The notes under the pieces are model-generated. The model was not told where the DNA came from and searched no databases. It saw only the letters and a program-made list of their open reading frames with translations. The translations under genes and the position numbers were made by a program. From assembly GCF_009177065.1 (NCBI RefSeq), contig NZ_WEZF01000020.1, positions 1 through 64,000 of the forward strand: DNA of 64,000 bases, written 5' to 3'. Within the stretch, counting starts at the first letter, position 1, and the number at the start of each line of letters is the position of its first letter. Positions 1 to 64,000 of this stretch are shown one piece after another. Source of the DNA: Tautonia marina (GTDB lineage: Bacteria > Planctomycetota > Planctomycetia > Isosphaerales > Isosphaeraceae).

Positions 1-7
1 GTCGATC

Positions 8-14
8 CCTCCTT
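8..14 (-). promoter_or_regulatory. Probable ribosome binding site of a gene starting off the left edge
   Basis: Read on the minus strand these bases are AAGGAGG, a near-perfect Shine-Dalgarno sequence, and only seven bases remain before the window edge. A minus-strand start codon would therefore be expected immediately outside the window. The gene itself cannot be seen, so this is an inference from the motif alone. Confidence 0.4.
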
Positions 15-218
15 GATTCTCGAAATCCAGCGAATTCGGCATCGTCGCCGCCGCGAGCAGTTCGCCCCCCTTGATCACGGGACCGGCCACCGACCTTTCG
101 GGCGGGCATCATTCCCCTTGTGGGCAATCCCGCCATCGATTCCGCTTGCATGATGCCCGCCTGTGTGCTCGACCACGAACCCGGCCCGTCCCTGCGTTGT
201 TCCCAGGAGATCGTTGCG

Positions 219-971
219 ATGCCCCGTTGGATGGATCACCCCCTTCGAGTCGCCAGCCTCGTCCTCGTCCCCTTCGTGATGTCAGCCCAGGCCGACGATC
301 AGGAGGAACCACCTCGCTATCCCCCGACCTCGTGCTATGAGGTTCGGGACATCGAGGGCTGGACCGTGCTCGTCCACGAGGACTTCCTGGGCGACCATCC
401 CGAACTGGCCGCCCGGACGCTGGAACTGCTCCGCGTCCAGCTTTATCAGATCATCCGTCGGGTGCCTGCCGAGGCTGTCGAGACGCTCCGGCTCATCCGC
501 ATCTGGGTCGAGGAGGACGAGCCGAACCACCCCTGCATGGCCTACCACCCCGACGCCCATTGGCTCCGCGAGCACGGCATGAACCCGGAGAAGGCCGGGT
601 GCATCGAGGTGGCCAACGCCCGCAACTTCCTCGACTGGACGCTGGCCCAGCCCTGGATGGTGCTCCACGAACTGGCCCACGGCTACCACCACCGGTTCCT
701 CGACGATGGCTTCGACAACGCCGCGATCAAGGGCGTCTTCGAGCGGGCCAGGCAGGAGGGGCGCTACGACTCGGTGCTCCACATCAACGGCAAGGACGAG
801 CGGGCCTATGCCCTGGTCAACCCGATGGAATACTTCGCCGAGGCGACCGAGGCATTCTTCGGCACCAACGACTTCTACCCCTTCGTCCGGTCGGAATTGC
901 AGCGGCACGATCCCGAAATGGATGAACTGCTCAGGAGCATTTGGATGGTGCCGGGACGCTCGACCCGATGA
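219..971 (+). CDS. Secreted gluzincin-like metallopeptidase (HExxH)
   Basis: This 250-residue protein starts at the ATG preceded by AGGAGA with an 8-base gap; a longer frame opens at 120 but has no such support. The N-terminus (MPRWMDH, then a hydrophobic stretch ending near SAQA) looks like a signal peptide, so the protein is probably exported. The zinc motif is HELAH, with H150, E151 and H154 by my count. A downstream NPMEYFAEATEAFFG segment supplies a glutamate that could be the third ligand, as in gluzincins. The general layout recalls planctomycete proteins distantly related to the anthrax lethal factor peptidase fold, but that link is inference and the substrate is unknown. It stands alone, convergent with the cupin gene; the 268 bases between them show no obvious feature. 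Confidence 0.75.
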   Translation: MPRWMDHPLRVASLVLVPFVMSAQADDQEEPPRYPPTSCYEVRDIEGWTVLVHEDFLGDHPELAARTLELLRVQLYQIIRRVPAEAVETLRLIRIWVEEDEPNHPCMAYHPDAHWLREHGMNPEKAGCIEVANARNFLDWTLAQPWMVLHELAHGYHHRFLDDGFDNAAIKGVFERARQEGRYDSVLHINGKDERAYALVNPMEYFAEATEAFFGTNDFYPFVRSELQRHDPEMDELLRSIWMVPGRSTR

Positions 972-1238
972 GGTGACCCGAGGGATCGGTCTTTGAAACG
1001 GATTCGGGCCGCGAGTCCTTCCCGGAGTCCGACCGCTTCCCGCCGCCTCGGCCGAGCCCTGATTCGTCGTCGAGCCGCACCGCGTCTTGAACGCCCTCAC
1101 GGCCCGATTGCCCCCCGTCCTTGCATGATCTGCCTGGTTCGGCGGGCCGATGCCTCGTTGAGCGACCCCATTCCCTGCCCGTCGAGTAACCGGGTGCCCT
1201 CCCCGTCGGACTTGGAATCGAGGCATGCGGAGGGCAAC

Positions 1239-1571
1239 TCAGCCCTTGCCCAGCACGATCGTCACCAGCAGCGAGGCGTCCTCGATCCCTCGCAGGGCGT
1301 GCGGCTCACCGGCCTCCAGGTGGAGCATCCGGCCCGCCTCCAGTTCCCGCTCCTCGCCCAGGGCTGAGAAGGCGACCCGGCCTTCGAGGCAATGGACGGT
1401 GATCGGGCCGGGGGCTCGGTGTTCCGCGATCGCCTTGCCCGCCGGGAGGACCAGCCGCAGCACCTCCAGGCGGTCGGCCTTGACCAGGGTCGTGGTCCGG
1501 GCGTCGGCCAGCGCCGAGCCCAGGGGCCGCACGTCGATCACCTCACCGGATTTCGCATGGTTCAGGGCCAT
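1239..1571 (-). CDS. Small single-domain cupin protein
   Basis: A 110-residue protein whose start is fixed by AGGAGG eight bases before the ATG on the minus strand; the frame stays open upstream but that part is GC-driven. The C-terminal half has cupin character: LVLPAGKAIAEHRAPGPI, then CLEGRVAFSALGEE, then LEAGRMLHLEAGEPHALRG, giving the two conserved cupin boxes with a histidine near the expected metal position and PHAL in the second box. The first box keeps only one clear histidine, so metal binding may be altered. Cupins of this size bind small ligands or act as small isomerases or dioxygenases; nothing here says which. It has no co-directional neighbour except the tRNA gene upstream. 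Confidence 0.72.
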   Translation of the reverse strand: MALNHAKSGEVIDVRPLGSALADARTTTLVKADRLEVLRLVLPAGKAIAEHRAPGPITVHCLEGRVAFSALGEERELEAGRMLHLEAGEPHALRGIEDASLLVTIVLGKG

Positions 1572-1950
1572 CGGGAAGTCCTCCTCACGGCTTGGGTCGG
1601 GTCGGATAAATGTCGAGATGACGCCTCGGATTCGCGACCATTGAGCCGCTTCCCAGGATACCCGCCCAAAATCGGACACCAAAGTCCAATTTTCTGTCGA
1701 ATCGATTCGCTCCTCCATGAAGGGAGACGCAAGGGGGCCGATCTTGGCCGCGAGAGAGGGCTCGATATCTTGGAGAAATGACCGACTCGGAGACGGAGCC
1801 AAGGCTCATCCCAATCAGGCAGATCACCTGTTTCTTGCCTAGGTCATTCCACGCTCGCTTCTGCTGAAGCGGGTTTGTCCCCTCGGTGCCGGGAAGTTGG
1901 TGCGGCTCCCGATATCCCAGACACGGCATTTTCAGTGAACATCCGCACAA

Positions 1951-1974
1951 AATCTGTTGAGTAATCTGTTGAGT
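1951..1974. repeat. Perfect 12-bp tandem duplication in a gene-free stretch
   Basis: AATCTGTTGAGT occurs twice back to back. A second short tandem (CCGGCTCAC at 1993 and 2003) follows. Both lie in the 520-base stretch 1572-2090 between the cupin start and the tRNA terminator, in which I see no gene. The duplication may simply be replication slippage. Confidence 0.6.
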
Positions 1975-2090
1975 AGACTCACTCATTCTGACTCCGGCTC
2001 ACCCCGGCTCACGACCGGTGGTGAGTCGGAGATATCGCCGAAAGAGTCGGGATCGGTCTGACGCAAACCCTGATTTCCCAGGCAGATGGC

Positions 2091-2131
2091 AAAAAAGAAG
2101 CGAGCCGCCCCGAGAGGAAGCGGCTCGCTTC
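2091..2131 (-). terminator. Intrinsic terminator of the tRNA-Arg gene
   Basis: A perfect 12-bp stem (2097-2108 with 2120-2131, arm GAAGCGAGCCGC) closes an 11-base loop. On the minus strand it is followed directly by six T residues (A run at 2091-2096 on plus). It starts six bases after the tRNA 3' end, so it terminates that transcript. Confidence 0.92.
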
Positions 2132-2137
2132 GATGAG

Positions 2138-2211
<74 letters not shown>

Positions 2212-2240
2212 GTGTGGTGTGTGGTGGCGATTGTGACATG

Positions 2241-2246
2241 ATTCTA
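2241..2246 (-). promoter_or_regulatory. Possible -10 element for the tRNA-Arg gene
   Basis: On the minus strand TAGAAT, one mismatch from TATAAT, lies 29 bases upstream of the mature tRNA 5' end, which would give a leader of about 20 bases. No good -35 hexamer is seen 16-18 bases further up, so this is tentative. Confidence 0.3.
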
Positions 2247-2504
2247 ACGGCTGGGGTCGGGTTAGGGAAGTCTGTAGCAAGGGAGAAATTGAAGGAGGGG
2301 AGAAGTCGAGATCGGAAGGGAGGGGGAAGGCTGAAGGGGAGGACGCGCCAGGCGAGCGAAGGGCGCGGGGGGATCGGTGCGTCAGGTTGCTTGACGCGGT
2401 GGAGGTTCGGGCGGATAAGGGTGCGGAGCCAACGACGCGGTCTGATGGGGATCGCGGGGAAAGAACGGCCGCGGGGTCCAGTCAGGCAACCGGGAGTCTC
2501 TGGC

Positions 2505-5222
2505 GTGAGGATGTGGAACAGTTTCGGCCTCCCGAGCGTCATCGGGAGGGGGGTGATCGGGCTCTGCGTGGCGTGGGGCGGCGTCTCGGGAACGGCGGAG
2601 GGGCAGGATCGAAGCCGGCTCTTGCCGATGTCGGGCATCGAGGCCGACCCGGAAATCCCGACGCTCGAAGACGTGGTGGGGCATCCGTGGGGAGCGGAGA
2701 TTTCCAGTCACTCCGACGCGATCCGATACCTGGAAGCGCTCGTCGAGGCGGCTCCCGATCGGGCAAAGCTGGAGCGTTATGGACAATCGTATGAAGGGCG
2801 TGATCTGGTGTCTCTCGTCATCACCTCGGCCGAGACGATGGAGCGGCTCGACGAGGCGAGGACGGAGAACCTGAAACTGGCCGACCCCCGGATGATCGCG
2901 CCCGACGAGATGGACGCCCTGATCGATCGAGCGCCGGCCGTCGTCTGGCTGGCCTATGCGGTGCATGGCGATGAAACCTCGTCGACCGACGCGGCCCTGC
3001 TCACCGCCTATACCTTGCTGGCCGATCAACGACCCGAGACGAAGCAATGGCTGGAGAATCTGATCGTCATCATCGACCCGCTCCAGAACCCGGATGGGCG
3101 GGAACGGTTCCTCGCCTCGTACCGAAGCGCTCGAGGCGTCTTCCCGCAGGCCTCGGCCGTCGCCAGCGAACGAATTCAACCGTGGCCGGGGGGGCGATTT
3201 AATCATTATCTCTTTGACATGAACCGAGATTGGTATCTTCATTCGCAAATCGAGACGAGGGCCAAGGTGGCGGCCTATCTCGACTGGCAACCCCAGGTGT
3301 ATGTCGACGCTCATGAAATGGGAGCCGATTCGACCTACTACTTCGACCCCTCGTCCGACCCGCTCAACCCCCAGATTACCCCAAGGCAGGCCGACTGGGT
3401 CGCCCGGATCGGTCGGCGTCAGGCCGAGCTGTTTGATCGGTTCGGCTTCGCCTACACGACGCGGGAAATCTTCGACGCCTTCTATCCCGGCTATGGCTCA
3501 ACCTGGCCGATGATGCACGGAGGGCTCGGGATTCTCTGGGAACAGGCAGGCGTTCGAGGCTTGCTCGTCGATCGAGACGACGAGACAACGCTACATTACC
3601 ACGACGCCGTCCGCCATCATTACGTCAGCGGACTGGCGACGATCGAGGCGGCCTCGAACGGCCGGGCCGACCTTCTCAGGACCTTCACCGAAGGCCGGGC
3701 CGAGGCCATCGATCGCGGGCGATCGGGGGAAGCTCCCGAGGTCTTCCTGCTGCCCGGTGCCACGCCGAACCGGGCCGCCTCGCTCGCTCGCGTACTTCAG
3801 GCCAACGGCATCGAGGTCCATCGCCTGACCGAGCCGGTGGAGGTCGATCCGGGGGCAGGCGGCTTCCCCCAGCTCGCCCCGTCGGGAAGCTATTATGTTC
3901 CCGCGGCCCAGCCGGCGGGACGTCTCGCCGAGACCTTGCTGGCCGATCGACAGGAGATGGACGAGGACTTCATCGCCCGCCAGCTTGACCGAAAAGCCCA
4001 TCGCCTCGGCGACGAGATTTACGACGTGACCGCCTGGTCCTTGCCCCTGACCTTCGGCATCGAAGCCCTCAGCGGTCGAACGGCTCAGGAACCGGTCGCC
4101 GAGCCGATCGACGCCGACGGAAGCCCCCCGGCCGGCACCGTTGAGGGACCGGATCGCCCAATCGTCGGCTATCTGGTCCCGACCGAAGATGAGACCGCGC
4201 TCGACGCCCTGTCCGAGTGGCTGCAACAGGGGTTTCGCGTTCATGCGGTCGATCAACCGTTCGTCATCGACGGTCAATCGTTCCACGCGGGGACGCTCCT
4301 GCTTCGGACGGCCGAGAATCCGGATCACCTGCACGACGCCGTCCGGCAAGCCGCCGAGCGCCACCACCTGACGATCACCGGCATCGACTCCAGCTTCGTC
4401 GACGAGGGGGCCGGTCTGGGAGGGCCGAATGTGACGTGGGTCAAGCCTCCTCAGGTCTTGCTCGCCGTCGATCGGCCGGTCAGCCCCTTCGTCGGCCATA
4501 CCTGGTATCTGTTCGATCAGGTCTGGAAGTACCCGACCACGCGGGTCGCGGCCTCGTCGCTGGCCAATGCCATCGATCGGGACGACTTCAACGTCATCAT
4601 CCTTCCCGATGGGAACTACGGCCCATCATCGGGCTTCGACGCCGACACCGCCGCTCGCTTGAAGCGATGGGTGACGGACGGCGGCACCTTGATTCTGGTC
4701 AACGGTGCGCTGCGGTGGGGCATCGAGGAGGAGATCGGCCTGGTCCCCACCCGTCGCCGGGAGGTCTCCGTCTCACCGATTCCCGGCGAAGGACTCGACC
4801 CGGTTGAACCTTCCGAACCATCGGTCACCGACGCCGATTCTGCCGGGGCGGAAGACGCACCGAAGGAGCCCCCCCGATCGGTTCCAGGGGCGATCTTGCG
4901 AGCGACCGTCTACGGCGATCACTGGGTGACGGTGGGCCTCCCCGAGTCGATTGACGTGCTGACCCAGACAAGTCTGATCGTCGATCCGCTCGATGCAACC
5001 GAAGGTCGGAATCTGGTGACGTTCGATCCCCAGGGCGAGCCGGTGAGCGGCTTTTGCTGGCCCGACACGCTCCAGGCCATCGTCCGATCGCCGCTGGTTC
5101 TCTCGCAATCCATCGGCCAGGGGCACATCATCGGGTTCACGGATGATCCAAACGCGCGGGTCCTTTCTCCGGTCACCCAGCGGTTGTTCCGCAACGCCGT
5201 GTTCTTCGGACCGGGTCATTGA
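2505..5222 (+). CDS. Secreted M14-family zinc carboxypeptidase, large planctomycete form
   Basis: About 905 residues. The GTG at 2505 has GGGAG eight bases upstream; ATG 2511, two codons later, is the alternative. The first 35 residues (FGLPSVIGRGVIGLCVAWGG) form a signal peptide, so the enzyme is probably periplasmic. The M14 domain fills the first third: HGDE gives the paired ligands H154 and E157 (GTG numbering), and DAHEMGADSTYYF gives the third ligand near H270. The Arg/Asn substrate-binding region MNRDWY lies between them. The remaining two thirds contain no family I can name; near residues 670-800 a GATase-like beta/alpha segment (IILPDGNYG, then GTLILVNGA) can be seen, as in other about 900-residue M14 peptidases. 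The gene is solitary, divergent from tRNA-Arg and convergent with the receiver gene 50 bases beyond. Confidence 0.85.
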   Translation: MRMWNSFGLPSVIGRGVIGLCVAWGGVSGTAEGQDRSRLLPMSGIEADPEIPTLEDVVGHPWGAEISSHSDAIRYLEALVEAAPDRAKLERYGQSYEGRDLVSLVITSAETMERLDEARTENLKLADPRMIAPDEMDALIDRAPAVVWLAYAVHGDETSSTDAALLTAYTLLADQRPETKQWLENLIVIIDPLQNPDGRERFLASYRSARGVFPQASAVASERIQPWPGGRFNHYLFDMNRDWYLHSQIETRAKVAAYLDWQPQVYVDAHEMGADSTYYFDPSSDPLNPQITPRQADWVARIGRRQAELFDRFGFAYTTREIFDAFYPGYGSTWPMMHGGLGILWEQAGVRGLLVDRDDETTLHYHDAVRHHYVSGLATIEAASNGRADLLRTFTEGRAEAIDRGRSGEAPEVFLLPGATPNRAASLARVLQANGIEVHRLTEPVEVDPGAGGFPQLAPSGSYYVPAAQPAGRLAETLLADRQEMDEDFIARQLDRKAHRLGDEIYDVTAWSLPLTFGIEALSGRTAQEPVAEPIDADGSPPAGTVEGPDRPIVGYLVPTEDETALDALSEWLQQGFRVHAVDQPFVIDGQSFHAGTLLLRTAENPDHLHDAVRQAAERHHLTITGIDSSFVDEGAGLGGPNVTWVKPPQVLLAVDRPVSPFVGHTWYLFDQVWKYPTTRVAASSLANAIDRDDFNVIILPDGNYGPSSGFDADTAARLKRWVTDGGTLILVNGALRWGIEEEIGLVPTRRREVSVSPIPGEGLDPVEPSEPSVTDADSAGAEDAPKEPPRSVPGAILRATVYGDHWVTVGLPESIDVLTQTSLIVDPLDATEGRNLVTFDPQGEPVSGFCWPDTLQAIVRSPLVLSQSIGQGHIIGFTDDPNARVLSPVTQRLFRNAVFFGPGH

Positions 5223-5271
5223 GTTCGTCAATCAGTGGATCGCAGAACCCAATCAGAGGAGATGGGGCCGT

Positions 5272-5751
5272 TCACTCGCGTGACGACGGCCCGTCCTCCC
5301 TGGTGCCCGAATCACGCTCGGCGGTCGGAGACTTCGACCAGTCGATGCGGCGAATCAGTTCTTTCAGGGCCGCGAACTCGATCGGCTTGGCCAGAAGGTC
5401 CATGAACCCGGCATCAAGGCACTCCTGAAGATCGACCTCGGTACTGTAGCCCGAAACCGCAATGCCGGGAATCGACCTGAGCCGCCGTTTCAGTTCCAGA
5501 CCGGAACCGTCGGGCAAGCTCAGGTCGCTGATCAACAAGTCAAACGGGCCAGACGTGGTCGCAATCTGCTCGGCACGGGCCATGCTCCCCGCCGTCGTCA
5601 CGATATGCCCGGCCCGTGCCAGCAAGGTGGCGAGCACCCGGGCAATATCCGCATGATCTTCCACCAGCAAGATCCGAATTCCCTTGCCGGGCTCGTTTGA
5701 GGATTCAGGGCGAGACGATTCCACAGGCCCATTCGGGCTGGCCGGTTCCAT
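5272..5751 (-). CDS. Stand-alone response-regulator receiver protein (CheY-like)
   Basis: A 159-residue protein made of one receiver domain with a polar N-terminal tail of about 24 residues and a C-terminal tail of about 20. The canonical residues are present: acidic pair E31-D32 in LLVEDH, phospho-acceptor D76 in LLISDLSLPDG, S100 in IAVSGY and K122-P123 in LLAKPIE. There is no output domain, so it must act by protein contact or as a phosphotransfer intermediate. AAGGGG lies seven bases before the ATG. No histidine kinase is adjacent; a second single-domain receiver follows on the same strand about 280 bases upstream, and that gap holds no gene I can see. Confidence 0.88.
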   Translation of the reverse strand: MEPASPNGPVESSRPESSNEPGKGIRILLVEDHADIARVLATLLARAGHIVTTAGSMARAEQIATTSGPFDLLISDLSLPDGSGLELKRRLRSIPGIAVSGYSTEVDLQECLDAGFMDLLAKPIEFAALKELIRRIDWSKSPTAERDSGTREDGPSSRE

Positions 5752-6033
5752 TCAAGGCCCCTTCGCCGAGAGACCGGCATCATCCCACTCAGGTGTGGGT
5801 CACTGGCACACGATTCACAGACCAACGCTACGCGAATTGTCTTTCGCAATGAGTGGCCTGGCAAGCAGAAAGCGCGCCGGTCATCGCACCGATGGCCCAA
5901 AACGGACATCGTGTTGTGAAATCGCAACGGCCAGGGACCACGGACACGATCCCAACGATCGAGCCGCGCTCACAAGGGGAGCCCATCGCATTCTTCGCCG
6001 GCGATCGATCGCCGGCAACGGTGGCGTGCCCGG

Positions 6034-6384
6034 TCAGTTGACCTCGGCAAATCCTCCCTGCTGCCAGATGGCGGCCACATCGACCGGCTTCTGAAAGAGG
6101 GCTTCGGGGTGCAGGTCGATGAGCCGAGACAGGTCGTCCGATCCCGTCGTGACCGCCACTCGGGTCTTCAGCCCCAACTCCCGAATCTGCCTGAGGATCG
6201 CTTCGCCGCTGCCGTCGGGAAGTTCCAGATCCAGAATCAGATAGTCCGGCGCGGGCTCCAGATGCGCCAGCCCTTCGGCCAGTGTGGTGGCTGTCGAAAC
6301 GTCCCAACCGCGTGTTGAGAAAATCGTTCTCCAGACCTCCAGCAGTGAGCGATCGTCTTCAACGATCAGAAGCTTCGGTTGCAC
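6034..6384 (-). CDS. Second stand-alone receiver protein (CheY-like), GTG start
   Basis: The start is decided by GAGGAG six bases before a GTG, which opens directly into the receiver fold (VQPKLLIVEDD). Longer starts exist at 6423 and 6543 but have no ribosome binding site. The 116-residue protein is one receiver domain: D10-D11, phospho-acceptor D52 in LILDLELPDG, T80 in VAVTTGS and K99-P100 in LFQKPVD. The loop after K99 and the short C-terminus (IWQQGGFAEVN) differ from the neighbouring receiver, so this is not a recent duplicate. Its partner kinase is not evident nearby. Confidence 0.85.
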   Translation of the reverse strand: MQPKLLIVEDDRSLLEVWRTIFSTRGWDVSTATTLAEGLAHLEPAPDYLILDLELPDGSGEAILRQIRELGLKTRVAVTTGSDDLSRLIDLHPEALFQKPVDVAAIWQQGGFAEVN

Positions 6385-6742
6385 AGGGCGCTCCTCGGCG
6401 TCATGCCGGTTTGGGCGTTCCATCTCAGGAAAAGGCGCGAGCGTCAGGACACCATTGCGACTCCGGCGCTCGATACACTCAATCATACACAGCAAGGCCC
6501 TTTTCGTCGAGTCGGAGCGGAAACGGCGAATTGTTTGATGCAACCTTCAGGCCGTTCTCAGGGGCTCTCCTGGTTATGGGCCCGAGCTCCCCTTCTGGAG
6601 CGGGACATTCCCTTCGATCAGACACCGCGGCCCCTCGCATCTCGCAGGGCGGCACCCGATCGCCAACCGAATCTCCTCGGAGATCGCTCCCAAAGGAATC
6701 CAGGGAGAGACACGTTCCCAGGCAGGAATCTCCGAAGAACGA
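6385..6742. other. Intergenic region, no gene seen
   Basis: These 358 bases lie between the second receiver gene and the end of the MscS gene. Open frames here have no ribosome binding site and no recognisable composition. The promoter of the receiver gene should lie in the right-hand part. Confidence 0.5.
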
Positions 6743-8704
6743 TCAGCCGTCCTTGGCCTCACCGTCGTTGCCGGGATCACCGCCCATGCGGTTCTGCTCG
6801 GCGGCCTGGGCTTCTCGTGTCCGGGCCTTTTTTCGAGACTTCCTCGAATCACGGCTGCCGCGCCCCTCGGATCGTGAGGGACGGCCCTTGCCCTTGGATC
6901 GCCCGGTTGAAGACTGGTCTTCCAAAAGCTGCGCTTGATCTTCACCCACCATTGCGATCCGGGTGCGCGGCAGATACGCCCCATCGTCAAGGTCTCGAAG
7001 GAAGGCAATGAGCTGCTCTCGGACCTGGCAATGAAGGTTCCAGGCGACCGACGGGTCTCTGGCCGAGCAGAGGGCCCGCAACTCGACGGTTTCCTCGGTG
7101 CAGTTGGTCACCTGAAGGATCGGGGGGACTTCTTCATCCCAGTCGTCGGATTGTCGAAGGATGCGTTCCAGCTCGTCTCGAACAGCGGCGAAATTGACAC
7201 GATAGTCGGCATAAAGATACACCGGCTTCATCATGTTCTCGCCCCCCTTGGTCCAGTTCTCGACCGCGTTGTCCATCAACTGCGAGGTCGGCACGACCAG
7301 GCGTCGCATATCCCAGGTGCGAATCACCACATACGTCACGGCAATTTCTTCAATCCACCCCCATTCGCCATTGAAAATCACCGCATCGCCAACCCGAACC
7401 GGCTGGGTCAGCGCCAGTTGAACCCCGGCAAAGAGATTCCCGAGCGGTCGCTGCGCCGCCAGGCCCAAGACCAGAGCCGCAATCCCGGCCGAGGCCAGCA
7501 GGCTGTACCCCATCGCCTGGAACCACTCGAACTGCCAGAACGCCACCCCAAGGCCCACCAGCAACACCGCCACCGTGAAAAAATGCTTGGCAACCTTGAT
7601 CCGGGTCAGCATTTCATGGGCGTTGCCGGCGTGATCTTCCCCTTCATACCGGTCGCTCAATCGGGCGGATGCAAAGTCGATCATTCGAGAGAGCAGCCAG
7701 GTGGTTGTCAGAACGATCAGGACGAACATCAACGGCTCGACCATCGCCATGACCGGCCCCGCCAGCCGAAGCAGCTGAGATGCCAGCAACTTGAAGACCA
7801 CCAGGCCGACCACGACCGCAATCGGCCCATGAACCGAATCGGCCAGCGCCAGACTCAGGTCGATGACGCGCCCAGACTGTCGAGCACGTTGCGCACGGAG
7901 CAACCGCTCGACCACGCGTTGCACCACCAGACCCGTCACCAGGCTGATGAGCCCGAAGACCACCATGCCGATCCACTGCCAGAGCGCAATCCCCCAGAAC
8001 TTGGTTTGCGTCAGCGACTCCGGGAGCCGTTGCTCCAGCTCGCTCGGACCGAAGGCCCGATAAAGCGCCGGAATCGCACTGACCGTCCTCCGAGAAAAGA
8101 CCCAGACCGGCTGCGCGTCCGGAACCTTCACCCGCTCCAGATACACATCCACATCACGATGATCGAGCGAGATGGTTCCCAGATGATAGAACGTCTTGGG
8201 ACGATTCGAGTCGTTCCCCTGCGCTTTCTCCAGGTTGTACCCGAATCGCTGGCCGTCGGGACGATCGGGAACGTCATCCCAGTCGATCCAGAGCTTTTGC
8301 TCCAGCACCTCGTGAAGCATCCGAGCGAGTTTCGGCCCGTCTTCGGACTGATCGAGCCAGGGCAGATCGTTCAGGTTCATCGAATACGCGGCGCGGCGGT
8401 AATCATCCGCCTCGCAGGCATCGACAAAGTTGGCGAGCGAGGCCTGCGGCGTCTCCCGATCCACCACCGGCTTGATCGGCGGCAGCCCCGTATTCAGCAC
8501 AGGGCGATGCACATAGGCATCGCTCTGCATATCCATCGCGTTCTGACCGTTGCCGCTCTTACCCTCACCAGACGATTCCTCGGCCGAAGCAGACGAAGAC
8601 GACTCCCCGCCGACCATCGCCCCGAGCGGACCTCCTGACTGAGCATTCGCACTGTGAAGGCCGCAGAGCCAGAGGCCCAGCAGCAGGGCCCCTGCTCTCA
8701 CCAT
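6743..8704 (-). CDS. Large MscS-family mechanosensitive channel
   Basis: Start chosen at the ATG with GAGG six bases upstream, where a classic signal peptide begins (MVRAGALLLGLWLCGLHSANA); upstream in-frame ATGs have no such support. The 653-residue protein has an exported N-terminal domain of about 230 residues rich in Ser/Gly then mixed charge. Four or five membrane helices follow (for example WGIALWQWIGMVVFGLISL and PLMFVLIVLTTTWLL). Next come the MscS pore helix and beta domain (SAGIAALVLGLAAQRPLGNL, then AVIFNGEWGWIEEIAVTYV and VVPTSQLMDNAVENWT). The end is a Lys/Arg-rich cytoplasmic tail. It should gate on membrane tension to release solutes on hypo-osmotic shock. The small gene at 8821-9048 lies just upstream on the same strand and may share its transcript. 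Confidence 0.9.
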   Translation of the reverse strand: MVRAGALLLGLWLCGLHSANAQSGGPLGAMVGGESSSSASAEESSGEGKSGNGQNAMDMQSDAYVHRPVLNTGLPPIKPVVDRETPQASLANFVDACEADDYRRAAYSMNLNDLPWLDQSEDGPKLARMLHEVLEQKLWIDWDDVPDRPDGQRFGYNLEKAQGNDSNRPKTFYHLGTISLDHRDVDVYLERVKVPDAQPVWVFSRRTVSAIPALYRAFGPSELEQRLPESLTQTKFWGIALWQWIGMVVFGLISLVTGLVVQRVVERLLRAQRARQSGRVIDLSLALADSVHGPIAVVVGLVVFKLLASQLLRLAGPVMAMVEPLMFVLIVLTTTWLLSRMIDFASARLSDRYEGEDHAGNAHEMLTRIKVAKHFFTVAVLLVGLGVAFWQFEWFQAMGYSLLASAGIAALVLGLAAQRPLGNLFAGVQLALTQPVRVGDAVIFNGEWGWIEEIAVTYVVIRTWDMRRLVVPTSQLMDNAVENWTKGGENMMKPVYLYADYRVNFAAVRDELERILRQSDDWDEEVPPILQVTNCTEETVELRALCSARDPSVAWNLHCQVREQLIAFLRDLDDGAYLPRTRIAMVGEDQAQLLEDQSSTGRSKGKGRPSRSEGRGSRDSRKSRKKARTREAQAAEQNRMGGDPGNDGEAKDG

Positions 8705-8820
8705 CCCTTGCCTCACCATCAAGACTCTGTTCGGCAAACCGCCGCCGACCTCCATTCCCTCAGTTCTCTTCCGTGCAATCCGATCCCATCCACCCCGGTC
8801 CACTTCCATCGCGGAAGCGC

Positions 8821-9048
8821 TCAGGTCCGGACCTTCGTGGGCAACTGCTCGACAACCTTCAAGCCGTACAGACCGAGCCGAGCCGCCGAGATCGCCACCG
8901 ACTCCGTCAGCAACACCGCCTCCTGTCCGGCCGACCCACGCACCTCCAGCATGTCCGGAAGCCCGATCACCCGCCCTCGATGCACAACCACATCGTCCGG
9001 CGTCTCGATGATCGTCGCGGCCCCCCGATCAAAAATTCGAATGATCAT
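8821..9048 (-). CDS. Small conserved-looking protein of unknown function
   Basis: A 75-residue protein with a strong purine-rich ribosome binding site (GGAGGGAGGG) before the ATG. It begins MIIRIFDRGAATII and continues with a beta-rich stretch (VVVHRGRVIGLP, then AVLLTESVAISAARLGLYG). There is no signal peptide, membrane helix or recognisable motif. It may be a small cytoplasmic regulator or an accessory to the MscS channel 116 bases downstream, but that is only positional. The 220 bases upstream hold nothing I recognise. Confidence 0.55.
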   Translation of the reverse strand: MIIRIFDRGAATIIETPDDVVVHRGRVIGLPDMLEVRGSAGQEAVLLTESVAISAARLGLYGLKVVEQLPTKVRT

Positions 9049-9269
9049 GGCACCCTCCCTCCCTCCTGCGTCCGTGATGACGGCCGCCGACCCTGTCGGT
9101 ACGGCAACAATTCCTGATCAGGCGATGCAGATCGCGTGCCATGATCATCGAAGAACGCACGCATTGCGCCCATCCCCAAGACCACCACGCTCCGAAACCA
9201 TGATGAAATCAACGCTTACACCATTTCCTCGAAGCGTGACCGTCTTCCGAGCCGGGGGATCAGAATGGA

Positions 9270-10247
9270 TCACCCAAGGGTCACCCGCGCCAGATAGATC
9301 GAGGTTCGCCCCTCGTGCGACGAGTAGTAGCTGATCCAGAGCTGGCCCTCGTGCCAGACCAAACCGGCATAACTCGTGTCGCCCCCCGAGGGCAATTCGA
9401 GCAATTCGGTCAGACTGCCCGATTCCGCATCAAGCTCGCAAACCGAGGTGCGCGCGCCGCCGTCGTAAAGACGAACCACCGCAATCAGGCGATCGTCGGG
9501 CAATCGGATGAAGTCTGGCCCTCCCACGCGAACGCCGAGATCGGTCCAGCTCCACTCGGTGAACGGCGCGGTCGATCGGCCCAGCTGGGCCGACGGCTCC
9601 GCCCCGTCTCGACGGAGTAGGCAGAGCGCCTCGCCACTGGGAAGAAATCGCAAGGTGGCTTCGCTCGGCTCTCCTCCTTCGAACAGGGTCTCCACCAGCG
9701 GCTCAAACTGATCGGCCGCGCCATCGACCCCTCGGTACAGTCGAGCCACCCGCGAGGTCCGCTCCGCTCCGGTCGAATACCCGACGCTGTACGGAACGCC
9801 CTCGTGCCAGGTCACCCGCCAGAGCCAGAAGCCTCGATCGCCGATCGGGTGCGGGCCGTCCCAGGTTTCGCCGTCGTCGGAAAACCAGGCCATCGTTTGA
9901 TGGCGCGGCTTGTCACCCGGATTGTTATGCGCAGCGGCTCCGGTGAGCATCAGGCGACCATCAGGCGTCAGGCAAAGCTTCGGATCACGCAGGTCGGCCG
10001 TGTCGGAGGTGACCAGGGCGATCGATTTCCACTGCTCGCCGTCCTCCGAGGCAATGACGCGAAGCGCACCATCGGGAGAGACGTGCCCCTGCCCTTCTCG
10101 AAAGGTGCAGAGCCAACGATCCTTGAAGCGGATCAGGTCGGTGAAGGCGTTGTGTTCCCCTTCGTTCCAGATGCGGCGGACCTCAACCAGCTCGGCCTGA
10201 TCGGCCGGCAAGGCGAGCGTGATCGTGAGCGAAAGTAGCAACGTCAT
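9270..10247 (-). CDS. Secreted sialidase-like (BNR / Asp-box) protein
   Basis: The ATG at 10247 opens a signal peptide (MTLLLSLTITLALPADQ) and has GAGGA ten bases upstream; the longer frame to 10352 lacks both. The 325-residue mature region is a six-bladed beta-propeller by character, with two clear Asp-boxes (SEDGEQW and SDDGETW) and further degenerate repeats such as STAPFTEWSW. An arginine-bearing FREGQGHVSPDG segment sits at the position of the sialidase arginine and acid loop. This family includes true exo-sialidases and many glycosidases or glycan-binding propellers; I cannot show the full catalytic Arg triad, so enzyme specificity is open. It is divergent from the glycosyltransferase gene. 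Confidence 0.75.
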   Translation of the reverse strand: MTLLLSLTITLALPADQAELVEVRRIWNEGEHNAFTDLIRFKDRWLCTFREGQGHVSPDGALRVIASEDGEQWKSIALVTSDTADLRDPKLCLTPDGRLMLTGAAAHNNPGDKPRHQTMAWFSDDGETWDGPHPIGDRGFWLWRVTWHEGVPYSVGYSTGAERTSRVARLYRGVDGAADQFEPLVETLFEGGEPSEATLRFLPSGEALCLLRRDGAEPSAQLGRSTAPFTEWSWTDLGVRVGGPDFIRLPDDRLIAVVRLYDGGARTSVCELDAESGSLTELLELPSGGDTSYAGLVWHEGQLWISYYSSHEGRTSIYLARVTLG

Positions 10248-10579
10248 GGGATCTGGATCCTCTGTTCTTTGAAACAAAAGGCCCGCATCATCGCGCCTGG
10301 CAACCCACTGGCCCGGACCGATCCGGGGTGGTGTCCCCAGCCAGCGACACAAGCCTCGAACGACGGTTCGGAACCGATCGTTGTATCAGACACATGCGTC
10401 CAATGCCCCCTCCCCCCTCCGGTTGATTGGGCAAGACAGGCCGTCGGCCGTGTTCGAGCCGCCCGCCCGCTCGACTCCCGGCATCGACCCGATCCGGGCG
10501 AGCCGAGGGCGCGTCGGCTACACTGAATTTCGACGAATCTCGATGGTGAGATCCCGACACCCCATCTCCGAGTCCGATC
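10248..10579. other. Divergent intergenic region
   Basis: About 330 bases separate the oppositely transcribed sialidase-like and glycosyltransferase genes. Promoters for both must lie here, but no convincing -35/-10 pair or operator is visible. No gene is seen. Confidence 0.45.
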
Positions 10580-11782
10580 GTGCTGCAAACGCCCCTTGCC
10601 CGTCGCCTGGACGAGTCCCCGAACCTCCCCTGGCCCGATCGGCCGGTGCCGGTGGCGCTGGTCATTACCGAGCTGGACATCGGCGGAGCGGAACGGGCCC
10701 TGGTGGCGCTGGCGACCGGGCTCGATCGACGCCGATGGTCCCCTTTCGTGATCGCTCTGGGGCCGGAAGGGCCGCTCGCCCCGGCGATTCGATCGGCCGA
10801 GATTCCGGTGACCTGTCTCGACGTAAACCCCCGACGCCCGATCGCCGCCGTCGTCCGGCTTACCCGAGCCCTGCGGGCCGTCCAACCGCTCCTCGTCCAA
10901 AGCTTCCTCTTTCACGCCAACGTCGCCAGCCGCCTGGCCGCTCCGATGGCCGGTGCTCCCTGGGTCCTCGGCGGCCTCCGAGTGGCCGAACATCGCCAGT
11001 CGTGGCATGTGACGCTCGATCGACTCACCGCGCCGCTGGGCACCGGGTCGGTCTGCGTCTCGGAAGGGGTTCGCCGCTTCAGCATCAGCGTCGGCAAACT
11101 CAACCCCGACCGCCTGGTCGTCATCCCGAACGGGATCGACCCCGGCCCGATCGACGACGCAACTCCTGCCGATCGCTCGACCCTCGGGGTGTCCGACCAC
11201 GCCTTGCTCGCGCTGTTCGTCGGACGCCTCGATGCGCAAAAAGACGTGCCGACGTTGCTCAATGCCGCCGATCGAGTCGTCCGGCAATGCCCCGACTGGC
11301 ACCTGGCGATCGTCGGCGATGGCCCCGATCGTGCCGCGTTGATCGGGTCGGACGTGGCCGCTCGCCTTCCCGGCGATCGCATACACTGGCTCGGCCACCG
11401 ATCCGACGTGCCGGGCCTGCTCAAAGCGGCCGATCTACTCGTCCTCCCCTCGCGTTGGGAGGGGATGCCCAACGTCGTCCTTGAGGCCATGACCGCCCGA
11501 AAGGCCGTCGTCGCCACGAAGGTCGAGGGGACCGAAGACCTCGTCCTTGCCGGAGAAACCGGCTGGCTCGTCCCTCCCGGAGATGCCGAGGCGCTCGCCT
11601 TAGCCCTGGTCGAGGCGGCCTCAGATCGGCCTCGCTTGCAGCGGTTCGGCCAGGCGGGTCGTGATCGGATCGAGCAGCACTTCACCATCGATCGGGTGAT
11701 CCGAGCCTACGAGACCCTCTGGGCCTCGGTCCTCGGCCTGAAGCATTCGGAAGCGGACACGGGGTCGTGTGCGATCGATTGA
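10580..11782 (+). CDS. Glycosyltransferase family 4 (GT-B fold)
   Basis: This 400-residue protein starts with GTG. The N-terminal Rossmann domain opens VALVITELDIGGAERALVAL, a typical GT4 start. The C-terminal domain has FVGRLDAQKDVPTLL, then GHRSDVPGLLKAADLLVLPS, then WEGMPNVVLEAMTARKAVVA, which contains the E-x7-E motif that binds the sugar nucleotide. The enzyme should be a retaining transferase adding a sugar from an NDP donor to a lipid-linked or surface glycan. It is cytoplasmic or membrane-associated, with no signal peptide. It is followed on the same strand by an MscS channel, without sign of functional linkage. Confidence 0.9.
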   Translation: MLQTPLARRLDESPNLPWPDRPVPVALVITELDIGGAERALVALATGLDRRRWSPFVIALGPEGPLAPAIRSAEIPVTCLDVNPRRPIAAVVRLTRALRAVQPLLVQSFLFHANVASRLAAPMAGAPWVLGGLRVAEHRQSWHVTLDRLTAPLGTGSVCVSEGVRRFSISVGKLNPDRLVVIPNGIDPGPIDDATPADRSTLGVSDHALLALFVGRLDAQKDVPTLLNAADRVVRQCPDWHLAIVGDGPDRAALIGSDVAARLPGDRIHWLGHRSDVPGLLKAADLLVLPSRWEGMPNVVLEAMTARKAVVATKVEGTEDLVLAGETGWLVPPGDAEALALALVEAASDRPRLQRFGQAGRDRIEQHFTIDRVIRAYETLWASVLGLKHSEADTGSCAID

Positions 11783-11863
11783 TCGACGAGCCGCGTCGTT
11801 GCGAGGGGTCCGTGATCGTGCTACCTTCGCTCCGAACCGATCCGGAGCAATCAGGAGTCGATC

Positions 11864-13006
11864 ATGATGACACAAACCTGGGAACAAATGCGTATCGTCC
11901 TGAACGATCGAACCCTGCTTGGCATTTCGTTGGGATCGTGGGCGGTCTTTCTGGGCTTGCTCGTCGGGCTCGCCCTGCTCTTTCGCATTCTGATGGCCGT
12001 GGCAAAGGTCCGATCGCGTCGGCTGGCCGATCGCTCCGAGCTGCCCCTGCACGACTATCTCTGCCAGATTCTCGACCATACCTGGCCCATCAGCATCGTG
12101 GCCCTGGCGGCGTACCTCGCGCAAACATTGGTGGATTTCCGGGGGTCTATCGATCCCACCGCGGTCGCCGTGGGAGACACCATTCGCGCCCTCTCGTTGA
12201 TCGTCCTGTTTCTGCAAGCCGGGCGCTGGGGGATGGGCCTGATTGACGAGGGGCTGACGCACGGCTTCCGGTTCGCCAACTTCAGCGAATCAGCGGCGAG
12301 GACCGCGCACGGAGTCGTCCGATTCTTCGCATTGGCCGGTCTCTGGGGAATCATCCTCATCCTGATCCTCGGCAGTTTCGGGGTCGAGATCACGCCGCTC
12401 CTGGCCGGTCTGGGGGTCGGCGGTATCGCCGTGGCGTTTGCCTTGCAACAAATCCTCGGAGACATTTTCTGCTCCGTGGCCATCGTGCTCGACAAGCCGT
12501 TCGAGGTCGGCGACTTTATCATCACAGGCGATCATATGGGTGTCGTCGAATTCATCGGCGTCAAGACGACCCGCGTCCGGAGCCTCGGCGGGGAACAGAT
12601 TGTCTTCCCGAATTCCGACCTCATCGGCAGCCGAGTGCGCAACTACAAACGCATGGCCGAACGCCGGGTCACCTTCGGTTTCGGCGTGCGATACGACACT
12701 CCGGCCGACATCCTTCAACGCATTCCCGAGGAAGTCCGGGAAACGATCGAGAGCCTCGATCAGGTCCGATTCGATCGCGCCCACTTCGCCAAGTTCGGCG
12801 ACAGCTCACTCGATTTTGAGGTCGTCTACTACGTCCTCAGCCCCGACTACAACCAGTACATGGATCTTCAGCAATCCATCAATCTCTCTCTGATGCGCCG
12901 GATGGAATCGCTCGGCGTTGAGTTCGCCTTCCCCTCTCGGTCTCTCTACGTCGAGCAAAGCGCCGGCCGCTCCCAGGTGAGTGGGTTCACCGGAACCTCC
13001 TCCTGA
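11864..13006 (+). CDS. Compact MscS-family mechanosensitive channel
   Basis: AGGAG lies six bases before the ATG. The 380-residue protein has four membrane helices (starting SLGSWAVFLGLLVGLALLF), then the signature pore and beta region LLAGLGVGGIAVAFALQQIL, followed by LDKPFEVGDFIITGDHMGVV and VFPNSDLIGSRVRNYKR. The C-terminal alpha/beta domain completes the cytoplasmic cage. It has no N-terminal exported domain, unlike the larger channel at 6743-8704, so the two are distinct paralogues. Its role would be pressure release or small-conductance ion flux. The next gene encodes an ion antiporter on the same strand, 65 bases away, and the two could be co-transcribed. Confidence 0.92.
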   Translation: MMTQTWEQMRIVLNDRTLLGISLGSWAVFLGLLVGLALLFRILMAVAKVRSRRLADRSELPLHDYLCQILDHTWPISIVALAAYLAQTLVDFRGSIDPTAVAVGDTIRALSLIVLFLQAGRWGMGLIDEGLTHGFRFANFSESAARTAHGVVRFFALAGLWGIILILILGSFGVEITPLLAGLGVGGIAVAFALQQILGDIFCSVAIVLDKPFEVGDFIITGDHMGVVEFIGVKTTRVRSLGGEQIVFPNSDLIGSRVRNYKRMAERRVTFGFGVRYDTPADILQRIPEEVRETIESLDQVRFDRAHFAKFGDSSLDFEVVYYVLSPDYNQYMDLQQSINLSLMRRMESLGVEFAFPSRSLYVEQSAGRSQVSGFTGTSS

Positions 13007-13071
13007 AATCAAACGCTTCCCGAGCCACCTCATCGCCCCGTTTCGAGGCCCTTCGGACCCCATTGCCACCC

Positions 13072-14925
13072 ATGCCTACCTCGTCCGAACTCACCGAACC
13101 TCGCCCGATGCAACCTCGCCGACGACCGCGGCTGAGGTCCGTTGTGGTGAGTCTGAGCGTGCTGGTCCTCGGCGCAGTCCCGGTTCCAGAGGCCCACGCA
13201 AGGCAAGAGGCCACTGAAGCCATCGAGCGTCGGCTCGATCGCTTCTACGGTCGCCTTGATGACAATGCGGATGGCGTGTTGAATCGCCAGGAAGACGAGG
13301 TTCCCGACCAGGTCTGGACCCGGATCGAGGCCGGTGGGGTCGATGTCGGCGATGGCACGGTCGATCGCGTCGGGTTCGGCGAAGCTCTGGTCGATCACGT
13401 CCGATGGTTCGGCATCGCATCGCTTGTGCCGGCGGTCGTCGCCCTGGGCCTGGCCTTCTGGACGCGAGATGTCTTGCTCTCGCTCTTTGCCGGAATCGTG
13501 AGCGGCTCCGTGGTAAAGTTCTTCCAGGCAAGATTCGCGGTGGGACTCTGGGTTCCGAAAGAGCTGGACTTCATCAGCGATTTCTTCCTCAAGGCGCTCG
13601 GCACCGAATCATATGCCACGATTTTACTTGTGTACCTCTGGTTCCTTGGCGGAATTCTCGGCGTCTGGGGACGAACCGGAGCGGCAAAGCATTTTGCGGA
13701 GGTCGTGGGGGCGAAAGTCGTTCGCGGCCCGAACACCGCGCGGTTCTTTGCCTGGATCGTCGGCATGGTCTTCCACCAGGGGGGGACCGTCAGCACGGTG
13801 CTTGCCGGATCAACCATCCGGCCGGTGAGCGACCGAAACCGGGTGAGTCATGAAGAACTGTCGTATCTGGTCGACTCGACTGCCTCTCCCGCGGCGACGG
13901 TGCTTCCGTTCAATGCCTGGCCGCTCTATGTCGGTGGCCTGATTGCCGGCGCCACAACCGCCGCCATCGGCAACTTCGTCCTGGTGCCGAATTCAAGGGT
14001 CGGCAGCGACTGGTTCTTCTGGTCGGTCCCGTTCAACTTCTACGGCATTCTTGCCGTCTTCTCGACCCTCCTGTTCAGCTTCGGCCTGCTCCCCTGGTAC
14101 GGCTCGAAAATGCGACGGGCCATCGAACGATCGCGCAGCACCGGCGAGCTTGACGCCCCCGAGGCCCGTCCTCTGGTCGACCTTGAGGCGATGGAAGGCA
14201 GCCCCGAGGAAGGCTACCCGGTCAGCCTCATCGACTTCCTCGTACCGCTCGGAATCCTCCTGTTCCTGGCGATCGTCCCGCTCGCGGTGCTGAAAACGAA
14301 CATGATCAATCACGCATTCTTCTTCAGCACGGCCTCGGCCATCCTCATCGCCGTCCTCAAGGGCATGCCTGTGAAAACGGCCATGAACGGCTTCCTCGAC
14401 GGTTGCCGGAACATGACGGTCGGGGCCATCATCCTCGGCCTGGCGGTCACGCTCGGCCAGGTGTCGAAGGACCTGGACACGGCCGGCTTTGTCGTTTCCA
14501 TCTTCGGAAGCTGGCTCCCGGCCGCCCTCTTGCCGGCAATGTTGATGCTCAGTTGCATGATCATCGCCTTCTCAATCGGTTCCTCATGGGGCACGTATGC
14601 GGTGATCTTCCCGATCACCGTTCCCCTGGCCCTGACCCTTGCCGCCACCCGCCTGGGGATCGACCCGATGACCCTCGGCCAGGTCGCCGCGGCCGGAGGA
14701 GCCGACTGGGCTTCCATTCAGTTCTTCGTGCAGGTCTGCTTCGGCGCGGTGATTGGAGGAGCCGTCTTTGGCGATCAGTGCTCCCCCATCTCCGACACCA
14801 CGGTGCTTTCCAGCATGTTCACGGGTTGCGACCTGATGGACCACGTCACCACTCAGGCGCCGCTTGCCCTGGCCGTGGCGGGCGTTGGGGCCTTGCTCTC
14901 AACGGCCCTGGTCCTGATCTTCTGA
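13072..14925 (+). CDS. NhaC-type Na+/H+ antiporter with exported EF-hand N-terminus
   Basis: The ATG at 13072 gives 617 residues; a TTG three codons earlier is less likely. Residues about 20-45 form a signal-peptide-like helix ending EAHA. A soluble stretch follows with one EF-hand loop at about 63-74, with the pattern D-x-N-x-D-G-x-L-x-x-x-E. From about residue 110 a polytopic NhaC/YfcC-type transporter begins (SLVPAVVALGLAFWTRDVL), with PAATVLPFNAWP, then SIGSSWGTYAVIFPIT and GDQCSPISDTTVLSS, which are hallmark segments of this family. It should exchange Na+ and H+ (or a related substrate) across the inner membrane. The EF-hand part is not a usual component. The gene ends two bases from the convergent release-factor-like gene. 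Confidence 0.88.
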   Translation: MPTSSELTEPRPMQPRRRPRLRSVVVSLSVLVLGAVPVPEAHARQEATEAIERRLDRFYGRLDDNADGVLNRQEDEVPDQVWTRIEAGGVDVGDGTVDRVGFGEALVDHVRWFGIASLVPAVVALGLAFWTRDVLLSLFAGIVSGSVVKFFQARFAVGLWVPKELDFISDFFLKALGTESYATILLVYLWFLGGILGVWGRTGAAKHFAEVVGAKVVRGPNTARFFAWIVGMVFHQGGTVSTVLAGSTIRPVSDRNRVSHEELSYLVDSTASPAATVLPFNAWPLYVGGLIAGATTAAIGNFVLVPNSRVGSDWFFWSVPFNFYGILAVFSTLLFSFGLLPWYGSKMRRAIERSRSTGELDAPEARPLVDLEAMEGSPEEGYPVSLIDFLVPLGILLFLAIVPLAVLKTNMINHAFFFSTASAILIAVLKGMPVKTAMNGFLDGCRNMTVGAIILGLAVTLGQVSKDLDTAGFVVSIFGSWLPAALLPAMLMLSCMIIAFSIGSSWGTYAVIFPITVPLALTLAATRLGIDPMTLGQVAAAGGADWASIQFFVQVCFGAVIGGAVFGDQCSPISDTTVLSSMFTGCDLMDHVTTQAPLALAVAGVGALLSTALVLIF

Positions 14926-14927
14926 GC

Positions 14928-15452
14928 TCACTTGAGCGGCCGGAGCCCCACCGCCACGCGCTGGTAGTTCACCCGCTTCATGGCCCTCGGCTCCAGCTTC
15001 AGCAGCTTGACCAGTTGCGAGGCCGAACAGCCAAGGGCCTCGGCCGCGGCCTTCACGTCGGCATCAGAGGCGGAAATGGCATCGATCGCCTCGGCCAGCA
15101 GGGCGGGGAAGTCGTCGTGCGACGGACTGACCTCGATTCGACCTCCCTTCAAACGCGAGCGCCACAAGGCGCTCGGCCCGGCCTCCGAGTCGACCGGGCG
15201 GCGCACCTCCAGCGCCAGGAGAACCCGCAACCTCATCAGCGCGACCGCCCGATTCTCCCCCTGCGATCGCCGCTCGTTGGCCTCAGCCGAGAGGCCGGTC
15301 GGCCGGTGGGTCAAGATCGCCGCCGTCTCCACCTTGTTGCGGTTCTGCCCCCCTGGTCCCGATCGCCGAGCAAATTTCACCTCGCAGTCGGCCAGGAGCC
15401 GATCCAGCGGCTCGGCCGAGGGGTGGGGGCCCTGGTCTGATGGCGTGTTCAT
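14928..15452 (-). CDS. RF-1/ArfB-like GGQ protein with C-terminal extension
   Basis: A 174-residue protein with the GGQ motif of class I release factors at residues 34-36 ([14 protein letters not shown]), the conserved RRSQGENRA helix, and no codon-recognition domain. It should therefore hydrolyse peptidyl-tRNA on stalled ribosomes or act on another ester, like ArfB. Unlike ArfB, the C-terminus is not the short basic tail that enters the mRNA channel. It is instead a helical segment ([20 protein letters not shown]) resembling a helix-turn-helix. The ATG overlaps the stop of the upstream YjbQ gene as ATGA, so translation is coupled. Exact rescue function is inference. Confidence 0.82.
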
Positions 15453-15871
15453 TCGCCAATCACCTTGATCAAGACCCGCTTCGGTCGATTCCCGTCAAAT
15501 TCGCCGTAAAAGATCTGTTCCCAGGGCCCGAAGTCGAGCTTCCCCCTGGTAATCGCCACCACCACTTCCCGCCCCATGACCTGACGCTTCAGGTGAGCAT
15601 CGGCATTGTCCTCCCCTGTTCGATTGTGTCGATACCGCTGCGGAGACGCATCAAACGGCGCCAGCCCTTCGAGCCACTGCTTGTAATCGGAATGCAACCC
15701 CGATTCATCATCATTGATAAACACCGATGCCGTAATATGCATGGCATTCACCAGCACAAGCCCTTCCTGCACGCCGCTCGATCGAACCGCCTCCTCCACC
15801 CGAGACGTGATGTTCAGAAAATCCATCCGGGCCGGAACGGTGAACGTCAGGTATTCGGTATGCGACTTCAT
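15449..15871 (-). CDS. YjbQ / UPF0047 family protein
   Basis: GGAGGT seven bases before the ATG fixes a 140-residue product, the usual length of the family; the frame runs on upstream without support. Hallmarks are [18 protein letters not shown], the [19 protein letters not shown] stretch with metal-binding histidines, and the C-terminal [13 protein letters not shown]. Members of this family show secondary thiamine-phosphate synthase activity and are small trimeric proteins, though the true role is uncertain. It overlaps the GGQ gene by four bases, an operon pair. The 190 bases to the divergent kinase gene should hold both promoters. Confidence 0.92.
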
Positions 15872-16063
15872 CCCACGGACCTCCGATTGCGTCCTCACTT
15901 CGTCACGGGAACGTCCCGAGCATTGTCCCGTCTGCACGTCTGCCGAACCCCTCGGAATCCCACCCCCAGACTCGTCGAGAGGGGGAGATTCTGTCATCGA
16001 CATTGAGTAAGATAGCAACCTGTCCAGCGCAATCCGCCTCGGAGTTGCCCCCAAGAGGATTTC

Positions 16064-19000
16064 GTGGAGACGCCTTCATCTCTGCCGTCGAGTCTCCCGG
16101 TCATGCATCGTCACCCTCGACCTGTCATTGTTGATTACGTGTTCGCAATGGCCGCGGTCGGTCTGTCGATCGGCCTCCGCGTTCTCCTCGACCCGTCACT
16201 CGGGACTCGGCAGCCGTATGTGACCTTCTATCCCGCCATTTTGTTCGCGGCGCTGTACCTCGGCACCTTGCCTGCGATTCTGGCGATCGCCGTGTCTCTG
16301 GTCGCCGGCGCAGCCCTGTTCGTGGTTCCCGAGTTAGAACCGCTGGTCCCAGGGGCGGCCGATGTCACGGCAATCACCACGTTTCTGCTGACCAGCCTGG
16401 TCATCGTCTGGCTCTGCGAATCGTACCATCGAGCCCAGCGGCGCAACGAGTCGGAATCGCGCGAACGCCTCCGAGCCGAAGCCTCCGAACGCCAACAGCG
16501 AGAACGGCTTGAGGCCATTCTTTCGAGCCTCGGCGAGGGGGTCATCGTCGCCGGCGAGGATGGCCTGGTCGTGAAGCTGAACCCCATCGCCGAGCACCTC
16601 ACCGGCTGGACCGCCTCCGAGGCCATCGGGCAGCCTCTGGAAACCGTCTTCCACACCCGAGACCCACGGACCACCAAGACCGCCGAGCTTCCGGTGGCCG
16701 AGATCCTGCGCGGCGGCATCGTCCACCGCACCGGAGAGCCCGCCCTGCTCCACCGTCGAGACGGTTCGGAACTCCCCATCGAGGCCACTTCGGCGGCGAT
16801 TCAAGACGACGGCCAGGGCCAGGGCGGCCTGGTCGTCGTGCTCCGCGACGTTTCCGAACGCCTCCGCATCGAAAACGCCGAACGCGCCGACCGCGAACGC
16901 CTGCGGCTCGCCATGGAGGCCGGACGCCTCGGCACCTGGGACTGGGACATCCGCGCCGGAACCGTCAAATCGGCCGAGAATCACCTCGCCAGCTTCGGAG
17001 TTCCCTCCGGACGCTTTCAGGGCACCTTCGACAGTTTCCGATCACTGGTCCACCCCGAGGATCTGCCCAGGCTGGATCAATGCCTTCGCCAGGCGCTCAA
17101 CCAGGGCAATTCGTACGAGTCGGAGTTCCGGCTGCAACGCCCCGACGGCTCGATCGTCTGGCTCTCCGATCGCGGCGTCGTGATCCGCGATCACGAGAAC
17201 GTCCCCATCCGTATGATCGGCGTCTGCGCAGACATCACCGCCCGCAAGCAAGATGAGGCCGCGCTGCGCGCCTCCGAACGCCATTTCCGCCTGCTCGCCG
17301 ATGCGGTGCCCCAGATCGTCTGGACCGCCGATCCCGACGGTGACCTCCTTTCCCTGAACCGTCGCTGGTACGACTATGTGGGAATGGCCCCCGACGATCC
17401 CGGTGTCCTCGATCGCTGGCGAGAGGCCATCCACCCCGACGACCTCCCGGGCATTTTCGAGCGATGGCACCAGTCTTACCAGTCCGGCGAGGTGTTCGAG
17501 GGGGAATATCGCATCCGAGACCGCTTCGGGAACTACCGCTGGCACCTCGGGCGTGGCGTCCCGGTCCGAGATGCTCACGGAACCATCAAGCGATGGATCG
17601 GTTCGGGGACCGACATTGACGACCGCAAACGCGCCGAACGCACGCTCCATCTCCTGGCCGACGCCGGGATCCTCCTCTCAAACCCGACCGATCTGGAAGG
17701 CACCCTCAGGCGAGTCCCTCGGCTGGTCATTCCCGGCCTGGCCGATTCCTGCGTCGTCTACCTGACCGAGCCCGACGGAACCATCCGGCGAGCGGCAATC
17801 GCCCACCACGACCCCGGCATCGAGCAGGTGATGGTCGATGTCCTCGGCTCCTCCCGCATCGACCCCAACGGCTCGTCTCCGGTCGCCGAGGTGCTTCGAA
17901 CCGGAGTGCCCGACCTGCGGGCCGAGATCGACTCGGAAACGCTCGCCAGCCTGATCCCCGACCCCGACCGTCGGGAACGCTTTCGCCCCGCCTGGCCGGT
18001 CTCTCATCTGATCGTCCCCATGATGGTCGCCGGGAAAACCATCGGCGCCTTCGGGCTGGCCATGACCAGCACCGATCGCCGCTTCTCGTCCGACGACCTT
18101 CCCGTGGTCGAGGATCTCGCCCGCCGCGCCGCCATCGCCCTTGAAAACGCCCGGCTCTACCTCGAACTCCGAGAAACCGACCGGCGCAAGACCGAGTTCC
18201 TGGCCGTGCTCGCCCACGAGCTGCGCAACCCCCTGGCCCCGATCCGCACCGCCCTCGAACTGCTTAAACTTCCCGAATCCGCTCGAAAGCAAGACCCCGA
18301 AGCCGCCGACCGCGAAGCCATGCGAGCGATGGCCAGCAGTCAGGTCGCGCACATGGCCCGTCTCATCGAAGACCTGATGGACGTCACCCGAATCAGCCGG
18401 GGCACCATCGAGCTGCGTCGGGAATCGATCGACCTCGTCTCGGTCGCCCGTCGCGTCGTCTCGGCCGTGGGAACCCAGGTGGCCGAGATTGGCCAGGCCC
18501 TCTCGGTCGATTTTCCGTCCGAACCGATCTGGATTCAGGCCGATCCTGCCCGGATCGAGCAGATTCTCTGGAACATCCTGACCAACGCCTCCAAATACTC
18601 CGATGCTGGAGGTCGCATCACGCTGACGATTGCCCCAGACGACGATGAGACGATGATCCAGGTCAAGGACACCGGCATCGGCATCGCCCCGGAGGCCCTG
18701 GCTCAGATCTTCGAGCTGTTCGTCCAGGCCGATCAGGGGCCGGGCCGACATCGAGGGGGCCTCGGAATCGGTCTGAGCCTCGTTCGAATGCTCGTCGAGC
18801 TGCACGGTGGAACCATCCGGGCTCACAGCAACGGCCTGGGTCAGGGAAGCGAGTTCGTGGTCCGCTTGCCGAGAATCACCACCCCCGAATTGCTCCCCGC
18901 CGCGGCCGATCACCCTTCCTTCGACGATCGGATCGCTCGGCCCACCCTGGAGACTCCCCTTCGGCTCCTGATCGTCGACGACAACCGCGATGCGGCCATC

Positions 19001-19345
19001 ACGATGGGCACGCTTCTGGGCAAGCTCGCCGGGCACGACGTTCGGCTCGCCCACAACGGCCCTCAGGCGCTCCAGGCCGCCGAAGCCTTCAAGCCCGAGG
19101 TGGTCTTGCTCGACATCGGCCTGCCTGGCATGGATGGCTACGAGGTCGCCCGAAGGCTCCGCGCCTCCGCGTCCAGCGCCAACGCCCTGCTGATTGCCCT
19201 GACCGGCTGGGGGCAGAAGGAAGATCATCGCCGATCGCAAGCCGCCGGCTTCGATCACCACCTGGTCAAGCCGGTGGACTCGGAGGTGATCGAGGAGCTG
19301 ATCGCCGCGTCGCGACTGGCAACCCGATCCGGCCCGAATCCTTGA
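16064..19345 (+). CDS. Hybrid sensor histidine kinase (DUF4118-like membrane domain, three PAS, GAF, HisKA, HATPase, receiver)
   Basis: The GTG start has AAGAGG five bases upstream; the product is 1093 residues. Residues about 20-120 form a DUF4118/MASE-type bundle of four membrane helices ([17 protein letters not shown]). PAS-like domains follow at about 145-265, 275-395 and 400-525, and a GAF domain at about 530-700. The HisKA domain has phospho-histidine H718 in [14 protein letters not shown]. The HATPase domain shows the N box [11 protein letters not shown], then DTGIGI and [10 protein letters not shown] receiver domain ends the protein, with phospho-acceptor D1017 in [15 protein letters not shown] and K-P in HHLVKPVD. 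It should sense an internal or light/redox/ligand cue through its PAS and GAF domains; the signal is unknown. It could phosphorylate one of the orphan receivers, but they are 10 kb away. Confidence 0.93.
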
Positions 19346-19417
19346 TCTTTCCCTTGCAATCGCGCCGATAAGGACAACTGGACGATCCGACAAGGTTTCC
19401 AAAGGAGCAAGGTCCGG

Positions 19418-19990
19418 ATGAATCGGTTCCCGATCCCCCCGCTGCTCCTGCTTGGACTTGGCGGTTGTCTGTCTCCCCTGACCGACCGGCTCGATCAGGT
19501 CAACGCGCAGCTCTCGGTGACCAACCAGTACCTCGCTTCGGTCGATCAACGGATCGGCGGGCTGAACGACCGGCTCGATGAGGTTCGAAGCAACCTCGGC
19601 GACCTGAATACGACGCTCGGGGAAACCCGAGACGAGGTTGCCTCGGTCCACGACGGGGTCGCCACGCTCGAAACGAAACTCCATCAGACCAACGCGACGA
19701 TCGCCGAGCTTGGCATCGAGCTGACCGAGGTCAACCGCGACATCACCACTGTGGCCGATCGACTCTCCCAGACCAACGGACAGCTTGAGACGGCCAACGA
19801 TCGCCTCAACCTGGCCAATGCCCAGCTTCAAACCACCAACGGCACCCTCGGCAGCGTCGATGGTCGGCTGGTCGAAACCAACGAGAAGCTCGACGGCATC
19901 AGCAGCCCGATCGGGTCGATCAACCGTCGGGTGGAGACGATCGTTGAGACCCTCGGCCAGGTTCCGGGCCTGAGCCCCCGGAACCGCTGA
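19418..19990 (+). CDS. Coiled-coil lipoprotein
   Basis: A 190-residue protein with AAAGGAG ten bases before the ATG. The N-terminus PPLLLLGLGGCLSP has a lipobox (LGGC), so it is probably lipid-anchored. The rest is one long heptad-rich region with repeating units of the type TN-x-x-L-x-x-V/A-D-x-R-x-x-x-L-N-D-R, in which Asn replaces many hydrophobic core positions; this suggests a trimeric or tetrameric coiled coil like murein lipoprotein or a phage-fibre stalk. It follows the hybrid kinase by 72 bases on the same strand and may be its periplasmic partner, which is only positional. Confidence 0.8.
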   Translation: MNRFPIPPLLLLGLGGCLSPLTDRLDQVNAQLSVTNQYLASVDQRIGGLNDRLDEVRSNLGDLNTTLGETRDEVASVHDGVATLETKLHQTNATIAELGIELTEVNRDITTVADRLSQTNGQLETANDRLNLANAQLQTTNGTLGSVDGRLVETNEKLDGISSPIGSINRRVETIVETLGQVPGLSPRNR

Positions 19991-20016
19991 GCCGAGCCGC
20001 CTTTAATCCGATCCCC

Positions 20017-21168
20017 TCAGGCGATCAGATACTTCCGATCCACCGCGTACTGCAAGATCCGCTTGAGGAACTCGTAATCGGTTTCCGGGAACGCGATTCC
20101 CGAGCCGTCGAGCGCGGCCCGAGCGTTCGACGTGTCAAAGGTCAACTGACAGCGCAGATAGCCCAGGTAAGGCTCGATAAATCGCCGCACCTTGTTCACA
20201 ACAAACGAGTGCGTGCCCCGGTCGAACTCTTCCGGATCGACCAGCGTCACCGGGGGCATTTTCGGGAATTCGATGTCCTTGACGCGCAGCAAGGTGCCGA
20301 TCGACGGCGGCCGCTCGGAGGTCAGGTGGTACGTCTTGCCCACCGAGTCCGGCCGCGAGGCAATTGCCCGAACTGCTCGTGTCACGAAGTCGATCGGCAC
20401 GATGTTGAACGTCTCGTCGGCCCGAGCGGGCAAGACGTTCAAAATCCCATGAACATACAGCTTGAAGAACGGATAAATGACATTGAACTCGGTCACTTCC
20501 CCCGTGGCCGAATCGCCAACGACGATGCTCGGCCGGAAGATCGTCACCGGCAGGCCGGCATCCATCGCACTGCGAACCAGCCGCTCTCCCTCGTACTTGC
20601 TCGCCTCATAATGGTTCGCATGCGCCGGCTCGGGAGCCATCTCGTCTTCGAGCGACCGATAGGGGCGAAGGCTCCCCGGCACGTAGGCGGTACTGAAGTG
20701 GAAGTGGCGTTCGAGCCGGCCGTTTTCAAGCAGGTCCCAGGCCAGCCGCAGCGCCTCGGTCGTGCCGCCGATGTTGATGCGGTCGCACTGGTCCTTGCTG
20801 CCGTTCAGCTCGGTCAGGGCCGCGATGTGGAAGAACTCGACCACCTCGCGGCGCAACCGGTCGCGGTCGGCCGGATCGAGGCCAAGCCCCGGCTGGGTCA
20901 CGTCTCCCTCGACCGCCCTGACCCGAGAACCGACCAGGGCATCGAGCCCGAGCGGGGCCAGGAGCTTGCGGGCTCGATCCTGCGTCGAGAGCCGCCCTTT
21001 GCGGCGGATCAGCAGATAGAGCGTCCGGTCCGTGGTGTCAAGTAACTCGTGAATCAGGCGGCGACCCAGCGCGCCGGTCGCTCCGGTGATAAAAAGGGGC
21101 CGGTCACTCATCTGTTGGCTCAATTCCTCGATCTCGGGACACCGTTGAAGCTCGACCCTGGCAGTCAT
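20017..21168 (-). CDS. SDR/thioester-reductase-like NAD(P)-dependent oxidoreductase
   Basis: The ATG at 21168 gives 383 residues and leaves 29 bases to the upstream methyltransferase stop; ATG 21111, directly before the fold, is the alternative. The N-terminus FITGATGALGRRLIHELLD is the GxxGxxG dinucleotide motif of extended short-chain dehydrogenases. The active-site Tyr-Lys pair is in HYEASKYEGE, and FHFSTAYVPG and FRPSIVVGDS are typical of the thioester-reductase/fatty acyl-CoA reductase subgroup. It probably reduces an acyl thioester or a keto/epimer sugar; lipid modification is favoured by the neighbouring lipid-type methyltransferase, but that is inference. It is the downstream member of a two-gene unit. 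Confidence 0.82.
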   Translation of the reverse strand: MTARVELQRCPEIEELSQQMSDRPLFITGATGALGRRLIHELLDTTDRTLYLLIRRKGRLSTQDRARKLLAPLGLDALVGSRVRAVEGDVTQPGLGLDPADRDRLRREVVEFFHIAALTELNGSKDQCDRINIGGTTEALRLAWDLLENGRLERHFHFSTAYVPGSLRPYRSLEDEMAPEPAHANHYEASKYEGERLVRSAMDAGLPVTIFRPSIVVGDSATGEVTEFNVIYPFFKLYVHGILNVLPARADETFNIVPIDFVTRAVRAIASRPDSVGKTYHLTSERPPSIGTLLRVKDIEFPKMPPVTLVDPEEFDRGTHSFVVNKVRRFIEPYLGYLRCQLTFDTSNARAALDGSGIAFPETDYEFLKRILQYAVDRKYLIA

Positions 21169-21197
21169 CGTTGAATCGAATCGAGGCGATCGCCTCG

Positions 21198-22151
21198 TCA
21201 GGCGCCGGCGGACACACCGCCAGAGGCTTCGGGCTTGCGAAGCACGAATCTCCAATACACCCATTCCCCCGAGGCGAACGACTGGAACGACTCGGTCCCC
21301 GCCATCCCGGCGAAGCATCGGAACATCGGGCGAAAGACCCGGGGTACCTCTCGGTGAATCAGCGTGCTCTTGCGATCGTTATCCAGTTCCAGGGCCCGGA
21401 GCACGTTTCGGGTGATCTCCTGCTCCTCAACGATCTCGAAGCCGGCCGAGCGGAACGACTCGAAGACCGAGCCGATCACCTCGCGGTGCCTCATGTCGGC
21501 AAAGAGCAAGTGCCCACCGGGCCGAAGCACCCGATACGCTTCCTGAACAAACCGATCCATGTGCGGATAGCAATGCGACGACTCGACGTTCAAGATCACG
21601 TCAAACGACTCATCGGGCCAGGGCATCTGCTCGGCATCTCCCGAAGCAAAACTCAGGCCATCCTCGTGATAGGTTCGTCGGCAGAACTTCACGGCCCGAT
21701 CGGCGTAGTCCATGCCGGTCATCGAGCCCGGATTCAGATACCGGCACACGAACGAGGCGCCTCCTCCTCGTCCCGAACCGACCTCCAGCACCGACTTCCC
21801 GCGCAAATCAATCGCGCTGGCAACCTTGTGATAAAGCTGGATGAAGTAGCGGTACTTGCCGTCTTCCGGCTCCAGGGCAACCGTCGGTTCATCCCCGTCG
21901 AGGGTTGCGTAACCGTAGTTCATGAACATCAGGTGAACCCGACGGTCCATGAAGCTCAGAAACTCGTACCAGCTGCGGGTCAGGCGTTTTCGGAGCGTGG
22001 TGCCGCCGCCGGTCGAACGCTGAAAGGGCAGCATTCCAAACCATCGGAGCACCAGCGGATAAAACCCGCTCGTCCCCCCGGAATTGGCCCCCTCGAACGC
22101 GGCCGCCATGCCGATCCCTGTTCCAGCCCGATCATTATCCGGAGTGTGCAT
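21198..22151 (-). CDS. Class I SAM-dependent methyltransferase (lipid/polyketide type)
   Basis: A 317-residue protein with GAGGA just before the ATG. The SAM fold starts at SVLEVGSGRGGGASFVCRYL and continues TGMDYADRAVKFCRR, then SGDAEQMPWPDESFDVILNV and VLRPGGHLLFADMR. This order matches motifs I to III of the Ubie/sterol or phenolphthiotriol methyltransferase group, with an N-terminal region (WYEFLSFMDRRVHLMFMNYG) seen in those enzymes. The substrate is probably an isoprenoid, phenolic lipid or acyl chain. It lies 29 bases upstream of the reductase gene and should be expressed with it. The next 230 bases hold no gene I can see. Confidence 0.85.
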   Translation of the reverse strand: MHTPDNDRAGTGIGMAAAFEGANSGGTSGFYPLVLRWFGMLPFQRSTGGGTTLRKRLTRSWYEFLSFMDRRVHLMFMNYGYATLDGDEPTVALEPEDGKYRYFIQLYHKVASAIDLRGKSVLEVGSGRGGGASFVCRYLNPGSMTGMDYADRAVKFCRRTYHEDGLSFASGDAEQMPWPDESFDVILNVESSHCYPHMDRFVQEAYRVLRPGGHLLFADMRHREVIGSVFESFRSAGFEIVEEQEITRNVLRALELDNDRKSTLIHREVPRVFRPMFRCFAGMAGTESFQSFASGEWVYWRFVLRKPEASGGVSAGA

Positions 22152-22381
22152 GAGTCCTCGCCGCTGACCAAGACCATCGGATCGCTACCCATCCCTGTCT
22201 CTTGCCGCCCCGAATCGAATCGGGGTCAAGCCCCGGCGAACGATGATCGCGGTTCGGCAAGGTCGCTACTCCCGATTCCTGGGCCGCGCGACGTTCGGGA
22301 AACGTGTGGCTTTGCAAGTGGAGCGACCATTGTAGGCAGCCGACGCCTGAATGCCTAGCACCCGCGGGTCCTCCCCCGCGA

Positions 22382-22930
22382 TCATACCGGGTCGTCCTCG
22401 GGCGGATTCCCCTGTTCCGACCCGCTCAAAGACGCCGCCAGCAGGCAACCGGCCCCCTCGATGGCCAGCAACGGCCAGCACAGGCCGGCCAGCACTTCCA
22501 GACGCTCGCCGACGCCGGGAGCCCCCGGCGCGATCAATTCCAGCAGCATCCCGAGCCCCAGCAGCCCGATCAGCACGGAACCGACCAGACAAAACCCCGC
22601 GAGGGCCGCCCAACGGCCCACCGTCCCCCACCCCACGATCGCCAGCGTCGGCGGCATCGCCAGGGGCACCAGACCGTAGCCGATCAGCACTGGCATGGGC
22701 AGCCGAGCCGCGGCAATCCAGGCGACCAACAAATCGGGCCGGAATGCCTCGACGGCCCACCGAGGCATCGCGTCGGCCTGCTCGACCGAGAGGTTCGCAA
22801 ACACGGCCGACAGCGGCACCAGGACCAGCGGAATCAGCACCACCGCCCCCGCCGCCACCACCGCTCCTCGTCGCGATGCCCCAGGCAATCGAACCCTGCC
22901 CCCCTCGGAAATCGACGCTCGACGACTCAT
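22382..22930 (-). CDS. Four-helix inner-membrane protein of unknown function
   Basis: GAGGAG nine bases before the ATG fixes a 182-residue protein. It has a basic N-terminus (MSRRASISEGGRVRLPGASRR), then four hydrophobic segments (near residues 25-50, 75-100, 110-140 and 148-170), and an acidic end QGNPPEDDPV. No motif of a known transporter or enzyme is visible. It follows another small membrane protein gene on the same strand, 46 bases away, so the two probably form a unit. Confidence 0.68.
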   Translation of the reverse strand: MSRRASISEGGRVRLPGASRRGAVVAAGAVVLIPLVLVPLSAVFANLSVEQADAMPRWAVEAFRPDLLVAWIAAARLPMPVLIGYGLVPLAMPPTLAIVGWGTVGRWAALAGFCLVGSVLIGLLGLGMLLELIAPGAPGVGERLEVLAGLCWPLLAIEGAGCLLAASLSGSEQGNPPEDDPV

Positions 22931-22976
22931 CGGATCGGTCTCCTCGGTGAACGTTCGATGTCGTGGCCCCTGGTCG

Positions 22977-23390
22977 TCATCCGATCCTGTCCGGCCTGCC
23001 ACCGCCCGCGCCGGGCTCGACCTCAATCCCCCTCGTGGCCCGGTACGCCACCAGAAACAAAACCCCGAGGACCAGATCCACCAACCCCGGACCGAGCACC
23101 GATCCCCCAACCCGGCCCTGCACAAACAAGACCACCGCGGCCCCTCCGAAGGCCGCTTTCTCCAGGACCCCTACGAGCATCAACGGCCGATACCGGATCG
23201 GATCGCTCGCAATCACCAGGAAGACCACCTGCCAGGCCGCCGCAAGCCCCACGAATCCATAAAAATATTCCGGATGCGTGATCTCCGGCGGATACTGCCG
23301 ATTGATCCACCCTTCGAGCGCATACTGCGGCACAATCGCCAGCAGACCGATCAGACCGGCCACCAGAAACAGCCAACGAGCCAACCGCAT
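22977..23390 (-). CDS. Small four-helix membrane protein of unknown function
   Basis: GGAG five bases before the ATG fixes a 137-residue protein; the frame extends upstream without a site. It has four hydrophobic stretches (WLFLVAGLIGLLAIVPQ, GLAAAWQVVFLVIAS, a segment with VLEKAAFGGAAVVLF, and VDLVLGVLFLVAYRAT). The topology is that of small DoxX-like or SPW-type proteins, but no diagnostic motif is present. It lies downstream of the pyrophosphatase gene (125 bases) and upstream of a second small membrane protein. Confidence 0.68.
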   Translation of the reverse strand: MRLARWLFLVAGLIGLLAIVPQYALEGWINRQYPPEITHPEYFYGFVGLAAAWQVVFLVIASDPIRYRPLMLVGVLEKAAFGGAAVVLFVQGRVGGSVLGPGLVDLVLGVLFLVAYRATRGIEVEPGAGGGRPDRIG

Positions 23391-23515
23391 CCTCGCTCCA
23401 TCATTTGATGTGTCGTCGTGGTGGGGACACACGCACTCGCCCGGCACTCCGGCGAAGAACCTGGCCCTACTGGGAGCCTTCGCCGAAGAGCCGGGCTGTG
23501 CCAGGCAAATCAACG

Positions 23516-25999
23516 TCAGTTGATTCCGAGGTAATCACCGATCAGCGGGGCGTACTTCACAATCACCCCCGCAAAGACCACAGCCACCATGCTCATCAGC
23601 TTGATGAGAATGTTCAGGCTCGGTCCCGAGGTGTCCTTGAACGGGTCGCCGACCGTGTCGCCGACGACGGCCGCCTTGTGCGGGTCCGACCCCTTGCCGC
23701 CCATCGCTCCGGCCTCGATGTACTTCTTGGCGTTATCCCAGGCACCTCCCGAGTTGGCCATGAAAATGGCCATCGCAAAGCCCGCGGTCAACGCTCCGGC
23801 CAGCAGGCCCATCAGGCCGCTCACGTCGAGGACCATCCCCACGACCAGGGGAGCCGAGACGGCCAGGATCGCCGGAACGATCATCTCGCGCTGGGCACCT
23901 CGGGTGGCGATGGTCACGCACTCGGCGTAGTCGGCCTTGGCGTTCGGATCGGTCAAGAGGTTCAGCTCGCGGAACTGGCGGCGGACCTCCTCGACCATCC
24001 GACCGGCGGCCCGTCCCACGGCCTTCATCGTCAGGCCGCAGAAGACAAAGACCATCAAGACCCCCGCGAAGACCCCGACCAGCAGCTTCGGGTTCATCAG
24101 GTTGACGCCGTAATACTCCATGAAATTGGAGAGGGTGGCCGTCCGAACCCGAACCAGGTTGATGATCGGCGTGGCCGCTGCGATCTCGGGCTTGTAGTGT
24201 TCGACGATCTGGGTATCGCTGGCCTGCACCAGAACACCGTCGGCCTCGACAAACGGAGCCCCGCCGCTGGACTCGAAATAGGTCGGATAGAAACCGGTCT
24301 CCGGATCGACCGACTCGGACAGCTCAACGTACTTTCCGCTGCCGATCGGGTAGATCCGGCCCTGCTCCAGCTCTCCTTGATGCTCCTCGACGTACGAGAG
24401 CCCTTCCCGCTGGATGCCGATGCGAACCTCCTCCACAAAGGCCGCCAGCAAGGCCAGGGCCGTCAACGCGGCCGAGCCGATGGCAAACCCCTTGCCCGTC
24501 GCGGCCGTCGTGTTGCCGAGCGAGTCGAGTGCATCGGTTCGCTGACGGACCTCCGGCGGCTGGTGGGTCATCTCGGCGTTGCCGCCCGCGTTGTCGGCGA
24601 TCGGACCGTAGGCGTCGGTCGCCAGGGTCACTCCCAGGGTCGAGAGCATCCCGACCGCCGCGAAGCCCACCCCGTACAGGCCCAGCGTCGCGTTGGTCGC
24701 CCCCCCGGCGATGAAGTACGCCAGGATCGTTCCCAGCCCGACAATGGCGATCGACGCCCAGGTGCTGAGCATCCCCTGCGCCATCCCGGCAATGATCGTC
24801 GTCGCCGGTCCGGTCACGCTCTGGTCGGCGATCCACTTCGTCGGCGTGAAGTCGGCCGACGTGTAGTACTCCGTGAAGTAACCGATCAAGATTCCGACAA
24901 TCAAACCGACCGTAATCGCCAGGAAGACCCCAAGCCAGATGTCGGGCGGCAGGACCAACCAGCAGACCAGCAAGGCCGCCACCACAATGAACGCGCTGGA
25001 GCCGTAAATCCCGCGCCGCAACGCCCACAGGAGGCTCAGCTGGCTGGCCCCTTCCTCCGTCTTGACCAGGAAGACGCCGAGGATTGACAGCAGAATGCCG
25101 ATGCCTGCCAGGATCATCGGCGCCGCCACCAGCTGGGCCTGCGCGTAGATCATCTCCTCAGAGCTCAACGCCTCTCCGCTGGCGGCCCGAAGCCCCAGGG
25201 CCGCGGCCGCGCCCAGGGCGGCGGTGGCGAGAATCGAACCGCAATAGCTTTCGTACAGGTCAGCCCCCATGCCCGCCACGTCGCCGACATTGTCACCGAC
25301 GTTGTCGGCAATCACCGCCGGGTTCCGCGGGTCGTCCTCGGGAATCCCCGCCTCGACCTTGCCGACGAGGTCGGCCCCCACGTCGGCCGCCTTTGTGAAG
25401 ATCCCGCCGCCGACGCGGGCAAACAGGGCCTGAGTCGAGGCTCCCATGCCGAAGGTCAGCATCACCACGGTGATCTGCTCCAACGACATGTGGAAGCCGT
25501 CGATCGTTCGGGGCAAGAGCCAGGCCAGGAGCCAGAACCAGGCGCTGATGTCGAGCAATCCCAGCCCGACGACCACCAGGCCCATCACCGCCCCGGCCCG
25601 GAAGGCGACCTGCAAGCCTCGGTTGAGCGATTCCTTGGCCCCTTGCGTCGTCCGGTTCGAGGCCAACGTGGCGGTATTCATGCCGATGAACCCGCTCAGG
25701 CCGCTGAAGAACCCACCGGTCAGAAACGCAAACGGCACCAGGTTATGTTGCTGCTTCAAGACGAACGACTGCAAAGCCAGCAAGATCACCAGGAACACAA
25801 ACGCCAGCCCCACCACCAGATACTGCCGCTTCAGGTAGGCGTAGGCCCCCTCCCGAACATATCCGGCAATTTCCTGCATTCGCTCGTCGCCGGGAGACGC
25901 CGCGAGCAACTGGCGATAGAAGCCGAAGGCGGACACCAGGGCGGCAATCGCCCCGATCGGAGCCACCCACCACCAGATCGGAATCGGAATCTCGGACAT
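23516..25999 (-). CDS. hppA: Membrane-bound ion-pumping pyrophosphatase, K+-dependent type, with insertion
   Basis: The ATG at 25999 is chosen because the family N-terminus begins there; GGGAG lies 12 bases upstream. The 827-residue protein has about 16 membrane helices, the pyrophosphate-binding [20 protein letters not shown], then [20 protein letters not shown], and [17 protein letters not shown] near the end. [10 protein letters not shown] has Ala at the position that is Lys in K+-independent enzymes, so K+ activation is expected. Whether it pumps H+ or Na+ cannot be settled by eye. The usual length is about 670-730 residues; the excess is an insertion of roughly 100 residues (24095-24435) after the [14 protein letters not shown] helix. 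It couples pyrophosphate hydrolysis to a membrane potential. Two small membrane genes follow. Confidence 0.96.
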
Positions 26000-26475
26000 C
26001 GTGTTCTGATGCTCCCTGGGTCGCTCGAAACCGGAGGACAATGGCCGGCCGATCGCCGCTCGTCGCCGTTCCCACCCCGGCCGCTCGGGTGGCAACCACA
26101 CGCCCGCCGAACCCTCGCCGTTGGCCGTCGGAACGGGCCGCTCGGCCCTGGTCTGGGCTGGGAAGGGCTTCAAGGTAATCACTCGTTGTCAAGCTGCCAA
26201 CGGCGCTATCTCCAGAAACTTCAGACAATCCCGTCCGAGACGAGCCACCGGCGAGCCTGCGGTTTTCCCCGTCCCTCCAGATTGCTACCCTTGGGACTTC
26301 GGAAGCCGATCCGCCGGCAACCCCTGGACCCGAGCAACAGATTCCGCGAGCGAGCAGCGCTCCTCCCTTGCCCTCTGCCCCACGAACGGCCGGGAGCCGC
26401 AGGCCGGGCAACGGGGGCTGTGTCCGGCTCGCAAAGGCGTTGCCTTCTGGCCCTGCCCCCCCTCGGAGGTGCTCA
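26000..26475. other. Divergent intergenic region
   Basis: These 476 bases lie between the start of the pyrophosphatase (minus) and the start of the esterase (plus). No gene with a ribosome binding site is seen. Promoters for both genes should be here, but I could not single out hexamers. Confidence 0.45.
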
Positions 26476-27402
26476 ATGCCGCTCGACCCGTACGCTCAGG
26501 CCCTGCTCGATCTGCAGCAAATGACCGGCTTTCGCGGCTTCGACACCCTGCCCGTGGCCGAAGCCCGCGCCATGATGACCGCCCGCATGGCCGACGTCCC
26601 CCGCGAACCGGTCCCCCGCGTCGAGAACCTCTCCACCGATACCGGAATCCCGATTCGGCTCTACTGGCCCCACGCCGAACCAGACAGCTCCTCCCTCCGA
26701 CCGGCCCTCGTCTTCTCCCACGGCGGCGGCTGGATTTTGGGCGATTGCGACATGGTTGACGGCACCTGCCGAAGCCTGGCGAACGCTTCCGAATGCGTCG
26801 TTGCCTCGGTCGATTACCGCCTCGCCCCCGAACATCGCTTCCCCACCGCGGCCGAAGACGCCTACCACGCCTTCCGGTGGGTCCGCGCCCAGGCCGATCG
26901 ACTCGGCATTGATCCGCATCGCGTCGCCGTCGGCGGCGACAGCGCGGGGGGGAACCTGGCGATCGTCTCCTGCCTGATGGCCCGGGATCGCGGCGAGCCG
27001 GCCCCCGCCTTCCAGCTCTTGATCTACCCCGTCGCCGACTCGGCCTGCAACACCCCCTCCTACTCCGAGTGCGCCACCGGCTTCGGCCTCACCCGAAACG
27101 CCATGCAGTATTACTGGCAGCAGTACCTCGCCGACCCCGCCGACGGTACCCACCCCTACGCCTCTCCTCTCCGTGCCGACCTGACCGGACTACCCCCTGC
27201 CTTCGTCCTGACGGCCGAGTACGACCCCCTCCGCGACGAAGGCGAAGCCCTTGCCCAGCGCCTGACCGAGGCCGGCGTTGCGACCCGCCACCGCCGCTTC
27301 GACGGCCAGATTCACGGCTTCTTCCACCTCGGCCACATCATGCCCCAGGGGAAAGATGCCGTCGCCGAGGCCGCCCAGGCCCTCCGCCAGGCCCTCGCCT
27401 GA
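26476..27402 (+). CDS. Alpha/beta hydrolase, HSL-type esterase/lipase
   Basis: GGAGGT before the ATG at 26476 (six-base gap) fixes a 308-residue protein. It has the oxyanion motif HGGGWILGD, the nucleophile elbow GGDSAGGNLA (serine in GDSAGG), the acid in AEYDPLRDEG and the catalytic histidine in GQIHGFFHL. This full set defines the hormone-sensitive-lipase family (alpha/beta hydrolase fold-3). No signal peptide is seen, so it is likely cytoplasmic. It should hydrolyse short acyl esters; the natural substrate is unknown. It ends in a convergent gap with the giant surface-protein gene. Confidence 0.93.
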   Translation: MPLDPYAQALLDLQQMTGFRGFDTLPVAEARAMMTARMADVPREPVPRVENLSTDTGIPIRLYWPHAEPDSSSLRPALVFSHGGGWILGDCDMVDGTCRSLANASECVVASVDYRLAPEHRFPTAAEDAYHAFRWVRAQADRLGIDPHRVAVGGDSAGGNLAIVSCLMARDRGEPAPAFQLLIYPVADSACNTPSYSECATGFGLTRNAMQYYWQQYLADPADGTHPYASPLRADLTGLPPAFVLTAEYDPLRDEGEALAQRLTEAGVATRHRRFDGQIHGFFHLGHIMPQGKDAVAEAAQALRQALA

Positions 27403-27507
27403 CCGCCCCCTCCCCCTTCGCATCACATCGCGCAAGGGACTGAGACGCGAACCATCCACCTCCTCGCTCAAAGGGCATTCAGGAACAACGGCCCAGGTTT
27501 GGGGTGG

Positions 27508-27610
27508 CCCCGGTTGCTCGCCAACCGGGGTCGCGCAGCGACGAGCGGTCTCGGTGCGGCCTCTCGCAACCTCTTGCGGCTGCGCCGCCCTGGTTGTTCG
27601 CCAACCGGGG
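27508..27610. repeat. Pair of identical-geometry hairpins between convergent genes
   Basis: Two stem-loops lie 80 bases apart: CCCCGGTTG (27508-27516) with CAACCGGGG (27522-27530), and CCCTGGTTG (27588-27596) with CAACCGGGG (27602-27610). Both have nine-base arms and a five-base loop (CTCGC or TTCGC); the second stem has one G-T pair. They sit between the 3' ends of the esterase and surface-protein genes, so they may end transcription from both sides or be a dispersed palindromic repeat. There is no T run. Confidence 0.65.
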
Positions 27611-27649
27611 CCCTCGACTGAAGCACGGAGATTGTACCTGGATGCCCGC

Positions 27650-30600
27650 TTAACCCAACCGGCCTCCCCGGAACATCCAGGCCGGGCGCTGGAAGGGGGG
27701 CCAGGGGCGAGGCACAGGGGTCGGCCTCGGGCTTCGGAAGACGGTCGAGAAGGTCCCGCCGGGGCGACCGTCGCCGTCACCGTCGAGCAAGACGCCGTTC
27801 TCGTCTGCCACGCCGACCCCCGCGCCCGGAATTCCCGTCACCTGATTGATCAGGATTTGCACCGGCGTTCCCGGCCGCACCGGCTTGAGGGTCCGCAGGG
27901 TGACGGTTCGGGTCGCCGGGTCGTACACCGGAGGCCCAAGCGGCACCAACAGGTCTTCCCTCGTGCCAATCCGGCGGTTATGCCCCGGCACTTGCACGCT
28001 GTAGCCGTAGTTGCGCAGATCCTCGGCCCTCGGGCCGTTCATGTCGCGGTCGAAACCGATCGCAATCGTCAGGAACCCTCGCCGATCCGATTGCGGCACC
28101 ACGCTCGCAACCCTCGGCACCTCCAGGTTCGTGATCGTCAAGACCGCCGATGAGGGCACTCCCAGGCTCGCTCCTCCCATCGGGTCATCCAGGAAGAGCC
28201 CCAGCATTGGCGACCCTTGCGACCCCGGATTGAACAGAATCGGCACCGTGAAGGTCTGCACCAGTTGCCCCGGCCCGAACGTCAACGTCCCCGAAACCGG
28301 CAGATAATCGACCCCCGGCACCGCCGTTCCGGCCCTCGTGTCGTACTCGATCGACACCGAGCCTCCCCCGGCGCTCCGGACAACCGTAATCGTGGCCTCG
28401 CCCGTTTCCTCCGAAACCACGAAGGTCGGGCTGGCGAAGGCAATCGTCCCCGGCTGGTCGTTGTCGACGATGCGCAAGATGGCCGTCGAGGGGTCGCCCA
28501 GGTCCGCCGCCCCAGCCGGGCTCGACAGCACCAGCCCCACCGTCTCGACCGCCTCGGCCAGGTCGTCGTCGAGGATCGGCACCGTGAAGGTCTGCTGATT
28601 CACGCCGATGTCAAAGGTCAAGGTTCCCGAAACGGGCGAGTAGTCCACGCCCGGCACGGCCGACCCTCCCATCGTCGCGTACGCAACGGTCGCCTGACCT
28701 CCGCTCCCTCCGGTCCGGGTGACGGCGATCACCGCCTCGCCGCTCGACTCGTCCACCTCGTACACCGCCATCGCAAACTGAACGGTCCCGAGCAACTCGG
28801 CCACGCCGGCCGAGAACTCCGAGGTGTTCCCCGCCGCGTCGGTCGCCGTGGCCGTCACGAACTCGCCCGGCAAGACCGCTCCCGGCACGTCGGCCGAGTA
28901 AACCGCCACCCCCGCGCCGTTCGTCGTCACCACCGTCTCGCCCAGATATCGCTTCCCCTCGCCGTTGCCCGACGGGTCCAGCGTTTCGTTGGCGAAGAAC
29001 TGGATCACGAACGCCGTGTTCGGAACGCTCGTCAACGACCCTTCGATGTTGGCGAAATCGGTCGAGGTCCGCACCCGATCAATCACCGGAGCCGGCCGCA
29101 ACAGGTTCGGACCCGTCGCCAGCATCAACGGCTCGACCAGATTGATCCCCAGTCCGGCGTTGTCGAAGATGCTGTTCGTCAGGATGCGGTTCTCGATGCT
29201 CGGCCCTTCCACCCGCACCCCGTCGCGTCGGCTAAACGCGATCACGTTCCCCGCCTCAACCGTCGTTCCGCCGATCAGGTTGTTCGAGGCCCCGTCCCGA
29301 ATCCGAACGCCGTCCACCTCGTTGCTCAGTGCGAGCGTCCCCGAGAGGTCGGTGCCGATCAGGTTCCCCTGCACCACCGTGTTCACGGTCCCGGCGCCGA
29401 CCAGATCCACCCCCCAGTGGTTCGACGAGATCAGGTTCCTCGCCTCGGTCGTTGTGCCGCCGATCGTGTTCCCCGGCGCGTTCTCGATCAACACCCCCTG
29501 CAGCGAGTTGTTCAGCTCCAGAAGGCCCGTCGGATCGGTCCCGATGAAGCTTCCCGCCACCAGGTTCCCGGTCGCCGTCGGCCCCAGAATGGCCACGCCC
29601 ACATTATTCCCAGAAATGATCTGCGAGCCGTCCCCATCGCCGATCACCCGCGTATCCGGGGCTCCGTCGATCCGAACCCCCTCCTTCGCGTTCCCGAGGT
29701 CCCCCTGACCCGATCCGCTGCTGCCGATCCGGTTATTGGCGATCACCGTGTTCCGGGTCGTCGCCCCCACCACCGCAACGCCACGCAGGTTCGCCGAGAT
29801 CACATTGCCTTCGCCAATCGTGTTCCCCGATGCCGACAGCTCGACCCGAACCCCTTCCCTCGCGTTGCCGAGCGCCGCGTTGCCATCGGAGGTCGTGCCG
29901 ATGAAGTTCCCCGCCACCAGGTTCCCGAACGCCATCGGCCCCGACAGGCGCACCCCGGCTCCGCCGTTCGCCGCAATCGTGTTCCGGCGGCCGTCTTCAT
30001 TCGCGCCGATCCGGTTCGACGGCGCATTGTCGACGAACACGCCGTCTCCCGCGTTCCCCGGATTCCCGGCACCGAACCGATACCCGCCACCGGGAGCCGC
30101 GCCAATGTAATTCCCCTCGATCCGGTTCCGCGTCGCCCCCGGACCATCCAGCCAGACCCCGTGGCTCCCATTGGCCGAGATCACATTGCCCGACCCCGGC
30201 TCCGGCCCGCCAATCGCATTGCTGGAGGCCAGTTGATCGTCCGACGACTCAATCAGAATGCCTTCCAGGTCGTTCCCCGCCTGCACGTACACCCCGTTTC
30301 GGGTCGGCCCGATCACCCCGATCTGGTTTCCGAAAACCTGGTTCCCCTCGGCCCCCGGCTGAATCCAGATCCCCCGGCCCCCGGCCAGCGTGATCGTATT
30401 ATTTTCCTGCGCATTGAAGCCGCCGATCGTCGTGTTCGTCCCCGCGACGACGATCGCGTCTCCCGAGATCCCGGCCCCCTGGAAGCTCACATCCCCCGGA
30501 GCCGGCAAGGGGTCTCCCGTCTGGAGATCGACCCGAAAGAGGAAATGCCCCCCGATGCTGTTGCCTTGAATCCGGTTGCCGACGTGCGAGCGATCCGGCA

Positions 30601-31159
30601 CCCGGACCCCGATGTCGAACCCGTCAATAATCAAACCGCGCAGATTGCTGTTCTTCGTGGCAAGCTCGAAGCCAACCACCTCGGGATAAACGTTCCGGTC
30701 AATCCCGCTGCCGTCCACGATCACCCGAAGCGCGGCGTTGTTCCCGTTCAAGGCCGCCACCGAGTTCGGCTCAGACTGAATGGTGGTCGGCTCGTCGATG
30801 TCGTCCGGGTAAAAGAAGGCAACCGGCACATCGGCCTGAGAAAGCCCGTCGATCGTCACCGGATCGGTCAGCACTGGCAAGGGTGATTCCAGCTCGATCC
30901 GCCAGGTCTGCGTGCCCAGGTCAAACCCCGGCACCGGCACATTCAGCCCCGGAGCCGTCGAGGTCGGAATGGCGAACTCGATATGATCCGCCCCCGGGTT
31001 CGCGTTGGCGGCCTGCATTGCCGCCCGAAGCGAGCCGGCCCCCGCGTCTTCCGTGTTGATGACGAAGAAGGTCGCCAGCAAGCACCGAGGTTCGACCCGT
31101 TCCACCCCGGCTCGGAAGCGACGCCGACGCCCCCTTCCGACGACAGCGTGCCCAGTCAT
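27650..31159 (-). CDS. Giant surface protein: LEPR-XLL-like N-terminus, parallel beta-helix, two Calx-beta domains
   Basis: GGAGG six bases before the ATG fixes 1169 residues. The basic N-terminus followed by GVERVEPRCLLATF matches the LEPR-XLL signature found at the start of large planctomycete proteins. Residues about 35-150 open with a CSLREA-type segment (TFFVINTEDAGAGSLRAAMQ). About 150-740 is a right-handed beta-helix of NLIGTD / GV-I / NTIGG repeats, many of them parallel right-handed units separated by N-rich turns. About 760-836 is an Ig-like segment. Two Calx-beta domains follow (about 836-944 and 945-1053), each with SGTLTF and IPILDDD-like strands. The C-terminus is Pro-rich. It should be exported and surface-bound, perhaps adhesive or glycan-binding. 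It is solitary; codon use is like the neighbours. Confidence 0.87.
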   Translation of the reverse strand: MTGHAVVGRGRRRRFRAGVERVEPRCLLATFFVINTEDAGAGSLRAAMQAANANPGADHIEFAIPTSTAPGLNVPVPGFDLGTQTWRIELESPLPVLTDPVTIDGLSQADVPVAFFYPDDIDEPTTIQSEPNSVAALNGNNAALRVIVDGSGIDRNVYPEVVGFELATKNSNLRGLIIDGFDIGVRVPDRSHVGNRIQGNSIGGHFLFRVDLQTGDPLPAPGDVSFQGAGISGDAIVVAGTNTTIGGFNAQENNTITLAGGRGIWIQPGAEGNQVFGNQIGVIGPTRNGVYVQAGNDLEGILIESSDDQLASSNAIGGPEPGSGNVISANGSHGVWLDGPGATRNRIEGNYIGAAPGGGYRFGAGNPGNAGDGVFVDNAPSNRIGANEDGRRNTIAANGGAGVRLSGPMAFGNLVAGNFIGTTSDGNAALGNAREGVRVELSASGNTIGEGNVISANLRGVAVVGATTRNTVIANNRIGSSGSGQGDLGNAKEGVRIDGAPDTRVIGDGDGSQIISGNNVGVAILGPTATGNLVAGSFIGTDPTGLLELNNSLQGVLIENAPGNTIGGTTTEARNLISSNHWGVDLVGAGTVNTVVQGNLIGTDLSGTLALSNEVDGVRIRDGASNNLIGGTTVEAGNVIAFSRRDGVRVEGPSIENRILTNSIFDNAGLGINLVEPLMLATGPNLLRPAPVIDRVRTSTDFANIEGSLTSVPNTAFVIQFFANETLDPSGNGEGKRYLGETVVTTNGAGVAVYSADVPGAVLPGEFVTATATDAAGNTSEFSAGVAELLGTVQFAMAVYEVDESSGEAVIAVTRTGGSGGQATVAYATMGGSAVPGVDYSPVSGTLTFDIGVNQQTFTVPILDDDLAEAVETVGLVLSSPAGAADLGDPSTAILRIVDNDQPGTIAFASPTFVVSEETGEATITVVRSAGGGSVSIEYDTRAGTAVPGVDYLPVSGTLTFGPGQLVQTFTVPILFNPGSQGSPMLGLFLDDPMGGASLGVPSSAVLTITNLEVPRVASVVPQSDRRGFLTIAIGFDRDMNGPRAEDLRNYGYSVQVPGHNRRIGTREDLLVPLGPPVYDPATRTVTLRTLKPVRPGTPVQILINQVTGIPGAGVGVADENGVLLDGDGDGRPGGTFSTVFRSPRPTPVPRPWPPFQRPAWMFRGGRLG

Positions 31160-32361
31160 GCCGCCCCTCCGTCCCTTTGGTCGGTCGATCCACCCCACGC
31201 TCGAACGCCGCTCGACACGCGGAACTGACCTCTCAGCTTCCCAAATCCCCTTGGAAGTCAGTTTAACCCCGCGAACTGCCCGTGGATGATCCTCGCCTTT
31301 TCTGCCCCGCGCACTCGCGCCGATTCTACCGAAATCTCCTAATCCAACGCCTTTCCCCCCGGCCTCCTTTTCGTTCCAAATCACCCCGCTCCCCGTCCCC
31401 GCGATTCTGGTTCCAGAACGATGGCGACCTCCTGAACCGGCCTTCTTTGTGTCGCACGCGTCCCCGCTTCGACAACGCCCTCCCAGGGGCCGTTGCCATC
31501 GTTGGGGTCTCTCATTTTTCTGGATCAGGTGACTGAATTTCCTCAATTCCCCGATGATAAAGCATGGCGGTTCGCTTCCCCGACGCTTGAATCCCTCTGG
31601 CGACCGTCTCACCCTTCCTTCGCGCGGCTCTCTTTTTTTTCTTTGGCAACCTGGCTGTTCCCCACCCAAACCACTCCCGAGGCGAGCCTGACTCGCCGGC
31701 CTGACTCGCCGAGTTGGGGCGTTTGCTCGCCTCCCGATCCCTTCGTGACGAGCGAGCCGAAGGAGCCCGAGCCGCAATCGCCACGAGGGCCATTCCGTTC
31801 ATGTCGCGAGACTCCGGCGCGAAACAAAGCCAATTCCGCGCCGTCCGTTTCTCGAAACGAACGGCACCACGCGACGTAAATCAATGACGGATATCCCTTT
31901 TCGACCTATCCCCCAGGCGCACCCAGGAGCGCACCGGAGGGCGCACCCGAACCTCCGGCCCTTCGATTCGATCCCTGGCACCCCATCTCCCGCCCGCTCG
32001 CGATTCGACGCCGATCCTTCGTGACGAAACGAACCCATTCCCCCCGGTCGCGGCGACGAAACGAACGGCGATTTGCGTCACAAGTCCTTATCAGAAAGGA
32101 AACTTCGCAAAACCTCTCAGGCGCACCCAGGGGCGCACCGACGGGCGCACCCGACGCCGTTCGGCTTCCTTCGGGTCGGCTCCTCCGGTCGAAACGCATC
32201 CCTGAGCGTTCGCGCCGTCCCGGAAAAGAAGTCCTCGAAACCCAGGCGTCATCACCTTATGATGAGAAAGGAATTCCACCCCTTTGCTTGAGCACTGCGT
32301 CTCGCACTCGGTCGTGCTCGGGATCGTGGATCCCCAATCGCCAGCCCCCGGTGATGATCGC
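31160..32361. other. 1.2-kb non-coding region upstream of the DUF1549 operon
   Basis: No convincing gene is present between the surface-protein start and the DUF1549 start. The left part is pyrimidine-rich with a 13-base tandem (GCCTGACTCGCCG at about 31685-31710). The right part carries a diverged direct duplication described separately. Both flanking genes read outwards, so their promoters lie here. Confidence 0.55.
31853..32154. repeat. Diverged direct repeat, offset 204 bp, with GCGCACC iterons
   Basis: Two copies of about 98 bases (31853-31950 and 32057-32154) each begin with CGAAACGAACGGC. Exactly 61 bases after that start, each has a 37-base block of three GCGCACC heptamers (31914-31950 and 32118-32154; 34 of 37 bases agree by my count). 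The bases between are only partly alike. This indicates an old tandem duplication with conserved ends. Confidence 0.7.
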
Positions 32362-35300
32362 ATGAGCTTCCCACCGCTTCGACTCGGCTCCGTCGGCCTG
32401 GTTCCCCTGATCGGCCTGCTCCTCGGCCTCGGTGGTCCTACCCCATCCGCGATGGCCGAGGCCCCGGACGCCCCGGATCGGGTCGATTTCGGCCGCCAGA
32501 TCCGGCCGATCCTCTCCGACCGTTGCTTCCATTGCCACGGTCCCGACGAGGCCGACCGTAAAGGGGGGCTCCGGCTCGACACCCAGGAGGGAGCCCTGGC
32601 CAAAACCCCTTCGGGAGCCCATGCCGTCGTTCCCGGCGACCTCGACGCGAGCGAACTGATCTGGCGGATCACCTCCGACGACGACCTCGACCGCATGCCC
32701 CCGCCCGACTCGGGCCGCACCCTCTCCGACGCCGAGATCGACCTGCTCCGCCGCTGGGTCGAGCAAGGGGCCGATTGGGAGCAGCACTGGTCGTTCAATC
32801 CGATCAGCGCGGTTCCCATTCCGGAGGTCAGCGACCCCTCCTGGCCGTCCAACCCGATCGACCGCTTCGTCCTCGCCCGCCTCGACGCCGAAGGGCTTGC
32901 GCCCGCCCCCGAGGCCGACCGCGATCGTCTGATCCGCCGTCTCTCGCTCGACCTGACCGGCCTGCCCCCCTCGGTCGCCGAGATCGACGCCTTCCTCGCT
33001 GACGACCGACCCGACGCCTACGAACGCCTGGTCGATCGCCTGCTCGACTCCCCCCGCTTCGGCGAGCACCAGGCCGTCGGCTGGCTCGACCTGGCCCGCT
33101 ATGCCGACACCTACGGCTATCAGGCCGACGTTGAGCGGGCCGTCTGGCCCTGGCGCGACTGGGTCATCCGATCCTTCAACACGAACATGCCCTTCGATCA
33201 GTTCCTCACCTGGCAGATCGCAGGCGACCTGATCCCCCCCGACGAGCTTGACCCCGACGACGGCTACGACCCGATCCTCGCCACCGCCTTCAACCGCCTC
33301 CACCGGATGACCAACGAAGGCGGCAGCATCGAGGAAGAATTCCGTGCCGAGTACGTCGCCGACCGCACCGACACCCTCGGCACCGCCATCCTCGGCCTGA
33401 CCATCGGCTGTGCCCGCTGTCACGATCACAAATATGATCCGATCAGCCAGCGCAACTATTACGAACTCTCCAGCTTCTTCGACAACATCGACGAATCCGG
33501 CCTCTACTCCCACTTCACCAACGCCACCCCCACCCCGACCCTGCTGTTGACCCAGGGCGACCAGGATCAACAGATCGAATCCTTTGAATCCCAGATCCAG
33601 GAGGCCGAGGCCGCCCTCGCCCACCTGGCCGACCAGCGCCGCGAGGCGTTCGACGCCTGGCTCGACCAGTCCGACCACGAGCCGACGGTCACCGGCCTGA
33701 TCGGCGACTTCCCGCTCGACGAGATTGCCAGCGACAGCCAGACGACCCCGAACCTGGCCAACCCCGACGCCCCCGGTCGCCTCGTCGATGCCCCCCAGCC
33801 GATCGACGGCCAGGTCGGCGGCGGCCTCCTGCTCAGCGGCGAAAATAGCCTTGTGCTGCCGATGGGCAACTTCACCCGAGACGACCCCTTCACCGTCGCT
33901 CTCTGGGCCAGGACTCCCGACACCAAGGACCGTGCCGTCCTGTTCCACCGCTCCCGAGCCTGGACCGACGCCGGGAGCCGAGGCTATCAGCTCCTGATCG
34001 AGGACGGACGCCTCAGCGCCTCACTCGTCCACTTCTGGCCCGGCAACGCCATCGGCATCCAGGCCATCGACCCCATGCCCCCCGAGACCTGGGTCCACCT
34101 CGCCGTAACCTACGACGGATCAAGCCGAGCCGATGGGATCACCCTTTACGTCAACGGCCGACCCGCCCCCGTCGAGGTCGTCCGCGATCACCTGGTCAAG
34201 GACATCACCGGCGGCGGCGGCGACGAGCTGACCTTCGGCCAGCGCTTCCGCGACCGCGGCTTCATCGGCGGCATGATCGACGAGGTCAAGATCGCTGACC
34301 GCCGCCTCACCCCGCTCGAAGTCGCCCACCTGCACGACGGAACCTCACTTGCCGATGCGTTCACCTCTCCCGAGGGCGAGCGCCGCGACCTGCTGTTCGC
34401 CTACTACCTGGAGAACCACGACCCCGAGTACCGAGCCCGCCTGGCCGCCCTCCGCGACCTGCGCCGCCAGCGATCGAGCCTGGTCGAGTCGATCCCCGAG
34501 CTGATGGTCATGCGAGAGATGCCCGAGCCTCGCCAGACCTTCCTGCTCGCCCGTGGGGCCTACGACGCCCCCCGCGATCTGGTCGAGTCGAACACCCCCG
34601 AGTCCCTCTCCCCCTTCCCGAGCAATCAGCCCCGCAACCGGCTCGGCCTCGCCCGGTGGCTGACCGACCCCGAGCACCCGCTCACCGCTCGCGTCGCCGT
34701 CAACCGCCACTGGAAGGACCTGTTCGGCCGAGGGCTCGTCGCCACCCCCGAGGACTTTGGCAGCCAGGGAGCCGCCCCCACCCACCCCGAACTGCTCGAC
34801 TGGCTTGCCCGGACCTTCATCGACTCCGGCTGGAACGTGAAACAGTTGATCCGAACCATCGTCACCTCCTCCACCTACCGGCAAGATTCGACCGTCGATC
34901 CGGAGGTCCGGGCCCGCGACCCCGAGAACCTCTTGCTCGCCCGAGGCCCCGCCCAGCGCCTTCGCGGCGAGACGATCCGCGACGCCGCCCTGGCCGCCAG
35001 CGGGCTGCTGGTCGAGCGCATCGGTGGAAGACCGGTCAAACCGTATCAGCCCGCCGGTATCTGGGAGGAGAACTCCGGCCAGACCTACATCCGAGACGAA
35101 GGCCCCGGCAGCCATCGCCGCAGCCTCTACACCTTCTGGAAGCGAACCGCGCCGCCGCCGTCGATGATCACCCTCGACGCCTCCGCCCGAGAGGTCTGCA
35201 CCGTCCTGCGGCCGACGACCATGACCCCGATGCAGGCCCTCTTGCTCCTGAACGACCCTCAGTATGTCGAAGCCGCCCGTGCCCTCGCCGTGCGGTCCAT

Positions 35301-35571
35301 CCGCGAGGGAGGCGAGACGCTCGACGCCCGGATCACCTTCGCCTTCCGATCCGCCATCGGTCGCCCCCCAACCCCCGAGGAATCCGAGATTCTGGCCGAG
35401 CTGTACCACGAACAGATCGACGAGTTCAGGGATGATCGCTCCCGCGCCGAGGCCTTTCTCGCCATCGGCGACGAGCCACCCGACCCGGACCTCGATCAGG
35501 TCGAGCAGGCCGCCTTTGCCGTCCTCGTGCAAGTGATCTTGAACCACGACGAATGTCACATGAAACGGTGA
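32362..35571 (+). CDS. PSCyt1-DUF1549-LamG-DUF1553 protein (secreted cytochrome-like)
   Basis: A 1069-residue protein with a signal peptide ending near [11 protein letters not shown] planctomycete cytochrome-C-like domain (PSCyt1) carries C55-x2-C58-H59 in CFHCHG. DUF1549 follows (about 163-365, beginning [15 protein letters not shown]) and holds a second CxxCH, C350-C353-H354 in [12 protein letters not shown] LamG-type lectin domain fills about 446-660 ([20 protein letters not shown] near its end). DUF1553 runs about 755-1010 ([20 protein letters not shown]). The set is the usual planctomycete paralogous architecture, thought to act in the periplasm with the DUF1501 partner encoded next. Substrate and redox role are unproven. 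The start at 32362 has only a weak GGTGAT site. Confidence 0.93.
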
Positions 35572-35575
35572 GCCG

Positions 35576-37042
35576 ATGCGATTCGAACCCACTCCCCCCG
35601 ATCATCTCGGCCTGCAACTCAACCGCCGCCACTTCTTCGCGAAGACGGGGCTCGGCATCGGCACCGCGGCGCTGGCTCATCTGCTTGGCGGCGAGGGGCG
35701 TTTCGCATCGGCCGCAACCGATACGAACGACTCCGGTCTGCCCGGCCTGCCGCACTTCGCACCCAAGGCGAAGCGGATCATCTCTCTGTTCATGAGCGGC
35801 GGCCCGTCGCAACTGGAGACGTTCGACTACAAGCCGACCCTCAACGACCGCAACGGCGAGGACCTGCCCGAGTCCGTCCGAGGCGGCCAGCGCCTGACCG
35901 GCATGTCGGCCAACCAGGCGACCTTGCCGCTGGCCGGTTCGCTGTTCAAGTTCGCCCAGCACGGCGAGTCGGGCGCGTGGGTCAGCGAGCTGTTGCCGTA
36001 CACGGCCAAGATCGCGGATGAGCTGTGCATCGTCAAGTCGATGTATACCGAGGCGATCAACCACGACCCGGCGATCACCTTCCTCCAGACCGGGGCTCAG
36101 ATTGCCGGACGGCCGTCGATCGGCTCATGGCTTAGCTACGGGCTCGGGTCGGACAACGAGGACTTGCCGGCCTTCTGCGTACTAATCACCAAGGGCAAAG
36201 GGGGTCAGCCGCTCTATTCTCGGCTCTGGGGAAACGGGTTCTTGCCATCGGCTCATCAAGGCATCTTGTTTCGAGCGGGGGCCGAGCCGGTCCTGTACCT
36301 TCAGAATCCCGAAGGCGTGACCGACGCCGGCCGCCGCAAGATGCTCGATCGGCTCAGGGAACTGCACCAGATCGAGCATGAGGAAACGCTCGACCCGGTG
36401 CTCGACGCTCGGATCGCCCAGTATGAGATGGCGTACCGGATGCAGGCATCGGTGCCCGAAGTCGCCGATGTCTCCGACGAGCCCGAGTCCACCTTCGAGC
36501 TCTATGGAGAGGACGCCCGCACCCCCGGCACGTTTGCCTCCAACTGCCTCCTCGCCCGCCGCCTGGCCGAGCGAGGCGTGCGCTGCATCCAGCTCTTTCA
36601 CCAGGACTGGGACCACCACGGCGGCCTTCCCGGCGGCATGCGACGCGAATGCGGTCAGACCGACCAGGCGAGCGCCGCCCTGGTGATCGACCTGAAGCGG
36701 CGAGGGTTGCTCGACGAGACCCTCGTGGTCTGGGGCGGCGAGTTCGGCCGCACCAATTACAGCCAGGGCAAGCTGACCGCCACCGACTACGGCCGCGACC
36801 ATCACCCCCGCTGCTTCTCGATCTGGATGGCCGGCGGCGGCATCAAGCCCGGCCTCTCCTACGGTTCCACCGATGAATTCGGCTACAACATCGCCGAGAA
36901 CCCCGTCCATGTGCACGACCTGCACGCGACGATCCTGCACCTGCTCGGAATCGATCACGAGCGGCTCACCTTTAAATATCAAGGGCGCTACTTCCGCCTG
37001 ACCGACGTGCACGGCCGGGTGCTTCAAGACCTGATCGCATGA
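35576..37042 (+). CDS. DUF1501 protein with Tat signal (partner of DUF1549)
   Basis: The gene starts four bases after the DUF1549 stop, with GGTGAG as ribosome binding site inside the upstream gene end, so the two are co-translated. The 488-residue protein opens with a twin-arginine signal ([19 protein letters not shown]), implying export folded, often with a cofactor. DUF1501 belongs to the alkaline-phosphatase/sulfatase superfamily; segments [16 protein letters not shown], then [10 protein letters not shown] and [12 protein letters not shown], and [14 protein letters not shown] hold the metal-binding Asp/His pattern. It should be a periplasmic hydrolase-like enzyme acting with its DUF1549 partner, possibly on sulfated polysaccharide; that substrate is inference. 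Confidence 0.93.
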
Positions 37043-37063
37043 AAGCCTGAAGAGGGGCTCTGA

Positions 37064-37097
37064 TTCATCCCTCGGCCCGCGAAGGTCGGGGGATGAA
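37064..37097 (+). terminator. Hairpin at the end of the DUF1549-DUF1501 operon
   Basis: Fourteen-base arms (37064-37077 and 37084-37097, TTCATCCCTCGGCC with GGTCGGGGGATGAA) pair fully if two G-T pairs are allowed, around a six-base loop. It starts 21 bases after the DUF1501 stop, between convergent genes. No T run follows, so it may stop transcription only partly or protect the 3' end. Confidence 0.55.
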
Positions 37098-37125
37098 CCA
37101 GGCCATCGTGACGCTCCCCGTTGCA

Positions 37126-38595
37126 TCAGGGAGCGGGGTACTGAGGAATCAGGGCATTGAGGTTACCCAGCGGGATCACGCGGGTGTAGGTGATGGTGGT
37201 ACCGAAGTCGAGGCCCGTGCCGAACCCGGCGGCGGCCCCCAGGGTGACAAGCTCTCGGGGACCGATCGGAGTCCGCGAGGCGGTAATCTCTCCGGAGATG
37301 ACCGAGCCAAGGTAGGTTCCTTCCTCGATCCGCAGGCCGTTCAGCTCGGTGATCGCCTGGGCGTTACTGAGCTGGACGCGGAGATCACCGCCGACGGTGT
37401 CGGTGGAGAAGCCGGCGGGAGCGTCTTGCATCGGGCCTCGGGCCGAGAGGACCAGGCCATAGTCGCCATTGGCCGCGATGATGATGCCGGAGTCGATCCG
37501 GCCGGGAAAGTTCAGACCGAACAGTTGCAGGCCGGTCTGACTCGGGGCGACGTTCACCAGGTCGCGGACGGCTCCCGAGGTGATCTGGATGGTGTTCCCC
37601 AGCCGAGCGCCGCCGAGCATGTTCGCGGGGGTCGCGGGCGGAACGACCGGCGTGAAGGCTCCCGAGGCGGAAAGCTGCTGCACGTCGAAGAGGAAGGATT
37701 CCAACTCGTCGGTAATCCGCTGGGATTGCTCGGGAGAGGTGTCGAAGGCGTTGCGCTCGACGGCCACGCGGAGCAATCGGAGGTAGTTGGCCTGCGTTCC
37801 AGGGGGAATCAGGCGAGGATCGCCGAGCGATCGGGCCAGCCGAAGGCCGCGGACCACCGGCGGCGTGTTCAGGCCCCGAAAGGGTCGGCCGGTGCGGAGA
37901 GCCTCGGTCATAAGAGGGCCGGTCTGGCGGTAGACCGAGGAGAGTGCGCCGGTGCCGATCGTCTCGGAAGGGGGCAGAACCCCTTCACCGGGGATCTGAT
38001 CGACGGGCACGGCGACCTGGTAGAACCCTTCGCCGAGGAATTGCAGATTGCCGATCGGAACCGTCACCGTGAAGGCCGCTCGGCCCTCGGCGGGAGGAAT
38101 CTGGATCGTGGCCTCGGTCGGTCCGAGGAACAGGAGGTTCGATTCCGGCACGAGGAACTGGACCGGTTCTTGCTCCTCTGGCGGGGCTTCCGGCGCGGCC
38201 GAGAAGCCGACCAGGGCCTGCGCCGCAGGTGAGTTGAGCAAGGTATAGGTATCGACCGAGCCCAACATGGCGTTCACGAACGGCTGGGCGAGCACGGCCT
38301 GATGCAGCATGGAACGGCCCGCCACGCCCCGAGCCGCCGCCTGGGCTCGGATCGGTTCCATGGCATCGGGGCCGAGCAGTTGCACCAGGTACTGGTTGAC
38401 CGCCGGTGAGGCGTCGACGCGCACCGGAGCCTGCTGAATGCGGGGCCGGATCGCTCCGGGAGCAATGAACGGCCCGAGCTTTCCGCCGACGGGCGTCACT
38501 CCCGAGAGAAGCAACCGGCCGTCGAGCGCCTCGAAGCTCGGCTGTCTCCTGCGGCGAGGACCGCGGTCTGGCCGAGAACCCTGCGCTCTTCGCAT
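37126..38595 (-). CDS. LEPR-XLL-like exported protein of unknown function
   Basis: GGAGG seven bases before ATG 38595 fixes 489 residues; an ATG seven codons upstream lacks support. The N-terminus is basic, then SFEALDGRLLLSGV, which matches the LEPR-XLL-like signature also seen in the giant protein at 27650-31159. The rest contains beta-rich segments (AAFTVTVPIGNLQFLGEGFY, then GIIIAANGDYGLVLSARG) and a helical centre with EQSQRITDELESF. I recognise no enzyme motif. Many phrases (DVQQLSASGAFTPVVPP) suggest an extracellular structural role. It is convergent with the DUF1501 gene, and the 260 bases upstream show no gene. Confidence 0.75.
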   Translation of the reverse strand: MRRAQGSRPDRGPRRRRQPSFEALDGRLLLSGVTPVGGKLGPFIAPGAIRPRIQQAPVRVDASPAVNQYLVQLLGPDAMEPIRAQAAARGVAGRSMLHQAVLAQPFVNAMLGSVDTYTLLNSPAAQALVGFSAAPEAPPEEQEPVQFLVPESNLLFLGPTEATIQIPPAEGRAAFTVTVPIGNLQFLGEGFYQVAVPVDQIPGEGVLPPSETIGTGALSSVYRQTGPLMTEALRTGRPFRGLNTPPVVRGLRLARSLGDPRLIPPGTQANYLRLLRVAVERNAFDTSPEQSQRITDELESFLFDVQQLSASGAFTPVVPPATPANMLGGARLGNTIQITSGAVRDLVNVAPSQTGLQLFGLNFPGRIDSGIIIAANGDYGLVLSARGPMQDAPAGFSTDTVGGDLRVQLSNAQAITELNGLRIEEGTYLGSVISGEITASRTPIGPRELVTLGAAAGFGTGLDFGTTITYTRVIPLGNLNALIPQYPAP

Positions 38596-38856
38596 TGTGG
38601 TCGCCTCCATGCCCAATCGATCAGGAACGCGTGGTCCAGTCTCCTGGGAGTGGTTATCGGACGAGCGTCGCGTCGGCCTTGACCCTCCAGACGCTTAAAA
38701 CCGTCGCAATCGGCACAGGAGATGAAGATCCGGGGCGGCCCGTCGAATCTCTTTCTGAGAACAATTCCCCAGAACGAACCGTAGTAGTAGGACAGAACGG
38801 CACGGCCGTTCACCATGAGGTCTCATCATCGTGACTGGCACGTCAGGGAGGTCAAG

Positions 38857-39099
38857 ATGGTTAAGAAGCTCAACGAAACAGCCCTCTGGCAGCGGAACCT
38901 GGCCTCCTTGATCCGATCGGGTCTGTTTGATCGGGCCGAGGTGGTCGAATCTCGAGGCTTGCATGTGGTGGTCGGGATTTACGGAGATGGAACCCCATCG
39001 GCTCCGCTGGCCAAATATGCCGACCGGCGACGGGCGGAAGATGCCCTGGAACTGGTCGAACGGCTGAATGATCACGCCGTTCCGGCAGAAGCGAACTGA
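38857..39099 (+). CDS. Small protein of unknown function
   Basis: GGGAGG six bases before ATG 38857 decides the start; the frame opens 42 bases earlier without a site. The 80-residue product (MVKKLNETALWQRNLASLIR) is followed by a beta-hairpin type stretch VVESRGLHVVVGIYGDG and a helical end RRAEDALELVERLND. It has no signal or membrane helix. The compact alpha-beta-alpha layout may bind a partner protein or nucleic acid, but nothing specific can be claimed. Confidence 0.6.
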   Translation: MVKKLNETALWQRNLASLIRSGLFDRAEVVESRGLHVVVGIYGDGTPSAPLAKYADRRRAEDALELVERLNDHAVPAEAN

Positions 39100-39220
39100 C
39101 GGCATCCGCGGTCGCACGGCCATGCGTGATCGCTTGATTCGGGGGCGGAAGACGGAGCCGAGGCTCTCGTCTCCCGCCCCCGAAGTTCTGCGCAGAAAAG
39201 GATTTGCAACCGATCGCCGA

Positions 39221-39976
39221 TTACGGAGCAGGTCGCCGACCCGGGGGGGAGGAGCGGCGGCGGAGCCCTCCGATCGCCTCTCGGCAGAAGGCGAGCAGGT
39301 TGGTTTCGATCAATTCGCGTTCCAGGAGTTCGAAGGGAGGATTCTCGGGAAGGGTGGCGATCACCTCCTCAAGGAGCATCCGGGAGAACTGCGCATGGGC
39401 CCGGCGCAAGAGTCGCTGCGTGCCGGCAGTGGAGATGGGACGATCGAGGGCCAGGGCGATGCGATCGGCCAGTTCGGGAGTGGAGAGCCCCGGTGCCTCA
39501 GATCGCTGGCGAAAGGCGAGGAAGAAGGGCTGACCGGATTCTTCCTCAAGGAGCTTAAGCCGTTGCCAGGTGCGTTCGAGCAGGACGGTTCTCCAGATTG
39601 TGTCGAAGCGAGCCTCCTCGATTGAGACGTCGAGCGGGGCCAGGGGAACGGGGCAGCGATCCGACTGCTGAAGCTCGGCGAGCCATTGGATCAAGGCGCT
39701 CCGAAAGACAAGCCGGGAACGCTTGTGCTGGGAAACGATGGTGTGCTGAGCCTCCCGCTGTAGACCGGGCACGAACCGCTGGTAGAGGACGTCGGCCTCG
39801 TCTCGATCGACGATGAGCCGAATCAGGTAGCGGTGGACGGCGGGGAGATCGAACGGGGGAGCCTCTTGCTCGATGCCGGGATCGTCCGTCGAACGAGGGC
39901 GGTCGCTTGAACCCGGAACCTCGTCGTCAGGCGGTCGCCGGCCTGAACGGTTGCTCCTGAGCAACTCCTCGTCCAT
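39221..39976 (-). CDS. Sigma-70/ECF-like protein without a clear region 2
   Basis: A 251-residue protein with GAGG 12 bases before the ATG. The part from about 125 to 225 (TVLLERTWQRLKLLEEES, then LADRIALALDRPISTAGTQR, then LLRRAHAQFSRMLLEEVIAT) has the order of the sigma-4 region of planctomycete ECF-type sigma factors: tryptophan-bearing helix, helix-turn-helix, then LL-x-EE tail. The N-terminal part (AVHRYLIRLIVDRDEADVLY) recalls region 2 only loosely, and no typical promoter-melting motif is evident. It may be a divergent sigma factor, an anti-sigma-like decoy or an unrelated protein. Function is unproven. A tail rich in Arg/Pro ends the protein. Confidence 0.6.
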   Translation of the reverse strand: MDEELLRSNRSGRRPPDDEVPGSSDRPRSTDDPGIEQEAPPFDLPAVHRYLIRLIVDRDEADVLYQRFVPGLQREAQHTIVSQHKRSRLVFRSALIQWLAELQQSDRCPVPLAPLDVSIEEARFDTIWRTVLLERTWQRLKLLEEESGQPFFLAFRQRSEAPGLSTPELADRIALALDRPISTAGTQRLLRRAHAQFSRMLLEEVIATLPENPPFELLERELIETNLLAFCREAIGGLRRRSSPPGRRPAP

Positions 39977-40411
39977 GGTTGAAGCGCCTCGCTCGCTCGT
40001 CCGACTCGGCGGGGGGGAAGTCTTCCGAGCGCGGCGAGGTTACAGCAAACCCAGCCGAAGGTCGGAAGCTGACGGCCGAAAACGAAGCCCCGGATCGTCG
40101 GAAACCGAGCGCCGGGGAGAGCGCTGACCGTTGTTTGATTGAACCCGAATCGGAGGGCTCGGTGAAGAGGGCACCGCCGATCGCTGGAGCAGGATCGGGA
40201 GCACGATTGGGGAGGGAAAGACGGCAGACGATCGAGGATCGGCTGATTCTTCGAGCGGATTGGCGGGATTTAGGAAGGATTGAGCCTGGTCATTGCAACG
40301 GGATGCAACAACTCAGGACATCTTGGGGGAAGAGCGTCCCGATCCACGGGGAGGCCGTGAAGAGGGGGCTCTCCCCGAGATTGGGCAAACAAATCATTGG
40401 GGGCTCAGAAC
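39977..40411. other. Intergenic region, no gene seen
   Basis: About 435 bases between the sigma-like gene and the end of rpmB. Open frames here have no ribosome binding site. The promoter of the sigma-like gene should lie in its left part. Confidence 0.45.
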
Positions 40412-40732
40412 TCAGAGCGGGAAGAGATTACCGAGCTTTTCCCGGGCCTGACGGCTTCCCTTGGAGGCCTTGATCAGGGGGAAGGTCTGCATCTTTCCGT
40501 CGACTTCGAGCGTCAGCTTCCCTTCGCGGATGACCGAGGTGGCCACGCGAACGCGGCGGGTGGTGCCGTTGGGAAGCCAGACCTTGATCGTCTGGAGATT
40601 GGGCTTGAACTTCCGTCGGCTGATGCCGGTGATCTTGGTGCCGACACCGCCGAGGTACTTGGCTTTGCCGCGTGTGGTGACGTGGTTGCCGAATGAGGTC
40701 TTCTTGCCGCTAACTTCGCACTGCCGTCCCAT
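40412..40732 (-). CDS. rpmB: Ribosomal protein bL28
   Basis: A 106-residue protein with AGGAG eight bases before the ATG. The N-terminus MGRQCEVSGKKTSFGN, the YLGGVGTKITGISRRKFKPN stretch and LPNGTTRRVRVATSVIREG are diagnostic of bL28, a component of the 50S subunit. Its basic composition fits. It is longer than the usual 60-80 residues because of a C-terminal extension (MQTFPLIKASKGSRQAREKL) seen in some bacterial lineages. It follows rpmF by 47 bases on the same strand, so the two are likely co-transcribed. Confidence 0.97.
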   Translation of the reverse strand: MGRQCEVSGKKTSFGNHVTTRGKAKYLGGVGTKITGISRRKFKPNLQTIKVWLPNGTTRRVRVATSVIREGKLTLEVDGKMQTFPLIKASKGSRQAREKLGNLFPL

Positions 40733-40779
40733 CGGACTGACTCCTGATCATGGCCAGCACAGAGGCGATCTGGCCCGGC

Positions 40780-40968
40780 TCACTCCTCGTCACCGATCTT
40801 CAATACCTGTCGACCGCGATAGGTCCCGCAATCCGGGCAGACCGTATGGCGAGGCTTCAGGGTGCCGCACTGTTCGCAGCTGATCAGAATGACGTTGAAC
40901 TGAAGGGCGTCATGGCTACGCCGCATTCCCTTCTTGGACTTCGATGTACGCCGCTTCGGTACGGCCAC
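40780..40968 (-). CDS. rpmF: Ribosomal protein bL32 (GTG start)
   Basis: A 62-residue protein with a GTG start and GGAG eight bases upstream. MAVPKRRTSKSKKGMRRSHD is the bL32 N-terminus, and the zinc ribbon is CEQCGTLKPRHTVCPDCG with four cysteines, so this is the zinc-binding (C+) form. It lies upstream of rpmB. In many bacteria rpmF sits with plsX/fabH; here it does not, and pairs with rpmB instead. Confidence 0.96.
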   Translation of the reverse strand: MAVPKRRTSKSKKGMRRSHDALQFNVILISCEQCGTLKPRHTVCPDCGTYRGRQVLKIGDEE

Positions 40969-41242
40969 GGCACACGCTCCGGCGAACTGCCTGGGTCAAA
41001 GTGTGGTTTGGGAAAAGGGTGAATTGTATCGAGGGACCGGTGGTGCTGACAAGGCGAACTGAAATGATGCCAGAAGGAAACAGCGCCTTGCCCGCCATTT
41101 TGCAAGCGGCGGAAAGGGTGAACTAGGGTTCTCAAGGAAGGTTTGCAGTCCTGGAGATCCGGGGCTGTGGAGGCATCGGCGCGTGCATTCCAGGCGTGGG
41201 GAGGGCATGGCGTTCGATGAGAGACGAAGGAGGTCCCCTGAA

Positions 41243-41662
41243 ATGCGCGTCTCGTGTTCGCGCCGTTACAAGCGATCCGGGGCGGCCGCGGTGGAGATGG
41301 CGATCATCTTACCGCTGTTTCTCGCGTTGATTCTGGGCACGATCGAAGCGTCTCGCCTGGGAATGGTGTCGCAACTCTTGCATGTGGCGGCGCGTGAAGG
41401 CTGCCGGACGGCGGTGTTGCCGGGTCAGAGCGAGGCGGCCGTGCAGGCCCGGATCAATGCGGCCCTGGCCGGCACGGGGATTACGCCTTCGGTGCAGATC
41501 AGCAGTCCGAACGGATCGTGGCTCAACGTGGAGGCACCGGCACCGATCACCGTTCGGCTGAGCGTGCCGTTCAAGGACGTGAGCTGGCTGGGAGATCCGT
41601 TCGCGTTCGAGGAAACGACGGTCGTGGCCTCGGCAACCATGTGTAGTGAAAAGAACCCGTGA
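41243..41662 (+). CDS. tadE: TadE-like pseudopilin of the Tad locus
   Basis: AGGAGG nine bases before ATG 41243 fixes 139 residues. The N-terminus (RRYKRSGAAAVEMAIILPLF) has the Tad pseudopilin pattern: basic leader, GAAAVEMA hydrophobic helix with Glu at the fifth position after the likely cleavage glycine, then a globular domain. TadE-type minor pilins are processed by the prepilin peptidase and are needed for pilus assembly. It opens the Tad/Flp locus, 274 bases from the divergent rpmF gene; promoters should lie in that gap. The next Tad gene follows 31 bases on. Confidence 0.88.
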   Translation: MRVSCSRRYKRSGAAAVEMAIILPLFLALILGTIEASRLGMVSQLLHVAAREGCRTAVLPGQSEAAVQARINAALAGTGITPSVQISSPNGSWLNVEAPAPITVRLSVPFKDVSWLGDPFAFEETTVVASATMCSEKNP

Positions 41663-41693
41663 CGCGACGGCCCCGTCGCAGGAGGATCCGTTC

Positions 41694-42881
41694 ATGAGAC
41701 GACACGCCGATGCGGCCGAAGGGCGCCGCGGGGCGACCCTGGTGCTCTCGGCTGTAATGATGACCGCGATCCTCGGCTTCGTGGCGTTGGCCGTCGATAC
41801 GACGGTGCTGGCCGTGGCGCGGCACCAACTGGGCATCTCGGCCGATGCCGGAGCACTGGCCGGGGCCTCGGCCCTGGCCGACGAGCGACGGCTGAACCCG
41901 AACATGTCGCTGACGACGATCTTCACCTCGGCTCAGAGTCGAGCGCAGCAGTTCGTCGAACAGAATGAGGTCCTCGGTCAGCCGCCGGTGATCGTAAGCA
42001 ACCCGTTCAACGCCCCGAACGGGGATGTGGTGCTGGGATACATTGCCGATCCGATGAACCCGGCCAGCCCGTTTCTCAGTGACGCGTCGCTGGCGGCGAA
42101 CTTCAACTCGGTTCAGGTGCGCGCGGCCCGATCGGAGGAGCGGGGAGGCATTGTTCCGGCCTTCTTCGCACGGGCGATCGGGATTGACGGGGCGTCCGTC
42201 CGGGTGCGCGGCACGGCCACTGCGATGAACTACAGCATTGCCGGGTTCAGTTCCGAATCGAGCCAGAACGCCGACCTTTTGCCGATCGTTTTGGACCAGG
42301 AGGCTTACGAGCGGATGATCAGCCCGACCTCAAGCAACGGCGACAAGTACCGCTACGACACGGACACGGGTCAGGTTGCCTCCGGAACGGACGGGATTCC
42401 GGAATCGGTCCTGTACCCGGTCAAGTCCGGCTCTCCCGGCAACTGGGGAACCGTCAACATCGGGACCACCAACAACAGTACCAGCACGCTGGGAGCGCAG
42501 ATCCGATACGGGGTCACTCCGCAGCAACTGTCGAGGTATCCGGGAGGGAAGCTCACACTCAGCCAGTCCGACAGCGACGGCCCTTACGTGATGCTCGAAG
42601 GTGATCCCGGCATCAGCGCGGGGATTAAAGACGACCTGACAGCGATCATCGGCAAGCCGCGGACGATTCCCATCTATTCGGAGAATTCCGGCAACGGCAA
42701 CAACGCCCAGTACAAGGTGGTTGATTTTGCGGCGGTCCGGGTGTTGTCCGTGAATTTCAAGGGGAACCCGAAGTACGTAATCGTGCAGCCGGCGCTCACG
42801 CGTGATCCGACCGCAATCCCCGGCGAGGTCCAGACGAACTGGACGGCGGGCGGATTGATCCGGCTGAACCTGTCGCGTTAA
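41694..42881 (+). CDS. TadG-like (Tad domain, pilus-assembly) protein
   Basis: AGGAGG eight bases before ATG 41694 fixes 395 residues. The N-terminus has the TadG/Tad-helical pattern: RRGATLVLSAVMMTAILGFV then ALAVDTTVLAVARHQLGISA and DAGALAGASALADE, an inner-membrane anchor followed by a helical repeat typical of putative Flp pilus-assembly TadG. The long remainder (about 300 residues) is an extracytoplasmic beta-rich domain. TadG has roles in anchoring or shaping the pilus. It follows tadE and precedes a secreted unknown protein. Confidence 0.83.
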   Translation: MRRHADAAEGRRGATLVLSAVMMTAILGFVALAVDTTVLAVARHQLGISADAGALAGASALADERRLNPNMSLTTIFTSAQSRAQQFVEQNEVLGQPPVIVSNPFNAPNGDVVLGYIADPMNPASPFLSDASLAANFNSVQVRAARSEERGGIVPAFFARAIGIDGASVRVRGTATAMNYSIAGFSSESSQNADLLPIVLDQEAYERMISPTSSNGDKYRYDTDTGQVASGTDGIPESVLYPVKSGSPGNWGTVNIGTTNNSTSTLGAQIRYGVTPQQLSRYPGGKLTLSQSDSDGPYVMLEGDPGISAGIKDDLTAIIGKPRTIPIYSENSGNGNNAQYKVVDFAAVRVLSVNFKGNPKYVIVQPALTRDPTAIPGEVQTNWTAGGLIRLNLSR

Positions 42882-42953
42882 CCGAAGCTCCGCGCGGCCC
42901 GTGCTGCGCGCGACGACCGTTCCATTTTTTTTGCAACAACGGGAGCAGAACGC

Positions 42954-43607
42954 ATGAACCGACCACGGATCGTCCAGGCGGTCGGGCCGCTGCTGGCCGT
43001 CGCGTGGATTGCCACGGCCGGGGCGTGGACCGCCATGGCGCAGAGTACACCACCGCCCTTCGATCGCGTCGAGGAAGACTGGGAGCTGGTCATCATTGCC
43101 CCAGACTCGGTTGCCGAAGGGCCCCAGATCACCACGTCAATGAGCCCGCTTGACAGCCAGGCGGGGCAGTTCATTGCGTTTAACCTGAACTATCGAAGCC
43201 AGCCATCCTTTCGGTCGGGAGGGTTGGAGGTCATCGCGTACAACGCCGATGTCGCGCAGGCCACATCGACCCAGCACACGGCGAAGTTGTCGACGACCAA
43301 TGAGACGATTACCTGGACGCAGTCGTTGGGACTCGTCGGCGGGGTAATGTCGTACCAGATCATCGGGGGCAAATCGACCAGTTGGGGCCAGTTCGGCCAG
43401 GGCTCGGGGGCGAACCTGGGGGTCTCGGTGACGTCGGCGCTGTCGTCGATGTCAGGCTATCACCCCGAGACGTCGGTCGAGTTCTCCGGAGTGGGCTGGC
43501 AGGCCAACCGGGTCGCGTCGATGCGGCTGCTTCAGGTGCGTTATTACGACGGGAACACGCTCGTTGCGATCGACGAGACAGTTCGGGACGTGAACCTCAT
43601 GAAATGA
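42954..43607 (+). CDS. Secreted protein of unknown function in the Tad locus
   Basis: A 217-residue protein with GGGAG before the ATG and a signal peptide (AVGPLLAVAWIATAGAWTAMA). The mature part opens PPPFDRVEEDWELVIIAPDS and is beta-rich, with two repeated motifs of polar/aromatic strands (FIAFNLNYRSQPSF, then SSMSGYHPETSVEFSG) and the end LLQVRYYDGNTLVAID. It looks like a jelly-roll or beta-sandwich. I know of no named Tad component with this sequence. Its place between TadG and the pilin gene suggests a pilus-associated or adhesive function, which is inference. Confidence 0.72.
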   Translation: MNRPRIVQAVGPLLAVAWIATAGAWTAMAQSTPPPFDRVEEDWELVIIAPDSVAEGPQITTSMSPLDSQAGQFIAFNLNYRSQPSFRSGGLEVIAYNADVAQATSTQHTAKLSTTNETITWTQSLGLVGGVMSYQIIGGKSTSWGQFGQGSGANLGVSVTSALSSMSGYHPETSVEFSGVGWQANRVASMRLLQVRYYDGNTLVAIDETVRDVNLMK

Positions 43608-43871
43608 CGGGGCCTGAGTCCTGGGCTGCGTCGTTTCCTCGCAACATTTTCCGAAGGCAGGGCCACCTCGCTTCAAAATCTGACCTAAGGTTCTGATAGC
43701 CCCGCGGACAAGACGCCACGGGACATGATCAGACGAAGACGCCAGCATCAGTCGATTGAAGGGTGTCGCGGCCCGATCGTCGATCAGGAGCGACGCAAGA
43801 TTCGGACGAACGGAACCGGAGCCAGTCTCGAGCACGATCGAGCAAAAGGCCCCCAGAGTCAGGAACCACCC

Positions 43872-44054
43872 ATGAGCACGCTCATCAAACGAGTTCGCGG
43901 TTTCATCAAGAGTGAAGACGGCCCGACGGCGGTCGAATATGCCGTAATGGTCGCCCTGATCGCCGTGGCGATTATCGTCAGTGTTCGAGCCCTGGGCACG
44001 AGCCTGAACACAACCTTCGGCAACGTTGACACGGCCATCCAGGGCGTCAATTGA
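43872..44054 (+). CDS. flp: Flp/Fap-type major pilin
   Basis: A 60-residue protein; the start at 43872 has AGGAA upstream, and the frame opens earlier without support. It has the Flp pilin pattern: leader MSTLIKRVRGFIKSEDG, then PTAVEYAVMVALIAVAIIVS. The prepilin peptidase should cut after G17, putting E22 at +5 and Y23 at +6, as in known Flp pilins. The mature subunit is a single hydrophobic helix that polymerises into the Tad pilus. The gene precedes the peptidase gene. The 263 bases upstream hold no other gene and may carry a pilin promoter. Confidence 0.93.
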   Translation: MSTLIKRVRGFIKSEDGPTAVEYAVMVALIAVAIIVSVRALGTSLNTTFGNVDTAIQGVN

Positions 44055-44241
44055 TGCCAAGGCGGTCTGGCCGCCACTTGTGACGCAGACTGAGGGGCCT
44101 CCGGCGATGCGGCTCAAAAAGCCGGTTGCCGAGAGGCCCTTCGGTCATTCATGTCCTAGGCTTCTTTCACACGAGAACGCCTGCATGACGGTTCGAGGGG
44201 GTCGGGCCAACAGGCGGTTGCACGAGGGAGGATTGCGAACG

Positions 44242-44787
44242 ATGCCATACACCTTGCCGATGGGAGCCGCCTGGCTGGTCTCGGCCCTGATGGTGGAAGC
44301 GGCGATCATCGACGGTCGCCAGCTCCGGGTGCCGAACTGGCTGACGTTTCACCTGGCCGCCGGTGGCCTGGCCTACTGGGGCTGGACGGCAGGTTGGGGA
44401 GGGCTGGGCTGGTCGGTGGCCGGAATGGTCGTTGGCTTCGTCCCCTTGATGATCGTCTGTGCCATCGGCGGCATGGGGGCGGGCGACGTGAAGATGTTTG
44501 CAGGATTTGGTGCCTGGGTCGGACCGCTGATGGCGGCCGAGGCGCTGGCGGTCTCGGCGATCGTGGGAGGGATCATCGCCCTGGGGATGATCGCCTGGAG
44601 CGGTCAGTGGCGGCGCCACTGGACGATGGGCAAGCGAATCGCGGAAGAGATCGTCACGGTGAAACATCCCGACAAACTTGCCGAGCGGGCGGCCGAGCGA
44701 AAGCCGACGATGCGGCTCTTGCCTTATGGCATTCCGCTGGCCATTGGTTCGATCGGCTACATGGCATTCCACGGTCTTTTGATGTGA
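44242..44787 (+). CDS. cpaA: Tad prepilin peptidase (TadV/CpaA, A24 family)
   Basis: GGGAGGA nine bases before ATG 44242 fixes 181 residues. It is an A24-family aspartyl protease: first catalytic Asp D24 in IIDGRQLRVPNW and second D82 in GMGAGDVKMFA (the GxGD motif). The membrane helices alternate as in TadV. It should process the Flp pilin and the TadE-type pseudopilins at the inner membrane. A basic C-terminal stretch (KPTMRLLPYGIPLAIGSIG) is the last helix. It sits just after the pilin gene. Confidence 0.93.
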   Translation: MPYTLPMGAAWLVSALMVEAAIIDGRQLRVPNWLTFHLAAGGLAYWGWTAGWGGLGWSVAGMVVGFVPLMIVCAIGGMGAGDVKMFAGFGAWVGPLMAAEALAVSAIVGGIIALGMIAWSGQWRRHWTMGKRIAEEIVTVKHPDKLAERAAERKPTMRLLPYGIPLAIGSIGYMAFHGLLM

Positions 44788-44818
44788 GCGAGTCGCCCCA
44801 AACGGGCAGAGGAGCACC

Positions 44819-45802
44819 ATGATGAACGGCAGGGCACCCGTGCTGCTCGGACTCGCCGCGCTATGCGGTCTGGCGGCCATGTGGGGCGTCCGATCACTGC
44901 TGAACCGCGAACCCTCGACCGAAATTCCGAAGACTCTGGTTCTGGTTGCGAACCGCGAAATTCGGGTCGAGGAGACGCTAACGCCAGAGATGATCGAGCC
45001 CAAGGAAATCCCGACGGCGATGGTTCCCAGCGGCGCCTTGACCGACATGAAGCAGGCGGTCGATCGCTGGGCGATGATCCGGATGCTTCCAGGTGATGTG
45101 ATTCTCGACGGCAAGCTCGCCCAGAAAGGGACGCCGACGGGGATGATCGCGCGGATCACCCCGGGCATGAGAGCCTTTGCGGTACCGGTGGACGAACAGA
45201 CGGGGGTTTCGGGCTTCATCCTGCCGGATTACCGCGTCGATGTGCTGCAGCCGAGGGCCGATATGCCGGGTCGGGCCAAGGTTGTGCTGGAGAACATCCG
45301 CGTGCTGGCCTCGGGGACCGTCTTCGAAAGCCCCGAGGACCGCTCGATCGAGGCCCGAACGGTGACGCTGGAAGTCACGCCGGATCAAGTGCAAACCCTG
45401 GCCAGTGCGATGCAAGAGGGCCCTCTGACGCTGTCGCTTCGGGGCCTCAATGATACCACGATCACAGCGGTCGAACCGGAACCGGAACCAGAGCCCGAAC
45501 CGGAACCCCTGCCGGAACCGGAAGCTCAACCGGTGCCAGTGCCGGTGCCGAATCTCCCACCGGAGCCGCCGCCGGTCATGACCGAGATGGTCGAACCTGC
45601 TCCGGCGAACGAGGCTCCGCGTCGGCTGATGATTTTCGCCGGCCTTCGAGCCCCTCGCATGCACCTGGTAGGCCCGAAGCCGGAACCGACCCCGGAACCA
45701 CCCCCGCAGGCGGCAGAGACTCTGGAAGCCCGCCGCCCGTTCCGCCTCGATGGCCTGATGCCCGCTATCGACGCCAACGCCATTCCTTCCCCTCCCGGGT
45801 GA
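44819..45802 (+). CDS. cpaB: Flp pilus assembly protein CpaB/RcpC
   Basis: A 327-residue protein; GAGGAG precedes two adjacent ATGs (44819 and 44822). The N-terminus is one membrane anchor (VLLGLAALCGLAAMWGVRSL), then an SAF domain (VLVANREIRVEETLTPEMI) and the RcpC/CpaB domain (ITPGMRAFAVPVDEQTGVSG). The end, from about residue 220, is a Pro-Glu-rich repeat (EPEPEPEPEP) that probably spans the envelope or cell wall. CpaB/RcpC is thought to link the secretin to the inner-membrane machinery, yet no secretin gene is present here. It overlaps no neighbour; cpaE follows 61 bases on. Confidence 0.92.
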   Translation: MMNGRAPVLLGLAALCGLAAMWGVRSLLNREPSTEIPKTLVLVANREIRVEETLTPEMIEPKEIPTAMVPSGALTDMKQAVDRWAMIRMLPGDVILDGKLAQKGTPTGMIARITPGMRAFAVPVDEQTGVSGFILPDYRVDVLQPRADMPGRAKVVLENIRVLASGTVFESPEDRSIEARTVTLEVTPDQVQTLASAMQEGPLTLSLRGLNDTTITAVEPEPEPEPEPEPLPEPEAQPVPVPVPNLPPEPPPVMTEMVEPAPANEAPRRLMIFAGLRAPRMHLVGPKPEPTPEPPPQAAETLEARRPFRLDGLMPAIDANAIPSPPG

Positions 45803-45863
45803 CGCTGCTCCCGCAATCGGGACGCCAGCAGACCCGCCCGACGCCGAGACACCGGTCGAGCTC

Positions 45864-47039
45864 ATGGACACTGCGCGACGACTACTCCTGGTCGACCCGA
45901 ACCCCGCCTCGCAAGCGGCGGTGAAGGCCGCGTTGACAAATCTGGGAACCGTCCAGATTGTGGACACGTGCTCGGATTACAACGCGACCCTGCGCCAGAT
46001 CGAGGCGTCGTCTTGCGAGTTGGTGGTGATCGTTCTGGACGCCGATCCGGAACGAGCCCTCGTCACGATCCGAGAGATCAAGGACCGCGCCGCTCGGGTC
46101 GCGGTCTTGCCAGCCAGCCAGTTGCGTGACGGCGAGACGATTCTGCGGACCTTGCGAGCCGGGGCCTCGGAATTCCTGCCGTTGCCGGTCGAGGCCGAGG
46201 AGGCCCGCACGGCGATCGCTCGCCTCTTGCCCGATGCCACGTTGCCACCCGAAGGTCGGGGGACGATGGTGACGGTGATCGGCTCGGCCGGAGGGGTCGG
46301 ATGCACGACGCTGGCGGTCAACCTGGCCGTGGCCCTGACCAAGGCCCCCGGGGCGAGCGTGGCGCTGGTGGACCTCGACCTGCTGCTCGGCTGTGTCGAT
46401 ACGCTGCTCGACGTCATGCCCGAACTGACGATTTCCGATGTGGTCTCGGACATTGACCGGTATGACAAATCGCTGTTGCATCGAGCGCTGACCCAGCATG
46501 AATCAGGTGTTTACGTGTTGCCTGCGCCGGCGGCGATGGAAGATGCCGTGAAGGTGGATCTTGAAGGGCTACGACGGTTGATGGACCTGTTGCTCAGCGC
46601 CTTTCGCTACGTGGTGGTTGATGCGAGCAAGGGATTCCAGGAAACCGACTTCGTCGCCCTGGAGCGTTCCGAGGCGGTGCTGCTCGTCACGCAGCTCGAT
46701 GTGTGCGGGCTGCGAAACGGGGCGCGCCTGATGCAGATTTTCCGGGAGATCGATGGGTTGGCCGATCGGGTGCGCGTGGTGGTCAATCGGGTGGGGTCGG
46801 ACATTACGACGATCGGCTTAAAGAAGGCCGAGGAAACTCTCGGGGCTCCCATCGGCTGGCAGATTCCGAACGTCTCGGAGATCGTCGGGGCTGCCCGAAC
46901 CAAGGGAGTTCCGCTGGAAACCGAGGCTCCAAAGCATCGAGTCACACGGTCCATCACCGAGATTGCCCGGAGCTTTGCGCCGATTGGTGGTGAGAAGGCA
47001 AAACCGTTCATGGGCAAGATTGCGGCGATGTTTACCTGA
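45864..47039 (+). CDS. cpaE: CpaE/TadZ-like ParA-type ATPase with receiver-like N-terminus
   Basis: A 391-residue protein with an N-terminal receiver-like domain (RLLLVDPNPASQAAVKAAL, then VVIVLDADPERALV) and a ParA/MinD-type domain from about residue 135. The P-loop reads GSAGGVGCTT at 140-149, where canonical ParA/CpaE proteins have K-G-G-V-G-K/A-T-T. Both lysines are missing here, so ATP use may be altered or lost. VALVDLDLLLGCVDTLLDV matches the Walker A-prime region. CpaE/TadZ localises the Tad machine, often to a pole. The start ATG has only a weak GAG site. Confidence 0.87.
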   Translation: MDTARRLLLVDPNPASQAAVKAALTNLGTVQIVDTCSDYNATLRQIEASSCELVVIVLDADPERALVTIREIKDRAARVAVLPASQLRDGETILRTLRAGASEFLPLPVEAEEARTAIARLLPDATLPPEGRGTMVTVIGSAGGVGCTTLAVNLAVALTKAPGASVALVDLDLLLGCVDTLLDVMPELTISDVVSDIDRYDKSLLHRALTQHESGVYVLPAPAAMEDAVKVDLEGLRRLMDLLLSAFRYVVVDASKGFQETDFVALERSEAVLLVTQLDVCGLRNGARLMQIFREIDGLADRVRVVVNRVGSDITTIGLKKAEETLGAPIGWQIPNVSEIVGAARTKGVPLETEAPKHRVTRSITEIARSFAPIGGEKAKPFMGKIAAMFT

Positions 47040-47112
47040 TTCGCGGATGATCTTTGGTCCCCCCACTCCCGTGCGAACCGGCTGAGTCGGGGACCTTCGG
47101 AGGTTCCCGACG

Positions 47113-48603
47113 ATGCTTCACGGATTTGGACGCAGCCCGCTCGGTCAGAGAACCCTCGGGGCAACCCCCGCGCAGGCCAAATCGCCCACCAGCGAACCGC
47201 CCGAGGGGTCTGAACCCAACGCCCCCGTGGCGACGATCCCTCCCACCCCGACCGTGGCACCACCTCCGAAGCCACCAAAGCCTCCCAAGCCCAAGGACCA
47301 GGAACCGGCCAAGGCCGACCCGGCCGTGGCGGCGTTCGAGGCGATCAAGCGACGGATTCATAGCAAGCTGGTCGATCGGCTCGACTTCAATCGGGTCAAC
47401 GAGCTGGACCCGAGGACGGTTCGAGCCGAGGTTCGCTCGGTGATCGAGCACCTGCTCGACGAAGACGACCCGATGCTCAATCGGAACGAGCGCCAGCGGC
47501 TCGTCGATGAGATTCTGGACGAAACCTTCGGCCTCGGGCCCCTGGAAGCGTTGCTGAAGGAGGAAGGGATCGGGGACATCATGATCAATGGTCCCCGGTA
47601 CGTGTTTATTGAAAAAGGGGGGCGGATCGAGCGATCGTGCGTGGGATTCCGCGATGATGATCACCTGTTGCAGATCATCGACCGCATTGTCTCTCGCGTG
47701 GGTCGGCGGATCGATGAAAGTTCGCCAATGGTCGATGCGCGATTGCCGGACGGCTCTCGTGTCAACGCGATCATCCCCCCGCTGGCCCTCGACGGGCCGG
47801 TATTGACGATCCGAATGTTCGGTTCGAAACCCTTGACGCAGGATGACTTGTTACGGTTCAAGGCATTCACGCCCGAGATGCTGATCTTGATGGAAGCGGC
47901 CATGAGGGCGCGCTTGAATATCATCATCTCCGGCGGTACGGGTTCGGGCAAAACGACGTTACTGAACACGCTTTCGAGTTTCATCCAGAACGACCACCGG
48001 ATTATCACAATCGAGGACGCGGCCGAGCTTCGCCTGCAGCAGGAGCATGTGGTGCGGCTCGAAACCCGACCGCCGAACGTTGAAGGGCGAGGGGCCGTCA
48101 CGGCGACCGACCTGGTCAAGAACGCCCTGCGAATGCGGCCCGACCGGATCATCATCGGCGAATGTCGAGGGGCCGAGACCCTCGACATGATTCAGGCCAT
48201 GAACACCGGCCACGAAGGCTCGATGACCACCGTGCACGCCAACAACCCGCGCGATGCCATGAGCCGGTTGGAGACGATGATCAGCATGGCCGGCCTGGAG
48301 CTTCCCATCCGGGCGCTTCGCTCTCAGTTCGCCTCGGCCGTGGACCTGATTATCCAGGCAAACCGTTTGCAAGGCGGCCCGAGAAAGGTGACGAGCATCA
48401 CCGAGGTCGTCGGCATGGAGGGGGACACGATTATCATGCAAGAGATTTTCAAATTCGAACAGGTTGGTGTTGACTCCGGCGGCCGGGCCCACGGGCGGTT
48501 CACCTCGACCGGCATTCGACCGTCGTTCATGGATCGCCTGGAATCATCTGGCTGCGTGCTGCCGACGGATCTGTTCCGCCAACGTGACCTGATGGCGGAT
48601 TAA
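47113..48603 (+). CDS. cpaF: Tad pilus assembly ATPase CpaF/TadA
   Basis: GGAGG nine bases before the ATG fixes 496 residues. The N-terminal 70 residues are Pro-rich and low-complexity ([19 protein letters not shown]). The secretion-ATPase fold follows: N-terminal domain to about residue 265, Walker A at 274-282 (GGTGSGKTT, with K280), then the Walker B region [18 protein letters not shown] and the His box [16 protein letters not shown]. TadA is a hexameric motor that drives both extension and retraction of the pilus. It sits before tadB, with which it forms the inner-membrane motor. Confidence 0.96.
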
Positions 48604-48679
48604 GGGGTGGAATCGGTTGGGGGAGCGAGTCGGAGATCGCGGCGATCGGTCGGTTGCACCAAGAGAGGAGCCCTGAGCG

Positions 48680-49651
48680 ATGGACGGGACGACCTTTGTC
48701 ATGATTGCCGCCGGAGTGGCCATTGCGCTGCTCGTGGCGGGGGTGGCAATGGTAGTGACGAAGTCGGAATCGACCCTGGCCGAGGAACGGCTTCGGAACC
48801 TCACCAGCGGCAAGCGTCCGAACGTCAATAAGCAGCTCGCGGCCGATTCGCTGCTGCGGGCGCCGCCGATCGACGCACGCAACCTGGCCCTGCTTGAGCA
48901 ATACCTGCCGAGTGGGGAATCGCTGAAGCGGCTGTACGAACAGGCCGACCTGACCCTGCCATTCAAGACGTTTCTGGCCATCGCCGGAGGGTTAACGGTC
49001 CTGGGAGGAACGGTCGCGGCGGTGGTGGGTTCTCTGTGGCTGGCTCCGGTGGGGGCGGCGATGGGAGCGGGAGTCTCACTCCTGTTTCTTCAGCAACGCA
49101 AGCGAAAACGCATTGCCTTGTTCATGGCAGGGCTTCCCGAAGCGGTCGAGTTGATGGGCCGGGCCTTGCGGGCAGGGCATGGCCTGGCGTCGGGAATGCA
49201 GCTGGTCTCGCACGAAATGAAGGGGCCGGTTTCTCAGGAGTTCGGCCGGGTGTTCGAGGAGCAGAACCTTGGCGTGCCGGTGGATGAGGCCCTGCGAGGC
49301 ATGTCGGAGCGGGTGCCGACGATGGACGTGCGCTTCCTGGTGACGGCCATCATCATCCAGCGGGCGACGGGGGGTGATCTGGCGGAGATTCTGGACAAGA
49401 TCGGTCGGTTGATCCGCCAACGCTTTGAACTGGTTGGCCATGTCAAGGCGCTGACGGCCGAGGGTCGCCTCTCGGGGCTGGTCTTGCTGGCGCTGCCTCC
49501 CGGATTACTGGCGTTTATTGCCATGAGCAATCCTTCGTATGTTGCCCCGCTGTTTCAGACAACGCTGGGAGCGAAGTTGCTGGCGGTGACGGTGGTTCTC
49601 CAGCTGATGGGAGCCGTCGCTATCAAGAAGATTATTTCGATCAAGGTCTGA
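48680..49651 (+). CDS. tadB: Tad pilus platform protein TadB (T2SF domain)
   Basis: GAGGAG ten bases before the ATG; 323 residues. N-terminal membrane helix (FVMIAAGVAIALLVAGVAMV), a cytoplasmic region, then a T2SF domain with LPEAVELMGRALRAGHGLAS and VSQEFGRVFEEQNLGVPVDE, and three further helices ending MGAVAIKKIISIKV. It is a GspF-like inner-membrane platform partner of TadC and CpaF. The next gene, tadC, begins 41 bases on. Confidence 0.94.
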   Translation: MDGTTFVMIAAGVAIALLVAGVAMVVTKSESTLAEERLRNLTSGKRPNVNKQLAADSLLRAPPIDARNLALLEQYLPSGESLKRLYEQADLTLPFKTFLAIAGGLTVLGGTVAAVVGSLWLAPVGAAMGAGVSLLFLQQRKRKRIALFMAGLPEAVELMGRALRAGHGLASGMQLVSHEMKGPVSQEFGRVFEEQNLGVPVDEALRGMSERVPTMDVRFLVTAIIIQRATGGDLAEILDKIGRLIRQRFELVGHVKALTAEGRLSGLVLLALPPGLLAFIAMSNPSYVAPLFQTTLGAKLLAVTVVLQLMGAVAIKKIISIKV

Positions 49652-49692
49652 TCGGTGCATCCTCCGATCAAAACCCGCGGAGAGTTCCGGCC

Positions 49693-50655
49693 GTGCCGAC
49701 GCTCGAAACACTGCTGACCCCGGAAACGATCATCCCCATCGCCACCTTCCTGGCGTTCATGCTCGGGGGCTGGGGAGTGTTATCGCTGGTGGCGACCCGA
49801 CCGACCCGCGCAGAGGACCGCTTGAAGCGGATGCTCGATCGTCCGCAAATGGAGATCGAGCGGGCTCGGGCCGCTCGAGAGCGCCAGCGGATTCAGGATC
49901 GAGTGGCCGAGGCGGCGAGGAAGCTGTCCGGCCCGATGCAACCGAAAGACGAGGCCGAGCTGGGCAAGCTGCGGGTCTCGCTGTTGAATGCCGGCATCCG
50001 GCATCCACAGGCGGTGCAGATTTTCCTCGGGATGAAGGTGCTGGGGCTCTTGCTGGGGATCGCGGTGGCGATTCCGCCGGTCTGGTCGCACTTCGGGTTC
50101 ACCCAGAACGGCATGCTGGCCGTCATGGCGGCCGGGGGCCTGGGATTTTACATTCCGGGTGTGATTGTCGGTCACTGGAGGCGGAAGCAACAGCAGGCGA
50201 TCTTCCTGAGCTTGCCCGACGCCCTGGACCTGATGGTTGTGTGTGTCGAGGCCGGGCTCGGGTTCGATGCCGCCATGCGTCGCGTCACGAGCGAACTGGC
50301 CGAATCGTGCCCGGAGGTTTGCAATGAACTGAACATTGTGAACTTCCAGATTCAGATGGGCCGTCCTCGTCGGGAAGCCCTGCGCGACCTGGGAATCCGG
50401 ACCGGGGTGGAAGATGTAAGAGCCCTGGCCGCCGTGATCATTCAGGCCGAGAAGTTCGGGTCGCCCATCGGATCGGCCTTGCGGGTGCAGTCGGACGCAA
50501 TGCGGACCCGACGGCGACAACTGGCCGAGGAAAAGGCCGCGCAAACAGCCGTGAAAATCATGCTGCCGCTGATTTTGTTCATCTTCCCCGGCGTGTTTGT
50601 GGTCCTGGTTGGCCCGGCAGCAATCAACATCAAGGATACGTTGCTCGGAATGTAA
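49693..50655 (+). CDS. tadC: Tad pilus platform protein TadC (T2SF domain)
   Basis: A 320-residue protein with a GTG start and GGAGA ten bases upstream. Same fold as TadB: N-terminal helix, cytoplasmic part with a basic motif, then LPDALDLMVVCVEAGLGFDA, VNFQIQMGRPRREALRDLG and helices ending FIFPGVFVVLVGPAAINIKD. It pairs with TadB to form the inner-membrane platform. It is the last recognisable Tad gene in this locus. Confidence 0.94.
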   Translation: MPTLETLLTPETIIPIATFLAFMLGGWGVLSLVATRPTRAEDRLKRMLDRPQMEIERARAARERQRIQDRVAEAARKLSGPMQPKDEAELGKLRVSLLNAGIRHPQAVQIFLGMKVLGLLLGIAVAIPPVWSHFGFTQNGMLAVMAAGGLGFYIPGVIVGHWRRKQQQAIFLSLPDALDLMVVCVEAGLGFDAAMRRVTSELAESCPEVCNELNIVNFQIQMGRPRREALRDLGIRTGVEDVRALAAVIIQAEKFGSPIGSALRVQSDAMRTRRRQLAEEKAAQTAVKIMLPLILFIFPGVFVVLVGPAAINIKDTLLGM

Positions 50656-50699
50656 TCCATCGAGAACGGCGGCGCCGGTCTTCGATCGGGAGCGAAGCC

Positions 50700-51047
50700 A
50701 TGAAAAAATATCACCACAGACCGATGGATCATCACTCCGGGCCGCCTCAACCGGCGCGGGGATGGCGGATGCTGTTGCTCATCGGGCTGGTGTCGTTACC
50801 GCTGCTTCTGGACGGGGCGAAGATCAGCTATGCCCAGTGGCAAACCATGTTCGGCCCGAAGCCGATGGTCAGCACGCCGACCTTCGACCTGATGGGTGAG
50901 TATTTCCATCGCACAACCCAGGACTTCCTTTGGATGACCCGGCAGCCGTTTCGGAGAGTGCCCTGGCGCGTCGAGTGGGCCGTGAGCGGGCTCGCGCTGA
51001 GCCTGATCGCCGGCGCCTTGATTTTGCGACACAACCGGGCCCGGTGA
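50700..51047 (+). CDS. Small two-helix membrane protein at the end of the Tad locus
   Basis: A 115-residue protein with GGGAG eight bases before the ATG. It has a polar, His-rich N-terminus (MKKYHHRPMDHHSGPPQPAR), a first helix (MLLLIGLVSLPLLLDGA), a periplasmic region with KPMVSTPTFDLMGEYFHR, and a C-terminal helix (LALSLIAGALILRHN). It is unlike known Tad proteins. It may be an accessory of the pilus locus, but co-transcription is the only support. It is convergent with hemY at a gap of about 25 bases. Confidence 0.68.
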   Translation: MKKYHHRPMDHHSGPPQPARGWRMLLLIGLVSLPLLLDGAKISYAQWQTMFGPKPMVSTPTFDLMGEYFHRTTQDFLWMTRQPFRRVPWRVEWAVSGLALSLIAGALILRHNRAR

Positions 51048-51072
51048 AGGGATCGCCCCCGGCCGAAGGCCG

Positions 51073-52539
51073 TCAGGCGACGGCTCGGCCCCGGGCGTTG
51101 GTCAGCAAGCGAAGGACGGCTTCGGCTGCCTCCTGGCCAATCCGGGCACAGTCGGGAACGCCGACCCCGGAATAGGCATTGCCGGTGAGGATGAGGCCGG
51201 GGTGCGCCTCGGCACGCGAGCGGATGGACGCGACCCGATCGAGGTGACCGAGGGTGTATTGAGGCATCGCTCGGGAATGCCGGGCGACCCGGGAGAGGAT
51301 CGGGGGTCCGGAAGCGCCGAGCAGTTGTTCCACCTCTCGAACCGCAATGGCGGTGAGTTCCTCGTCGTTGCGTTCGAACAGGTGGGCCTGCAAGGCACCG
51401 CCGATGAAGACGCGGAGCAACACCGTGCCTTCGGGAGCGCGGCTGGGAAACTTGACGCTGGTGAACGAGACGGCCAGGATCTCTCGCCCTTCGACGCTGG
51501 GCACGACGACGCCGAACCCGTCGAGCGGGTGGGTCACGCGGTCTCGGGGATACGCCAGCTGGACGATCGCCGAGGAGGCGTAGGGGATCGATCGGAGATC
51601 GAGGGCCAGATCCTTGTCTTCACCATCGACGAGCCGGGCGGCGGCGTGAGCCTCGACGGCGAGGATCACGGCATCGGCCTCCAGGGAAGGGCCGTCGAGC
51701 AGTTCGACCCGCCAGGTTCCCTCGGGCTGCTGGCGAGCAACCCGACGGGCGGCCGTACCGAGGCGGAGCGTTCCGGGAGGGAGGGACGCGGCCAGGGCCT
51801 TCGGCAGGGTGTCCATGCCGGAGGCGAGGGTCTGGAACAGGCTGTAGCGCGCCCCGGAGCCTCCCCCCTGCCCTTCGAGCCGGGCGGCTCTCCCCTGGCG
51901 AAGCGCGGCGCGGATCAGGCTGCCGTGCTCGCGTTCCATCTGGGGGAACTGTGGCAGGGTCGCGTGGAGGCTCAGATCGTTCGGATCGGCCGTATAGATC
52001 CCCCCGACCAGGGGCTGAACAAGGCGGTCGAGCGCCTCGCGGCCGAGGCGGCGGCGGACGAAGCTGGCGAGGCTTTCATCGGCCTCGTCGCGGCGGGCGG
52101 GCAGGACAAGGTCGCAGAGCATCCGGAGCTTCCCTCGCCAGGAGAGGATCGGCGAGGTGATGAGCGGCCAGAGCCGCTGAGGGGCCATCAGGACGAAGCC
52201 TTCGGGGACTGGCACCAATCGGCCGTTGCGGACGACGAACGAGCGGCGATAGCGGTCGTCGGTGCCGATGAGCTGATCACCGAGGCCGAGCGACCGGCAA
52301 AGCTCGATGGCGTGCGGCTTATTGGTAATGAACGAGTCGGCTCCACCTTCGAGGGTGAAGCCATCGACGCGGTCGGTCCAGATGGCGCCGCCGATCCGGT
52401 CCTGAGCTTCGAGGACGACCAGTTCGATGGGTGATCGGAGCGTCGCGGATCGTTCGGCCAGACGGTACGCCGCCGTCAGGCCGCTCAAGCCTGCGCCGAT
52501 GATCACAACCCGATGGGACCGAGCAGAGACGTCCGACAC
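51073..52539 (-). CDS. hemY: Protoporphyrinogen/coproporphyrinogen III oxidase (HemY-type, FAD)
   Basis: The frame is open to 52641, but a GTG at 52539 after GGGGGAT puts the start just before the family N-terminus; it gives 488 residues, close to the usual 470. The FAD motif is RVVIIGAGLSGLTAAYRLAE, followed by VVLEAQDRIGGAIWTDRVDG and GFTLEGGADSFITNKP. The C-terminal ILTGNAYSGVGVPDCARIG completes the FAD fold. It oxidises a porphyrinogen late in heme synthesis; whether its substrate is coproporphyrinogen III (as in the HemY of Gram-positive bacteria) or protoporphyrinogen IX cannot be judged by eye. Some databases call this gene hemG. A terminator-like hairpin lies upstream, so it probably has its own promoter. 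Confidence 0.92.
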   Translation of the reverse strand: MSDVSARSHRVVIIGAGLSGLTAAYRLAERSATLRSPIELVVLEAQDRIGGAIWTDRVDGFTLEGGADSFITNKPHAIELCRSLGLGDQLIGTDDRYRRSFVVRNGRLVPVPEGFVLMAPQRLWPLITSPILSWRGKLRMLCDLVLPARRDEADESLASFVRRRLGREALDRLVQPLVGGIYTADPNDLSLHATLPQFPQMEREHGSLIRAALRQGRAARLEGQGGGSGARYSLFQTLASGMDTLPKALAASLPPGTLRLGTAARRVARQQPEGTWRVELLDGPSLEADAVILAVEAHAAARLVDGEDKDLALDLRSIPYASSAIVQLAYPRDRVTHPLDGFGVVVPSVEGREILAVSFTSVKFPSRAPEGTVLLRVFIGGALQAHLFERNDEELTAIAVREVEQLLGASGPPILSRVARHSRAMPQYTLGHLDRVASIRSRAEAHPGLILTGNAYSGVGVPDCARIGQEAAEAVLRLLTNARGRAVA

Positions 52540-52696
52540 GGAAGACAGATCCCCCGACACAATCACGATTTTGGCGGAATTTGATGGCCCAACGATTCCA
52601 GTGTACGGGCCGATTCCCGTTCGAACAAGGGTCACGGACACGTCGAACGGGCGATCTCGGGCGGTGGAAACGAGGAGGCGGAGGAATCACGCAGAA

Positions 52697-52732
52697 AGGG
52701 CTCCGGTCCCTGAGGTGGGGGACCGGAGCCCT
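52697..52732 (-). terminator. Strong hairpin terminating the DUF1559-lipoprotein unit
   Basis: Perfect 14-base arms (52697-52710 and 52719-52732, AGGGCTCCGGTCCC with GGGACCGGAGCCCT) enclose an eight-base loop. On the minus strand the stem is followed by TTTCTGCG. It lies 57 bases after the lipoprotein stop and well before hemY, so it should end transcription from the DUF1559 unit. Confidence 0.8.
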
Positions 52733-52788
52733 CTGAGAAACCGTCGGTCATCAAGACCGGCTGCGGCATGAATGTCGGAGCCCGAAGG

Positions 52789-52968
52789 TCACTCGACGAC
52801 GGCGGGGGGAGCCGCCATGGCCCCCGTGCCTTCCTCCTCCGAACCGGAGTAGACGGCGCCGGAACCGGGATCGTCTGCGGCGACCGGAGGATTGGCGTCG
52901 CCACCGCATCCGGCAACGACGAGACCAAGAAGCGAAAGCGCGAACAGTCGAGCGACGAACGAGGTCAT
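52789..52968 (-). CDS. Tiny lipoprotein downstream of a DUF1559 gene
   Basis: A 59-residue protein with a lipoprotein signal (FVARLFALSLLGLVVAGCGG; lipobox VAGC). The mature peptide is only about 38 residues, Gly/Ala/Pro/Glu-rich and unstructured (PPVAADDPGSGAVYSGSEEE). It lies 58 bases after the DUF1559 gene, an arrangement I have seen described for other planctomycete DUF1559 loci. Its role is unknown. The start ATG has only a weak purine site, but the signal peptide supports it. Confidence 0.68.
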   Translation of the reverse strand: MTSFVARLFALSLLGLVVAGCGGDANPPVAADDPGSGAVYSGSEEEGTGAMAAPPAVVE

Positions 52969-53026
52969 GATGCGTCTTCTTCCAGAGTCAAGAGAAACGA
53001 AACGGAGCCGAAACACGCGGGGCGGA

Positions 53027-54103
53027 TCAGAGCTGGTCGGCACTGACCACTTCGCCAAGCCTGCGAGTGCTCAAGGCACGGTAAGTGGCCATGTCGATCG
53101 ATTCCTTGAGGAAACGAACCGATCCGTCGCCAAAGAGGAAGTTGGCCCCGCCGGGGTGATTGCTGCGGAAGCCGAACTGCCCCATCTCGGTGCAGCCGAA
53201 CGGAGCGGGCGTGTTGGCCCAGCTGGTCGGTCGGCTGGCGATGGGACCGGCACTGGTCAGGCAGCTCGTCGGAGTGTTGTAGGGAGCCGGTCCGGCACCG
53301 GTGAGGGCCTTGGCGTTGATGCGAGGCACCGTGTAGGCAACGGCGGTGATGCGGACATCGCCCGGCCAGGCGGTGGCGCCCCAGGGGGGACCGTTCCAGG
53401 CACCGCCGGACGCACCGAAGTTGAAGTGCGATCCGCCCGGCTCGTTCCTGAAGCGGGAGGTCTCTCCGATGAAGATGGTGTTGCTCAGGCCATCACGAAT
53501 GTCGGCGAACTTGTAGGCGAAATTGCGGCCGAAGGGACCTTCGGATTCGATCGCGTTGCAGCGATCGGCGTTGGTCGTTCCTCCCCAAGAATACCAGGTC
53601 GATTCCGTCATGCCAGCCACGGCAGCGTAGGAGGTCTGGTAGGTGGTGAACCAACTGGCGCTGACGTCCTCGTGTTCGTCGTCGCTCGGGCAGACATACG
53701 ACGACACTCGGGAGAGGGTCGCGGTTTCGTTCTTAAACCAGGTGGCGGCCACCTCGAAGTTGTACGCGGAGGTCTGGGCCCCTTGCTCCATGTACGGGAG
53801 AATGAAGGTCATCCAGCTCACCCAGATGTTCTCAGCACAGGGATTGCCAGGGTTCATGGCCTGGCCGTAGCCGGTCGGCGCGTTGCGAAAGTCGCCGATC
53901 GGCAGGCTGCCGGTGGCCGACTCGTAATTATGCAGGGCAATGCCAAGCTGCTTCATATTGTTTGTGCACTGGGCGCGACGAGCGGCCTCCCGAGCACTCT
54001 GAACAGCGGGCAGCAAGAGGGCAATGAGCACCCCGATGATGGCGATGACGACCAGCAGTTCGATCAGGGTAAACCCACGCGTCCGAGACGGTCGGGTGGT
54101 CAT
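53027..54103 (-). CDS. DUF1559 pseudopilin-like protein (H-x9-DG)
   Basis: GGAG nine bases before ATG 54103 gives 358 residues; an ATG five codons earlier is less likely. The N-terminus is a type IV pilin-like leader (RPSRTRGFTLIELLVVIAII) with a prepilin cleavage site after RG and E at +5, so a PilD-type peptidase is needed. The DUF1559 domain follows. Near the end, HPGGANFLFGDGSVRF holds the H-x9-DG motif that names this family. Planctomycetes carry many such paralogues; they are thought to be surface or periplasmic structural proteins. It precedes the small lipoprotein gene. Confidence 0.93.
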   Translation of the reverse strand: MTTRPSRTRGFTLIELLVVIAIIGVLIALLLPAVQSAREAARRAQCTNNMKQLGIALHNYESATGSLPIGDFRNAPTGYGQAMNPGNPCAENIWVSWMTFILPYMEQGAQTSAYNFEVAATWFKNETATLSRVSSYVCPSDDEHEDVSASWFTTYQTSYAAVAGMTESTWYSWGGTTNADRCNAIESEGPFGRNFAYKFADIRDGLSNTIFIGETSRFRNEPGGSHFNFGASGGAWNGPPWGATAWPGDVRITAVAYTVPRINAKALTGAGPAPYNTPTSCLTSAGPIASRPTSWANTPAPFGCTEMGQFGFRSNHPGGANFLFGDGSVRFLKESIDMATYRALSTRRLGEVVSADQL

Positions 54104-54814
54104 GGAATCGGGCTCCATTGGAGGGGGGAGGATGATCGGTGGGGTTCAGGGGATGCTCGGAGAGGACGACTCAAGGAAGCCACGGCAACCGGCGAGACCG
54201 ACGAACATCGTTGTGGACATTCTCCGATCCCGGATCAAGGTCCGGCTGTCACAAGTGTGCCGTCCATTTGAGAAACGTCATGCTCCAAACCATCCGGAGC
54301 ATCGCATCGTGATCAGATCATCCCACAGTCTGCCGGGCGGGACTCTCAGAGGAATCATCCGCGCATCGAGCGCCGATCACCACCGAGAAATGGCGACTGC
54401 AAGGAAGAGGAATGACGAGAGGCGTTGTTGAGAATGTGTCGAGCAATCGCTCACGAAAAGGCACCGATCTTGGTACCAAGTCGTCAGGGTTCATCGATGT
54501 CGACTGTTGAGACTCTTACGCCGAAATCGTTCATTCAGGTTAGTCAATCGTAGGGGGTAACGACAAGTACCCGATTCATTTGATCTTCATTTTCGACGAA
54601 ATTCCTTTAACAGATTGCCCTGATCTGTCGAATTTCCGAAGAATTTCGCATCGAATGTCACCTGGTTTGAGGCTTGCGGACGTGTCTTGAGCAATGCGGA
54701 CACTTACACGACATCGCTCAAATGGTGACACGACTTGAACCACCAATTGTCTCCAGCACGCATGAAACCGCGAACTAATCTCGGTCGAGCCAGACATGAT
54801 GGCGTGAACTGGGC
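54104..54814. other. Gene-free region, unusually AT-rich in its centre
   Basis: No gene is seen in these 711 bases between hemE and the DUF1559 gene. The stretch about 54430-54800 is visibly richer in A and T than the rest of the window, with runs such as GATCTTCATTTTCGACGAAA. The DUF1559 promoter should be on its left side. A small open frame at 54576-54818 has no ribosome binding site and was not called. Confidence 0.5.
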
Positions 54815-55849
54815 TCAACGACCTTCGTGAACGATCTCGACCAGGGCCCGGACGTGATCGACCGGGGTGCTCGGCAGGATGCCGTGGCCAAGGTTGAAAA
54901 TGTGGCCGGGACGGCCGGCAGCCTGGTCGAGGATGCGGCGGGCCTGACGGCGGATCTCGTCGATCGGCGCGAGCAGGACGACCGGATCGAGATTGCCCTG
55001 GATGGCGACCTCGGGACCGAGGCGGTTCCAGGCCTCGTCGAGTTCTACCCGCCAGTCGAGGCCGATGACCGAGCCGCCGGCATCACGCTGAGCTTCGAGG
55101 AGGGTGGCGGTGCCGGTGCCGAAGTGGATGGTCGGCACGTCGGCGGGCAGGGCGTCGAACAATCGCCGCATGTGCGGTTGAACGAAGCGTTTGTAGTCGA
55201 ACGGCGAGAGGTTGCCGACCCAGCTATCAAACAATTGCAAAACCTGGGCACCGGCCTCGGCCTGAGCACGGAGGTAAAGGGCGGTAGCGTCGGTGAGCTG
55301 GCGCATGAGGACATCCCAGGCACCGGGGTCGCGGTACATGAAGGCCTTGGCGCGGTCGTAGTGCCGTGAGCCTCCGCCCTCGATCGCGTAGCAGGCCAGG
55401 GTGAACGGGGCTCCAGCGAAACCGATCAAGGGGATCGAAGGCGGCAGGGCGGCCCGGATCTGGGAGACGGCCTGCATGACATATCCAAGCGGTTCGGCAC
55501 TGGTCATCGGCCGAAGGCGGTCGACGTCGCTCGACTCGGTGATCGGGTTGTGAATGACCGGGCCTTCCCCCTTGGCGAATTCGAGGTCGAGGCCAATCGG
55601 TTCGAGAATGAGCAGGATGTCCGCAAAGAGGATTGCGGCATCGACCCCGAGACGCTCGGCGGCGGTCACGGTGACCTCGGTGGCCAGGTCCGGTGTCTTG
55701 CAGAGTTCGAGGAACGAGACGCGCGAGCGCAGTTCGCGGTAATCGGCCATGTAGCGACCGGCCTGACGCATGAGCCAGATCGGGGTGACGTCGGTCGCTT
55801 CTCGGCGGCAGGCTTTGAGGAAGCGGGGGGCTTCGGGCGAATCCGGCAT
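54815..55849 (-). CDS. hemE: Uroporphyrinogen decarboxylase
   Basis: ATG 55849 gives 344 residues, the usual length; AGGGA lies 11 bases upstream. The N-terminus PIWLMRQAGRYMADYRELRS carries the catalytic Arg/Asp signature. Later FADILLILEPIGLDLEFAKG, FAGAPFTLACYAIEGGGS and YLRAQAEAGAQVLQLFDSW match the family in order. It decarboxylates uroporphyrinogen III to coproporphyrinogen III in the cytoplasm. It is on the same strand as hemY but separated by the DUF1559 unit, and follows DUF2617 by about 190 bases. Confidence 0.97.
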   Translation of the reverse strand: MPDSPEAPRFLKACRREATDVTPIWLMRQAGRYMADYRELRSRVSFLELCKTPDLATEVTVTAAERLGVDAAILFADILLILEPIGLDLEFAKGEGPVIHNPITESSDVDRLRPMTSAEPLGYVMQAVSQIRAALPPSIPLIGFAGAPFTLACYAIEGGGSRHYDRAKAFMYRDPGAWDVLMRQLTDATALYLRAQAEAGAQVLQLFDSWVGNLSPFDYKRFVQPHMRRLFDALPADVPTIHFGTGTATLLEAQRDAGGSVIGLDWRVELDEAWNRLGPEVAIQGNLDPVVLLAPIDEIRRQARRILDQAAGRPGHIFNLGHGILPSTPVDHVRALVEIVHEGR

Positions 55850-56038
55850 CGAACGGCGTCCCTGTCGGTCAGAGGGTGCAAGAACAAGCGTGCCGGAGAC
55901 TCGTCTCGGGCCGCCGGTGCCTGCATATTTTGCGCGCGACCACGCGAATCTGTCCAGGAAACGGCCCGTCAAGGGGACCAGGCACTCCGCCCTAATGGAG
56001 AACCGGCCCGCACTGCGAGGGCGTCGGCCGCCGGTCGA

Positions 56039-56596
56039 TCACTGCGGCTCGGCGTCGAGCAACTCGAACAGGGACTGTGTGCGGACGATGGAGTGGTCGT
56101 CTGGGAAGGTGTGGAAGGTCTGGACGGAGAGGCCGTTGGGGCGGGCGTCGATCCGGATGAAGCTGACCGGGGAGGGGGCCAGCCGATTCCGGGGGGAGAA
56201 GCGGTGAAACAGGCCCTTGCCGGCGTCGAGCGAAAGCTCGTCGCACAGGTGGCGGAAGACCTCGCCGTCGAGCCGTTCGGCGTCGAAGCAGGTTTGATAC
56301 TCGACCGTGACTCCCTGGCGGAGTGTGGCCGAGCGTTCGACGCGCACCGGCTCGCGCAGCAAGAGGCCACGATCGGGCAGCGGAGTCTCAGGCCCGCAAA
56401 GGACTTCCGTCAAGCGGCTTGAGCCGGCGGACCAGACGATCGCGTGACCACCCTCGATGAGCCGCAAGTCTGCATCCCAGGCCGAATGGCTCACCCGGCG
56501 ATGACGGCGCACGGTGAACCAGTCCGGGTGGATCGGACGGGCGAAGACCTGGAAGGTGATGTCGATAAGCTTCGATCGGCCGTAACTGACGCCCAT
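56039..56596 (-). CDS. DUF2617 family protein
   Basis: GGAGA seven bases before ATG 56596 fixes 185 residues; the frame continues far upstream but only as antisense of the next gene. Conserved-looking segments include FQVFARPIHPDWFTVR, RLIEGGHAIVWSAGSSRLTE, then VEYQTCFDAERLDGEVFRHL and TFHTFPDDHSIVRTQSLF. I recognise this as DUF2617, whose function is not known to me. No signal peptide or membrane helix is seen. It lies directly upstream of hemE on the same strand (189 bases), which could reflect co-transcription. Confidence 0.78.
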   Translation of the reverse strand: MGVSYGRSKLIDITFQVFARPIHPDWFTVRRHRRVSHSAWDADLRLIEGGHAIVWSAGSSRLTEVLCGPETPLPDRGLLLREPVRVERSATLRQGVTVEYQTCFDAERLDGEVFRHLCDELSLDAGKGLFHRFSPRNRLAPSPVSFIRIDARPNGLSVQTFHTFPDDHSIVRTQSLFELLDAEPQ

Positions 56597-56869
56597 CCCG
56601 ACGTCTCCACGTGTTCGGACATCGTCCCTGATCGCAGCCCGTCGCTGGGCACTGCATCCATTATAGTTCCACCGAAAACCGAGACCAACCGCGACAGCGA
56701 GCGAATGATTTGTTGCATCTGGGCAACGGTTCGCCTCGGCTTGACCGCTGGGGGCCATCGCCATAGACTCGCCGCGCGATGGGAAACTTCCCCCTTGATC
56801 GCCGTTGCAATCGGCCCGAGATGCAGGTCGACCGACCGGCCCGGTCCTCGATTGACCCGGAGGCCCGAG

Positions 56870-57601
56870 GTGAACCGAACGGAACTCGAACCACCACCGC
56901 TGCTGCCGTTGAGAGCCGTCGATGCCTGGAAGCGTCGGGGGGCTCGGTACGTCTGGCACAAGGCCCTGCGCCGGGGACTTCGGCGCTGGCCGTCGTGCAA
57001 GAGACGGATACTCTACCGTAATCCTCGTTTGTATTGGACCCTTCGTGGCGGCGATGATTATTTCCGGGAACAAGAGGGGCAGCCGGCTCGTTCCGAACGC
57101 GCCGAATGGCTGGCCGACCGGATCGAGAGCTATCGGCCAACCTCGGTTCTCGAAATCGGCTGCGGCTACGGGAAGCAGTTGCGGGCAATCCGACAACGCT
57201 TGCCGGAAGTGCCCCTGCTCGGGATCGACTTCAGCCCGACGCAACTGGACTACGCAAAGGGGTTTCTCGACGGCATCGACAGGGTTTCCTTCATGCTCGG
57301 CGACGGCCAGCGGGTCCCCTTGCCGGACAATTCGGTTGATTTGGTGATGACCTCGGCGGTGATCTTGCACAATGCGCCGGAGATTGCCGACCAGATTCGT
57401 CGCGAGGCGATCCGGGTCGCCCGGCGATGGGTCGTTCATAACGAAGATACGGACGTGACCTACAACCGCTTCGGTTACGATTCGGCCGCCTGGTATCGGG
57501 CGTCGGGGATTCGGCTGGCCGAGGTCTGCTCGATTCCGGTCGGATCGCGCGACGAGGTGGCCCGGTCGCAATTCTGCGTGGCGGAGTTGGGCCAATCGTG
57601 A
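56870..57601 (+). CDS. Class I SAM-dependent methyltransferase
   Basis: GGAGG six bases before GTG 56870 fixes 243 residues. After a basic N-terminus, the SAM fold runs VLEIGCGYGKQLRAIRQRL, LLGIDFSPTQLDYAKGFLDG, then FMLGDGQRVPLPDNSVDLVM and TSAVILHNAPEIADQIRREA. It should methylate a small molecule or sugar; the first gene of the envelope cluster, it may modify a glycan or lipid. It is divergent from the DUF2617 gene, 273 bases apart. Confidence 0.87.
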   Translation: MNRTELEPPPLLPLRAVDAWKRRGARYVWHKALRRGLRRWPSCKRRILYRNPRLYWTLRGGDDYFREQEGQPARSERAEWLADRIESYRPTSVLEIGCGYGKQLRAIRQRLPEVPLLGIDFSPTQLDYAKGFLDGIDRVSFMLGDGQRVPLPDNSVDLVMTSAVILHNAPEIADQIRREAIRVARRWVVHNEDTDVTYNRFGYDSAAWYRASGIRLAEVCSIPVGSRDEVARSQFCVAELGQS

Positions 57602-57649
57602 TCGGGCGTGGTGAATTGACTTCCTTGACATGACAAGCGGTGGCCCCTC

Positions 57650-59212
57650 GTGACCGCGATTCACGCAGATGCAACGTCGCCGACCGTCGCTACCCCGGTT
57701 GTCACCACTTCCCCGGTGGTGGCGAGTGAGGACCGGCTCGCGGTGCGCGATAGCCTGATCGTGACGATCGGCGGTCAACTGGAGCGGGCGGTCGGTACCT
57801 TGACGGCGCTGGTCATGAAGTGGGGGCTCGACCCGGCGCAGCATGGGGTTTACTCCGGACTTCGGCTGACGCTCGACCATGCCAACCGGGCAAGCCTGGG
57901 GATCGGCCGGGGAGCGGTGCAGGAAATTCCGATTCTGCGCGCCGCCGGCAACGACGCCGAAGCAACGCGCGTGGCCGACGTGGCCTTCGCGGCCTGCTCG
58001 ATTGGCGCCTTGCTTTACGCAATAGGCTTGCTCGCCTTCGCCTGGTGGTGCTGGCCGAGCGGCGGCAGTGCCGATCCGATCGACCTGGCCTGGAGCGGCG
58101 GCCTGGTGGCGGTGGCGGCACTGGTCTTGATAAAACGTTATCAGGACTTCTTGATCGCCTTGCATCGGGCGCATCGGCGGTTCCGTCTGACGACCGAGTT
58201 GGCGATTCTTGATGCAGCCGTGTTTGCCGCCTTGGTGGCCGCGGGGCTTTGGCTGGCGGGATTGTGGGGCTTGCTGGCGGCAGTCGGCCTGCTCTGCCTG
58301 TTCAACGTGGCCTATCTGCATGCAAGACATCCGATGCGCCTCGGGTGGGCCTGGGACGGCGCGATCGTCTGGCGGCTCCTGCGCACGGGGCTGCCGATCC
58401 TGGCGAACTCGGCGGCGTTCGCGGGCTTGTTGAGTTTGGATCGCGTCTTGATTCTCTCGATCGCCCCGAACGGAGCCGAGGCGGCGGGCTACTACGCGAT
58501 CGCCCTGATGGGGACCGGCTGGACGATGGATCTGGCGGGTCGGATCGCGTCGGTGATGTACACGTACTTTCAGACGACGATCGGCCGGACGCGCGACGCG
58601 GTGGCCGTGGCGAAACAGGCCAGCCGAGTGGTTGAGGCAATGGCGCCTCCACTGGCGGCAGGCAGCGCGGTGGCGTATCTGGTCGCCCCGACGTTCCTGG
58701 GCTTGCTCATTCCTCGATATGCTCCCGGACTGGAGGCGCTCCGGCCATTGCTGCCGGGAACGCTCTTGCTCGGGTTGGCGTTGCCAAGTCGAGAGGCGAT
58801 GATCGCGGTCGATCGACCGTATCGCCTGGCCCTCGTCACGCTGCCGGGCCTGGCGCTGGCAGCACTGGTGGGGGCGGTGGGAGCGTCGGAGACGGGCATC
58901 GTCGGCGTGGCGTGGGGGATGACGATCGGCTACGCCGTGGTCTATTTGCTGACCTCACTGGCGAGTCTCGGTAGCGGATTAGGATTGCGGGGGTGGGCAA
59001 CCCATCAATCGCGAGTAATTCGATCAGTCTCCTGGTATGCGGTCGGGGCCCTGGTCGCGGCCCATGTGCCGATTGACGGGCCGGCGTGGCAAGTGTTTGC
59101 CCTCCGGGTGTTGATCCTCACCGCCTGGGGACTGCCGGCGTTGGCCTTGTGGGGACGAACTCACGGATGGGGGGGGCTCGCCGACCGATTCCGAAGGAGA
59201 CGCGTGGGCTGA
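57650..59212 (+). CDS. Polysaccharide flippase (MOP/MATE-like superfamily)
   Basis: A 520-residue polytopic protein with a GTG start and a polar N-terminus, then about 12-14 membrane helices with the Wzx/MurJ-type beginning RDSLIVTIGGQLERAVGTLT. Segment GRIASVMYTYFQTTIGRTRD and the C-terminal helix repeats fit. It should move lipid-linked glycans or a related lipid across the inner membrane. It is followed 37 bases later by the GT-C gene. No exact substrate can be read from the sequence. Confidence 0.87.
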   Translation: MTAIHADATSPTVATPVVTTSPVVASEDRLAVRDSLIVTIGGQLERAVGTLTALVMKWGLDPAQHGVYSGLRLTLDHANRASLGIGRGAVQEIPILRAAGNDAEATRVADVAFAACSIGALLYAIGLLAFAWWCWPSGGSADPIDLAWSGGLVAVAALVLIKRYQDFLIALHRAHRRFRLTTELAILDAAVFAALVAAGLWLAGLWGLLAAVGLLCLFNVAYLHARHPMRLGWAWDGAIVWRLLRTGLPILANSAAFAGLLSLDRVLILSIAPNGAEAAGYYAIALMGTGWTMDLAGRIASVMYTYFQTTIGRTRDAVAVAKQASRVVEAMAPPLAAGSAVAYLVAPTFLGLLIPRYAPGLEALRPLLPGTLLLGLALPSREAMIAVDRPYRLALVTLPGLALAALVGAVGASETGIVGVAWGMTIGYAVVYLLTSLASLGSGLGLRGWATHQSRVIRSVSWYAVGALVAAHVPIDGPAWQVFALRVLILTAWGLPALALWGRTHGWGGLADRFRRRRVG

Positions 59213-59249
59213 TCCTTCGTCATCTCGAGAGACCACACGGAGCGCACGG

Positions 59250-61136
59250 ATGCTCGACCTGGGATTTGTGAGCCTTTTGATCATCTGGTCGGCGGTGGTG
59301 GGGCTGGCTCTACTGCGCTGGTTCGGCCCCTTGCCGGAAGACGGAAGGGAAGCGGTTGGCCTGGCCGTCCCGCTGGGCCTGGGCGTGCTGGCAATGGCTG
59401 CGCTGGGGCTGGGCCAAGTGGGATGGCTTGGGCAACCGGGCTTGATTGGGCTGTTGCTTGTGGGCCTGGCAGTGGGACTTCGGCCGTGGGTCTGGAACGC
59501 CTTGCGATTGGGGCTGCGTCGTCCAAGGTTTCTGCGAACCGAGACTGGGCGGATCGATCCGATCGGAGCGGTCTTTGACCTGACCCTGGGGGTGATTCTG
59601 CTCGGATCGCTGCTGACGGCCATGATCCCACCGACTGATGGCGATGCTTTATGCTATCATCTTCAAGTGCCAAAGCTCTTCCTCTGGAGCGGGTCGGTCT
59701 TCTATGAGCCCGACCTGCACGAGACAGTCTATCCGCTGGTGACGGAGATGCTCTACGCGGTCGCGCTGTCCTTTCGGGGACCGGTGGCGTGCCGTTTGAT
59801 TCAGTGGGCGCTTGGGGTGTTTTTCGCCTGGAACGTGGCGAGTCTCGCCAGGCCGTTGCTGGGGGATCGGGCTCGGTGGGCGGCGACGATCGCGCTGGGA
59901 GTTCCGGCGGTCTCGAACGGCATGGGAGCCCCGCTGAACGATGTCGCCCTGGCAACGATGGCAACGGCGGCCCTCGTAGCCTGGGCTCGTTGGCTCGACC
60001 GGCCGTCGGCTTCCGCGGCGGCGCTGACCGGCGTGCTGCTTGGGCTGGCGATGGGAGTGAAGTACCCGGCGTTGGTGTGGGGAGGAGTGATCGGGCTCGG
60101 GATGGTGCTGGCAATCCGGCCCGGCCGGGTGCCCTGGAACCGGGCGATCAAGCACGCGGCGGTCTTCGGAGGAGTTGCGCTGGTCATCGGTGGATCGTGG
60201 TATCTGAGAGCGTACCTCCACACGGGAAACCCGGTGCATCCCTTCTTCCGAGAGACGTTCGGCTCGGGGTTCGACGTGGTGCTCTCGGACGACAAGCGGC
60301 CGATGGAGCCGACGGCGTGGAACCTGATCACGGCAATTGTGCCGATGACGCTCGATCCGAACCGTTTTGATAGCTTTGCGCATCAGTTTGGCCCCGCGTT
60401 CCTGCTGTTCCTGCCCGCCGTCTTGATCTGGAAGCCGCCGACCCGCCTGGCGACCCTGATGGCGGTGGCGTATGCCTTTTTGCTCATTTGCCTCTCGCAG
60501 CGGCAGAGCATGCGGTTCGTCTTGCCAAGCGTTGGGCCGATGGCCGTGGCGGTCGCCTGGTTGGTGGCGGATTGGAGCAAGCGACGAGGGATCGCACCGA
60601 AGCTCTTGATAGCAAGCGTGGCATTGATGCTCGCGTTCGAGGCGACCATTGCCCTGTCTCGTCCAAGGCACGGCCTGGCCGTGGCATTGGGGATCGAATC
60701 GGCCGAGCAGTTCCTTACCCGCCGCGAGCCAACGTATCGGGTTGGGCAATGGATCGACGCTCGGTTACCGGACTCGGCGCGGATTGTCGGGCAGGACCAC
60801 CGGGGGTTTTATCTGCCTCGACCGTATGCGATGGAGAAGGCGCACCGCAGGCGAACGAGCCTCGGGACTCGGGGAGAATCACCGGAGCAGATCCTCGCGC
60901 ACTTTTCCGAGCAGGGGTTTACACACGTCCTGTTTTGTCCGCCCGAGCCGCTGGATGCGATCGAATTTGACCCGGATCTTCAGACGTTGCTGGGTCCTTG
61001 GGTCGAAGATCAGGTGCCGCTTTATGCCGAGTCGATCACCGACCCCGACGGCGTGACCCGGCATTACGCCCTCTATCGCTTACCTGATCCGGCCCCCTTG
61101 GCACGCAACGAGACACCGGGAGCGGCCCGCCAATGA
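59250..61136 (+). CDS. GT-C-type glycosyltransferase (ArnT/PMT-like, lipid-carrier dependent)
   Basis: GGAG seven bases before the ATG; 628 residues, mostly membrane helices. After the first helices the extracytoplasmic loop holds PPTDGDALCYHLQVPKLFLW, the acidic residues being typical of GT-C catalytic loops, and WGGVIGLGMVLAIRPGRV follows. The last 170 residues are a soluble extracytoplasmic domain (RLPDSARIVGQDHRGFYLPR). It should transfer sugar from a polyprenyl-phosphate donor on the outer face of the inner membrane. It overlaps the next gene by four bases (ATGA), so translation is coupled. Confidence 0.84.
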   Translation: MLDLGFVSLLIIWSAVVGLALLRWFGPLPEDGREAVGLAVPLGLGVLAMAALGLGQVGWLGQPGLIGLLLVGLAVGLRPWVWNALRLGLRRPRFLRTETGRIDPIGAVFDLTLGVILLGSLLTAMIPPTDGDALCYHLQVPKLFLWSGSVFYEPDLHETVYPLVTEMLYAVALSFRGPVACRLIQWALGVFFAWNVASLARPLLGDRARWAATIALGVPAVSNGMGAPLNDVALATMATAALVAWARWLDRPSASAAALTGVLLGLAMGVKYPALVWGGVIGLGMVLAIRPGRVPWNRAIKHAAVFGGVALVIGGSWYLRAYLHTGNPVHPFFRETFGSGFDVVLSDDKRPMEPTAWNLITAIVPMTLDPNRFDSFAHQFGPAFLLFLPAVLIWKPPTRLATLMAVAYAFLLICLSQRQSMRFVLPSVGPMAVAVAWLVADWSKRRGIAPKLLIASVALMLAFEATIALSRPRHGLAVALGIESAEQFLTRREPTYRVGQWIDARLPDSARIVGQDHRGFYLPRPYAMEKAHRRRTSLGTRGESPEQILAHFSEQGFTHVLFCPPEPLDAIEFDPDLQTLLGPWVEDQVPLYAESITDPDGVTRHYALYRLPDPAPLARNETPGAARQ

Positions 61137-62032
61137 CGCAATCACGTCCAACCCTGGCCGAGCTGCGCCGTCGCGAGTTGTACGGGCCGGACGCTCGGAT
61201 CGGCAACCTTCTGGCTCGTTGGTTCGCGCGGCCGACGGCGATTTACGGAACCTGGCTGGCGGTGCGGCTGGGACTCTCGGCGCATCAACTCACGGTGGCG
61301 TCGCTGGTGGCGGCCCTGGCGGGGGCAGCAAGCCTGGCCTCGGGAAGTCAACTCGGGTTCGTCGCCGGGGCATTGCTGAGTTTGCTCGCGTTCTGGCTCG
61401 ATCGGGTGGATGGTCAGGTGGCTCGCTGGCGAGGGACGGTGGGAATCAACGGGGTTTATCTCGATTACCTCATGCACCATGCGGCCTCGATGGCGCAGGG
61501 GTTCGCCCTGGGCTTCGGGCTGGCCGCCCGGACAGGATCGCTGGGCTGGGCGGCGGCGGGGGCCTTCGTGTCGGCGGGCTGGATGTTCCTGAGCCTCCAG
61601 AACGATTGTCGATACAAAGCGTTCTTTCAACCGTTGAAACGATCGCCGGGTGCCTTCCGGGTGGAAGGAGGAGCCGGAGGCCGGCCCTCCCCTGCTCCTC
61701 CGTGGCCGAGACGAGGGATCGGGATGCTCACCTGGCCGTCGTACAAGGTGTGCGAACCGCATGTCGTGCTGATGGCCTTGCAGGGTATGGCAGTGCTTGC
61801 CGTCGTCGAGCCAAGCGTCTGGGAGTGGGTTTGGAAAGGGTATGTCGGCGGGATGGCCGTGCTGGCCCCAGCCCTGGCGACGGCTCGCATTGCGCGAGCG
61901 GTGTGGAAGGGAGCCGTTGAGGAGGAGTTCGCCCGCTGGTTTCGTCCGGAGCCCGTTGAACCGGTTCAGGAGGCCTCGATCGGAGGACCTCACCTGACGA
62001 GTGTCTGCCGCTCGGCTACGATGGACGGCTGA
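61133..62032 (+). CDS. CDP-alcohol phosphatidyltransferase with His in place of the last motif Asp
   Basis: A 299-residue membrane protein overlapping the GT-C gene by four bases. The CDP-alcohol phosphotransferase motif reads D90-x2-D93-G94-x2-A97-R98-x8-G107-x3-D111-x3-H115; the last position is normally Asp, here His. The rest of the motif is intact (LDRVDGQVARWRG). The enzyme family joins a CDP-diacylglycerol or CDP-alcohol to an alcohol, making phosphodiester lipids such as inositol or glycerol lipids. Helices follow, and a soluble stretch (EFARWFRPEPVEPVQEAS) ends it. Substrate unknown. Confidence 0.88.
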   Translation: MTQSRPTLAELRRRELYGPDARIGNLLARWFARPTAIYGTWLAVRLGLSAHQLTVASLVAALAGAASLASGSQLGFVAGALLSLLAFWLDRVDGQVARWRGTVGINGVYLDYLMHHAASMAQGFALGFGLAARTGSLGWAAAGAFVSAGWMFLSLQNDCRYKAFFQPLKRSPGAFRVEGGAGGRPSPAPPWPRRGIGMLTWPSYKVCEPHVVLMALQGMAVLAVVEPSVWEWVWKGYVGGMAVLAPALATARIARAVWKGAVEEEFARWFRPEPVEPVQEASIGGPHLTSVCRSATMDG

Positions 62033-62086
62033 GTGAACGTTGAGGATGGTCGATCAACGCCGCCCCTCTCCGCCGGAGCCGAACCG

Positions 62087-63184
62087 ATGAGCAACACTCC
62101 TCTGCTGGCCCCCGATGCCCACCTGCCCCGGATGCCCGAGCGGAAGGACTGGGGGATCGGCGTCGTGGGGGCGGGGTTTATCGTGAGGGATTGCCACCTG
62201 GTCGCGTATGCCGATGCCGGGTTCCCGGTCGTTGGGATCACCTCACGAACCCGATCGACGGCCGAAGAGGTCGCGCGGTCGCGGGGGGTTCCCCGGGTCT
62301 TCGATTCGGTTGAGGACTTGCTCGACGGAGCGGAGGTCGGCATTGTCGACCTGGCCGTGCCGCCGCAGGATCAACCGGAAATGATCCGCCGCGTGGTGGC
62401 GCATCCGAAGAAACCCCGTGGCATCCTGGCGCAAAAGCCGCTGGCGATGACGATCGAGGAAGCAAGGGAACTGGTGTCCCTCTGCGAATCGGCGGGAATC
62501 GTGCTGCAAGTCAATCAGAACATGCGGTACGATCACTCGGTTCGAGCCTTAAAGGCGTTGATTGACGGCGGAGCGCTGGGCGATCCGGTGCTGGCGACAA
62601 TCGACATGAGGGCCATTCCCCACTGGATGCCCTGGGCCGAGGGGTTGCGGTCGCTCTCGACGTTTATCATGAGCATCCACCACCTGGATACGATGCGGTA
62701 CTGGCTGGGTCATCCGAGCCGGGTGCTGGCCAGTACGAGGCCCGATCCGAGAACGAAGTTTCCACACACGGACGGCATCAACCTCTACATCCTCGAATAC
62801 GACAACGGCGCTCGAGGGTGCGGCTGGGACGACGTCTGGACCGGCCCGGCGCGGGAAGGCGGCGGGGCCGAGATCGGAATTCGATGGCGATTCGAGGGGA
62901 CGCGAGGCACGGCGATCGGTACGATCGGATGGCCGGGATGGCCGGACCGGATGCCAAGCACGATCGACTATTCGACGGTGGACGACGGCCAGTGGCATCG
63001 GCCCAGATGGCCCGAAGCCTGGTTCCCCGACGCCTTCGCCGGGCCGATGGCGGGCCTGATGATCGCCCTGGAAACCGGAACCGAGCCCGACATCTCGGGT
63101 CGGGAGAACCTGGGGACGGTCGCGCTCTGCGAGGCAGTGCTGACTGCTGCGGCCGAGCACCGGGCCATCGCTCCGGCAGTCTGA
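62087..63184 (+). CDS. Gfo/Idh/MocA-family NAD(P)-dependent oxidoreductase
   Basis: GGAG eight bases before ATG 62087 fixes 365 residues; a GTG right after the previous stop is the alternative. The dinucleotide motif is GIGVVGAGFIVRDCHLVAY. The usual EKP motif is QKP here (ILAQKPLAMTIEEARELVSL). The C-terminal domain has the beta-sheet of this family. It oxidises or reduces a sugar, inositol or a derivative. In this cluster it may supply the alcohol for the neighbouring CDP-alcohol transferase, but that is a guess. It is 55 bases after the CDP-alcohol gene. Confidence 0.9.
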   Translation: MSNTPLLAPDAHLPRMPERKDWGIGVVGAGFIVRDCHLVAYADAGFPVVGITSRTRSTAEEVARSRGVPRVFDSVEDLLDGAEVGIVDLAVPPQDQPEMIRRVVAHPKKPRGILAQKPLAMTIEEARELVSLCESAGIVLQVNQNMRYDHSVRALKALIDGGALGDPVLATIDMRAIPHWMPWAEGLRSLSTFIMSIHHLDTMRYWLGHPSRVLASTRPDPRTKFPHTDGINLYILEYDNGARGCGWDDVWTGPAREGGGAEIGIRWRFEGTRGTAIGTIGWPGWPDRMPSTIDYSTVDDGQWHRPRWPEAWFPDAFAGPMAGLMIALETGTEPDISGRENLGTVALCEAVLTAAAEHRAIAPAV

Positions 63185-63226
63185 CACGCTCCTGTTGGCT
63201 TCAAACCATTCTGAGTCACTCAAGCG

Positions 63227-64000
63227 ATGAGCGCAACGCGATCGGTGTACATCGGGACGGACAGTGGCGCGACGACCTCGAAGGTTGGTGCGGTCTGGGA
63301 GGATGGGTCGCTCGTCTCGACCAAGCTCTTGCAGCAGCCGACCGACTCGCACGTGGGTCCCGAGGCGGTGGTCCGAGGCTGGGTCGAGGCGATCGGGCGG
63401 TTTCTGGAGCAACACGGACTCGTCTGGGACCAGGTCCAGGGGGTCGGTCTGGCGATTCCGGGGCCGTTCCGGAGCGACGGCGTGCTCGATCGCTCGGCCA
63501 ACCTGGACGAGAGTTTTGTCGGGTTTGACATTCGATCGGCTTACATGGCAGCTTTGTTCGCCCGGACCGGGCGGCCGATTCCGGTGGTCGTGGGGAACGA
63601 CGGCGACCTGGGGGGTGTTGGCGAAGCCCAGCGGGTCCGAGGTTCGGGAACCGGCAGTGTGGTGATGCTCGCCGCCGGATCGGGCCTGGGGGCAGCCTAT
63701 GTCGATGGGCGAGGCTTGCCGCTCAATGGTGATTCGCTGGCGGGCATGGAGGCCGGGCACATGCCGGCGCCGTTGCAGATGCTCGGGGTGCCGGCCTATC
63801 CGTGTGGCTGCGGACGAGATTGGGGATGCGTGGAGGTGTATACCACGCTCTCCGGCTTGCCTCACCTGCTCGGGGCGAAGCTCCCTGAGTATCCTGATCA
63901 TGAGCTGGCGAAGTCGGATCGCCCCATGAAGGAGCGCGTGTTCGCGCTGCGAGAGTTGGCCCAGCAGGGAGACGAGCTGGCCCTGTCGCTCTTTGATTTC
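63227..64000 (+). CDS. ROK-family sugar kinase, cut by the window edge
   Basis: Open reading frame of 258 codons that continues past position 64000. The N-terminus YIGTDSGATTSKVGAVWEDG is the phosphate-binding segment; GNDGDLGGVGEA holds the catalytic aspartate, followed by AGSGLGAAYVDGRG. GHMPAPLQ and CGCGRDWGCVEVY form the ROK zinc site with His and Cys ligands. It should phosphorylate a sugar with ATP in the cytoplasm, or be a ROK-type regulator (no N-terminal helix-turn-helix seen, so a kinase is favoured). It follows the oxidoreductase by 42 bases. Confidence 0.88.
   Translation, partial: MSATRSVYIGTDSGATTSKVGAVWEDGSLVSTKLLQQPTDSHVGPEAVVRGWVEAIGRFLEQHGLVWDQVQGVGLAIPGPFRSDGVLDRSANLDESFVGFDIRSAYMAALFARTGRPIPVVVGNDGDLGGVGEAQRVRGSGTGSVVMLAAGSGLGAAYVDGRGLPLNGDSLAGMEAGHMPAPLQMLGVPAYPCGCGRDWGCVEVYTTLSGLPHLLGAKLPEYPDHELAKSDRPMKERVFALRELAQQGDELALSLFDF

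Follow-up and report, generated by a model that had tools for sequence, protein, structure and literature searches.

The regulatory RNAs CsrB and CsrC act as sponges: a single non-coding transcript offers a short protein-binding motif many times over, as GGA in hairpin loops. Heptamer direct repeats at about 11 bp, placed beside the -35 box of the regulated gene, characterise the pho boxes of PhoB/OmpR regulators and the binding sites of SARPs. In REP/RAYT systems, palindromic repeats dispersed between genes go together with a protein family present in many copies, and the sigma-W promoter of B. subtilis reads TGAAAC-N16-CGTA. Leaders with a boxA are known from rRNA operons and CRISPR arrays. 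The locus described here lies in a window of 64,000 nucleotides of Tautonia marina DNA, by which we mean the whole stretch that was analysed. It resembles CsrB and CsrC in that a short motif is repeated within one non-coding locus. It differs from them in that there are dozens of such loci, the conserved motif is the non-GGA heptamer GCGCACC, a boxA-like site is present, and the heptamers are not presented on hairpins, none being predicted. With PhoB/OmpR and SARP sites it shares direct heptamer repeats at a pitch of about 11 bp, the 11/12 spacing included, but in its case a promoter-like leader precedes the arrays, which occupy long intergenic stretches next to genes of no evident common function; at the one locus mapped in this respect, that of the window, the candidate promoter of the operon begins 84 bp beyond the final heptamer. 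The likeness to REP/RAYT systems lies in the combination of dispersed intergenic repeats with a multi-copy protein family, here called HGL, whereas the units are non-palindromic, much longer and equipped with a promoter-like leader of their own; neither a consensus structure among 42 units nor dyad covariation was found, and scans of five HGL-type proteins in each of Pfam and NCBIfam did not find a Y1 (REP-associated tyrosine) transposase domain. CRISPR arrays differ in their long exact repeats with foreign spacers, several near-identical copies of about 24-40 bp being typical: the longest repeat in the window is a 37-bp block with two copies of 92% identity, and the stretches between the boxes are inherited and drifting, those between A boxes being alike in orthologues (C15 of G000 and C10 of G003, where G000 is the T. 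marina genome itself and G001 to G003 are three further genomes of the same genus).

Two blocks in the window and the anatomy of the unit

An earlier note on this DNA had described a diverged local tandem duplication with GCGCACC iterons upstream of a DUF1549 operon. Its account of the letters was accurate: the exact 13-base CGAAACGAACGGC is present at 31853-31865 and 32057-32069, each copy is followed at an offset of 61 by one of two 37-mers which are spaced by 204 bp and identical at 34 of 37 positions (92%), and each of these 37-bp blocks contains three GCGCACC heptamers (Table 1). The duplication itself could not be upheld, since the boxes recur with equal distances at dozens of other loci; the two blocks are two units of a dispersed family rather than an eroded local duplication. 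The element is also longer than first noted, extending over about 31529-32154, and includes a leader and a boxA-like site. Single heptamers occur in the window at chance level (20 observed versus 18.4 expected), and the four zero-mismatch matches to GCGCACC-N5-GCGCACC are all located inside the two blocks. Codon-based gene calling found no gene between the leader and the arrays in the window. A coding origin of the window array was considered and rejected, as a distance of 65 separates the A box (31853) from the heptamer codons (31918), which puts them in different frames, unlike in the coding copies described below, where the two share a frame. The sigma-70-like promoter listed last in the table is the only match in 31000-32700, compared to a mean of 0.2 in shuffled sequences, and is a candidate by consensus match only.

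Table 1 Features of the element in the window and of the adjacent promoter candidate (positions refer to the window).
Feature	Position	Strand	Remark
Leader, promoter-like GTGACTG-N14-CCCGATGAT	31529..31558	+	5' end of locus; GTGACTGAATTTCCTCAATTCCCCGATGAT at 31529
boxA-like TTCTTTGGCAACC, rRNA-type antitermination site	31639..31651	+	resembles 16S rRNA leader motif
Unit 1 upstream A box (CGAAACAAA)	31820..31828	+	next A box 33 bp further on
Unit 1 proximal A box CGAAACGAAC	31853..31862	+	first heptamer 64 bp downstream
Unit 1 B box CGTAA	31875..31879	+	N16 after CGAAAC
Unit 1 TTnCG box (TTTCG)	31899..31903	+	column conserved in logo and alignment
Unit 1 heptamer array	31914..31950	+	GCGCACC at 31917, 31929, 31941
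Unit 2 upstream A box CGAAACGAAC	32025..32034	+	
Unit 2 proximal A box CGAAACGAAC	32057..32066	+	first heptamer 64 bp downstream
Unit 2 B box, degenerate (CACAA)	32079..32083	+	
Unit 2 heptamer array	32118..32154	+	GCGCACC at 32121, 32133, 32145
Sigma-70-like promoter TCGAAA-N17-TATGAT	32235..32263	+	ahead of DUF1549 operon; outside and downstream of element

Throughout the family, a unit opens with an A box (CGAAACGAAC), continues with C(G/A)NAA, AAA and TTnCG, and closes with heptamers at steps of 11-12 bp. When the 135 A boxes lying up to 130 bp upstream of 136 arrays were considered, the distance to the first heptamer was 64-66, 75-77, 96-100 or 108-110 bp for 128 of them. The heptamers of non-coding loci are spaced by 10, 11 or 12 (20, 74 and 141 cases, respectively), with a second group at 22-24 (35 cases), whereas the spacing in the loci set aside as coding is 12 in 25 of 25 cases. 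A second box, [CT][GA]NAA, follows the A box at N15-18 in 57 of 91 proximal A boxes compared to 1 of 40 upstream ones, with a sharp peak at N16/N17. The fetched loci contain one to three exact arrays each, and L029 shows four groups. RNAalifold predicted no consensus structure for 42 aligned units (0 pairs). An RNA hairpin formed by the inverted repeat of the B and C boxes was rejected as well, since the dyad did not covary (283 pairs seen versus 306 expected, over the 55 units that allowed anchoring out of 136) and a cruder test was likewise without clear signal. Some further features were seen at individual loci. In L141 and L143 of G002, the reverse-complemented heptamer GGTGCGC stands ahead of some units, which are thus bracketed by complementary heptamers. 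Immediately beyond the arrays of L029, there are several palindromic copies resembling GTCTTACACCGTGTAAGAC (region of L073; about 1552-1834 on the reverse complement). Short CATCCGTGTTCCATCCGTG repeats occur between the units of L054, L102, L109 and others, and CATCCGTG was counted 19 times in seven loci.

Copy number, conservation and strand agreement

The pattern GCGCACC-N4/5-GCGCACC was found 141, 40, 61 and 115 times in G000, G001, G002 and G003, respectively, compared to 3, 0, 0 and 2 times for the reversed controls. For the triple pattern, 30 matches were counted in the T. marina genome and none for its reversed control, which answers the earlier call for a genome-wide search for further copies, and the pattern is present in four of the 59 genomes searched (T. 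marina included), all four of one genus. A sequence-only model built from 42 aligned units (R1) detected at least 88, 41, 80 and 86 units in G000 to G003; among 41 other genomes of the family, 39 were without match and two (G018 and G034) gave one weak match each. As the R1 search used strict filters and scored up to 89 first-look candidates per genome, the counts in the genus are minimum values, and absence should not be read as absolute. The outcome that would have refuted the earlier note, a block confined to this place and not conserved in close relatives, did not occur, units being present in all four genomes of the genus searched. The Rfam scan of 31050-32400 of the window returned a single match with an E under 5, whose 12 bits fall short of the cut-off of 34, the scan of ten fetched loci (73,609 bases) returned none, and literature searches listed nothing on point. 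In other genera of the Isosphaeraceae (G007, G015, G018, G021 and G023), A boxes (CGAAACGAACCC) were observed in pairs or in tandem with periods of 19-46 bp; the triple heptamer pattern was not found in these five genomes.

In order to compare the loci between species, 27 of 37 T. marina loci were paired with an array-bearing locus of G003. The selection on the heptamers suggested by the earlier note was supported: 1025 of 1082 heptamer positions (94.7%) are identical versus 257 of 410 (62.7%) in the 4-5 nt spacers (Fisher p 1.6e-50), in a set that favours loci fetched for an exact heptamer pair in both species and includes five coding pairs. When the coding pairs were subtracted using the per-pair list, the values were 913 of 970 and 223 of 355. 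Identity elsewhere amounted to 461 of 486 (94.9%) for the A box, 112 of 121 for the leader, 64 of 77 for boxA, 118 of 142 for the B/C columns and 15866 of 23874 for the remainder. Eight of the ten unpaired loci were checked in G003, and in six of them the orthologous gene is still accompanied by heptamers in the same orientation; one of these six, L045, has single heptamers only, together with A boxes. At L055/L327, the orthologous site in G003 is without about 1.4 kb that include the element and a small open reading frame (ORF), which looks like one larger deletion or insertion. L065 aligned without a break at 88% identity and was rejected as an element, being a chance match within an ORF. 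Altogether, position is kept in G003 for 33 of 34 real loci checked (L056 and L072 being outside the check), and examples inspected by eye in G001 and G002 keep the element beside the same gene. The locus of the window aligned badly with its G003 counterpart (heptamers 25 of 38, leader 4 of 11); by eye, the counterpart has a leader, boxA, A boxes and heptamers. The comparison of these sequences supports the view that the units are held by purifying selection.

Beyond the unit itself, the 8-mers TGTGACTG, GTGACTGC, CTTTGACA and CTTTGGCA are enriched in the element regions, each with 0 occurrences as reverse complement. The enriched 8-mers align to two motifs, GTGACTG-N14-CNCGATNNT and CTCTTTG(A/G)CAA. 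The former was taken as a promoter-like leader and the latter as a boxA-like site. For counting, 12 of 76 loci were dropped, namely 11 that were taken as tails of HGL genes or of their close relatives and the in-ORF match L065. Among the 64 remaining non-coding loci, which stem from two genomes, are largely orthologous pairs and hence are not independent, 41 have the leader core GTGACTG within the 900 bp upstream in the orientation of the element, and none has it in the reverse orientation; for the boxA-like motif the numbers are 22 and none, and 18 loci have both. The leader core is lacking in 23 of the 64 loci and a recognisable boxA in 42. Searching with the strict leader pattern gave 35, 1, 66 and 29 matches in G000 to G003, and its reversed control gave none in these four. 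Three loci of G001 (L294, L295 and L296) show, by eye, GTCACC in place of GTGACTG while the CGATNNT part is kept, as if the -35 specificity of the promoter had shifted. As in boxA-bearing untranslated transcription units, the site, where present, is located upstream of the body, on the same strand, and resembles the motif in the leader of the host rRNA. Since the 16S rRNA leaders of the hosts carry a like motif (CTCTTTGACAATCCGG in G000 and TCTTTGGCAATCCGG in G002), comparison with E. coli is not the sole ground for calling it a boxA.

The HGL protein family

In a survey of 40 fetched leader loci, 20 from G000 (outside the array loci) and 20 from G002 (some with arrays), the leader is followed after 25-209 bp by a unit-less ORF on the same strand in eight cases. 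Manual sorting assigned seven of these eight to one protein family, HGL, six by a match to the family and L145 by its N-terminal NAxxHG(L/F) motif. At L126 (G000:C5:239700-244200), the ORF behind a unit-less leader encodes a DUF433 domain (E 1.9e-9) and not an HGL protein. The ORFs called after the leaders of L120 and L122 were discarded as probably spurious, as units or A boxes occupy those places. A pattern search detected the leader ahead of nine of 17 listed ORFs. HGL matches number 25, 9, 22 and 24 in G000 to G003, and the family is present in 14 of 40 genomes searched. Five HGL-type proteins scanned against Pfam gave no match, five scanned against NCBIfam and PHROGs gave only weak ones (E 0.02 or more, none over the NCBIfam cut-off), and the HGL profile matched none of 177,635 sequences of solved structures. 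The structure predicted for one member from 28 aligned sequences is all-helical with a mean pLDDT of 79.2, reaching values near 90 or above for residues of about 45-300, and has a disordered tail. Foldseek yielded no match to this model with an E at or below 0.001 (best E 0.082), and the best VIA-align hit was a BAR domain with a Z of 7.7, a value that long helices give anyway. By these predictions, HGL is a multi-copy helical family for which no known domain was found.

The 3' coding ends of HGL genes carry the unit themselves. In 14 of 15 copies examined from the genus, the protein tail contains RNE encoded by the A-box letters and, further on, RT encoded mostly by heptamer letters. The arginine of RNE is encoded by CGA in 14 of 16 cases versus 103 of 802 elsewhere (117 of 818 overall; Fisher p 7e-11), and the A-box letters inside HGL ORFs appear to be under constraint at the nucleotide level. 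A link between motif and protein is also seen across genomes, as CGAAACGAANCCA is enriched mostly in those of the 40 genomes with HGL counts in which HGL is numerous. The table of A-box-rich versus HGL-rich genomes reads 10/1/1/28 for all genomes and 6/1/1/28 without the genus (p 2.4e-5), and the counts without the genus correlate with a Spearman coefficient of 0.45 (p 0.006); the cut-offs of 10 boxes and five proteins were set after the counts had been seen, and the genomes are related, which makes these p-values too good. The exceptions are G015, with 21 A boxes and no HGL match, and G006, with nine HGL matches and one A box. An A box lies within 1.5 kb of an HGL gene in 4 of 5 cases in G018, 3 of the 10 listed (13 in total) in G021 and 0 of 35 in G023, where 0.18, 0.17 and 0.61, respectively, would be expected.

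Possible readings and their meaning

The earlier note had proposed that the heptamer block is a binding site array for a regulator of the DUF1549 operon. The array does lie upstream of this operon and on the same strand, but dozens of loci adjoin other genes and the predicted operon promoter is located downstream of the arrays. A DUF1549-type neighbour was recognised, by eye and by one BLAST match, at two of 37 T. marina loci (the window and L026/L071). The gene next to 65 elements in the 64 non-coding loci is codirectional in 41 cases, opposite in 23 and uncalled in one (p 0.03). The arrays adjoin genes of very different kinds in which no common function was seen by eye; from their starts, we take flanking ORFs to encode gyrase A, valyl-tRNA synthetase, a sulfatase and SurE-like, AroA-like and DAHP-synthase-like proteins. 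A dedicated regulator site of the DUF1549 operon is therefore hardly credible. A more general role as DNA operator, in which the head-to-tail heptamers would bind a winged-helix regulator of the OmpR/PhoB or SARP style or an architectural protein, with the A and B/C boxes as further sites of the same complex, would fit the spacing of 7 + 4/5 bp with its steps of 11-12 bp throughout, the inverted CGnAA and TTnCG halves that do not covary, as for DNA half-sites, and the persistence of the unit inside ORFs. Against it stand the strict strand agreement with leader and boxA, a mean heptamer spacing of about 11.6 rather than 10.5 bp, nine elements in which only 13-57 bp separate the array from the stop codon of a convergent gene, and flanking genes among which no common function was seen by eye. 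We rate this reading as possible but rather unlikely.

The remaining explanations concern the origin of the units or parts of them. Leader and 3' unit occur both with and without an ORF and in high copy number, and one G003 orthologue is without about 1.4 kb that include the element, as if the loci were non-autonomous, MITE- or REP-like relics of an HGL-encoding mobile element that retained the leader and the 3' unit minus the ORF. The positions, in contrast, are stable between two species and, in examples inspected by eye, also in G001 and G002, and the helical bundle modelled for HGL has no informative fold match; such an origin seems improbable to us. Decay of HGL gene tails, with fragments kept by chance, would explain why coding tails carry the same motif set; non-coding units, however, conserve the motif letters while the rest drifts, and differ from the coding copies in heptamer spacing and in the distance from A box to heptamer, which makes this very unlikely. 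We give no more credit to tandem promoters of the ECF type (CGAAAC-N16/17-CGYAA) formed by the A and B boxes. These would account for the second box after proximal A boxes and its N16/N17 peak, but not for upstream A boxes lacking that box, the spacing of 39 in the coding copy L046, or TTnCG and the heptamers; outside the elements, N16 and N17 were found in 6 and 2 of 464 cases versus 0-5 at other spacings, with no clear excess.

The reading we prefer, to which we give about an even chance, is that the block in the window belongs to a family of transcription units found across the genus, each mostly non-coding and many of them headed by a promoter, which serve as binding platforms, perhaps for HGL proteins. 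Transcription would begin at the leader, Nus factors would load at boxA in the loci that bear it, and RNA polymerase would read through one to four tandem units. Each unit would present a linear row of conserved contacts with no predicted pairing, ending in the spaced GCGCACC heptamers, and would be bound most likely by HGL proteins, so that the non-coding loci may act as a distributed sponge or scaffold. A transcribed and largely non-coding body is favoured by the strand agreement of leader, boxA and unit together with the loci that end at convergent genes. HGL is the likeliest partner; several of its genes share the leader and have the unit written into the 3' end of their coding sequence. 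With structure missing, only the strand logic speaks for a role as RNA, and the steps of 11-12 bp leave room for binding as DNA.

We would only tentatively go further and propose a new nucleoprotein system of the Isosphaeraceae, made up of the all-helical HGL family and dozens of boxA-protected non-coding transcripts with one promoter class and one unit that is also present in the 3' coding ends of the HGL mRNAs. If so, dozens of non-coding loci, which match no Rfam family where scanned, are conserved within a single bacterial genus and tied to a large paralogous protein family in which no known domain was found. The conserved unit would then provide a ready RNA or DNA oligonucleotide probe for the binding protein, and the shared leader a handle on the sigma factor that drives these loci.
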